DNA of 39,646 nt from Chitinophagaceae bacterium (GTDB taxonomy: Bacteria; Bacteroidota; Bacteroidia; Chitinophagales; Chitinophagaceae): NCBI GenBank assembly GCA_947447005.1, contig CANFHO010000014.1, forward strand, positions 1 through 39,646, read 5' to 3'. The notes below the pieces were generated by a model that was given only the letters and a program-made list of their open reading frames with translations, made no database searches and was not told the origin of the DNA. A program made the translations under genes and the position numbers. Each line of letters starts with the position of its first letter. Position 1 is the stretch's first letter. Shown one piece after another: positions 1 through 39,646 of this stretch.

Positions 1-59
1 ATTGTTATCGCTTAAATCATTTATATAAAATATTGTATCTCTTTGCTCGCCCTCTTTGC

Positions 60-82
60 CCTGCGTACCGGCAGGCAGGCAG
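60..82. repeat. Variant extragenic palindrome
   Basis: CCTGC at 60-64 and GCAGG at 71-75 form a 5-bp stem around GTACCG, followed by CAGGCAG. The flanks match the CCTGCC/GGCAGG core of the four downstream hairpins, but the centre is different. It looks like a second member of the same extragenic palindrome family. Confidence 0.55.
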
Positions 83-133
83 TCTCCTTGAATTATTTCT
101 CTCTTCACTTTTCATTTTACTCTCTTCTCCTTT

Positions 134-296
134 CCTGCCTTCGGCAGGCAAGCTCTCTTCTCTTTTCTCCTTTCTCACTTCTCTTTTCTCTCTTCTCTCT
201 TCTCTTTTCTCCTTTCCTGCCTTCGGCAGGCAAGCTCTCTTCTCCTTTCCTGCCTTCGGCAGGCAAGCTCTCTTCTCTTTTCCTGCCTTCGGCAGG
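134..296. repeat. Hairpin repeats, four copies, partly 33-bp tandem
   Basis: The 15-base palindrome CCTGCCTTCGGCAGG occurs exactly at 134-148, 216-230, 249-263 and 282-296. Each is followed by CAAGCTCTCTTCTC. The last three copies are spaced exactly 33 bp apart and so form a short tandem array; the first lies 82 bp upstream of the second. Each copy can form a 6-bp stem (CCTGCC/GGCAGG) with a three-base loop. There are no unique spacers, so this is not CRISPR. Extragenic palindromes of this type are, from memory, common in Bacteroidota genomes; that is recall, not a search result. Confidence 0.85.
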
Positions 297-352
297 CAAG
301 CTCTCTTCTCCTTTCTCCTTTCTCTCTTCTCCTTTCTCTCTTCTCTTTTCTC

Positions 353-1666
353 TTATTTCAAGATCCATTTCCCTCTGTCTTCCGGCGCAAACTTCCATGG
401 AGCAAAATTATTTTCCAGATTTCCAAACATCATCGTCCACTCCTGAGGCGCACTGCTCTTTTCCATGATTACATATCTTCTCATTTGAAGGATGATGTCC
501 ATAGGATTGATACTGACAGGACATGCTTCAATACAGGCGGAACAAGTAGTACAAGCCCTTAACTCTTCTTCTGAAATATACGTCAGTAAGGATTTTTCAT
601 CATCTTGAAAAGTGCTATAGTGATTGATATTTTTACCTACCTCTTCCAGCCTGTCTCTGGTATCCATCATGATTTTTCTGGGCGACAAAAGCTTTCCTGT
701 TTGGTTGGCAGGACATTCAACGGAACATCTTCCACATTCTGTACAACTATAAGCATCCAATAAATTTTTCCAACTTAAATCAAATACATCCTTTGCTCCA
801 AATTTCAATTGCGTTGCAGAAGAACCAGCATCCGCAGCCATTTCAGGTTTGAACACATACAAAACCTCCTGTTGAATAGCTGGCATATTACTCATCTGCC
901 CTCGTGGAGTGAGGCGTGCAAAATAGGCATTGGGGAATGCCAAAACTATATGAAGATGTTTAGACCAGGGTAAATAATTCAGGAATGTAAATACCCCTAC
1001 AATATGTAGCCACCAACAGCTTCTTTCAATAACTATGAGCTGTGGAATGGTGAGTCCGTGAATAAGAGAAAATAGATACTGCGAAATGATAAAGTGGCCT
1101 GTAGTATGTGCTATATAATGTTTTGCCCCCAAATCCTGAAGCATCGTATCTGTTGCATTCATAACAAGGAAAAGCGACATTAAAATGATCTCAGCTATAA
1201 GGATAATGGTAGCATCTTTTGTAGGCCAACCCTGTATGTCGGTCGACTGAAACCTTTTGATTCCTGATATATATCTTCTGGTCAGAAATAAAATACAAAA
1301 CAATATCACAATGGTTGCCAGGATCTCAAATATATTGATAAGAATATGATATGCATTTGAATTGAAGGAAGAAAATATCCTGTGTGTACCCGCGATGCCA
1401 TCAATGATAATCTCAAGCATTTCAATATTGATGAAGATGAATCCAGCATAAACAAACAAATGCAGAATAGCAGCAAATGGTTTTTTAAACATTTTTTTTT
1501 GACCCAAGGCCAGGAAAAAAACATTTTTCCATCTAAGTCGCTTTTGGTCGGTCAATTGTTCATCCTGTCCCAATAAAATATTACGCTTGATTTCACTGAT
1601 CTTTTTGTAGAAAAGATAAATGGATAAGGAAGTTATGCAAAAGAAGATTATTTGTAAAAAAGGCAT
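353..1666 (-). CDS. Membrane-anchored 4Fe-4S dicluster protein (HdrE/NarI-like plus ferredoxin domain)
   Basis: 437 aa. The N-terminal part (about residues 1-230) has several hydrophobic segments with scattered His, resembling the haem-b membrane subunits of heterodisulfide-reductase or nitrate-reductase-gamma type. The C-terminal part has two classical ferredoxin clusters: C308, C311, C314, C318 and C372, C375, C378, C382. By family knowledge such proteins pass electrons between the quinone pool and a soluble Fe-S partner carrying CCG domains. That partner is often the next gene; it would lie left of the window or elsewhere, and is not visible here. The start at 1666 gives a good N-terminal membrane helix. 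The gene is divergent from the phosphoribosyltransferase at 1726, and its stop abuts the C+T-rich repeat tract. The electron donor and acceptor are unknown. Confidence 0.85.
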   Translation of the reverse strand: MPFLQIIFFCITSLSIYLFYKKISEIKRNILLGQDEQLTDQKRLRWKNVFFLALGQKKMFKKPFAAILHLFVYAGFIFINIEMLEIIIDGIAGTHRIFSSFNSNAYHILINIFEILATIVILFCILFLTRRYISGIKRFQSTDIQGWPTKDATIILIAEIILMSLFLVMNATDTMLQDLGAKHYIAHTTGHFIISQYLFSLIHGLTIPQLIVIERSCWWLHIVGVFTFLNYLPWSKHLHIVLAFPNAYFARLTPRGQMSNMPAIQQEVLYVFKPEMAADAGSSATQLKFGAKDVFDLSWKNLLDAYSCTECGRCSVECPANQTGKLLSPRKIMMDTRDRLEEVGKNINHYSTFQDDEKSLLTYISEEELRACTTCSACIEACPVSINPMDIILQMRRYVIMEKSSAPQEWTMMFGNLENNFAPWKFAPEDRGKWILK

Positions 1667-1725
1667 GCCGTTTGATTACAATTGCTAAATTACAGTTTGT
1701 ATATGATTAAATAATGATAAGAATC

Positions 1726-2229
1726 ATGGAAAAAAAGTATATCCTGACCGGTGCATCTGCCGAGATGAAATTGAGGAGAATGGCTTTTGAAATTATTGAG
1801 AATAACAGAGGCGTTGAAAAGATCTTTTTGGCTGGAATCCTGGAAAATGGGATGACCCTCGCAAAATTGATCCAGAAAGAATTGAACAATTTTTCAAATC
1901 TTAAAACCGATTTGATTGAAATACATTTGAATAAAAAGAACCCTGTTCAATGTCATGTTCCAGATGCACAGGTATTGAAAAATGAGGTTGTTATTGTGAT
2001 CGATGATGTAATAAACAGTGGTAAAACCTTTCTTCATGCATTGGTTCCTTTGTTAAATTTTCAACCCAAAAATATTCAGACACTGACATTGGTTGAACGA
2101 AGCCACAAGACATTTCCTGTTCATGCAGATTATGTAGGGATTTCATTGGCCACTACATTAGAGGATCATATCAGTGTTGAAGTTCAGGATGGGAAGATTA
2201 TGGGTGCATATCTGGATTCTATCCATTAA
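1726..2229 (+). CDS. PyrR-like phosphoribosyltransferase
   Basis: 167 aa from the ATG at 1726; an in-frame ATG at 1714 would add MIRI and cannot be excluded. The type I phosphoribosyltransferase PRPP-binding motif is clear (VIVIDDVINSGKT), preceded by the usual hood and core segments. The family includes PyrR, which regulates pyrimidine operons and often has weak uracil phosphoribosyltransferase activity, and purine salvage enzymes. No pyrimidine gene is nearby and there is no attenuator-like leader, so regulation of an adjacent pyr operon is unlikely here. The gene is divergent from the Fe-S protein gene and convergent with the DUF2279 gene, with 1 bp between the two stops. The fold is certain; the substrate is not. 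Confidence 0.8.
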   Translation: MEKKYILTGASAEMKLRRMAFEIIENNRGVEKIFLAGILENGMTLAKLIQKELNNFSNLKTDLIEIHLNKKNPVQCHVPDAQVLKNEVVIVIDDVINSGKTFLHALVPLLNFQPKNIQTLTLVERSHKTFPVHADYVGISLATTLEDHISVEVQDGKIMGAYLDSIH

Positions 2230-2230
2230 A

Positions 2231-3199
2231 CTAAAAATACATTGCGTGGATCTTGACTGCCCCGTTAGACCTGAATTCCAATGCAGGTGCGGGTATTTTA
2301 ATGATGTTCAATATATGTAGTGTCTTTTTCAAAATTTTATTCCTGGTTTTAATCTTGTCAAGGTCAATATCAACAGACAGAAAGTATCTTTTAAATCTGG
2401 GAATATCAGTTCTGTCATGTTGCAATCCTTGTGCATCCTTCCAGGTATTATCATATCCCCCCAACATGGTTTTGGCACCATAGCCAATTGATAAATCAAG
2501 CCAATTCGGAACAGATGATGATGGAAAAAATGATTTGATATTCATGCTTGCCCAATAGGTCTGACTATTATAATCCTTCAGAATTCTTTCAATCATTCCC
2601 TTTCCAAACAATTCATCAGATCTGGGTCTTAAGTTTCCATAGGAATAGGGGGTATATGATAATTTAATCTTGATTCTTTGTTCTTTCCATGCCATTTCCT
2701 GGCCCAAAAAACTGAGTGCACCCAATGAATTTGCTGCCATATCGGGTAAACTAAACCCCCATTTGTCTGAATAACCATCTAATATTTCTACAATACTTAG
2801 ATATCCAAGTCCACTGATGGCTCCAATCACATTAGCTTTGTTATCATCGACACCTGTCCATTTCCATAAATCAGCAGAAAAATGACTTATTTGGTATGTC
2901 GACCAAAAATGACCAGCTTTATCCATGTGTTGCCATTCTTTCCAGTCATTGTATAAATGGAAGCTGGTTCTTGGATAATTTGCATACCAAGCCTTGTTTA
3001 ATGATATAAATGAACCTGTCCAAAGTCCCACCTGAACAGCGCCAATTGTCCATTTTTTTGCATTGGATTCAGTTCTGACATGATGTAATGAAATGTCTTT
3101 ATCGATTGTTTTTATAGAGTCTGTTTGTGAAACTCCATTAAATGCACTTAAACATATTAAATGCATGAAGCATATCCTCAATAAGTTGTTATGAGACAT
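2231..3199 (-). CDS. DUF2279 / YfiM-like secreted protein
   Basis: 322 aa, with an N-terminal signal peptide (hydrophobic to about residue 24, then SQTDS). The central part contains the DUF2279 signature: HMDKAGHFWSTY around residue 88, then a segment with DGYSDKWGFS and DMAANSLGA. This motif set is seen in predicted periplasmic or lipoprotein-like proteins of unknown function (YfiM group). The C-terminal half is rich in aromatic residues and beta-like, and may sit in or near the outer membrane. The ATG at 3199 overlaps the region upstream of the divergent phosphosugar mutase gene. The function is unknown. Confidence 0.75.
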   Translation of the reverse strand: MSHNNLLRICFMHLICLSAFNGVSQTDSIKTIDKDISLHHVRTESNAKKWTIGAVQVGLWTGSFISLNKAWYANYPRTSFHLYNDWKEWQHMDKAGHFWSTYQISHFSADLWKWTGVDDNKANVIGAISGLGYLSIVEILDGYSDKWGFSLPDMAANSLGALSFLGQEMAWKEQRIKIKLSYTPYSYGNLRPRSDELFGKGMIERILKDYNSQTYWASMNIKSFFPSSSVPNWLDLSIGYGAKTMLGGYDNTWKDAQGLQHDRTDIPRFKRYFLSVDIDLDKIKTRNKILKKTLHILNIIKIPAPALEFRSNGAVKIHAMYF

Positions 3200-3261
3200 G
3201 TGGAATAACAGTTCTGTAGTGGTTTATAGCAATTCTAAGCTAAATTATAATGTGAAGTTAC

Positions 3262-3291
3262 TTGCATTTAGAGCATCCTTTGTTAAGTTTG
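3262..3291 (+). promoter_or_regulatory. Bacteroidota-type promoter of the phosphosugar mutase gene
   Basis: TTG at 3262-3264 (-33 box), a 19-bp spacer and a perfect TAAGTTTG at 3284-3291 (-7 box, consensus TAnnTTTG). It lies 17 bp before the ATG at 3309, which supports that start over the longer upstream frame. Confidence 0.65.
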
Positions 3292-3308
3292 TAAAAATTT
3301 ATTCTGTC

Positions 3309-5033
3309 ATGGAAGCAGCTATCAGTGAAAAGATTGATAAATGGTTATCTGGAAATTTTGATGCAGAAACAAAAGCTACAATTCAGGAGCTTCAGCAAAA
3401 CAATCCCAACGAGCTTGCTGATGCCTTCTATAAAGATCTTGAGTTTGGTACTGGTGGATTAAGAGGAATCATGGGTGTTGGAACCAATCGCATAAATAAA
3501 TATACCATTGGTATGGCCACCCAGGGGTTCGCCAATTACCTAATAAAATCCTTTCCTGAACAACAAATCCGAATTGCTGTTGCTCATGATAGCAGAAATA
3601 ACAGTCGCACATTTGCAGAAATCACCGCAAATGTGATGGCTGCAAATGGAATTCAGGTTTTCTTGTTTGAAGCACTTCGTCCAACTCCTGAGTTGTCTTT
3701 TACCATTCGTCACCTTCAATGTCAGGGTGGTGTTGTTTGTACAGCCTCCCATAATCCAAGAGAATACAATGGGTATAAAGCCTATTTTAATGATGGTGGA
3801 CAATTGGTGCCTCCTCATGATAAAAATGTGATTATAGAAGTTCAAAAAATTTCTTCTGTTGATGAAGTGAAATGGAATGGGGGAGAGGCAAATATACACT
3901 TGGTAGGTGCAGAACTCGATCAGGCTTATATTTCAATGGTCAAGGGTCTAAGTGTATATCCTGAGGTAATAAGTCAGCAAAAAGACCTTAAAATCGTTTA
4001 TACCCCTATTCATGGAACAGGTATTACATTGGTGCCTCAGGTGCTCAAGCAATTTGGTTTTGAAAATCTGACACTTGTAGAAGAACAAATCATTCCAGAT
4101 GGGAACTTTCCAACCGTGGTGTATCCAAATCCGGAAGAGAGTGAAGCCATGAGCCTTGGATTAAAAAAGGCGCAAGAAATAGATGCAGATATTTTATTAG
4201 GTACAGATCCGGATGCTGATAGGGTAGGTGTTGGCGTAAAAGATCATCATGGAAATTGGATATTGTTGAATGGCAATCAAACTGCAGTACTGGCATTCAA
4301 CTATATGATTGAAGCCAGGAGAAAGAAAGGCATCGCCCAAGAGAATGATATGGTGGTGAAAACCATTGTAACCACAGACATGATCGATGTTATTGCCGCC
4401 AAAAATGATGTTGCATGTTATAATGTGTTAACCGGATTTAAATGGATCGCAGAATTGATAAAAGAAAAAGAAGCGTCTGAGAATTATATCATTGGTGGAG
4501 AGGAATCATATGGGCTGATGATAGGGAAAGAGTTGCGTGATAAAGATGCAGTGAGTGCTGTTGCATTGCTTTGTGAAATGGCCGCATACGAAAAGAATGC
4601 TGGCAAAAGCTTGTTTACAAAAATGGTTGAGCTGTACGTTGAATATGGATTGTATAGAGAACATCTCATTTCAATCACTAAAAAAGGACGAGATGGCCAG
4701 GCGCAAATAGCCGCCATGATGGAACGATTTAGAACCAATCCACCAAAATCGCTTGATGGGGTAGAAGTAGCCAGTATTTATGATTACGAAACAAAGGAAG
4801 CCAAGGATTTAAGAACAGGACAGGTTTGTACCATTGATCTTCCTAAAAGCAATGTGTTGCAATTTGTACTGGCAGATGGTAGTAAAATCAGTGCAAGACC
4901 ATCTGGAACAGAACCTAAGATAAAATTCTATTTCAGTGTGCAAGGAAAACTTGCAACAGTTGATGAATTTGATGCTGCTTATGCTTCTTTAGGACAAAGA
5001 ATTGAAACCATCACAAAAGATCTGAACCTTTAG
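3309..5033 (+). CDS. Phosphosugar mutase (phosphoglucomutase/phosphomannomutase, PGM2/PgcA type)
   Basis: 574 aa, the usual length of the long PGM2/PgcA subfamily. It interconverts hexose 1- and 6-phosphates through a phosphoserine. The active-site loop is TASHNP with the phosphorylated Ser at residue 147. The Mg2+ loop is DPDADR at 300-305, the sugar-binding loop is GGEES near 397-400, and the C-terminal phosphate-binding loop is RPSGTEPK. All catalytic elements are present. The frame is open upstream to 3198, but the ATG at 3309 gives the family N-terminus and follows a good promoter. pcm follows after 21 bp, so the two are probably co-transcribed. The exact sugar preference (glucose or mannose) cannot be read from the sequence. 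Confidence 0.93.
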   Translation: MEAAISEKIDKWLSGNFDAETKATIQELQQNNPNELADAFYKDLEFGTGGLRGIMGVGTNRINKYTIGMATQGFANYLIKSFPEQQIRIAVAHDSRNNSRTFAEITANVMAANGIQVFLFEALRPTPELSFTIRHLQCQGGVVCTASHNPREYNGYKAYFNDGGQLVPPHDKNVIIEVQKISSVDEVKWNGGEANIHLVGAELDQAYISMVKGLSVYPEVISQQKDLKIVYTPIHGTGITLVPQVLKQFGFENLTLVEEQIIPDGNFPTVVYPNPEESEAMSLGLKKAQEIDADILLGTDPDADRVGVGVKDHHGNWILLNGNQTAVLAFNYMIEARRKKGIAQENDMVVKTIVTTDMIDVIAAKNDVACYNVLTGFKWIAELIKEKEASENYIIGGEESYGLMIGKELRDKDAVSAVALLCEMAAYEKNAGKSLFTKMVELYVEYGLYREHLISITKKGRDGQAQIAAMMERFRTNPPKSLDGVEVASIYDYETKEAKDLRTGQVCTIDLPKSNVLQFVLADGSKISARPSGTEPKIKFYFSVQGKLATVDEFDAAYASLGQRIETITKDLNL

Positions 5034-5054
5034 TGATATAAAAAAGTGTAAGAG

Positions 5055-5711
5055 ATGCGTGCAATTGAGGATACTTATTTACATAAAGGACTAAGAAAAA
5101 AAATGGTTGACACCATTCGTGAAAAAGGCATCACAGACGAAACCGTTCTGAATGCTATTTCGATGGTTCCCAGACATTTTTTTTTGGACTCTGTTTTTGA
5201 GAAGCATGCTTATGAGGAAAAAGCTTTTCCTATCGGCGAAGATCAGACCATATCACACCCTTACACCGTTGCTTATCAATCACAGTTATTACAAGTCAAA
5301 CCTTTTGAAAAAATTTTAGAGGTTGGAACAGGAAGTGCTTATCAGGCATGCGTTTTAGCTGAATTAAAAGCAAAGGTTTTTACCATTGAGCGACAAAAAA
5401 AATTATTTGATTCAAACAAGGAATTTAAATTTTTATCAACATTCAAGTCAATCAAACAATTTTATGGTGATGGATATGAAGGATTACCAACTTATGGCCC
5501 CTTTGATAAAATTCTAATAACAGCAGCAGCTCCTTACATACCAGAGAAATTAATACAGCAATTAAAAATCAATGGCGTTATGGTATTGCCATTGAATGAA
5601 GGTGAAAATCAAAGAATGCATCGAATTACCAAATTATCTGACGGAAGTTTGCAGGAAGAGAAATTTGATGAATTTTCATTTGTGCCTATGCTTCTTGGCA
5701 AAAAGAATTAA
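5055..5711 (+). CDS. pcm: Protein-L-isoaspartate O-methyltransferase
   Basis: 218 aa, full length for the family. It uses SAM to methylate isoaspartyl residues in aged proteins so that they can be repaired. The Pcm signature QTISHPYTVA starts at residue 64 (QTISQPYIVA in many homologues). The SAM-binding motif I is EVGTGSAY at 89-96, and FDKILITAAAP further on is the post-motif substrate region. It lies 21 bp behind the phosphosugar mutase gene, in the same orientation, and is closed by a strong hairpin terminator just after its stop. Confidence 0.93.
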   Translation: MRAIEDTYLHKGLRKKMVDTIREKGITDETVLNAISMVPRHFFLDSVFEKHAYEEKAFPIGEDQTISHPYTVAYQSQLLQVKPFEKILEVGTGSAYQACVLAELKAKVFTIERQKKLFDSNKEFKFLSTFKSIKQFYGDGYEGLPTYGPFDKILITAAAPYIPEKLIQQLKINGVMVLPLNEGENQRMHRITKLSDGSLQEEKFDEFSFVPMLLGKKN

Positions 5712-5712
5712 A

Positions 5713-5734
5713 AAACCCGCCATTTGGCGGGTTT
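5713..5734. terminator. Bidirectional terminator between pcm and the receptor gene
   Basis: A 9-bp stem, AAACCCGCC (5713-5721) with GGCGGGTTT (5726-5734), and an ATTT loop. Six A residues precede it (T-tract for the minus strand), and AATTTTAT follows on the plus strand. It lies between two convergent stops. Confidence 0.85.
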
Positions 5735-5739
5735 CAATT

Positions 5740-8397
5740 TTATTGCATTTGCATTCCTTCACTCATTCCATCCATTCCACTTTTTGTATTCTTTCTTTTA
5801 AACAACGTGGCATCCACTTTACCAAATCGGTAACTGAAATTCAATCTGAAAACTTGCCAGTCCCTTCTTCTTGAACTTGATTGTGTAAAATAAGTTGCTT
5901 GTGAAAATGAACCATACAACTTAGATTTCAATACATCATTCATGCTAAGCGTGAGAGAACCTCTTTTTTCTTTCAAGAAATCTTTTTTCAATGCAAACTC
6001 AAGACCATAGTTTGGCAATACATATCCCTGTGCAGATGTTTGAGAGAAGCCACCCCAGTTTCCACCACCGCCTCCACTGCTTCTGCCTCCACCGCTGAAA
6101 CCTCCACTCATGCCACCGCCACTGTATCCACCACCTTGTGGAAGAATTGATTTGCTTCTGTAGTCAAAAGCGAGTTGTAGCGTATAATTTTTAGGAAACT
6201 TTATGTTTGCATTTTCTTTTCCAAAAAAGCTCCAGATTGAATTGCTTAATGTTGTGCCAGGAACAGTGCTGGTTATACTTGAGTTGTATATGTTCATATT
6301 TGTTGTGAACTCAAGCCATGTTGAAATTGTATTACGGATGGTAAATTCAGCACCATATGCCTGACTATTATTTGCATTTATATAGGTGTTGATCAGTACA
6401 TCTTTACCTGATAAGGCATTTGATTCTTTTATTTGAGATCTTGTAATAAGGTCATTTGTTCTTTTGTAATACAATGAAATGAGCAAGTTATTTCCCTTTG
6501 GGAGGGTTTTTTGATAGTTCATTTCAATTGAATTGGTGAATTCAGGAACCAATCCTGGATTTCCTCTACTGATGTTCAAAGAGTCTGTATAATCTACGAA
6601 TGGCAGTATTTGAAAGAAATTCGGACGCTGAATTTTACGTGCTATACTGAATTGTAAATCCTGTGTTTGATCAATTTGTTGCGTAAAATTGATACTTGGG
6701 AAAATACTGAAAGGATATGAGTTCCCAAATTTGTTGCCATTTGTTAAGAGAGTTCCAACATATTTTGAACTTTCAACCCTTAATCCAAGTTGATAACTGA
6801 ATTTATTTCCAATGACATTTCCATAAGTTCCATAAGCTGCAAATACCTTATCGTTATACTTATAGTTTGCATTTAGAGATACAATTGGTTTGTAACTATT
6901 TGTAATATAGTCGTAAATAAAGTTGAGGTTCTTACTCTCAAAATCTCTTATAGCGGCACGTGCACCCAATTCCAATTTCGACTTCTCTGATAAAGGGTTG
7001 GTGAAATCCGTTTGAATTGTATACAAATTATTTCCTCCATTACCTTCCTGTTGTTGTTTAATAGGACTTCCTTTTAAGCCATTGAATACATCATAATATT
7101 GAGTACTGAAACCTCCAGTATTTTTGTTAGAACTTTTGTTGAAATTGACATCAGCAGTTAGTTCCATTCCTTTTTTACTGAAAAGATGTTTGAATCCCAG
7201 TGCAGTACCCATATTCTCCATATTACTCTTACTGGTAGTGGCTCTTTGAGATTTAATAGATTTAGAGCCACTGCTATATAAAGTGTCTGTTTGGATTTTT
7301 AATAGATCTGTATTCTCAAATTGGCCTCTCATATAACTTCCAGAAACCGTTAAGGTATTTCTGTTGTCAATAAAATAATCGAAACCCGCTCTGTTGTATG
7401 TAAAATATCCAAGGCTGATAGGATTGCTCTGTTGTACATATCTGATCGATGGGGTATTTATAAATTCATCTCTGGTTGAGCTGCCTTCACTGATTGATTT
7501 TCGTTTGTTATACATCGTACTTACAAAGAAATTCACTTTTCCTTGCTTTACATTTATATCACCTCCAAAGTTTGGTTTTACCCTGGAGTCCAATCCGACC
7601 CTTAAATTCCCATTATAACCTGCCTTTTTATTTTTCTTCAACACAATGTTTATGATACCGGACATTCCACCTGATGCATCATATTTTGCAGATGGATTTG
7701 TTATAAGCTCCACGCTTTGAATGGCATCAGAAGGAATTTGATCCAATGTCATATTGGTTGGCCTTCCATCAATGAAAATAGTAGGAGAAGAATTTCTGAG
7801 TGAAATATTTCCATCAATATCAACATCAACTCCAGGAATATTTTTCATCAATTCAGTAGCAGTTTGACCGGTTGACATGATATTTTTCTCTACATTGAAT
7901 ATTTTCCTGTCAACCCCCATTTGCATAAATGGTTTAGATCCCACCACTTTCACTTCTTCCAATTGCTTGGCATCAACATCAAGTTTGATATTACCCAGAT
8001 CCACATCTGCATTGTTCATCATTGAACTAAAGTCTTTGCTTGCAGGATTGATGTCAAATTTTACGGTTTGTTCTAAGGTTAAATAACCTATGGCTGTAAC
8101 TTTTAATTTGTATTGTCCAAATAAAGAAAGGTTTTCCAGGCTAAAATCGCCATTGGATTGCGTCAATTGTCCAGATACCACAACATCGATTCTTTTTTTG
8201 GTAACGGTATCCATTTTGCTTTGGATCAGTTGAACAGAAGCTGCACCTACTGATTTATTGGTCTTGAGGTCGATGATTCTACCGTAAAAATGTCCCATAT
8301 TCATACCTTGACCACCACCTGTTGGTCTTTTACCAGGCACCTGTGCAAAAATGAAAGAAAGTGTAAATGAAAATAAAAGGGTCAGTGTAAATCGCAT
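5740..8397 (-). CDS. TonB-dependent-receptor-like outer-membrane protein
   Basis: 885 aa. A signal peptide (about residues 1-18, ending FAQ) is followed by a carboxypeptidase-regulatory-like beta-sandwich (about 35-125, HFYGRIIDLKTNKSVGAAS onward). Then comes a plug-like domain (VKVVGSKPFMQ ... GVDVDIDGNISLRN ... SGIINIVLKK), then a long barrel of the OMP_b-brl_3 type. A glycine/serine-rich run, encoded around 6050-6150 (residues about 750-785), interrupts the late barrel. The C-terminus is unusual: the last strands are followed by a charged tail ending in GMQMQ rather than a terminal aromatic. Such proteins import ligands or act as outer-membrane channels; the ligand is not indicated. It lies downstream of the DUF445 gene on the same strand with a 103-bp gap, and probably has its own promoter. 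Confidence 0.88.
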   Translation of the reverse strand: MRFTLTLLFSFTLSFIFAQVPGKRPTGGGQGMNMGHFYGRIIDLKTNKSVGAASVQLIQSKMDTVTKKRIDVVVSGQLTQSNGDFSLENLSLFGQYKLKVTAIGYLTLEQTVKFDINPASKDFSSMMNNADVDLGNIKLDVDAKQLEEVKVVGSKPFMQMGVDRKIFNVEKNIMSTGQTATELMKNIPGVDVDIDGNISLRNSSPTIFIDGRPTNMTLDQIPSDAIQSVELITNPSAKYDASGGMSGIINIVLKKNKKAGYNGNLRVGLDSRVKPNFGGDINVKQGKVNFFVSTMYNKRKSISEGSSTRDEFINTPSIRYVQQSNPISLGYFTYNRAGFDYFIDNRNTLTVSGSYMRGQFENTDLLKIQTDTLYSSGSKSIKSQRATTSKSNMENMGTALGFKHLFSKKGMELTADVNFNKSSNKNTGGFSTQYYDVFNGLKGSPIKQQQEGNGGNNLYTIQTDFTNPLSEKSKLELGARAAIRDFESKNLNFIYDYITNSYKPIVSLNANYKYNDKVFAAYGTYGNVIGNKFSYQLGLRVESSKYVGTLLTNGNKFGNSYPFSIFPSINFTQQIDQTQDLQFSIARKIQRPNFFQILPFVDYTDSLNISRGNPGLVPEFTNSIEMNYQKTLPKGNNLLISLYYKRTNDLITRSQIKESNALSGKDVLINTYINANNSQAYGAEFTIRNTISTWLEFTTNMNIYNSSITSTVPGTTLSNSIWSFFGKENANIKFPKNYTLQLAFDYRSKSILPQGGGYSGGGMSGGFSGGGRSSGGGGGNWGGFSQTSAQGYVLPNYGLEFALKKDFLKEKRGSLTLSMNDVLKSKLYGSFSQATYFTQSSSRRRDWQVFRLNFSYRFGKVDATLFKRKNTKSGMDGMSEGMQMQ

Positions 8398-8500
8398 GGA
8401 GTGTATTTGAAAAATTAGATGTTATGTGAGTTGTGAAACTTTCGTAGATGAGCTTAATTAACGTGTAATTAGGTATTTAGTTCAATTTGGAATGAAGGTT

Positions 8501-9106
8501 TTAAATGGTTAGTAGAGTAATGATTACTTGAAACACTCCTATGATAAATCCTAAAACCCCACCAATGATTTCAACAAACCTGAATTCTTTAGACATGATT
8601 TGATTCAGAATTTCTTCCATTTTATCACTTGAAAACCCATATACTTTTTCAGTAACCATTTTTTCCAAATCTAACTGGGATTCCAGTTTTTTCATATATG
8701 ATTGAATCAAATCAGGAAAAATGATTTCAAGCTCATTCATAAACACCCCTTTCAACTGGTTGATTGTTGAATCTCCTATAAACATGGAAATCATAGGGAA
8801 GGCTTCACTCAGTTTATTTCTGAGGAATTCATCAATTTTTCCCTCTATCAAGGGCATCAATTCTTTTATATTATCAAGGTCAGTTATTTTTCGTTCAATT
8901 TCTGCAAAAGAGATCAATTCTGAACTTACCAACTTTCCTAACTTTTCTGCAAATTGTTTCTGACGTTTTGGGAATATACCATGGAAAGTAATAAACAGTA
9001 TTTTCTTGGGTTCTTTGGGATGAAAAAGCATTTTAATGGCTATCCAGTTCGTAAACCAGCCTATAAATGCAGAAATGAATGGAATGAGAATCATCCAGTA
9101 ATTCAT
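8501..9106 (-). CDS. DUF445 family membrane protein
   Basis: 201 aa. The N-terminal signature GWFTNWIAIKMLFHP (about residues 16-30) is diagnostic of the DUF445/YheB family. There is a hydrophobic N-terminal segment, a helical charged middle (about 45-170) and a hydrophobic C-terminus (FIIGVFQVIITLL), consistent with a hairpin anchored at both ends. Members are membrane proteins of unknown biochemical function. A perfect -7 element lies 10 bp upstream of the ATG, which supports the start. Confidence 0.85.
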   Translation of the reverse strand: MNYWMILIPFISAFIGWFTNWIAIKMLFHPKEPKKILFITFHGIFPKRQKQFAEKLGKLVSSELISFAEIERKITDLDNIKELMPLIEGKIDEFLRNKLSEAFPMISMFIGDSTINQLKGVFMNELEIIFPDLIQSYMKKLESQLDLEKMVTEKVYGFSSDKMEEILNQIMSKEFRFVEIIGGVLGFIIGVFQVIITLLTI

Positions 9107-9116
9107 CTTTTTATTG

Positions 9117-9124
9117 CAAATGTA
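9117..9124 (-). promoter_or_regulatory. -7 element of the DUF445 gene
   Basis: Read on the minus strand this is TACATTTG, a perfect TAnnTTTG, with 10 bp between it and the ATG at 9106. I see no clear TTG -33 box at the right distance. Confidence 0.45.
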
Positions 9125-9153
9125 AGAAAGATGTAAACCACTTAAAATTCGAT

Positions 9154-9184
9154 TTTGTTGGAGTACGTTTTTGTATTAATTTTG
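9154..9184 (+). promoter_or_regulatory. Promoter of tRNA-His
   Basis: TTTG at 9154-9157 (-33), a 19-bp spacer and TAATTTTG at 9177-9184 (-7). The tRNA begins 15 bp further on. Both boxes match the Bacteroidota consensus. Confidence 0.7.
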
Positions 9185-9199
9185 CCAATTCTCAAACAC

Positions 9200-9274
9200 G
9201 GAGGTTGTAGCTCAGTTGGTTAGAGCGTCTGATTGTGGTTCAGAAGGTCGTGGGTTCGAGACCCATCATCCTCC
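9200..9274 (+). tRNA. tRNA-His (anticodon GTG)
   Basis: A complete cloverleaf can be folded. The D stem is GCTC/GAGC. The anticodon stem is TCTGA/TCAGA, with loop TTGTGGT and anticodon GTG at 9235-9237. The T stem is GTGGG/CCCAT, with loop TTCGAGA. The acceptor is GAGGTTG (9201-9207) with CATCCTC (9267-9273), including one T-T mismatch at 9205/9269. G at 9200 is the extra G-1 facing C73 at 9274, which is the histidine identity pair. CCA is not encoded. Confidence 0.95.
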
Positions 9275-9318
9275 CATCTTTTTCTCCACTATTTTATTCT
9301 TAACATTTTATTGTAGAC

Positions 9319-9341
9319 CGCCCATCATTTTGGGCGTTTTT
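9319..9341 (+). terminator. Terminator after tRNA-His
   Basis: The stem is CGCCCA (9319-9324) with TGGGCG (9331-9336), loop TCATTT, then five T. It ends the tRNA transcript 28 bp before the prc start codon. Confidence 0.75.
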
Positions 9342-9368
9342 CATGTCCTAAATCAGTTATTTTTGGGT

Positions 9369-11516
9369 ATGTCATCAAAATTTACCCGATTTATGCTGAG
9401 TAAGAGATCCATCCCCGTTTTATTGGTATTGTTATTAACAGGTTCATTGATTGCATTCAATTCATCTGGTCTTAATAATCCCCCCGATAAATATGCTATA
9501 ATCTTTAGAGAAGTAACTGAAATGCTTGAACAAGCACATTTCAATCCCAAAAAAGTGGATGATCAGTTTTCCATGTATATATTCAAAAAATATATGGAAG
9601 CCCTTGATCCGGATAAAAACATCTTTATTCAAACTGATATCAAGGATTTGAAAAAATTTGAAACATCCATCGATGATGAAATGCATGGATCTGATTTTAA
9701 GTTTTTTTATTTTATTGATCAGTTATATATGAAACGTGTTAAAGAAGTTAATGGTTTTTATGCCGAACTTCTTTCAACACCTTTTCAATTCAATACTGCC
9801 GAAACTGTTTTGCTTGATCCTGATAAACTGGAATATCCTAAAAATGAATCAGCCCGTAAGGATGTTTGGCGCAAGAGATTGAAATTCTTGACAATGGAAC
9901 GCTTCTCTGATTTACTCGATCAGCGTAATCTTTTGAAAACCACAGATTCAGCATATAAGTCTGATGTAATACTTGAGCAAGAATCCAGAACAAAGGTTCG
10001 TCAAATCATATCAAGAAATTTTGAACGTCTGATCAACAAAACCAAGCCGGAAGAGCGTTTTAATATGCTGGTCAATGTGATTACCGAAACAATGGATCCT
10101 CACACCACATTTTTTCCTCCAGTTGAAAAAAGATCTTTTGATGAACAAATGAGTGGTCGGTTTTATGGAATTGGTGCTTCATTGAAGGATGATGAAGGTG
10201 CTATCAGAATCAATACCATCGTTGCGGGACTCCCTGCATGGAAATCACAACAAATTACGGTAGGCGACCAGGTTCTTAAAGTTGGACAAGGGTCAACAGA
10301 ACCAGTAGATCTTGCAGGATTTGAATCTACAGAGGCTGTAAAGCTTATTCGTGGGAAAAAGGGCACGGAAGTAAGATTGACTTTAAAAAAATCTGATGGC
10401 TCCATCAAGATAGTTTCAATGATTCGTGATGAAGTGGTTTTGGATGAAACCTATGCAAAAAGTGCTATTGTAGAACAAGGCGACAAAAAAATTGGATATA
10501 TATACCTTCCGGAATTTTATGCTGATTGGGAAAGACCCAATGGGGCAAGATGCTCTCAGGATGTTGCAAAAGAAATCATTAAATTAAAAGATCAGTCAGT
10601 TGATGGAATCATCATGGATTTACGCAACAATGGTGGAGGTTCACTATACGATGTTGTGCAAATGGTTGGCTTTTTCATACCAGATGGACCAGTAGTTCAA
10701 GTAAAAGATAGAGAAGGCAATCCGACTATTTTAAGAGATAGGGATAGAAGTGTTTTGTACGATGGACCATTGGCAGTCATGGTGAATGAATTCTCTGCAT
10801 CAGCATCTGAAATTTTTGCTGCTGCAATTCAGGATTATGGAAGGGGTGTTATCATTGGAAGCACTTCCACCTATGGAAAAGGAACTGTTCAACGAAATAT
10901 AGAATTGCAGCCAGCAGCTTCAACTCAACTTGCTGGAGAATCTCCTGAATTGGGTACTGTGAAACTTACACTTCAAAAATTTTACAGAATCAATGGTGGT
11001 TCAACACAATTAAGAGGTGTTACTCCCAACATCATTCTTCCTGACCAATATGAAAGTTTGAAATACAGGGAAAAAGACAATCCAGATGCCTTGCCTTGGG
11101 ATGAGATTTCCAAAGCTTATTATATACATTCAACGCCGTCTTACGACCTGGATGTTGTGAAGCAAAAGAGCCTTCAACGCGTTGAGTCAAATACTTCATT
11201 CAAAGCCATAAAAGAAACATCCTTGTTGATTGAAAAATCAAATGAAAAAGTATACTCCCTTCAACTTTCAAAGTATAGGGAAGATCAAAAAAACATGAGA
11301 GATGCTTTTAAGAAAATTGATCAAATGAGCAAAGACTCAAAGCCTTTGAAAGTGGACATGCTTGCATTGGATGCTGCAAAACTTGCAACTGACAATGATA
11401 AACTGGAGAGAAGAAAACAATGGGTTGGCAATCTGTCAAAAGACATTTACATCAATGAAACATGCATGATCATTTCCGATATGCTCAAACAAGTTTTGCT
11501 TGTAAAAGGAAATTGA
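9369..11516 (+). CDS. prc: Carboxy-terminal processing protease (tail-specific protease, S41)
   Basis: 715 aa from ATG 9369. The frame stays open back into the tRNA gene (to 9216), but those codons belong to the tRNA and its terminator. The N-terminus has one hydrophobic segment (SIPVLLVLLLTGSLIAF), so the enzyme is exported or anchored in the periplasm. Next come the long helical Prc-type N-domain, a PDZ domain (about residues 265-350) and the S41 protease domain. Aligned with E. coli Prc, the catalytic residues are S478 (in FSASASEIF), D489 (AAIQD) and K504 (YGKGTVQ), and all are present. A C-terminal helical extension of DUF3340 type follows. It probably degrades or trims periplasmic proteins at their C-termini. 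It is convergent with the DinB-like gene, 3 bp away. Confidence 0.93.
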   Translation: MSSKFTRFMLSKRSIPVLLVLLLTGSLIAFNSSGLNNPPDKYAIIFREVTEMLEQAHFNPKKVDDQFSMYIFKKYMEALDPDKNIFIQTDIKDLKKFETSIDDEMHGSDFKFFYFIDQLYMKRVKEVNGFYAELLSTPFQFNTAETVLLDPDKLEYPKNESARKDVWRKRLKFLTMERFSDLLDQRNLLKTTDSAYKSDVILEQESRTKVRQIISRNFERLINKTKPEERFNMLVNVITETMDPHTTFFPPVEKRSFDEQMSGRFYGIGASLKDDEGAIRINTIVAGLPAWKSQQITVGDQVLKVGQGSTEPVDLAGFESTEAVKLIRGKKGTEVRLTLKKSDGSIKIVSMIRDEVVLDETYAKSAIVEQGDKKIGYIYLPEFYADWERPNGARCSQDVAKEIIKLKDQSVDGIIMDLRNNGGGSLYDVVQMVGFFIPDGPVVQVKDREGNPTILRDRDRSVLYDGPLAVMVNEFSASASEIFAAAIQDYGRGVIIGSTSTYGKGTVQRNIELQPAASTQLAGESPELGTVKLTLQKFYRINGGSTQLRGVTPNIILPDQYESLKYREKDNPDALPWDEISKAYYIHSTPSYDLDVVKQKSLQRVESNTSFKAIKETSLLIEKSNEKVYSLQLSKYREDQKNMRDAFKKIDQMSKDSKPLKVDMLALDAAKLATDNDKLERRKQWVGNLSKDIYINETCMIISDMLKQVLLVKGN

Positions 11517-11519
11517 GTA

Positions 11520-12044
11520 TCAAAAAGCAACGCCATAACGACTCTGTAATATATTTTTATGATGATACCAATGGCCTACAATAATGTAGGCCATTGATAT
11601 TATTGAGATGGTATCACCATTTTCAAAGTTACCCTTTGAGTCCTTGTTTGATTCATTTATTGAATTGAACAACAAGGCAGATGACTTACGAACTGTATAT
11701 AATTCTTCCAATAACAATGTACGATCATGCAATACACCTGCTGTATCTGCATATCCATTTTCATCAAAACGTATAATCGGATTGGATTCTTTTCTGGCAA
11801 TACATAAACTCCTGTAAGAAAAGATTCTTTCTGTGTCGATGCAATGCCTTAAAACTTGTGCAATTGTCCATTTCCCTACTCCATATGCATAGGAGAAGTC
11901 AACTTCACTTAAAACTTTCACATCATTTTTTAAAGAAGATAAAGATTCCTGAAGCAATGAAAATGGATGCTTTGTATATGGCACCTGATCTACATATCCT
12001 TTGAAGAATACCGGAAAATCAATCCCTGCCAAAGGTTTATTCAT
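11520..12044 (-). CDS. DinB-like four-helix protein
   Basis: 174 aa. The DinB_2 pattern is visible: GKWTIAQVLRHCIDTERIF (about residues 57-75) and GHWYHHKNIL near the C-terminus. The three His positions (in RHCID and HWYHH) are those expected to bind a divalent metal. Family members include damage-induced proteins and thiol-dependent transferases of mostly unknown reaction. It is only 6 bp downstream of the subtilisin-like gene on the same strand, so the two are likely co-transcribed, although no functional link is evident. Confidence 0.85.
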   Translation of the reverse strand: MNKPLAGIDFPVFFKGYVDQVPYTKHPFSLLQESLSSLKNDVKVLSEVDFSYAYGVGKWTIAQVLRHCIDTERIFSYRSLCIARKESNPIIRFDENGYADTAGVLHDRTLLLEELYTVRKSSALLFNSINESNKDSKGNFENGDTISIISMAYIIVGHWYHHKNILQSRYGVAF

Positions 12045-12050
12045 CTGATA

Positions 12051-13727
12051 TTAATTAGTTGATTTCTTCACAGGTGAATAACCAACTGTAGTTTTTCGTA
12101 GACCTTTCATTTGTGCAGCCATCATAAATGCCTGATAGGCATTGACAATTCCTCCGGTTTCTGAAATAGAGGAAAGGTCAACCTTGTCATTTTCACTTCC
12201 AGGAACCAATACCTTGATGTCATTGATTTTGGAAGAGGATTGCTTAATGATATTTTTAATTTGTACAGCTGTAAGTTCAGGGTAATAGGAAAGGAGTAGA
12301 GCGGCAAGTCCTGTTACAACAGGTGCTGCCATGCTTGTGCCATCATGCGTGCCATATGTATTACCACCTGGAATTGTTGAATAAATTTTTACTCCAGGAG
12401 CAAAAACGGAAACTTCTCTTTTCCCATAATTTGAAAAGGAAGCAGTTAAATCATTTGCGGTAGCTCCACTTGCACCAATATTCATCCAGTTGCTGGCAAC
12501 CTTCAACGTGTCATAGTTAAAGTTCATGGAAGGGAAATTGTCTTCGACATCAATATTTTTAGCATCGTTTCCTGCTGCATGGATCAATAAAACACCTTTG
12601 CTTTCTGCATATTTTACAGCCTCATCTACCCATTTTTTTTCTGGGGAAAAGCTTTTTCCAAAACTCATGTTTACAACCCAGGCACCATTATCAACTGCAT
12701 ATCTAATTGCATTTGCAACATCTTTATCATGTTCATCTCCATCTGGAACTGTTCTGATGGGCATGATTTCTACATTGTTGGCAACGCCATTTATGCCTAC
12801 TCCATTGTTTCTGATTGCAGCAATGATGCCAGAAACATGTGTTCCATGGTCTGCATCTGTACCCATTACGTCATTGTTTCCATAATAACGATCATTTGGG
12901 TCATCGTATTTGTCTTTCACAACATCATCTCGATAATTTACTGGAGGGGTGTTTACGACGTCCATTTTCTTGACCTCCCCATCATAAAAATCAGTCAGAT
13001 CCTTAATCATCTGTGTATTTGTGATTTCCATTTGCCTTGTTTGTTGGAATAAACCAAGCAACAATGACCTTGATTTTGTTTGATCTGAAGTTGTTGGCTT
13101 AAAATTTTGTAAATCATCGCCTGTATATGTTGATTTGCCCAATCCTGCTTTTAATGTGCTATCTACCAACGAAAGTTTTGGTACAATGTTTTTGAGAAAA
13201 TTGACATACATGGTGGCATCTTTTGCCTGAGATTCTAAAACACTTTTAGCCTTGATATAATTGTTGAAAGCATTTTTATCATCATCATTCAATGATTTTT
13301 CATCCACTGCAACATTTTCAAATCTTGTCTTGAATTTGTAATATATCCTCGCTGCTTCATAACTATCTTTTGAAACATTGCTTCCATCTTTACCACCTAT
13401 GAAATTCCACCCATGAATATCATCAACATATCCATTTTTGTCATCATCCTTGCCATTCCCTGGAATTTCTTTTTTATTAATCCAGATGACAGACTTTAAA
13501 TCTTCATGTAGGGTATCAATTCCGCTATCTATAACGGCAACAATTACTTTTTTCCTGGGTTTCATTGTTGATAAGATCTCAGCATATGTTTTCTCAAGGC
13601 TAATACCGTATACTCCATTTTTGTTCTTATCCATCAAGTGCCAGCCATTTTCATAACCCGTATTGGTTTGTGAAAATATAGGTTGTGTTACAGAAAAAAG
13701 GATGGCAAGTGTAAATAGCTTTTTCAT
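12051..13727 (-). CDS. Subtilisin-like secreted serine protease (S8) with large insertion
   Basis: 558 aa, with a signal peptide (residues 1-19, ending FSQ). The S8 catalytic set is complete: D67 (AVIDSGID), H294 (DHGTHVSG), oxyanion N387 (HAAGND) and S465 (GTSMAAP). D67 and H294 are about 227 residues apart, against 32 in subtilisin BPN', so there is an insertion of nearly 200 residues. It starts with a calcium-loop-like GKDDDKNGYVDD and continues as charged, probably helical sequence. There is no sorting domain at the C-terminus, so it is probably periplasmic or released. There is no obvious I9 propeptide; the insertion or the N-terminal 50 residues may do that job. It heads an operon with the DinB-like gene. 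Confidence 0.9.
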   Translation of the reverse strand: MKKLFTLAILFSVTQPIFSQTNTGYENGWHLMDKNKNGVYGISLEKTYAEILSTMKPRKKVIVAVIDSGIDTLHEDLKSVIWINKKEIPGNGKDDDKNGYVDDIHGWNFIGGKDGSNVSKDSYEAARIYYKFKTRFENVAVDEKSLNDDDKNAFNNYIKAKSVLESQAKDATMYVNFLKNIVPKLSLVDSTLKAGLGKSTYTGDDLQNFKPTTSDQTKSRSLLLGLFQQTRQMEITNTQMIKDLTDFYDGEVKKMDVVNTPPVNYRDDVVKDKYDDPNDRYYGNNDVMGTDADHGTHVSGIIAAIRNNGVGINGVANNVEIMPIRTVPDGDEHDKDVANAIRYAVDNGAWVVNMSFGKSFSPEKKWVDEAVKYAESKGVLLIHAAGNDAKNIDVEDNFPSMNFNYDTLKVASNWMNIGASGATANDLTASFSNYGKREVSVFAPGVKIYSTIPGGNTYGTHDGTSMAAPVVTGLAALLLSYYPELTAVQIKNIIKQSSSKINDIKVLVPGSENDKVDLSSISETGGIVNAYQAFMMAAQMKGLRKTTVGYSPVKKSTN

Positions 13728-13744
13728 ATATCATTGTTGTACAT

Positions 13745-13752
13745 CAAATATA
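13745..13752 (-). promoter_or_regulatory. -7 element of the S8 protease gene
   Basis: On the minus strand this reads TATATTTG, a perfect TAnnTTTG, 17 bp before the ATG at 13727. A 7-bp inverted repeat (ATATTCA 13750-13756 and TGAATAT 13762-13768) overlaps its upstream edge and could be an operator. Confidence 0.45.
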
Positions 13753-13801
13753 TTCATGTGTTGAATATAAAAGAGTGGGATTCTTAAAAATTAGTAAAAA
13801 A

Positions 13802-15334
13802 TTATATGTCGAAATGAATGCCTTGTGCGAGAGGCAATTGGTTTGAATAATTGATCGTTACTGTTTGCCTGCGCATGTATGCTTTCCACGCATCACTTCC
13901 ACTTTCCCTTCCTCCTCCTGTTTCTTTTTCCCCGCCAAATGCTCCTCCAATTTCTGCCCCACTTGTTCCAATATTTACATTGGCAATACCACAATCACTG
14001 CCGTTTACTGATAAAAACAATTCGGATTTGCGTATATCTCTGGTCATAATGGATGATGAAAGTCCCTGTGGAACTGCATTTTGTATTTCAATGGCTTGCT
14101 CCAGGTTTTTATACTTCATGATGTATAAAATCGGAGCAAAGGTTTCATGTTGTACAATTCTAAGTTCGGGTGAAACTTCAGCTATACATGGTTTAACATA
14201 ACATCCACTTTCGAAGCCATTCCCGGTAAGAACACCTCCTTCTATAAGGAAACTGCCTCCCTGAATTCTTATTTGCTGAATGGTATCCAAATAAGCTTTT
14301 ACAGCCATTTTATCTATCAATGGACCCATGTGGTATTCAGGTTCTAATGGGTTGCCTATGTTTATTTGGGCATAGGCATGTATTAATTTTTGTTTGAAAG
14401 TATCGTAAATGCTTTCTTCAATAATCAGTCTTCTGGTTGTTGTACATCGTTGACCAGCAGTTCCAACAGCTCCAAACACACATGCAGTCAATGCTATATT
14501 CAAATCAGCATCCTCTGTAATGATGATAGCGTTATTCCCTCCTAATTCTAAAATGGTTTTACCGAATCTTTCAGCAACTGTTTTAGAAACAGATCGCCCC
14601 ATAGGAGTGGAGCCGGTTGCAGAAACCAAGGCGATTTTGTGGTTTTGGGCGATACTTTCTCCTATGTTCCTTCCTCCAATAATAGTATTCAGAACGCCCT
14701 CCGGAACTTTATTCAATTCAAGAATAGGTTGGATGATTTTACAGCATGCAATAGCCGTCAAAGGTGTTTTTTCTGATGGTTTCCATATGCAAACATCGCC
14801 ACAAACCATTGCAATAAAGGCATTCCAACTCCAAACAGCTACCGGGAAATTAAATGCTGAAATAATCCCAACAACTCCCAATGGATGCCATTGTTCCATC
14901 ATTCTATGACCAGGACGTTCACTATGGGTTGTCATGCCATATAGTTGGCGTGATAAACCGACAGCAAAATCACATATATCAATCATTTCTTGAACTTCTC
15001 CTAAGCCTTCCTGCTTGCTTTTTCCCATTTCATAAGATACCAGTGTTCCCAAAGGCTCTTTGTATGCTCTAAGTGCATTTCCAATTTGCCTCACTATTTC
15101 GCCTCTTTTGGGGGCTGGCCATGTTTTCCATTGATTAAAGGCCTTTGTAGACTGTTCAACTATTTTTTGTAACTGCTCTTCAGAGCCGGATTTTATTTTG
15201 CCTATACTTTTGCCGTCGACAGGGGAGATGCTTTCAATCCATTCACCTTCACCTTCTAATTCAATCATTCCTGAAATAACTCCATTGTTATAATTTGATA
15301 AGTGAAGCTGGTGCAGAATATTATTGATGTTCAT
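13802..15334 (-). CDS. amaB: ALDH7-type aldehyde dehydrogenase (aminoadipate-semialdehyde / piperideine-6-carboxylate dehydrogenase)
   Basis: 510 aa. Catalytic Cys297 lies in GTAGQRCTTTRR, the general base Glu263 in LELGGNN and the oxyanion Asn162 in AFNFPVAVW. ERPGHRMMEQWHPLGV and GTAGQRCTTTRR are the antiquitin (ALDH7) hallmarks and separate it from other ALDH families. ALDH7 oxidises alpha-aminoadipate semialdehyde to aminoadipate with NAD in lysine catabolism. The start codon overlaps the end of the flippase-like gene by 14 bp, so the two are translationally close. No lysine aminotransferase or other catabolic gene is in the window, so the pathway assignment rests on family similarity alone. 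Confidence 0.9.
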   Translation of the reverse strand: MNINNILHQLHLSNYNNGVISGMIELEGEGEWIESISPVDGKSIGKIKSGSEEQLQKIVEQSTKAFNQWKTWPAPKRGEIVRQIGNALRAYKEPLGTLVSYEMGKSKQEGLGEVQEMIDICDFAVGLSRQLYGMTTHSERPGHRMMEQWHPLGVVGIISAFNFPVAVWSWNAFIAMVCGDVCIWKPSEKTPLTAIACCKIIQPILELNKVPEGVLNTIIGGRNIGESIAQNHKIALVSATGSTPMGRSVSKTVAERFGKTILELGGNNAIIITEDADLNIALTACVFGAVGTAGQRCTTTRRLIIEESIYDTFKQKLIHAYAQINIGNPLEPEYHMGPLIDKMAVKAYLDTIQQIRIQGGSFLIEGGVLTGNGFESGCYVKPCIAEVSPELRIVQHETFAPILYIMKYKNLEQAIEIQNAVPQGLSSSIMTRDIRKSELFLSVNGSDCGIANVNIGTSGAEIGGAFGGEKETGGGRESGSDAWKAYMRRQTVTINYSNQLPLAQGIHFDI

Positions 15335-16442
15335 GAGGATGTCTTTTGCTTTTGTTCAGATAAATCATCAAAAACCAGGCGATTGGTCCACAAATAATGA
15401 GCATTACTGTTTGAACTGACCATAGAAGCCATCCAAAAGCAAGTCCACTGACTTCTTGAATGCCATACAAAGTCAATGTTTTTTGCACTGCCAATTGATA
15501 TGCTCCTATGCCTCCTTGTGTTGCAATCATGGCAAAGCTTCCAAAGGTCAATATGGTTAAAGATGGAATCCATCCCAAATGTTCCATTTCTTTCAAAGCT
15601 AAAAAACCAAATTTGATGCTGTATAAATATAAAAACCAAATGGAAAGGGTATATAATATAAATAGAGGCTTGTTGCTTATTTTGCGAAAACTCATCAATC
15701 CGTGAATCAATCCTTTTAGAAACTGCATCACTTTTTCATAAAAATGAAATTTTTTCAGACTTCTTAGTACGAGAAAAACAATAAATGCAAACACAAGCAA
15801 ACAAATAGCAATGATTGGAATATTACCTTTTAAAGCATTTAATTTTAATTGCAATGAAATCCACAATTCCTTTGAATAATTTCCTACCAACTCGAATTGG
15901 GTATAAATGGTCAAGGCTATAACTAAAATCAGGCAAAGAAGATCGATAAGTCTTTCAGCTACCATCGTGCCAATTAATTTGTCAACAGGGATTTTTTCGT
16001 GTTTACCCAATAGGGAGCATTTCATTACTTCGCCCAAACGTGGAAAAAGCAGGTTGAAAAAAAAACCAATGATCACGGAAAGAAAAATATTAACAATGCC
16101 AGGTTGATGACCTAGGGGCGTAATCAACATTTTCCATCTCAAAGCCCTGATGAAATGGCTTACTGTTAAAATCAACATGCAGGGTATAACAATACTCAAT
16201 TTCGCACTTAAGATGAGATCAACCACATGACTGATATCATCTTTGCTGAATGATTTGGTGGTTAACCAGATTAAAAAAAGACCGAATGCCAGGAAGAATG
16301 AAAACTGCAGAATTTTACCATATTTTGATCGAATCATAGGTGAAATGGCTTTGTACGAAGTTAACCAAAAGGGTTGAATATGCTTCAAATTCAATTGATT
16401 ATGAGAATGATTTATCTCTTGCCATTTATCATTGAAAGTCAT
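15321..16442 (-). CDS. YbhN / lysylphosphatidylglycerol-synthase-type membrane protein
   Basis: 373 aa; a shorter start at residue 36 (MIRSKYGK) is possible and would remove a non-hydrophobic leader. There are about 8 hydrophobic segments. Hallmarks of the LPG_synthase_TM (UPF0104/YbhN) family are RALRWKMLITPLG (about 103-115), FFNLLFPRLGEVMKC (about 137-151) and a C-terminal TQGGIGAYQLAV. Members without the cytosolic synthase domain are thought to be lipid flippase-like. It heads a two-gene unit with the ALDH7 gene and is divergent from the starch-synthase-like gene, separated by 61 bp. Confidence 0.87.
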   Translation of the reverse strand: MTFNDKWQEINHSHNQLNLKHIQPFWLTSYKAISPMIRSKYGKILQFSFFLAFGLFLIWLTTKSFSKDDISHVVDLILSAKLSIVIPCMLILTVSHFIRALRWKMLITPLGHQPGIVNIFLSVIIGFFFNLLFPRLGEVMKCSLLGKHEKIPVDKLIGTMVAERLIDLLCLILVIALTIYTQFELVGNYSKELWISLQLKLNALKGNIPIIAICLLVFAFIVFLVLRSLKKFHFYEKVMQFLKGLIHGLMSFRKISNKPLFILYTLSIWFLYLYSIKFGFLALKEMEHLGWIPSLTILTFGSFAMIATQGGIGAYQLAVQKTLTLYGIQEVSGLAFGWLLWSVQTVMLIICGPIAWFLMIYLNKSKRHPHEHQ

Positions 16443-16469
16443 TTCAAAGCCATTTTGGCGAAAAATCCT

Positions 16470-16477
16470 TACTTTTG
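16470..16477 (+). promoter_or_regulatory. -7 element of the starch-synthase-like gene
   Basis: TACTTTTG, a perfect TAnnTTTG, 26 bp before the ATG at 16504. No TTG is present at the usual -33 distance. Confidence 0.45.
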
Positions 16478-16503
16478 CATTGCAATTTAATTAAAACAGG
16501 TGC

Positions 16504-17319
16504 ATGGTTACTAAGAAAAGAATATTATTCATTGCCAATGAGATGTCACCCTATTTGGAACTGACAGAATTCTCTGAGATCGTAAATAAATTAGCGATTA
16601 AGGCCAATGATAGTGGATATGAAGTTCGTTGTATCATGCCTAGATTTGGCACGATCAATGAAAGAAGACATCGTCTGCATGAAGTTGTTCGATTGTCTGG
16701 AATCAACATTTCAATTGAAAATGATGATTATCCACTTCAAATCAAAGTTGCTTCACTTCCGAATGCCAGACTTCAGGTATATTTTCTTGACAATGAAGAT
16801 ATGTTTAAACGCAAATTTGTCTTTAATGATGAAAATGATGCCTGGTATGATGACAATGGAATAAGATCCATATTTTATTGTAAGGGCGCTTTGGAAACAG
16901 TTAAAAAATTTGGATGGCCTCCTGATATTATCCATTGCAGTGGATGGATGACAGGCCTGATTCCCATGTTTTTAAAAACTGCCTATAAAAAAGAACCTGT
17001 TTTCAGCAACAGCAAGATTTTATTTACACTTGGTCAAAATACTTTCAAGGAAACCTTGGGAGATGATTTTCTTAAACTTTCCACGATAAGTAACCAGATT
17101 AAGGAAAAAGATCTTGAACCATATGCTGACTGCAACAATCTTTCCATGCTCAAAGGTGCTGCTTCTTATGCAGATGCACTTTCTTTTGGTGACGGAGATG
17201 TTGATAAAAGTTTGATTGATGCTTTTTCTAAAGTAAAAGGTAAAAAAGTTATACAATACAATCCTGATTCTGATTTAACAGAGTATTTACAATTGTATAA
17301 CGATCTTGCAAGCAAGTAA
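16504..17319 (+). CDS. Starch/glycogen-synthase N-terminal-domain protein, probably non-catalytic
   Basis: 271 aa, about half of a glycogen synthase. It resembles only the N-terminal GT5 Rossmann domain: RILFIANEMSPYLELTEFS (residues 6-24) aligns with the GlgA start, and DIIHCSGWMTGLIPMFL with the VVHAHDWHAGLAPAYL segment. The ADP-glucose-binding KxGG motif is replaced by ELTEF, the catalytic His of DWH by Met, and the whole C-terminal domain with its Glu/Cys active site is absent. It therefore probably does not make glycogen. By recall, the same short protein sits before a DUF4270 gene in many Bacteroidota, so it is a conserved orphan and not a local truncation. Its role is unknown, possibly linked to envelope assembly through its neighbour. 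Confidence 0.8.
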   Translation: MVTKKRILFIANEMSPYLELTEFSEIVNKLAIKANDSGYEVRCIMPRFGTINERRHRLHEVVRLSGINISIENDDYPLQIKVASLPNARLQVYFLDNEDMFKRKFVFNDENDAWYDDNGIRSIFYCKGALETVKKFGWPPDIIHCSGWMTGLIPMFLKTAYKKEPVFSNSKILFTLGQNTFKETLGDDFLKLSTISNQIKEKDLEPYADCNNLSMLKGAASYADALSFGDGDVDKSLIDAFSKVKGKKVIQYNPDSDLTEYLQLYNDLASK

Positions 17320-17351
17320 CTTTACTGTTTAAACGACAAAAAATTCCATAC

Positions 17352-18800
17352 GTGAGTCATCGTAGATTGCTGTTTATTGTGTCTTTGGTTTCAGGAGTCT
17401 TTATACTTTCTAATTGCACCAAAATAAAAGGTACAGATATTGGATTGGGACTTATCCCTACGGTGGATAATGTTTCCACCTTTGATACCACCATCGATAT
17501 TATCGTAAACAATTATTTGACACCAGATTCTTCATTGCCTCTTATCAATGCAGATCTCAATGGAGATAGGGGTAGATATATTCTGGGGTATATCAGCAAC
17601 GATCAACGTTTTGGTAAAACAGAGGCTTCCCTTTTTTTAGAGTATAAACCAGATGCATATCCCTTTTCATTTGAAAATGTAAAAGATAGTCTATACCTCG
17701 ATTCTGTAGTGGTTGCACTTAGTTGGAAGGGTACTTATGGTGATTCAAATGCAGTACAAGCAGTATCAGTATATAAAATGACTGAACTATTAAAAGCTGA
17801 CTCAGCTTATTTCACCAACAAACAAGTTACATATGGTGATTTGCTAGGCTCTAAAACCTTTGCTCCCAATATACTTAATGATTCACTTCATCTTTATGGA
17901 CAAAACATCAACAATCAACTTCGAATCCGTCTAAACGACCAATTTGGAAAGGATTTGTTGAATATAGATACATTAGGATTGACTCCATATAAAAGTGATT
18001 CACTATACAGGGCTTCTTTTAATGGATTTGCTTTTGTGCCTCAAACCAGTGGTGCAGGTTCAAACGGTAATTCCCTTATGAGTTTTGCAGTGAATGATAC
18101 CAGTACCTATCTCAGGGTTTATTACAGATACTCCATGGGTGGCCAAATTGATACTGCTTTCAAGACTTTTAAAATGAACAATGGTATTCTGGGAGCAGCT
18201 ACCAACTATATCAAAAGAAATTATGCAGGAACTGAACTGAGTCAACATACTGCTGTAAAACCACAAGGTGACAGTTTGATTTATCTGCAAGCAGCTCCAG
18301 GTTCATATGCAATGATGAAGATTCCAGGACTTGATGTATTTAAAGCAAAAAAAGGCAATGTGATGGTTCATCTAGCAGAAATTCGATTGGAAGAGGCCAT
18401 TACTCAAGGTTATAGACCCAATATTTTTACTGCGCCTAACTATCTATACATGGATGTATTAGATACAACCACATCAAAGCATATTCCCATGTTGGATGAT
18501 GCCTTTGAGAATTATTCATACAACCCTGTATTAGCAGGCGGCATCAATAAAATCATCTCTGACTCCCAAAATAGATTGGTTTCTGAATACAGAATGAACA
18601 TTACAAGGCATGTTCAAAGCATCATTACCAAAAATAGTCCCAATTACCCACTTAGATTGGCTGCACCATACAAAAAAACATATACAGATTATCAGATTAC
18701 ATTTGCTTTGAATGATCTGGCAGGTGGTGCTGTAGTACTTGGGGGAACCAACCATTCTTCTAAAAAACTGAAATTAAGGTTGGTTTATACGAAACTTTAA
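17352..18800 (+). CDS. DUF4270 family lipoprotein
   Basis: 482 aa, starting at GTG 17352; no in-frame ATG or other start lies upstream before a stop. The N-terminus is a lipoprotein signal ([19 protein letters not shown]) with the lipobox [17 protein letters not shown] follows and the body is beta-rich, which matches the DUF4270 family of Bacteroidota. The function is unknown; a surface or periplasmic lipoprotein is expected. It is 32 bp after the starch-synthase-like gene and probably co-transcribed with it. Confidence 0.85.
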
Positions 18801-18809
18801 TTTTTATAA

Positions 18810-18817
18810 TACCTTCG
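18810..18817 (+). promoter_or_regulatory. Probable -7 element of metK
   Basis: TACCTTCG, one base off TAnnTTTG, 15 bp before the ATG at 18833. The untranslated leader would be only about 10 bases, which leaves no room for a SAM riboswitch. Confidence 0.4.
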
Positions 18818-18832
18818 CAACAAATTAGAATT

Positions 18833-20095
18833 ATGCCATACTTATTTACATCTGAAAGTGTATCTGAAGGCCATCCTGATAAAGTAGCTGATCAGATATC
18901 CGATGCATTGATAGATAATTTCCTGGCTTTTGACCCAATGTCAAAAGTTGCTTGTGAAACACTTGTAACAACAGGTCAAGTAGTATTGGCTGGTGAAGTG
19001 AAATCGTCCACAACATTAGATGTACAAAAAATTGCTCGTGATGTAATCGCAAAAATCGGTTATACCAAGAGTGAATATATGTTTGAGGCAAATTCATGTG
19101 GTATTCTTTCTGCTATTCATGAACAATCAGCTGATATCAACAGGGGTGTTGAAAGAAAGAAAAAAGAAGACCAAGGTGCAGGCGATCAAGGAATGATGTT
19201 TGGTTATGCAACCAATGAAACTGAGAACCACATGCCATTGGCATTGGATTTGGCTCATAAAATCCTCATTGAATTGGCCGCCATCAGAAGAGAGAAAAAA
19301 TCTAAGATGCCTTATCTCCGTCCTGATGCAAAAAGTCAGGTAACCATTGAATACGACGATAATCATAAGCCAATCAGGATTGATGCCATTGTAGTTTCTA
19401 CTCAACATGATGACTTCAATAAGAACGATACTAAAATGCTTGCCCAAATCAAAAAGGATGTCATTGAAATTGTAATCCCGAGGGTGAAAGCCAAAAGCAA
19501 AAAGGAAGTTCAAAAATTATTCAATACTGATATCAATTATCATATCAATCCTACCGGAAAATTTGTAATTGGAGGCCCACATGGTGATACCGGTTTGACT
19601 GGTCGTAAAATCATTGTTGATACATATGGCGGTAAAGGAGCACACGGTGGTGGTGCATTCAGCGGAAAAGATCCTTCAAAGGTTGATAGAAGTGCTGCAT
19701 ATGCCGCACGTCACATTGCAAAGAATATGGTTGCTGCCGGTGTAGCAGATGAAATTCTTGTACAAGTATCCTATGCCATCGGTGTGGCTAAACCAATGGG
19801 TATTTTTGTTGATACATATGGTACCTCAAAAGTAAACCTGACCGATGGTCAAATTGCTAAAGTGGTTGAAAAAATCTTCGACATGCGCCCATATGCGATT
19901 GAAACAAGATTGAAACTTCGTAACCCGATATACCAGGAAACTGCAGCGTATGGTCACATGGGAAGAAAAAATGAAATCGTGAAAAAGTCATTTGATATCC
20001 CAGGTGGTGGTAAGAAAGAAATTGAAGTTGAATTGTTTACTTGGGAAAAATTGGATTATGTAGAAAAGGTAAAATCTGCCTTCAAAATCAAATAA
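18833..20095 (+). CDS. metK: S-adenosylmethionine synthetase
   Basis: 420 aa. It makes SAM from methionine and ATP. The N-terminal motif [20 protein letters not shown] (residues 7-26) carries the ATP-contacting His, and the phosphate loop [15 protein letters not shown] is the second MetK signature. [15 protein letters not shown] is the third conserved segment. It is somewhat longer than E. coli MetK (384 aa), as is usual in this phylum. A strong terminator follows. SAM from this enzyme serves the methyltransferases encoded nearby (pcm, rlmB). Confidence 0.97.
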
Positions 20096-20114
20096 AAAAT
20101 TCATTTTTATATTT

Positions 20115-20149
20115 AAAACCCTCTCTCAAAGAGGGTTTTATTATTTTTA
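20115..20149 (+). terminator. Terminator after metK
   Basis: A 10-bp stem, AAAACCCTCT (20115-20124) with AGAGGGTTTT (20130-20139), a CTCAA loop, then ATTATTTTT. It ends only 5 bp before the Nudix start codon, so the Nudix-rlmB genes need either read-through or a promoter within this stretch. Confidence 0.85.
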
Positions 20150-20153
20150 ACCT

Positions 20154-20711
20154 ATGGATACATCAAAAAGTGATTGGAAGGTTTTGTCGCATGAATTGAA
20201 ATATGACAATCCCTGGATTAGTTTGACTGAATTTAAAGTCATAACACCTGGTGGCTCTGAAGGTATTTATGGAAAAGTGCATTTCAAGAACCTGGCAATT
20301 GGTATAATCCCAATGGATGCTGATGGAAATATCTACCTGGTAGGGCAATACAGATTCGTTTTAGACAAATACAGCATTGAAATCCCTGAGGGCGGAGGAC
20401 ATTTGGAAATAGATCCACTCGAATCAGCCAAAAGAGAATTAAAAGAAGAAACTGGCATGGAAGCTGCCAGATGGGAAAATATACTTCAAATGCATCTGTC
20501 CAATTCAGTTACTGATGAGTTTTCTTTGGTGTATCTTGCACGAGATTTAACGCTTGGAGAATCTTCTCCGGAGGAGACTGAATCTCTAACTGTCATGAAA
20601 CTTCCCTTAGAGGAGGTATATAAAATGGTAAATGATTTCATCATTACTGATTCCATGACAGTAGCAGCCATATTAAAGTTATGGATTTTGTTCAAGGAAA
20701 ATAAACTCTAA
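20154..20711 (+). CDS. Nudix hydrolase (ADP-ribose pyrophosphatase-like)
   Basis: 185 aa. The Nudix box runs from about G80 to M102. The metal-binding REL-x-EE-x-G part is intact (R94, E95, E98, E99, G101), but the first conserved Glu of the box is Ile86 (EIDPLESAKREL). That Glu is mainly structural, and similar replacements occur in the ADP-ribose/GDP-sugar group. SIEIPEGGG before the box fits ADP-sugar pyrophosphatases. It probably hydrolyses a nucleoside diphosphate-linked sugar. Its stop overlaps the start of rlmB by one base (TAATG), so the two are translationally coupled. Confidence 0.88.
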   Translation: MDTSKSDWKVLSHELKYDNPWISLTEFKVITPGGSEGIYGKVHFKNLAIGIIPMDADGNIYLVGQYRFVLDKYSIEIPEGGGHLEIDPLESAKRELKEETGMEAARWENILQMHLSNSVTDEFSLVYLARDLTLGESSPEETESLTVMKLPLEEVYKMVNDFIITDSMTVAAILKLWILFKENKL

Positions 20712-21448
20712 TGTCAAAAACAAATACAAATATCATTGGTCGTCAGCCTGTAATTGAGGCATTGCGTGAAGGAAAACAATTGGAACGAATTTTCCTTCAA
20801 AAGAATGCAAGTGGTGAAGGAATTGATCAAATCAAATTACTGGCACAAAAGCTTCAGATCCCAATCAACAGCGTTCCAATTGAAAAATTGAATTATCTGA
20901 CGCGTGCCAATCATCAGGGCGTAATAGGTATCAATAGCATCATTCAATATATTGATCTTCAGGATGCCATTGATCATGTGATACACCAAGGTCAATTACC
21001 CTTGTTTGTAATGCTGGATGGTATAACTGATGTTCGAAACATTGGTGCTATTGCGAGAACTGCCATTTGCTGTGGAGCACAAATCATGATTATTCCAGAC
21101 AAAGGTATTGGCGCCCTCAATGAAGAAGCTTTAAAATCTTCAGCTGGAGCATTGCAGCAAATAATAGTATGTCGGGTAAATAGCTTGTTAAAGGCTGTTG
21201 ATACATTGCATCTGAACGGAATATCTGTGTTTACAGCAGAAATGAGGGCACCTAAAAAGGTCTTTGAAATTGATTATACCGTGCCATGTTGTATTATCAT
21301 GGGCAGCGAAGACAAAGGAATTCAACCTTTTCTGACAAAAGCAGCAGATACACATTTTACAATTCCAATGAAGGGGAGTTTTGATTCCTTTAATGTTGGA
21401 ATTGCGGCAGGAATTACACTTTTTGAAGCAAGTAAACAACGATCTTAA
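20711..21448 (+). CDS. rlmB: 23S rRNA (guanosine-2'-O-)-methyltransferase RlmB (SpoU/TrmH family)
   Basis: 245 aa, full length. The N-terminal RNA-binding domain (IIGRQPVIEALREGKQLERI) is followed by a SPOUT knot with all three motifs: DVRNIGAIARTA, IIMGSEDKGI and FNVGIAAGITLFEA. It methylates the ribose of a guanosine in the 23S peptidyl-transferase region (G2251 in E. coli). NHQGVIGI is the linker typical of RlmB. Its start overlaps the Nudix stop, and the GSCFA gene follows after 19 bp. Confidence 0.92.
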   Translation: MSKTNTNIIGRQPVIEALREGKQLERIFLQKNASGEGIDQIKLLAQKLQIPINSVPIEKLNYLTRANHQGVIGINSIIQYIDLQDAIDHVIHQGQLPLFVMLDGITDVRNIGAIARTAICCGAQIMIIPDKGIGALNEEALKSSAGALQQIIVCRVNSLLKAVDTLHLNGISVFTAEMRAPKKVFEIDYTVPCCIIMGSEDKGIQPFLTKAADTHFTIPMKGSFDSFNVGIAAGITLFEASKQRS

Positions 21449-21467
21449 TTGCCAACTTTCAGATATC

Positions 21468-22439
21468 ATGGAATTTAGGCTTGAACATAAACCCCCTGTC
21501 CTCGAACCCAAAATAAAATTGACTGATCATGTCATGTTAATGGGCTCTTGTTTTACGGAGCATATGTTCGAACGTTTTAATCATTACAAGTTCAATGCCA
21601 TCCAAAATCTCCATGGTACACTTTTTAATCCCCGTAGTATATATGATTCAATAAATCAATACATTGAAAAAGTAACCATTAAACCAGAGGAAATGTTCTT
21701 GCAAAACAGCCTATGGAATCATTGGAGTTTCCATTCTTCTTATAGTCACCATGACAAGGAAACTGCAATGAAACAAATGGAAATATCTATTTCTGGCGGG
21801 CATCAGTTTCTCAAATCTGCTGATTGGTTGATTATCACTTTCGGATCTGCTTTTGTATATGAATTGGGAAAAAGGGTTGTGGCCAATTGTCATAAAGTTC
21901 CATCCTCTCAGTTCAATAAAATGATGATGTGGCCTGATGAAATATTTGACTTGTTTAATGATTTAATCTTTGATTTGAAAGCCTTTAATCAAAAGCTAAA
22001 TATCTTATTTACAGTCAGTCCTGTACGGCATCTAAAGGATGGATTCGTTGAAAACAACCGAAGTAAATCTTCTCTTTTGCTATCCATCGAAAAAATAATC
22101 ACGAAACATGCTCATTGTTTCTACTTCCCATCATATGAACTTCTCATAGACGATTTACGAGATTATCGATTTTATGCTGAAGATATGGTTCATCCTAATT
22201 ATCTCGCAACCAGATATGTATGGGATAAATTCTCAATCACAGCAATAGATGGAAAGTCGAGGGAAATTTTTAAGGAAATAGATCAATTGCAAGCAGCCAT
22301 GCTACATAAGGTGATGCATCCGGGTTCTGAAGAGCATTTGAAATTTATTCAGAAGTATAAAATCATTTCTGAAGGGTTAAATGCCAGGTTTCCTGAATTA
22401 AACTGGCAAAAGGAACTGGAATATTTTAAATCAATTTGA
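21468..22439 (+). CDS. GSCFA-domain protein
   Basis: 323 aa from ATG 21468; an open frame extends upstream into rlmB but the family N-terminus begins here. The family motif is MGSCFTEHM, with Thr in place of the usual Ala after GSCF. Conserved blocks further on are LHGTLFNP, ITFGSAFVYE, FTVSPVRHLKDG and AEDMVHPNYLA. These resemble an SGNH-hydrolase fold, with S27 as possible nucleophile and D239/H242 completing the triad; that is inference from motif order. GSCFA proteins are frequent in Bacteroidota and their substrate is unknown. It is 19 bp behind rlmB, in the same unit. Confidence 0.87.
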   Translation: MEFRLEHKPPVLEPKIKLTDHVMLMGSCFTEHMFERFNHYKFNAIQNLHGTLFNPRSIYDSINQYIEKVTIKPEEMFLQNSLWNHWSFHSSYSHHDKETAMKQMEISISGGHQFLKSADWLIITFGSAFVYELGKRVVANCHKVPSSQFNKMMMWPDEIFDLFNDLIFDLKAFNQKLNILFTVSPVRHLKDGFVENNRSKSSLLLSIEKIITKHAHCFYFPSYELLIDDLRDYRFYAEDMVHPNYLATRYVWDKFSITAIDGKSREIFKEIDQLQAAMLHKVMHPGSEEHLKFIQKYKIISEGLNARFPELNWQKELEYFKSI

Positions 22440-22496
22440 ATCTTACCTAAATTCAATTTGCAGCATTTTGTATATCTTTAAAATAATACGCTGCAT

Positions 22497-24935
22497 ATGA
22501 GATATGTTACTTTTTTACTTTCTATTACACTGAATCTTGCACTCATTTATGTATTGAATACCACAAAGGTATTGCCAATTTCTCTTGGCAGTTTTATGAG
22601 TGTTCAAGAGGGATTTTGGCAAAATGCCGAGCCGAAGGATCAATCATTTAATCAAGATCTTCATGTGGAAGGTATACATGGCAAAGTGGATGTTTATTAC
22701 GATGATAGACTTGTTCCACACGTATTTGCTGAAAATGAAGATGATGCTTATTTCGTTCAGGGATTTATTCATGCCAAGTTCAGATTATGGCAAATGGAAT
22801 TTCAAACACATGCAGCAGCGGGTAGAATCAGTGAAATTGTGGGTGATAAGGCATTGACTTTCGATAGAACACAAAGGAGAATAGGGATGGTGTTTGCTGC
22901 CGAAAATGCACTTGCTGCAATGGAACAGGATCCTCAGTCAAAATCAACCCTGGATGCATATACAGCCGGTGTAAATGCATACATCAGTTCTCTTAATCGC
23001 GCCCAACTTCCCATCGAATATAAATTATTGGGTTATCAACCAGAAAAATGGACCAATTTAAAGTCAGCCTTATTTACCAAGCAGATGACCCAAAACCTTG
23101 CTGGATATGACAATGACTTTGAATATACAGAAGCATTGAATATCTTGGGAGAACAGAATTTTAAGATTTTATATGGTCAATTACCAGATTCATTGTCTCC
23201 TGTAATCCCTAAAGGAACAATCTATCCACAAACTGCAAGTGCTACAATTCCTTCATCTGTAGATTCTTTATATTACAAAAGAACTGATACCATTCAGATG
23301 GCAGAAGACTTTAAGCCAGATCCTTCGAATGGTAGTAACAACTGGGCTGTAGCAGGGGTAAAAACAAAAAGTGGAGCTCCTATACTTTGCAATGACCCAC
23401 ATCTGTCTCTTTCACTTCCTTCCATTTGGTATGAAATGCAAATTCATACCCCAGAATACAATGCCTATGGTGTTACATTCCCTGGTTTACCAAGTGTGGT
23501 AATCGGTTTCAATGATAGCATTGCTTTTGGTTTTACAAATGCCGGCAGGGATGTAAAGGATTATTACCAAATCAAGTTCAAGGACAATACAAGGCAGGAA
23601 TATTGGTTCAACAATCAATGGAAAAAAGCAGAACAACGTTTTGAACAAATTAGAGTAAAAAATGCTCCAATGCAGGTTGATACTGTTTCATATACCATTT
23701 TTGGCCCTGTAACCTACGACCCCAGTTTTAAAACAGATCTTTCAAAAGGAGAGGCATATGCTTTGCGATGGGTAGCACACGATACTTCAAACATTTTGAA
23801 AATGTGGCTTTTAATGAACAGAGCTAAAAATCATGATGATTATCTAAATGCAATTAGCTTTTTCAATGTTCCAGGACAGAACATGTTATTTGCTTCTAAA
23901 TCTGGAGATATTGCCTTGTGGCAACAGGCTACTTTCCCTTTAAGATGGCAAGACCAAGGTGTTTTTGTGATGCCAGGTAATGATAGCTCGTATATGTGGC
24001 AGGGATATATGGCTAATGAAGATAACCTACATGCTCTTAACCCTGAACAAGGCTTCCTAAGCAGTGCAAACCAACGACCGGCAGATGGAACTTACCCTTA
24101 CTTCATTCCAGGTGCCTATGAAGTATATAGACCTATTACCATAAACAGAAAACTGTCAGAATTGAATTCTATTACGGTGGAAGATATGATGGCGCTTCAA
24201 AATAACAATTACAACGTGTTTGCTGAACAAGCAAGACCCTTGCTTTTAAAATACATTGATCTCACAAAAATCAATAAAGAGGAGCGTGGTTACTTAAACA
24301 TGATTGAATCATGGAACCTCATAAATGATCCTGCTGAAAAAGGGGTTGTTTGTTTTACTGCATGGTGGGATTCTTTGCAAACAACCGTGTTTGATGATGA
24401 ATTAATACATGATGGGAAATCATTGATAAGGCCTGAAAAATTTGTTTTGCTGGAAGCATTATTGAGAGATAGTTCTTTTAAATTTATCGACAATATCCAT
24501 ACAACCCAGATAGAAGATTTGAAAGAAATAGTAACCATTGCTTTCAAAAAAACAATTCCATACCTAAATGAATTGGTTAAAAACGATAGGATGGAATGGG
24601 GCAAATATAAAAACACAACAGTATACCACCTGCTTAAAAACAATGCTATGCCTTTTGCGAGAACAGGTTTGCTCAATGGTGGCGGTAAAGGAATTGTAAA
24701 TGCCTCTCAGCATGATCATGGACCCAGTTGGCGTATGATTATAGAATTAACAACTCCCACCAATGCATATGCAGTTTATCCCGGAGGTCAAAGTGGTAAT
24801 CCTGGAAGCCAATACTATGACAATTTCATTGATAAATGGACAAAAGGGGAGTATTATAAACTTTGGATGATGGATGAAATTGACAGAAAAAGTAAAGATG
24901 TAAAATGGAAAATGAGTTTTTCTCCTAAATCATAA
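22497..24935 (+). CDS. Penicillin-acylase-family amidohydrolase (Ntn hydrolase)
   Basis: 812 aa. The precursor has an N-terminal hydrophobic anchor (residues 3-20), an alpha-chain part and a beta-chain that begins at the self-processing site NGS280NNWAVAG. After cleavage Ser280 would be the N-terminal nucleophile. NDPHLSLSLPSIWYEM follows, as in penicillin G acylase and acyl-homoserine-lactone acylases. The C-terminal HDHGPSWRMIIEL and GGQSGNPGSQYYD are also family motifs. It is periplasmic or membrane-attached. The substrate cannot be read from the sequence: beta-lactams, N-acyl-homoserine lactones and other acylated amines are all possible. Confidence 0.92.
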   Translation: MRYVTFLLSITLNLALIYVLNTTKVLPISLGSFMSVQEGFWQNAEPKDQSFNQDLHVEGIHGKVDVYYDDRLVPHVFAENEDDAYFVQGFIHAKFRLWQMEFQTHAAAGRISEIVGDKALTFDRTQRRIGMVFAAENALAAMEQDPQSKSTLDAYTAGVNAYISSLNRAQLPIEYKLLGYQPEKWTNLKSALFTKQMTQNLAGYDNDFEYTEALNILGEQNFKILYGQLPDSLSPVIPKGTIYPQTASATIPSSVDSLYYKRTDTIQMAEDFKPDPSNGSNNWAVAGVKTKSGAPILCNDPHLSLSLPSIWYEMQIHTPEYNAYGVTFPGLPSVVIGFNDSIAFGFTNAGRDVKDYYQIKFKDNTRQEYWFNNQWKKAEQRFEQIRVKNAPMQVDTVSYTIFGPVTYDPSFKTDLSKGEAYALRWVAHDTSNILKMWLLMNRAKNHDDYLNAISFFNVPGQNMLFASKSGDIALWQQATFPLRWQDQGVFVMPGNDSSYMWQGYMANEDNLHALNPEQGFLSSANQRPADGTYPYFIPGAYEVYRPITINRKLSELNSITVEDMMALQNNNYNVFAEQARPLLLKYIDLTKINKEERGYLNMIESWNLINDPAEKGVVCFTAWWDSLQTTVFDDELIHDGKSLIRPEKFVLLEALLRDSSFKFIDNIHTTQIEDLKEIVTIAFKKTIPYLNELVKNDRMEWGKYKNTTVYHLLKNNAMPFARTGLLNGGGKGIVNASQHDHGPSWRMIIELTTPTNAYAVYPGGQSGNPGSQYYDNFIDKWTKGEYYKLWMMDEIDRKSKDVKWKMSFSPKS

Positions 24936-24952
24936 TTCTTAAAATTATCATA

Positions 24953-25315
24953 ATGAAATTTATTGCTTCCACTATCATCGTTGCTTTATTAGCCTACACA
25001 TTCGGCCTGTTTTTACCTTGGTGGAGTATAGCTGTTGCTGGTTGTTTAACGGGTGCATTGATCCCCCAAAAAAGGATTATCTCTTTTTTATCTTCTTTTC
25101 TGGGTGTATTTCTATTCTGGGGAATATTTGCATATCTGATCAGTACATCCAATGAACATATTTTGGCACATCGTATTTCTTTATTGGTACTTAAAAAAGA
25201 CAACCCAATCATGTTGATTGGTATGACAGCTTTCATTGGTGGACTTACATCTGGAATTTCAGCATTTACAGGCAGATCCTTTGTAATCATGATTAGAAGA
25301 ACCCAACCTGATTGA
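24953..25315 (+). CDS. Small membrane protein, unknown function
   Basis: 120 aa with about four hydrophobic segments (residues 3-20, 23-38, 44-64 and 86-104) and short charged loops, ending in IRRTQPD. I do not recognise a family. It starts 17 bp after the penicillin-acylase-like gene and is probably co-transcribed with it. Confidence 0.75.
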   Translation: MKFIASTIIVALLAYTFGLFLPWWSIAVAGCLTGALIPQKRIISFLSSFLGVFLFWGIFAYLISTSNEHILAHRISLLVLKKDNPIMLIGMTAFIGGLTSGISAFTGRSFVIMIRRTQPD

Positions 25316-25339
25316 TTAAATTAAATTCTGGAAAAGAGT

Positions 25340-25347
25340 TAATTTTG
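25340..25347 (+). promoter_or_regulatory. -7 element upstream of trhO
   Basis: TAATTTTG, a perfect TAnnTTTG, 68 bp before the ATG at 25416. The leader (about 25354-25415) would be roughly 60 bases; I see no clear terminator or riboswitch in it. Confidence 0.45.
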
Positions 25348-25415
25348 CACTGTTTATGGAATTTTGCCCGGCATGCAACCGGGATTCCAATCTTTAACCG
25401 GAATTAAAATTTATC

Positions 25416-26459
25416 ATGGCAGTATTACACAATCGTGTATCACGCAAGGAATTGAAAGAACTTGCTGCAAAAGATACCCGCAGCAGACAAACCATTTCAT
25501 TTTATTGTTATTTCCCTATTGCTGATCCAAAAGTATTTAGAGATGATTGGTACAAAGGATTGAAAATGCTTGACGTTATGGGGAGAATTTATGTAGCAAA
25601 CGAAGGTATAAATGCACAAATAAATTGTCCTGTTGAAAACACAGAAAAACTTCGATCATTTATATATCAGGAGCCGGCTATGAATCATCTGCGTTTAAAT
25701 CTTGCAGTAGATGAAAATAGAAATTCCTTTTATGTATTGGATATTAAGGTCAGAAAAAATATAGTGGCAGATGGTATAGATGATCCAGCTTTTTCAATGG
25801 AAAATAAAGGCAAGTATGTAAATGCCCATCAGTTCAATGAAATGGTGAAAGATCCCAATACATTGGTGATTGATATGAGAAATCATTATGAATATGAGGT
25901 TGGCCGTTTCAAAAATGCAATTGAAATACCCAGCGATACTTTTAGAGAACAATTGCCAATGGCTTCTGATATGTTTCAGGAAGAGAAAGATCGGAATATT
26001 ATCATGTATTGTACTGGAGGAATCAGATGTGAAAAAGCTAGTGCATGGATGCTTCATAAGGGTTATACCAATGTATTTCATTTGGAAGGAGGGATTATCA
26101 ATTATGTAAATCAAGTCAAGCAACAAAATCTTGAAAATGAATTTATTGGTAAGAATTTTGTTTTTGATGAAAGGCTGGGTGAACGCATCAGTGATGATAT
26201 TATCGCCTCATGCCATATATGTGGAAAGTCCTGTGACACACATGTAAATTGTGAAAACAGCAGTTGCCACCTGCTTTTTATCCAATGTGATATATGCAAG
26301 GAAAAATATAAAGGTTGTTGCAGTGATGAGTGTAAAAAAATGATAGAACTCCCTGAAGAAGTTCAAAAGGAAAAAAGAAAAGGAATCGACAAAGGAAGAA
26401 ATGTTTTCAATAAATCACGTACCCGAATAGATTCTATTTCTGAAGCAACAAAAAAATAA
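25416..26459 (+). CDS. trhO: tRNA uridine(34) hydroxylase, rhodanese family (TrhO)
   Basis: 347 aa. TrhO (YceA) makes 5-hydroxyuridine at the tRNA wobble position. The N-terminal UPF0176 domain has GRIYVANEGINAQIN (residues 56-70). The rhodanese domain has the active-site loop CTGGIRCEKAS with C199, and DMRNHYEYEVGRF before it. The C-terminal tail is Cys-rich (CHICGKSC, C..CH, CDIC, CCSDEC), which suggests a zinc site, as in homologues. The gene is convergent with purC, 8 bp apart, and no terminator fits between them. Confidence 0.93.
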   Translation: MAVLHNRVSRKELKELAAKDTRSRQTISFYCYFPIADPKVFRDDWYKGLKMLDVMGRIYVANEGINAQINCPVENTEKLRSFIYQEPAMNHLRLNLAVDENRNSFYVLDIKVRKNIVADGIDDPAFSMENKGKYVNAHQFNEMVKDPNTLVIDMRNHYEYEVGRFKNAIEIPSDTFREQLPMASDMFQEEKDRNIIMYCTGGIRCEKASAWMLHKGYTNVFHLEGGIINYVNQVKQQNLENEFIGKNFVFDERLGERISDDIIASCHICGKSCDTHVNCENSSCHLLFIQCDICKEKYKGCCSDECKKMIELPEEVQKEKRKGIDKGRNVFNKSRTRIDSISEATKK

Positions 26460-26467
26460 GTCAACAA

Positions 26468-27394
26468 TTATCCAATAAATGAAAGTGCTTTTATGATGGA
26501 TTCATACGTTTCTTCATCACTCAAAGCCTGACCATTGAAAGAAGATCCAATGATTTTTTCATAAAGCTCAATATATCTATTAGAGATCGATTGAATCCAT
26601 TCATCGCTCATTTCAGGAACTACTTGCCCATCTTTCCCCATGAAATTGTTTTGAATCAACCATTCACGAACAAATTCCTTGCTCAACTGAAGTTGTCGTT
26701 CTCCTTTTTCCTGCCTTTGATCAAATCCATCCGAATAAAAATATCTGGAAGAATCTGGTGTATGAATTTCATCCATCAAAACGATTTCTCCATTCAATTT
26801 TCCAAATTCATATTTGGTATCTGCCAGAATCAATCCTCTTTGTTTTGCCAACTCACATCCTTTTTGGAATAATGCCAAGGTGTATGCACACAACTGATCC
26901 CATTCTTCCTTGGTAGCCAATCCCTGACTTATAATCTGATCTGCAGAAATATCTTCATCATGACCTGCAGCTGCTTTGGTTGAAGGGGTAATGATGGGTG
27001 TGGGGAAAAAATCATTTTCCTTTAAGCCATCTGCTAATTCTACTCCACATAAAATCCTCGAGCCAGAATGATATGTTCTCCAGGCATGCCCAACTAAATT
27101 TCCTCTTACAACCATTTCAATTTTGAAAGGTTCACATTTGTGCCCAATTGACACATTTGGTGCAGGAACCTGCATCAACCAGTTCGGACATATTTCGGAA
27201 GTCTGATCTAACATATAGGATGCAATTTGATTCAAAACCTGACCTTTGAAAGGAATAGGCCTGGGCAAAATGACATCAAATGCAGATATTCTATTGGACG
27301 CAACCATCACTAAATACTTGTCTGAAATGGTATATACATCTCTTACCTTACCTGAATAAAAAGATGTTTGGCCTGGGAACTGGAATTGATTCAT
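26468..27394 (-). CDS. purC: SAICAR synthetase (purine biosynthesis)
   Basis: 308 aa. It joins CAIR and aspartate using ATP, step eight of IMP synthesis. Family motifs are SGKVRDVY (residues 14-21), RISAFDVILPRPIPFKGQVL, EMVVRGNLVGHAW and ADTKYEFGK with MDEIHTPDSSRY. The length and motif spelling match the longer yeast-like PurC class. The start at 27394 is only 4 bp after a perfect -7 box, so the mRNA may be leaderless. It is divergent from the TonB receptor gene at 27528. Confidence 0.95.
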   Translation of the reverse strand: MNQFQFPGQTSFYSGKVRDVYTISDKYLVMVASNRISAFDVILPRPIPFKGQVLNQIASYMLDQTSEICPNWLMQVPAPNVSIGHKCEPFKIEMVVRGNLVGHAWRTYHSGSRILCGVELADGLKENDFFPTPIITPSTKAAAGHDEDISADQIISQGLATKEEWDQLCAYTLALFQKGCELAKQRGLILADTKYEFGKLNGEIVLMDEIHTPDSSRYFYSDGFDQRQEKGERQLQLSKEFVREWLIQNNFMGKDGQVVPEMSDEWIQSISNRYIELYEKIIGSSFNGQALSDEETYESIIKALSFIG

Positions 27395-27398
27395 GTTG

Positions 27399-27429
27399 CA
27401 AAATTAGATCAGATGACCGATTTTGCCAA
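27399..27429 (-). promoter_or_regulatory. purC promoter, nearly leaderless
   Basis: On the minus strand: TTG at 27429-27427 (-33), a 20-bp spacer, and TAATTTTG at 27406-27399 (-7). Only 4 bases separate the -7 box from the ATG at 27394, so transcription should start at or within a few bases of the start codon. Confidence 0.65.
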
Positions 27430-27527
27430 TTTTAGAAGTCTAAAGAGATTTAGATTTCTTCATCTTAAATTTTTTTTTCATTATAACAATCCATAATTTG
27501 TTCAAAATTTGACCAAATTAATTGCTT

Positions 27528-30263
27528 ATGAAAAGATTAGCTTACAGCGCATTGCTGCTGTGCATGATGTTGCCAGCACTCGTAATGGCTCAATCAGTAA
27601 CTGTCTCAGGCCATATTAAGGCTGCTGGAGATGGAGAATCCTTGGCTTCCGTTTCAATTACAGTAAAGAATTCTTCAGTTGGTACTTTTACAGATCCCAA
27701 AGGTAATTTTAAACTGAATTTATCTTCAGGAACAAAATTTCCTATTACTATTATTGTTTCTTCACTTGGATTTGAACCCAAAGAAATTGCTGTAGCAAAC
27801 CCTGGAGCTATTTCTGAAGTTTCACTTCAAACAAGATCTACATTGGGTGATGAAGTAGTAGTTTCTGCAACAAAAACACCAACCAAAATTCTTGAATCAC
27901 CTGTTTCAATCGAAAGATTGAATACTGCTGCAATCAGAAATTTGCCTGCTACAGATTATTTTGACTTGGTTTCCAATTTGAAAGGAGTAGACATGGTTGC
28001 ATCCAGTTTGACTTTCAAAACCATCACTACCCGTGGTTTTTCAGGAAGTGGTAATACCAGGTTTACTCAAATTGTTGATGGAATGGATAATCAATCACCT
28101 GGTTTGAACTTCGCTGTAGGTAGCATCATCGGCTTAAGTGAGCTTGATGTTGACAATATGGAACTTCTTCAGGGTGCATCTTCTGCCTTGTATGGACCGG
28201 GTGGTATGAATGGTACTTTGTTGATTACCAGTAAAGATCCTTTTAAATATCAAGGACTTTCATTCCAGGCAAAAACTGGTTTTATGAACGTTGATAATAA
28301 ATTCAGATCACGTTCACCTTATACAAACTGGGATCTTCGCTATGCAAAGAAACTAAGCGACAGACTTGCGTTTAAAATTACAGGTGGTTTGATCAAAGCC
28401 AAAGACTGGCTTGCAGCAGACCAACGTAATGTTTTAAGGTCTGGTCCGTTTCTTGGAAAAATTATTCCCGGAACACGTACCACCGATCCTAACTATGATG
28501 GAATGAATACATATGGAGATGAGACCTCTATTGACTTGAACATGGTTTTGAATGGTATTGCAGGTCAGGCACCGTTTCTTGCCTCATATATTTCAACATT
28601 GACAGGAACTCCCAATATGGTTTCAAGAACAGGGTATACTGAAAAAGAGGTTATTAATCCTAATACAATCAATTTCAAACTCGGTGGTTCCTTAAACTAT
28701 AAGGTATCCAATTCCGTAGATCTTATCCTCTCATCTGTATGGGGTAGTGGTAATACCGTTTATACCGGAAGTGACCGTTATTCTTTATTAAATCTCAAGA
28801 TGGGACAATACAAGCTTGAGTTAAAGCATAAAAATTGGCTTGTACGTGCTTATACAACGATGGAAGATGCGGGTAATTCATATAATGCAACCATTACAAC
28901 CAGATTGTTCAATGAAGGTTGGAAGAACTCAACACAATGGTATACTGAATATGGCCAAGCTTATTTAAATGGTCTTTTACAAGGGATGACATCACCAGCT
29001 GCACACAATATGGCTCGCTCTGTTGCTGATATTGGTCGTCCTGTAGCTGGATCTGCTCAATTCAATCAAATTTACGATGCAGTAAGATCTAAGCCAATTT
29101 CACAGGGTGGAGGTAAGTTCATAGACAAAACAAGCCTAACTGTTTTAGATGGACAATATAATTTGAGTGAATTGTTTGACAATAAGGTTGATTTCCTTGT
29201 TGGCGGTAGCTTCAGAAGATTCTTATTGAACTCTCAAGGTACCTTGTTTGCAGACTCTGCAAATAAAATTCCAATTGTTGAGTATGGAGCATATGCTCAA
29301 TTGGGCAAATCAATGTTGAATGATTATTTAAGATTCACCTTCAGTATGAGATATGACAAGAATGAGAATTTTAAAGGAAGATTCACTCCAAGAGCTACTG
29401 CCTTGATTAAACTTGCAAAAGACAATCACTTGAGGGTTTCTTATCAAACAGCATATAGATTCCCATCAACACAACAGCAATGGATCAACCTCGTTGCTGG
29501 TGGTGCTATTTTGATTGGAGGTGTGCCTCAAATGAAGAATTTTTATAACTTCAATGGTAACCCAACATATTCAGTTGCAGCACTTGCTACTGGTCAGTTG
29601 AAAATCCAGAATTTTGATGACTTCAAGCCTGAATCTGTAACTTCTTATGAAGTTGGTTACAAAGGATTGGTTGCCAACAAGAAGCTCCTGATAGATGCTT
29701 ATGCCTATTGGGGAACATATCAGAATTTCATCACTCGTTTGTTGGTTGCACAATCCACTACGAGTTCTCCAAGCCCTGCAGATATTCTTGTAGCATCAAA
29801 AAGGAGAATTATTTCTGTTCCTGTGAATTCTCCAACCCAGGTTAAAACAAATGGTTGGGCTCTGGGTTTGGATTATAAGATCAGCAGAGGATTCTTTATC
29901 AATGGTAATTTTTCTTCAGATGTACTTGGATACGTTCCTAATGGATATATCACATATTTCAATGCCCCTAAATATAGATTCAATATAGGTTTTGGAAACA
30001 ATGGTATGGGTAAATCCAAGAAAGTTGGTTTCAACATCGTTTATCGTTGGCAAGATGCATTTGCATATCAGAGTGATCTTGCAAATGGTATTGTACCTTC
30101 TTATTCAACTTTGGATGCACAAATTTCATATAAGCTTCCAAAAATTAAGTCGGCTATCAGATTGGGTGCAACTAATCTAATGAACCAATATTATGTAACA
30201 GCATTGGCAAATCCATCCATTGGAGGACTTTACTATGTTTCATTTGGTTACAATATTTTCTAA
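27528..30263 (+). CDS. TonB-dependent outer-membrane receptor
   Basis: 911 aa from ATG 27528; a TTG two codons upstream (27522) is less likely. The signal peptide ends at VMAQ (about residue 22). A carboxypeptidase-regulatory-like domain follows (about 25-110, VTVSGHIKAAGDGESLASVS). Then comes the plug (DEVVVSATKTPTKILESPVS ... TTRGFSGSGN ... VDGMDNQSPG ... SALYGPGGMNGTLLI), then the 22-strand barrel ending in GLYYVSFGYNIF with the expected terminal Phe. There is no SusD gene next to it; a FAS1 lipoprotein gene follows after 37 bp. The substrate is unknown. Confidence 0.92.
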   Translation: MKRLAYSALLLCMMLPALVMAQSVTVSGHIKAAGDGESLASVSITVKNSSVGTFTDPKGNFKLNLSSGTKFPITIIVSSLGFEPKEIAVANPGAISEVSLQTRSTLGDEVVVSATKTPTKILESPVSIERLNTAAIRNLPATDYFDLVSNLKGVDMVASSLTFKTITTRGFSGSGNTRFTQIVDGMDNQSPGLNFAVGSIIGLSELDVDNMELLQGASSALYGPGGMNGTLLITSKDPFKYQGLSFQAKTGFMNVDNKFRSRSPYTNWDLRYAKKLSDRLAFKITGGLIKAKDWLAADQRNVLRSGPFLGKIIPGTRTTDPNYDGMNTYGDETSIDLNMVLNGIAGQAPFLASYISTLTGTPNMVSRTGYTEKEVINPNTINFKLGGSLNYKVSNSVDLILSSVWGSGNTVYTGSDRYSLLNLKMGQYKLELKHKNWLVRAYTTMEDAGNSYNATITTRLFNEGWKNSTQWYTEYGQAYLNGLLQGMTSPAAHNMARSVADIGRPVAGSAQFNQIYDAVRSKPISQGGGKFIDKTSLTVLDGQYNLSELFDNKVDFLVGGSFRRFLLNSQGTLFADSANKIPIVEYGAYAQLGKSMLNDYLRFTFSMRYDKNENFKGRFTPRATALIKLAKDNHLRVSYQTAYRFPSTQQQWINLVAGGAILIGGVPQMKNFYNFNGNPTYSVAALATGQLKIQNFDDFKPESVTSYEVGYKGLVANKKLLIDAYAYWGTYQNFITRLLVAQSTTSSPSPADILVASKRRIISVPVNSPTQVKTNGWALGLDYKISRGFFINGNFSSDVLGYVPNGYITYFNAPKYRFNIGFGNNGMGKSKKVGFNIVYRWQDAFAYQSDLANGIVPSYSTLDAQISYKLPKIKSAIRLGATNLMNQYYVTALANPSIGGLYYVSFGYNIF

Positions 30264-30300
30264 TTGCTATCCATTCAGTAAACGAAACAAAAAGAACAAC

Positions 30301-31353
30301 ATGAAAAAAATATTTAAAATATCACAAATGATTATGCCATTATCTTTTATGATTTTGGCCATCACCTCCTGTACCAAGGAGTTACCAGCACCTGAACCTA
30401 AATGGGTTGACCCCCAAATCGGAGCTACTGTAGCAGAAATCATCTCTGCAGATGCAAACTTCTCTATATTCAAATCAGCTGTAACCAAAGCTGGTATGTT
30501 AGATATGTTGGCTGATCGCACCAAAAACTTTACCGTTTTTGCTCCAAGTAATGCGGCTTTCATTGCTTCTGGTATTCCTCAAGCTGCCATTGATGCACTT
30601 CCTGCATCTACTGTGGCAAGCATTGTATGGTATCATATCATCCCAGGACAAAAGCTTTTCTCAGCGAATATTCCAACTACATTCCCGAATATTCAAATGC
30701 CTACAGCTTTCATATTCCCTGCTCCGAATACAAATCCATTGGTAAGATTCAACAACTTTCCTTCTAAAAGAGGAACAACAGTATATGTAAACAATATACC
30801 AATGACTGCTGTGGATAACAGTCCTGCCAATAGCAATGGTGTTATACATACAGCAGCAGCTGTACTTGCACCACCATCAACATCCCTGTGGCAAGCAATC
30901 AATGCAGATCCGAATTTGACATATCTTGTTGCTGCAATCAACGCTGCAGACGTTGGTGGAACACCAGGCTCCAGATTCCAGGATTATTTGGCCATACCAT
31001 ATGCTAATTTTACCCTTTTTGCACCAGCAGATGCTGCCTTCCAAGGATTGTTAGCATATTTGGGATTACCCGTAGCAACATCTTCTTTTGCATATTTGCC
31101 TAAGCAAACAGTACAAGGAATTGTTGCATACCATATTCTGATGAATAGAGCATTTTCTGTAAACCTGCCAACAGCAACAGGTGTTCCGACATTGTTGTCC
31201 GCTTCATTGCCAACTGCTCCATTGTTGACAATAGATGCTACACAAGGAGCTAAAGGTGCTAAAAATGCAACATACTCTGCTATTGTAACCAAGGATAAAC
31301 ATTCCTACAATGGAGTATATCACATCATTAATCAAGTTCTTCTTCCACTATAA
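30301..31353 (+). CDS. Fasciclin (FAS1)-domain lipoprotein
   Basis: 350 aa from ATG 30301; the longer upstream frame overlaps the receptor gene and is not needed. A lipoprotein signal ends at AITSC (Cys about residue 25). Two FAS1 repeats follow. The first is about residues 40-190, with NFTVFAPSNAAF, WYHIIPGQ and VIHTAAAVL. The second is about 195-350, with NFTLFAPADAAF, AYHILMNR and YHIINQVLLPL. FAS1 domains usually bind other proteins or glycans at the cell surface. Its position directly behind the receptor suggests an accessory surface lipoprotein. A hairpin terminator follows. Confidence 0.92.
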   Translation: MKKIFKISQMIMPLSFMILAITSCTKELPAPEPKWVDPQIGATVAEIISADANFSIFKSAVTKAGMLDMLADRTKNFTVFAPSNAAFIASGIPQAAIDALPASTVASIVWYHIIPGQKLFSANIPTTFPNIQMPTAFIFPAPNTNPLVRFNNFPSKRGTTVYVNNIPMTAVDNSPANSNGVIHTAAAVLAPPSTSLWQAINADPNLTYLVAAINAADVGGTPGSRFQDYLAIPYANFTLFAPADAAFQGLLAYLGLPVATSSFAYLPKQTVQGIVAYHILMNRAFSVNLPTATGVPTLLSASLPTAPLLTIDATQGAKGAKNATYSAIVTKDKHSYNGVYHIINQVLLPL

Positions 31354-31374
31354 AAGAATAAAACCTGATTCAAT

Positions 31375-31402
31375 AAAAAAGACCGGATTTCCGGTCTTTT
31401 TT
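31375..31402. terminator. Bidirectional terminator between FAS1 and ychF genes
   Basis: GACCGG and CCGGTC around an ATTT loop (31381-31396), extended by six A on the left and six T on the right, so it can work on both strands. It lies between two convergent stops. Confidence 0.85.
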
Positions 31403-31428
31403 ATTATAAATAATTGATTGTCATTTTA

Positions 31429-32529
31429 TTATACTGCAAACCTAAAGTGCATAATGTCTCCGTCCTGAACAAGATAATCCTTTCCTTGAACAGCCATTTT
31501 ACCTGCCTCTTTGCAAGCCGCTTCTGAACCCAATTCAACAAAATCGTTGTAACCAATTACTTCGGCCCTGATAAAACCTTTTTCAAAATCAGTGTGAATT
31601 ACAGCAGCAGCTTGAGGTGCCAACATGCCTTTTGTTATAGTCCAGGCTCTTACTTCCTGTACACCTGCAGTAAAATAGGTAGCAAGATTCAATAAGCGAT
31701 ATGTTGATTTAATCAGTCTCACAACGCCACTCTCAGACAACCCCAGATCTTCCAGGAACATGACCCTGTCCTCATAGCTTTCCATTACAGCAATATCACT
31801 TTCAATGGCTGCACTAACAAAAAGTATCTCTGCGTTTTCACTTTTAATCGCTTCCTTTACCTTTTCGGTGAATTCATTACCTGATACAACACTTTTTTCA
31901 TCTACATTACAAACATAAATTACAGGCTTCATTGTAAGCAAAAACATATCGTTGACATGCTTTTCCTTATCTTCTTTGGAAACTTCAAATGCTCTTGCAT
32001 TTTTACCTTGTTCCAAATGAGCTTTTAAGGATTTCAAAATATCGATAGCATTCAAAATTTCACGATCTCCGCCTTTTGACAATTTTTCGACCTTTGATAA
32101 CTTTTTTTCAACGCTGTCAAGATCTTTCAATTGAAGCTCAGTATCAATGACCTCTTTATCTCTTACTGGATTAACATCTCCATCCACATGAATAACATTG
32201 TCGTCAACGAAACATCTTAAAACATGTATGATTGCATCCGTACTTCTGATATTTCCTAAAAACTGATTTCCTAAACCTTCGCCTTTGCTAGCGCCTTTTA
32301 CCAAGCCAGCAATATCAACAATTTCAACGGTTGTTGGAACTACTCTTTGAGGCTTTACAAGCTTTTCAAGCTCTATTAACCTGTCGTCTGGTACGGTAAT
32401 AACACCCACATTGGGTTCAATGGTACAAAAGGGAAAATTTGCTGCCTGCGCTTTTGCATTGCTTAATGCGTTAAATAGGGTCGATTTTCCTACATTTGGT
32501 AATCCTACGATGCCTGCTTGTAAAGCCAT
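31429..32529 (-). CDS. ychF: Ribosome-associated P-loop ATPase YchF/OLA1
   Basis: 366 aa. The G1 loop is GLPNVGKST (residues 9-17) and G3 is DIAGLVKGASKGEGLG. G4 is NVDE at 208-211 in place of NKxD, the NxxE form that makes YchF prefer ATP to GTP. The middle is a coiled-coil insert (about 130-190). The C-terminal TGS domain contains TYFTAGVQEVRAWTI, HTDFEKGFIRAEV and KDYLVQDGDIMHFRF. It binds ribosomes and is linked to stress responses. The gene is divergent from spmAB and has a -7 box 19 bp upstream. Confidence 0.96.
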   Translation of the reverse strand: MALQAGIVGLPNVGKSTLFNALSNAKAQAANFPFCTIEPNVGVITVPDDRLIELEKLVKPQRVVPTTVEIVDIAGLVKGASKGEGLGNQFLGNIRSTDAIIHVLRCFVDDNVIHVDGDVNPVRDKEVIDTELQLKDLDSVEKKLSKVEKLSKGGDREILNAIDILKSLKAHLEQGKNARAFEVSKEDKEKHVNDMFLLTMKPVIYVCNVDEKSVVSGNEFTEKVKEAIKSENAEILFVSAAIESDIAVMESYEDRVMFLEDLGLSESGVVRLIKSTYRLLNLATYFTAGVQEVRAWTITKGMLAPQAAAVIHTDFEKGFIRAEVIGYNDFVELGSEAACKEAGKMAVQGKDYLVQDGDIMHFRFAV

Positions 32530-32548
32530 ACTATTGTTTTTTGCGCTG

Positions 32549-32556
32549 CAAAGATA
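32549..32556 (-). promoter_or_regulatory. -7 element of ychF
   Basis: On the minus strand this is TATCTTTG, a perfect TAnnTTTG, 19 bp before the ATG at 32529. A TTG 16 bp further upstream is closer than the usual 19-21 bp. Confidence 0.5.
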
Positions 32557-32612
32557 ATATGATTGGACCGATCAAGATGGTGTTTATTCAATCCTTGCTA
32601 AAATACCTTTTC

Positions 32613-33854
32613 ATGGCGCTGAATTTCATCTGGTTCGCTTTTTTCATTCTTGCTTTTATCATTGCTCTGTTCAAGTGGTTGGTCACTGGAGATATAATGA
32701 TTTTTAAAACCATTACGGATGGAATTTTTAAATCTGCAGGGGATAGTGTTGACCTGTCTTTCAAGTTGATTGGTATCATGACCCTTTTCTTGGGTTTTAT
32801 GAAGATTGGTGAAAAGGCTGGAGCCATTCGATTCATGTCGCGTATTGTTGGACCTTTTTTTAGTAAACTTTTTCCTGATGTCCCAAAGAATCACCCCGCA
32901 ATGGGCCATATGATGATGAATTTTTCTGCAAACTTGTTGGGACTGGATAATGCTGCTACCCCTTTTGGTTTAAAAGCCATGGAAAGTCTTCAATCGCTCA
33001 ATCCTGATAAGGAGACTGCCAGCAATGCACAAATCATGTTTCTGGTATTACATGCATCAGGACTTACATTAATTCCAATAAGCATCATTGCCATTCGGGC
33101 TTCTGTAACACCACCTTCAGCCAATCCTACAGATATTTTTATACCATGCATGATTGCCACTTTCGCTGCAACATTTGCTGCACTCATTATTATTTCCTTC
33201 AAACAAAAGATTCGATTATTTCAACCCGTCGTTTTGTCATGGATCTTAGGTATATCAATTGTGATAGGAGCTTTAATCACCTATCTGAAAGTATTTCTGG
33301 ACCAGGCTGGTATTGAAAGATTTTCTACCATATTAAGCAATGGACTCATCTTACTCATTTTCCTGGGTTTTCTTACGGGTGGTATTTACAAAAAAGTGAA
33401 TGTTTTTGAGTCCTTCATCGAAGGAGCGAAAGGAGGATTTGACGTGGCCATTAAAATAATTCCTTATTTAGTAGCAATGTTGGTGGCTATCAGTGTACTT
33501 AGAAGTTCTGGGGCATTTGAAATGATTACAAATGGTGTTTCCTCTGTTTTTTCATCACTGGGGATGGATACACAATTCGTTGCAGCTTTACCCACCGCAC
33601 TCATGAAACCCCTTAGTGGCAGTGGTTCACGTGCCATGATGGTTGATACCATGTCCCGTTATGGTGCTGATTCATTTGCAGGTAGGCTCTCTGCTGTTTT
33701 TCAAGGCAGCAGTGATACTACGTTTTATGTGGTTGCAGTTTATTTCGGCTCTGTTGGAATTAAAAATACCAGGTACGCCATCGCAAGTATGTTATTGGCT
33801 GATTTAGTAGGTATCATCTCAGCTATTTTGATAGCATATATGTTTTTTGGTTAA
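32613..33854 (+). CDS. Fused SpmA-SpmB nucleoside-recognition membrane protein
   Basis: 413 aa from ATG 32613, where the SpmA-like start MALNFIWFAFFILAF begins; upstream in-frame ATGs at 32559 and 32577 are less likely. The first half matches SpmA (KIGEKAGAIRFMSR, NFSANLLGLDNAATPFGLKA). The second half matches SpmB (GAKGGFDVAIKIIPYLVAML, GSSDTTFYVVAVYFGSVG). Both halves carry the Gate/nucleoside-recognition pattern and many membrane helices. In Bacillus the two are separate spore-maturation genes; in Bacteroidota a fused gene is common and the role is unknown, probably transport. folB follows 12 bp downstream. Confidence 0.9.
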   Translation: MALNFIWFAFFILAFIIALFKWLVTGDIMIFKTITDGIFKSAGDSVDLSFKLIGIMTLFLGFMKIGEKAGAIRFMSRIVGPFFSKLFPDVPKNHPAMGHMMMNFSANLLGLDNAATPFGLKAMESLQSLNPDKETASNAQIMFLVLHASGLTLIPISIIAIRASVTPPSANPTDIFIPCMIATFAATFAALIIISFKQKIRLFQPVVLSWILGISIVIGALITYLKVFLDQAGIERFSTILSNGLILLIFLGFLTGGIYKKVNVFESFIEGAKGGFDVAIKIIPYLVAMLVAISVLRSSGAFEMITNGVSSVFSSLGMDTQFVAALPTALMKPLSGSGSRAMMVDTMSRYGADSFAGRLSAVFQGSSDTTFYVVAVYFGSVGIKNTRYAIASMLLADLVGIISAILIAYMFFG

Positions 33855-33866
33855 TCAATATACAAA

Positions 33867-34229
33867 ATGGAACTAAAGATTCACTTAAAGGACATTAGAT
33901 TATATGGATATCATGGAGTACATCCGTTGGAGAAACAAGTGGGAATTGAATTTATCATTGATATAAACATTATAATCCACAGGAATCAGGCAACTTTTCT
34001 ATTAACAGATACCATTGATTACGAATCAATATTTTTACTTTTAAAGGAAGAATTCATCAAAACAGAATCCTTGTTAGAAAATTTGGCAAACAGAATCATT
34101 CATAGAATTCATACTGATTTCCCTTCAACCCAAGCTGTTGATATTTCCATCATGAAAGTAGGAGCGCCCATTACTAATTTTCAAGGTAAAGTTGGTATAT
34201 CCATTTCTAAGACCTTTTATCAAGTATAA
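33867..34229 (+). CDS. folB: Dihydroneopterin aldolase
   Basis: 120 aa, the standard length. It cleaves dihydroneopterin to hydroxymethyl-dihydropterin in folate synthesis. Catalytic and binding residues are visible: YGYHGVHPLE with E22, DYESIF, the pterin-anchoring E71 in LLENLANRI, and K97 in IMKVGAPI. It is 12 bp after spmAB and probably co-transcribed. The next gene's true start is 78 bp downstream. Confidence 0.92.
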   Translation: MELKIHLKDIRLYGYHGVHPLEKQVGIEFIIDINIIIHRNQATFLLTDTIDYESIFLLLKEEFIKTESLLENLANRIIHRIHTDFPSTQAVDISIMKVGAPITNFQGKVGISISKTFYQV

Positions 34230-34307
34230 ATGAATTTTCATCGATTAAAGTTTAAATTGCCCATCGGAATTTTTTTTAAATATCATCTAATACAGAAATC
34301 AATCACC

Positions 34308-36293
34308 ATGAAAAAGATTTTTTCAGTTTTATTTTTATCATGTTTTGTTTTAGTGTCATTTGCGCAAGACACCAAAACTGTCGTGTCGAAATACGACCCC
34401 AATGAATTGTTTAATCCTCTATTCTATAAATCGTATGGAAATACGATCAGAACTGGAATGGGTGAGCCCGGTAAAGATTATTGGCAAAACAGAGCTGATT
34501 ATTCAATCAAGGCTGAGTTGAATGATAAGACAAATGAAGTAAAAGGCTCAGTTGTTTTAAGCTATACAAATAACAGTCCGCATCAATTGGATTTCCTTTG
34601 GTTTCAATTGGATCAAAATCTGTTTAATTCAAATTCTAGAGGATTTGCCAAACTTCCAGCAACTGGAAATAGTCGCTATGGAAATGCAAAAACAGTTTTT
34701 GAGGGTGGATATAAACTCGCATCTGTAAAAATCCTAAGCACTGTGGCAGGGAAAACAATTGAGACAGAAGTAACACCAAATGTTGTTGAAACAAGAATGC
34801 GCGTTGATTTGCCTAAAACACTTGCAGCCAATGGAGGTAAGATATCTGTTAAAGTAGATTATTCTTATACGGTTCCTGATTATGGAGCTGACAGAACAGG
34901 TGTGCTTGCAAATCCTGATGGAAAGATTTTTGCGATTGCACAATGGTATCCAAGAGTTTGTGTTTTTGATGATATTCAAGGATGGAATACACTGCCCTAT
35001 TTAGGAGCAAGCGAATTCTATCTTGAATATGGTAATATTGATGTTAGCATTACAGCACCAAGTTCGCATGTGGTTGTAGCATCTGGAGAGTTGTTGAATC
35101 CTGCAGAAGTGTTGACCAAAACCCAATTAGATCGCTATAACAAAGCAAAAAGCAGTGAAACCACTGTTATGATCAGGTCCAAGGAAGATGTAAGGGATAG
35201 CTCTACAAGAGTTCAAAAACCAACATTGACATGGAAATTTAAAATTCTCAATGCACGTGATTTCGCATGGGCATCTTCTTCTTCTTTTATATGGGATGCT
35301 GCCAGGATCAATCTTCCAAGTGGTAAAAAATCACTTGCACAATCTGTATATCCAATCAGCTCTGATGGTAAGGATGCATGGGGTAGGGCAACGGAATTTA
35401 CAAAAGGTAGCATTGAAAATTATTCCAAAAGATGGTTTGAATTTCCTTATCCTGCAGCAAGCAACGTTGCTAGTAATATAGGAGGTATGGAATATCCAGG
35501 TATCGTATTCTGTAGTTCAAGATCTAAAAACGCTTCACTTTGGGGTGTTACAGACCATGAATTCGGACATACCTGGTTTCCAATGATTGTTGGAAGCAAT
35601 GAAAGGAAATACGGATGGATGGATGAAGGGTTCAATACCTTTATCAATGACATCGCAGAAAAGGATTTTAACAATGGTGAGTTTGCTTCAAAACGTGGAA
35701 GCGATGCACATGCCATGTCTAAATTTATGTTCAGTGATAGGTCTGAGTCTATAATGAAAACACCCGATGCATTGAAGGAAGCCAATATTGGTTTATCACT
35801 TTATATGAAACCTGGTGCAGCATTAACATTGCTTCGTGAACAAATAGTAGGTGAAAAATTATTTGATGCTGCTTTCAAGAAATATATCCGTGACTGGGCA
35901 TTCAAACATCCATCTCCATGGGATTTCTTCCATAGCATGGAAAATGGTGTAGGTGAAGATCTGGGATGGTTCTGGAAAGGAATGTTCTTGGAAAACTGGA
36001 GATTGGATCAAGGAATTTCTAAAGTTGAATATATTTCCAACAATGCATCCAATGGTGCATTGGTTACAATCGATAACATGGAAAAAATGGCTATGCCAGT
36101 TATCTTGGCTTATGAAACCAAATCAGGCGTGAAAGGAACGGTTAGGCTTCCTGTTGAAATTTGGCAGAATACAAGCAGCTTCAAAGTTAAAATACCTGTT
36201 CAGGAAGAATTGGCTTCGCTATCCCTCGATCCTGGAAAAGTATTCCCTGACTTTAATAGTGAAAATGATACTTGGACAGCGCCTAAACAGTAA
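34308..36293 (+). CDS. Secreted M1-family metallopeptidase
   Basis: 661 aa from ATG 34308 ([20 protein letters not shown], a clean signal peptide); the ATG at 34230 would put 26 unlikely residues in front. The zinc site HEFGH is at 417-421, with the third ligand E440 18 residues on ([10 protein letters not shown]), the HEXXH-X18-E pattern of M1 aminopeptidases. The GXMEN-like exopeptidase motif is NIGGMEYPG (about 391). An N-terminal beta domain binds the chain, and the C-terminal helical part is short. It is a periplasmic or secreted peptidase and probably removes N-terminal residues from peptides. Confidence 0.92.
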
Positions 36294-36304
36294 TAAATAG
36301 GGTT

Positions 36305-36338
36305 AAAATGGAGAAAAATTTGATTTTTTCCCCATTTT
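36305..36338. terminator. Long inverted repeat overlapping the rpmI promoter, possible terminator or operator
   Basis: AAAATGG at 36305-36311 pairs with CCATTTT at 36332-36338. After one mismatch (A36312/C36331), GAAAAA pairs with TTTTTC (36313-36318 and 36325-36330). The loop is six bases and contains the -33 TTTG. It begins 12 bp after the M1 peptidase stop. It could terminate that transcript or control the rpmI promoter. Confidence 0.5.
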
Positions 36339-36351
36339 ATCCCTAATTTTG
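36319..36351 (+). promoter_or_regulatory. rpmI-rplT promoter
   Basis: TTTG at 36319-36322 (-33), a 21-bp spacer, and TAATTTTG at 36344-36351 (-7). It gives a leader of about 100 bases before rpmI. Confidence 0.65.
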
Positions 36352-36352
36352 C

Positions 36353-36429
36353 ACTCCCTAAAAGATGATTTGTCTTTTAAGGAGTATTCCCAAAAGGTTC
36401 CATAAGACTTTCGTCTGTTCGAAAGCACC
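36353..36429 (+). promoter_or_regulatory. Structured leader RNA of rpmI-rplT, candidate ribosomal-protein autoregulatory site
   Basis: A long hairpin spans 36353-36385: 5 bp, one mismatch and 7 bp around the loop TGATTTG. A second region offers two mutually exclusive stems: AGAC/GTCT (36405-36408 with 36413-36416), or CTTTCG/CGAAAG (36408-36413 with 36420-36425). The latter can be enclosed by GGT/ACC (36396-36398 with 36427-36429). In many bacteria L20 represses its own operon by binding such a leader. That this one binds L20 is inference. Confidence 0.5.
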
Positions 36430-36456
36430 AGCAGGGGTAACATTAAATTTTCAGTA

Positions 36457-36654
36457 ATGCCAAAGGTTAAAACCCACTCAAGGGCAAAGAAAACATTCAA
36501 GATTACCGGTAGCGGTAAGATCACTTACAGAAAACCAACTCGTGGTCACTTGCTCACAAAAAAGTCAACTAAACGTAAACGTGCTCTCCGTGTTGTCGGA
36601 CAAGTACATTCAACTAACCTCGATTTCGTTAAAAGGTTGTTGCGTTTGAAGTAA
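36457..36654 (+). CDS. rpmI: Ribosomal protein bL35
   Basis: 65 aa, full length for bL35. The signature [20 protein letters not shown] is at the start, and the C-terminal half is highly basic ([11 protein letters not shown]). It is a large-subunit component. It is preceded by a structured leader and followed by rplT after 37 bp. infC, which often heads this operon, is not upstream here. Confidence 0.97.
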
Positions 36655-36691
36655 TAGACTTTTATTCATCATCATTTAAACTTATTTAAAT

Positions 36692-37036
36692 ATGCCACGT
36701 TCAAAAAATGCTGTTGCTTCAAGGGCACGACGCAAAAGAATCTTAAAACAAGCCAAAGGTTTCTATGGCAAAAGAAAAAATGTTTATACAGTTGCCAAAA
36801 ACGTTCTTGAAAAAGGTCTTACATATAGCTATGTAGGCCGTAAACTCAAGAAAAGAGACTATCGTAGTCTTTGGATTGTTCGTATTAACGCAGCTGTTAG
36901 GGAAGAAGGTCTTACCTATTCTGAGTTTATCAATAAACTTAAAGTGAAAGGTATTGAACTCGACAGGAAGGTTTTGGCTGATCTTGCCATGAACAATCCT
37001 GAATCTTTCAAAACGCTTGTTCAATCTGTAAAGTAA
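36692..37036 (+). CDS. rplT: Ribosomal protein bL20
   Basis: 114 aa, full length. Typical bL20 motifs: [18 protein letters not shown] near the start, [23 protein letters not shown] cut by family blocks in the middle, and [16 protein letters not shown] near the end. bL20 binds 23S rRNA early in assembly and in other bacteria represses translation of its own operon. A strong terminator follows 21 bp after the stop. Confidence 0.97.
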
Positions 37037-37057
37037 TTTTTTACTGAGCAACATATT

Positions 37058-37090
37058 AACCGGATGTCAAATAAACATCCGGTTTTTTAT
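37058..37090 (+). terminator. Terminator after rplT
   Basis: A 10-bp perfect stem, AACCGGATGT (37058-37067) with ACATCCGGTT (37075-37084), loop CAAATAA, then TTTTATTT. Confidence 0.9.
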
Positions 37091-37111
37091 TTCTTGCATC
37101 TGATAAAAAAT

Positions 37112-37119
37112 TAATTTTG
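37112..37119 (+). promoter_or_regulatory. -7 element of speA
   Basis: TAATTTTG, a perfect TAnnTTTG, 35 bp before the ATG at 37155 and directly after the rplT terminator, as expected for a new transcription unit. A TTG at 37094-37096 is only 15 bp upstream, shorter than usual. Confidence 0.5.
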
Positions 37120-37154
37120 TTACTTATCCTTCACAAAACTGATTTTTAAAGGGA

Positions 37155-38576
37155 ATGGGCAATACATATACTGATCTGGTCAAACAAACTTTTTATTTTC
37201 CTCAAGAGGGGTTTAATACAAAAGAAGGTTATTTGCATTTCAATGATCTTGATATCAAAGCATTGATTGATAAGTACGGAACGCCAATGAAGATAACATA
37301 TCTTCCTAAAATTGGTCAACAGATCAATAAGGCAAAGGATCTTTTTAAAAAGGCGTTTAAAAAACATCAGTACGAAGGAACTTACAATTATTGCTACTGT
37401 ACAAAAAGCTCCCATTTTTCTTTCATACTTGAAGAGGCTTTGTCTCACGATATCAACCTGGAAACTTCCTATGCGTATGATATCGAAATCATCAACAAAT
37501 TGTATGAAAAGAAAAAGATAACAAAAGACATACATATCATTTGCAATGGCTTCAAACAAAGAACATATACATCACGTATTGCAAAATTGATTAATACTGG
37601 CTTTAAGAATGTCATTCCAGTACTTGACAACAAAGAAGAATTGGATAGGTATAGGCGCAGTGTAAAAGTTCCATTTAAACTCGGGATACGTGTTGCTGCG
37701 GAAGAAGAACCCAATTTTCCTTTTTATACCTCACGACTTGGCATCAGGGCTAAAGATATATTGGAATTTTATGTAGATCAGATTGAAGGCTATGAAGATA
37801 AGTTTCAACTTAAAATGCTTCATATCTTTTTGAATAAAGGAATCAAAGATGATATCTACTATTGGAGTGAATTGAACAAGGTAATCAATTTGTATTGTCA
37901 ACTAAAAAAGATTTGTCCTGAATTGGATTCCATCAATATCGGTGGAGGATTTCCTATCAAACATTCATTGGGCTTTGAATATGACTATGGATTCATGATC
38001 AATGAAATTGTGGGAAACATTAAAAAGGCATGTAAAAAAGCCAGGGTTCCTATGCCCAATATATTTACTGAATTTGGCAGTTTTACCGTAGGTGAAAGTA
38101 TGGCACATATCTATTCAGTGATTGCCGAAAAGGTGCAAAACGACAGGGAAATATGGTATATGATTGATTCCTCTTTCATTACAACTTTACCTGATACCTG
38201 GGGAATAGGGGAGAAATTCCTGATGCTACCCATTAATAAATGGCAGAATGAGTATCAACGGGTGGTTCTGGGAGGACTGACATGTGATTCACATGACTAT
38301 TATGATTCAGAAGAACATATCAACGAAGTGTTTCTTCCCAAATTAACCGACCCAGAAGAAAGTACAGAGGCCAATAAGGAACCCTTGTATCTTGGATTTT
38401 TCCATACAGGAGCATATCAGGATCAAATCAGCGGTTATGGGGGCATTAAACATTGTATGATACCGTCACCTAAGCATATTATCATTGGTAAAGATAAATA
38501 TGGCAAATTGCATGATTGGGTGTATGCAAAAGAGCAAACTGCCCAAAGTATGTTGAAAATCTTAGGTTATATCTAG
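37155..38576 (+). CDS. speA: Biosynthetic arginine decarboxylase, PLP-dependent (fold type III)
   Basis: 473 aa. It decarboxylates arginine to agmatine, the first step of polyamine synthesis. It is the short Bacteroidota form, lacking the extra domains of E. coli SpeA (658 aa). The PLP-binding lysine is K84 in YCTKSSHFSF. INIGGGFPIK is the glycine-rich phosphate-binding loop, FTEFGSFTVGESMAH is the conserved strand-loop, and GLTCDSHDYYDS carries the active-site Cys-Asp. The gene has its own promoter. The small secreted protein gene follows after 4 bp. No agmatine hydrolase is in view. Confidence 0.9.
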   Translation: MGNTYTDLVKQTFYFPQEGFNTKEGYLHFNDLDIKALIDKYGTPMKITYLPKIGQQINKAKDLFKKAFKKHQYEGTYNYCYCTKSSHFSFILEEALSHDINLETSYAYDIEIINKLYEKKKITKDIHIICNGFKQRTYTSRIAKLINTGFKNVIPVLDNKEELDRYRRSVKVPFKLGIRVAAEEEPNFPFYTSRLGIRAKDILEFYVDQIEGYEDKFQLKMLHIFLNKGIKDDIYYWSELNKVINLYCQLKKICPELDSINIGGGFPIKHSLGFEYDYGFMINEIVGNIKKACKKARVPMPNIFTEFGSFTVGESMAHIYSVIAEKVQNDREIWYMIDSSFITTLPDTWGIGEKFLMLPINKWQNEYQRVVLGGLTCDSHDYYDSEEHINEVFLPKLTDPEESTEANKEPLYLGFFHTGAYQDQISGYGGIKHCMIPSPKHIIIGKDKYGKLHDWVYAKEQTAQSMLKILGYI

Positions 38577-38580
38577 AACA

Positions 38581-39048
38581 ATGATTAAAAAATCAATTAT
38601 ACTTGTCATTGCCATTTGTTTTTTGAGCCAAGCAAATGCCCAATCTTCTGACTCTGTTATAACAAAAACCATAAACAAGTTGTTTTCTGCTATGAAAATG
38701 GCAAATGATAGTTTGATATTGGATTGTTTTAGTAACAATGCCAGGCTTCAAAGTATAACAAGAAGTGCAGATGATAAAAATGTAATTGTAAACACTTTTT
38801 TGCCAAAAGACTTTGCAACCAATGTAATCAAACGTCCACAAGGATCGTATGACGAAAGAATTATTGGGAATGATCTTAGCATTAAAAATGATGGTGAATT
38901 AACAATGGCTTGGGTGCCATATGTTTTTTATTTGGACGGCAAATTTAGCCATTGTGGCGTTGATCTGTTTTCCTTTATACAAGATCATGGAGAATATAAG
39001 ATATCAAATCTTGTATTCAACATGAGAAAAACAGAATGCAAACAATAA
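38581..39048 (+). CDS. Small secreted NTF2-like protein
   Basis: 155 aa with a signal peptide (residues 1-20, ending ANAQ). The rest resembles the NTF2/SnoaL-like or lumazine-binding-like fold: a helical start (TINKLFSAMKMANDSLILDCF), a central strand region, then DGELTMAWVPYVFYLDGKFSHCGVDLFSFI and a C-terminal strand. Such proteins are common in Bacteroidota and their ligands are unknown. It begins 4 bp after speA, so it is probably co-transcribed, though no link to polyamines is evident. It is convergent with the next gene, with adjacent stop codons. Confidence 0.8.
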   Translation: MIKKSIILVIAICFLSQANAQSSDSVITKTINKLFSAMKMANDSLILDCFSNNARLQSITRSADDKNVIVNTFLPKDFATNVIKRPQGSYDERIIGNDLSIKNDGELTMAWVPYVFYLDGKFSHCGVDLFSFIQDHGEYKISNLVFNMRKTECKQ

Positions 39049-39646
39049 TTAATTTACTTTTAATTTATAGCGTTTGTTGGTTTTCGGATTGTTGAAATAT
39101 TTTTCAGCATCTTCCTGTGAGTATCTAGGATCGAATTCCACCAACGGAAGATCAACCAACTGAAGTTGCGATTGTTTTAGTTCATCCCTCATTTTCTTTG
39201 CCTTATAAAGAATATCTGGATCACGATCACCTACCAAACTATTTTCCGACAACATGTATTCCAATCTTTTGATAGTTGCTCTCACCTGTGAAGCTGTGTT
39301 TTGCTCTTGAACCCTGTTCGGTGCTACAGCCTCTTTTACAGGAACCAACGTTAGACCTACACTAGGTAATACTTTGCCTACATTTTTGGTTCCTTGAGAC
39401 TCTCCTGTGGTAGCCAGAATGGTACCAAACATGGCAGTTGTTGAACTTGATATATCAAAACCCGTTCTTGTTTGTTTGGTTGTCTTGATAGTTTTACTGA
39501 TTACATAAAAAGTAAGTTTCAGATTCATGATGTAACGCTTCATCTCATCAGAAACTACCTTGTGCTCCAACATTTTTTGAGGATAATTAATTCCAGGACG
39601 GATATACAGTCTCACCGTTGCAGTATCTTTATTTTGGAATTTATCC
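39049..39646 (-). CDS. Unknown protein, 5' end cut by the window edge
   Basis: The frame runs from the stop at 39049 to the last base with no stop and no convincing start; a GTG at 39615 lies inside the frame and the 10 codons upstream of it are also open, so the gene continues beyond the window. About 199 residues are visible. They contain a beta-like part (VRLYIRPG ... MNLKLTFYVISK), then a polar stretch and a helical segment (ATIKRLEYMLSE, LYKAKKMRDELKQSQ), and a basic tail (NPKTNKRYKLKVN). I do not recognise a family. Confidence 0.7.
   Translation of the reverse strand, partial: DKFQNKDTATVRLYIRPGINYPQKMLEHKVVSDEMKRYIMNLKLTFYVISKTIKTTKQTRTGFDISSSTTAMFGTILATTGESQGTKNVGKVLPSVGLTLVPVKEAVAPNRVQEQNTASQVRATIKRLEYMLSENSLVGDRDPDILYKAKKMRDELKQSQLQLVDLPLVEFDPRYSQEDAEKYFNNPKTNKRYKLKVN

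Follow-up and report, generated by a model that had tools for sequence, protein, structure and literature searches.

Within the window, by which we mean the whole 39,646-nt stretch of Chitinophagaceae DNA that was analyzed, the genes for ribosomal proteins L35 (rpmI) and L20 (rplT) lie in tandem, preceded by a promoter-like sequence and a structured leader and followed by an intrinsic-terminator-like hairpin (Table 1). This hairpin is the only terminator-like site in 36100-37200, and none was found within the leader. The TTTG and TAATTTTG boxes were assigned by consensus, and we take them to be a Bacteroidota-type promoter, which a sigma-70 scan did not call. A TA-N2-4-TT(T/C)G box, which is a loose pattern applied without a chance control, occurs 5' of the motif described below in 110/110 leaders. 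The first-pass annotation had placed the leader between a strong promoter and rpmI, and this layout was borne out, with the presumed promoter box on its 5' side and rpmI starting at 36457. From the position of the promoter, the transcript apparently starts ∼30 nt before the conserved core. In the window's own assembly (G000), infC is on a separate contig from rpmI-rplT, and in one relative (G009) the IF3 domain of infC ends ∼360 nt 5' of the motif on the same strand. The nearest named relatives of the window are mostly labelled Chitinophagaceae or Chitinophagales. Directly 3' of the upstream peptidase-like gene there is also a 24-nt inverted repeat (36295-36348, 88% complementary), within which the −33 box of the rpmI promoter is enclosed and which extends into the −7 box. 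It could be a terminator of the upstream gene or an operator. By eye, the close relatives L034-L036 have a seemingly different inverted repeat at the matching place.

Table 1. Features of the rpmI-rplT locus and of its leader (window coordinates)
Feature	Position	Strand	Basis or remark
Putative Bacteroidota-type promoter	36319-36351	+	TTTG 36319-36322, 21 nt, TAATTTTG 36344-36351
Accessory 5'-terminal hairpin (C/A mismatch; no conserved sequence)	36353-36385	+	Folding energy
P1 5' strand UCCC	36388-36391	+	Pairs with 36434-36437
P2 5' strand GGU	36396-36398	+	Pairs with 36427-36429; GG invariant 74/74
Internal-loop strand UCCAUAA	36399-36405	+	AA 36404-36405 invariant 74/74
Lone-pair G36406 (with C36426), then bulged A36407	36406-36407	+	Pair formed in 74/74 rows
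P3 stem-loop CUUUCG-UCUGUU-CGAAAG	36408-36425	+	36408-36413 with 36420-36425
C36426 (lone pair) and P2 3' strand ACC 36427-36429	36426-36429	+	CC invariant 74/74
P1 3' strand GGGG	36434-36437	+	Covariation, ATG spacing
rpmI (ribosomal protein L35)	36457-36654	+	ORF
rplT (ribosomal protein L20; putative repressor)	36692-37036	+	PF00453 E 3.8e-44
Intrinsic-terminator-like hairpin 3' of rplT	37058-37084	+	Terminator scan

Relatives were gathered by their L20, the 200 nt 5' of rpmI were examined, and 74 leaders including that of the window were aligned. Among the 111 gathered loci, L001 and L002 are the window itself, whereas L041, L042, L063, and L078 are duplicates over the stretch used. Thirty loci were excluded by eye as lacking the motif, including L098, which the rpmI pattern also missed, and L061 and L088 were left out because that pattern missed them. 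Searching the 32 excluded loci with a covariance model gave two matches, the best with an E value of 0.11. The alignment defines a conserved element at 36388-36437, which consists of three helices, P1 (CCC/GGG), P2 (GGU/ACC), and P3, and in which the GG·CC pairs and an AA never vary. The stretch delimited in the first-pass annotation, 36353-36429, is thus part of a real structured leader, but it cuts the element, since the 3' strand of P1 lies beyond its end.

Compensatory changes, on whose presence among relatives the first-pass annotation had staked its proposal, are indeed found upstream of rpmI. In the 72 distinct rows, 95.7% of 770 cells are paired and the covariation score is 0.483, compared with 0.198 after shuffling (0/500 as high) and at most 0.168 in slid registers, the scored structure having been drawn from these same aligned rows. 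On a 72-leader tree, the 10 pairs counted show 83 inferred double compensatory changes versus 7, 5, and 8 in slid controls, and 10 changes to a non-pair versus 32-40. This count covers 72/74 rows (L023 and L031 were not parsed) and omits the lone pair and the inner P1 pair, the latter because it is unpaired in 19/72 distinct rows of the shared alignment owing to a shift of register in a subtype of leaders (type II, see below). In P3, 96.7% of cells are paired over the five inner pairs counted, double changes occur at each of them, and 77 double changes were inferred from the tree. The folding energy of the core corresponds to a z score of −0.84 (38/200 shuffles as good), and that of the longer stretch 36353-36470 to a z score of −1.26 (22/200). 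The core is therefore revealed by comparison with relatives and is unremarkable by folding energy alone.

One C of P1, the GG, the AA, and the CC are invariant in all 74 aligned leaders, window included. The three C-G pairs of P1 are unbroken in the 53 distinct type I rows, in which the middle pair is CG in 50 and UA in 3, and 17 of these rows lack the outer pair 36388-36437. The third P2 pair varies between CG (52), UG (11), and UA (9) in the 72 distinct leader rows, and the lone pair is GC in 69/74 rows and AU in 5/74. Nineteen leaders form the type II subtype, in which the register of P1 is shifted by one and P2 is longer; their outermost P1 pair is unpaired in 9/19 rows. Type II rows taken alone have 93.9% of 247 cells paired, a covariation score of 0.281 versus 0.155, and compensatory changes of their own (6 pairs). 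A possible extension of P1 by AUU/AAU pairing was considered and set aside, since it is 66.7% paired with a covariation score of 0.058 and has no clear support. The end of the P1 GGG lies 19-28 nt before the ATG in 108 of 110 leaders; counts of ATG spacing and of the second hairpin presented below cover these 108 leaders, L023 and L125 not having been parsed. Between the promoter box and P1, the spacing spans 4-65 nt across the 110 leaders.

The 12-bp mismatch-containing hairpin described in the first-pass annotation is stable but proved to be a variable accessory. It has 5+8 pairs flanking a C/A mismatch (−13.5 kcal/mol), with a z score of −4.62 against dinucleotide shuffles (0/200 as good); for 36353-36429 as a whole the z score is −3.18 (0/200). 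At least 22 nt separate the promoter box from the core in 66/110 leaders, 60 of which fold in this region at z ≤ −1 against single-letter shuffles (mean z −2.8), and the stems differ in sequence between the leaders shown. Because the remaining 44/110 leaders have less than 22 nt there, the 5' hairpin is optional. The recurrence in many leaders of a 5' hairpin free to vary in sequence is what one would expect if the leader were only a 5' structure stabilizing the mRNA, with no regulator. We consider this very improbable, because it accounts neither for the invariance of the unpaired AA and of GG/CC nor for the tight spacing to the ATG and the position before rpmI.

Two stems that cannot form together had also been proposed 3' of this hairpin, implying a mechanism in which the AGAC/GUCU and CUUUCG/CGAAAG stems exchange upon ligand binding. 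The window sequence allows either stem to be drawn, but they fare differently in relatives. CUUUCG/CGAAAG is P3 and is conserved, whereas AGAC/GUCU is paired in 45.7% of cells, which is below the shuffled mean of 49.3%, with no sign of covariation. The mutual exclusivity of the stems is therefore peculiar to the window sequence, and an exchange of stems, which these values contradict, is extremely improbable.

Part of the family has a second, AU-rich hairpin just before the rpmI ATG (GUAAUC/GAUUA or GUAACU/AGUUA; e.g. L004, L009, and L045). A matching right arm is present in 55/55 leaders with a GUAAUC arm and in 8/8 with a GUAACU arm, i.e. matched arm swaps in 63/108 leaders. At least five pairs can form in 69/108 leaders, compared with a mean of 19.3 (maximum 30) for letter-shuffled sequences and 45.3 (maximum 52) when arms are swapped between leaders. 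This hairpin is absent from the window leader and thus lies outside the core, and it may help control. In seven type II leaders (L049, L050, L052, L053, L055, L064, and L069), a ACUGGGUA stretch recurs before the start codon in place of the second hairpin.

The architecture of the core resembles that of a specific site in 23S rRNA. In an Rfam alignment of two 23S genes of the family, the junction of helices 40 and 41 (H40/41) reads ...UAA-GGu-CCCuAA-g-u-helix...helix-c-aCC-GAA..., in which GGu pairs with aCC and g with c, and the window equivalent is AAAA-GGU-UCCAUAA-G-A-P3-C-ACC-AGCA. Both have a helix, a small internal loop with AA, GGY/RCC, a pyrimidine-rich loop ending in AA, a lone pair, a 1-nt bulge, and another helix. 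The third P2-equivalent pair is C-G or U-A in the 23S genes of the family. They differ in that short helices close the leader at either end, its P1-P2 loop is 4x4 in type I where 23S has 3x3, and its AA is usually preceded by an additional base. A descriptor of this layout, which was written after the 23S structure had been viewed, matches one place per gene in three family 23S genes when a 6-bp helix is required, always the H40/41 junction, whereas 0.125-0.155 matches are expected per shuffled gene. With a 5-bp helix there are 1, 1, and 2 matches (0.36-0.44 in shuffles), the extra one being elsewhere. The descriptor fits 46/74 leaders with a 4-bp helix and 40/74 with a 5-bp helix. By sequence alone, a search with the 5' strand ranks the 23S site 1st, 3rd, and 4th of ∼2,800 positions in the three 23S genes, and with the 3' strand the site is outside the top six. 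A circularly permuted version of the mimicry was dropped because the Rfam structure reveals a direct, unpermuted match. The assembly to which the window belongs yielded no 23S rRNA, despite a stated completeness of 100%.

According to passages of PMC6962249, the C-terminal domain of L20 binds the helix 40-41 junction, and H40/41 is likewise given as the L20 site in a passage of PMC2672003. The core thus copies a known L20 site element by element. The module could instead bind another ligand, such as L35 or an assembly factor, and resemble the L20 site by coincidence. Indeed, inferences drawn from the genes apply equally to L35, which is encoded first. We nevertheless regard another ligand as improbable, because the 6-bp descriptor finds the layout at one place in each of the three 23S genes, the known L20 junction, and because the Escherichia coli and Bacillus subtilis leaders of the rpmI-rplT operon respond to L20 (passages of PMC10931766).

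Together with covariation and a position before rpmI, the likeness to the 23S L20 site lends good support to the proposal, made in the first-pass annotation, of an autoregulatory ribosomal-protein leader layout. In keeping with what is looked for in such leaders, the element has a structure backed by covariation and a consistent position in the 5' UTR: rpmI directly follows the motif at 56/57 examined model loci, window included and mostly the best-scoring matches, the 57th being a chance match (L126, see below). We consider it very probable, judging from sequence comparison, that the element is a cis-acting leader through which L20 represses its own operon at the translational level. In the mechanism we favor, the rpmI-rplT mRNA would start shortly before the element, as the promoter suggests, and the P1-P2-lone pair-P3 module would present a copy of the H40/41 junction. 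L20 in excess of free 23S rRNA would bind this module and stabilize its fold, the 3' end of which lies 19-28 nt ahead of the start codon of rpmI. The folded module would then hinder binding of the 30S subunit to rpmI, and also to rplT if the two genes are translationally coupled. Because the leader appears to copy the rRNA site of L20, the cell can probably detect surplus L20 and shut down its synthesis.

That control would act on translation initiation is suggested by the spacing of the core, tight to the ATG and loose to the promoter, and by the lack of a terminator in the leader. The same observations speak against L20 binding the leader to cause transcription attenuation, which is how the B. 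subtilis L20 leader works according to passages of PMC6097659 and which we judge to be unlikely here, no terminator-like site being present and the spacing being kept to the start codon rather than to the promoter. Returning to translational repression, passages of PMC9976891 state that Bacteroidia ribosomes generally do not recognize Shine-Dalgarno sequences and that strong Shine-Dalgarno sequences precede some Bacteroidia ribosomal-protein genes, e.g. rpsU. Since ribosomes in Bacteroidota mostly ignore this signal, the idea of a hidden ribosome-binding site is not readily applicable, and the likely mode of action would be obstruction of the 30S subunit by the bound module.

The leader had not been matched to a known class in the first-pass annotation, and it still matches none. 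At the gathering score, no Rfam family matches the window leader or the loci of eight relatives, and none of the 15 sub-threshold Rfam matches around the window leader (E ≤ 5) is to a ribosomal-protein leader. The comparison with Rfam L20 leaders suggested at that stage has now been made: RF00558 is not among the matches around the leader of rpmI, even with E values up to 5 allowed. In 40 family genomes RF00558 has no match at its cut-off (0/40); 18/40 have matches below it, and none of the 31 such places listed is near the rplT places located in the L20 search. RF00558 (L20_leader; Firmicutes, infC-rpmI-rplT) is alike in leading an L20-encoding operon and, according to passages of PMC6097659, in having an L20-binding site reported at a helix junction, but the leader described here is a ∼50-nt core before rpmI with no terminator. 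In E. coli, passages of PMC10931766 report that L20 controls both rpmI and rplT translationally with 23S mimicry, as we infer for the present leader. That operator is described as a long-range pseudoknot and a separate irregular hairpin; the leader described here has a single compact three-helix module after an apparent promoter of its own, with an apparent transcript start ∼30 nt before the core and infC on another contig.

The L20 ribosomal-protein leader of Deltaproteobacteria (Eckert and Weinberg 2020, passages of PMC7247131) was, like this one, predicted by covariation. The same passages give two consecutive G-C pairs and an AA dimer as features common to the known L20 leaders; in Deltaproteobacteria these are set in a scaffold of their own. 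Compared by description, the conserved parts are separated by a helix there, whereas GG/CC and AA adjoin here. The two consecutive G-C pairs of this signature are present in our leaders as the invariant GG/CC, and the invariant AA, which has a counterpart in 23S rRNA, is, again compared by description, a candidate equivalent of the AA dimer. None of the 20 leaders in Table 1 of PMC7247131 is for L20 in Bacteroidota. Among the matches listed in a search of full-text literature, with subscription papers, preprints, and supplements outside its scope, there is no L20/rpmI leader in Bacteroidota. Neither L20 nor rpmI is mentioned in the main text of the RNA-discovery papers PMC6429828 and PMC2864571, and PMC2704228 mentions L20 only as a known case. 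Because RF00558 is unmatched, the E. coli operator as described in PMC10931766 is laid out differently, and PMC7247131, in its Table 1, has no Bacteroidota L20 leader, the leader appears distinct from the L20 leaders described and looks like an undescribed fourth design of L20 switch. As far as the literature searched reaches, it would be the first L20 leader for Bacteroidota. L20 leaders illustrate well how different RNAs can converge on a single protein, and the module adds a new RNA family for annotation. With likely recognition elements close together in ∼50 nt, it would also lend itself to structural studies as a minimal L20 target.

The element has one copy in the window's own genome according to the covariance model. 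In the window's family it was found in 202/294 genomes and 72/101 genera, one match per genome, and nothing was found in the other 92/294 genomes; searches of over 40 genomes (family, order, and phylum) used stricter filters, at which weak matches are lost. In the order, 30/198 genomes match, all 30 in the window's own family. In the phylum, 10/296 match, nine in that family and one (L126) inside an apparent sensor-kinase gene, named by eye, which we discarded as a chance match. There is thus no credible match outside the window's family among the genomes sampled. Named carriers include Sediminibacterium, Hydrotalea, Segetibacter, Ferruginibacter, Foetidibacter, Flavisolibacter, Parafilimonas, and a Puia MAG, and the element is absent from the examined loci of Chitinophaga (three), Taibaiella (one), and Flavipsychrobacter (one). 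The 92 family genomes in which the model found nothing and the three Chitinophaga loci lacking the element indicate that it is dispensable or replaceable. We see an even chance that the full scenario is correct, namely that L20 can block entry of the 30S subunit through a compact, near-literal H40/41 copy 19-28 nt ahead of the start codon, with no Shine-Dalgarno sequence to hide, as a form of ribosomal-protein feedback adapted to the ribosomes of Bacteroidota, and that this independent fourth design of L20 leader arose within one family and is missing, or has been lost, from Chitinophaga and similar genera.

In ten loci without the element (L075, L080, L083-L085, L087, and L089-L092), which include those of Chitinophaga (L075 and L092), Taibaiella (L084), and Flavipsychrobacter (L091), the promoter box was seen by eye only ∼20 nt before the rpmI ATG, which suggests an almost leaderless mRNA. 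Two loci carry unexpected titles, L055 (Sphingomonadales) and L089 (Phycisphaerales). Since their L20 proteins are 85 and 81% identical, respectively, to that of the window, these taxon labels look wrong.
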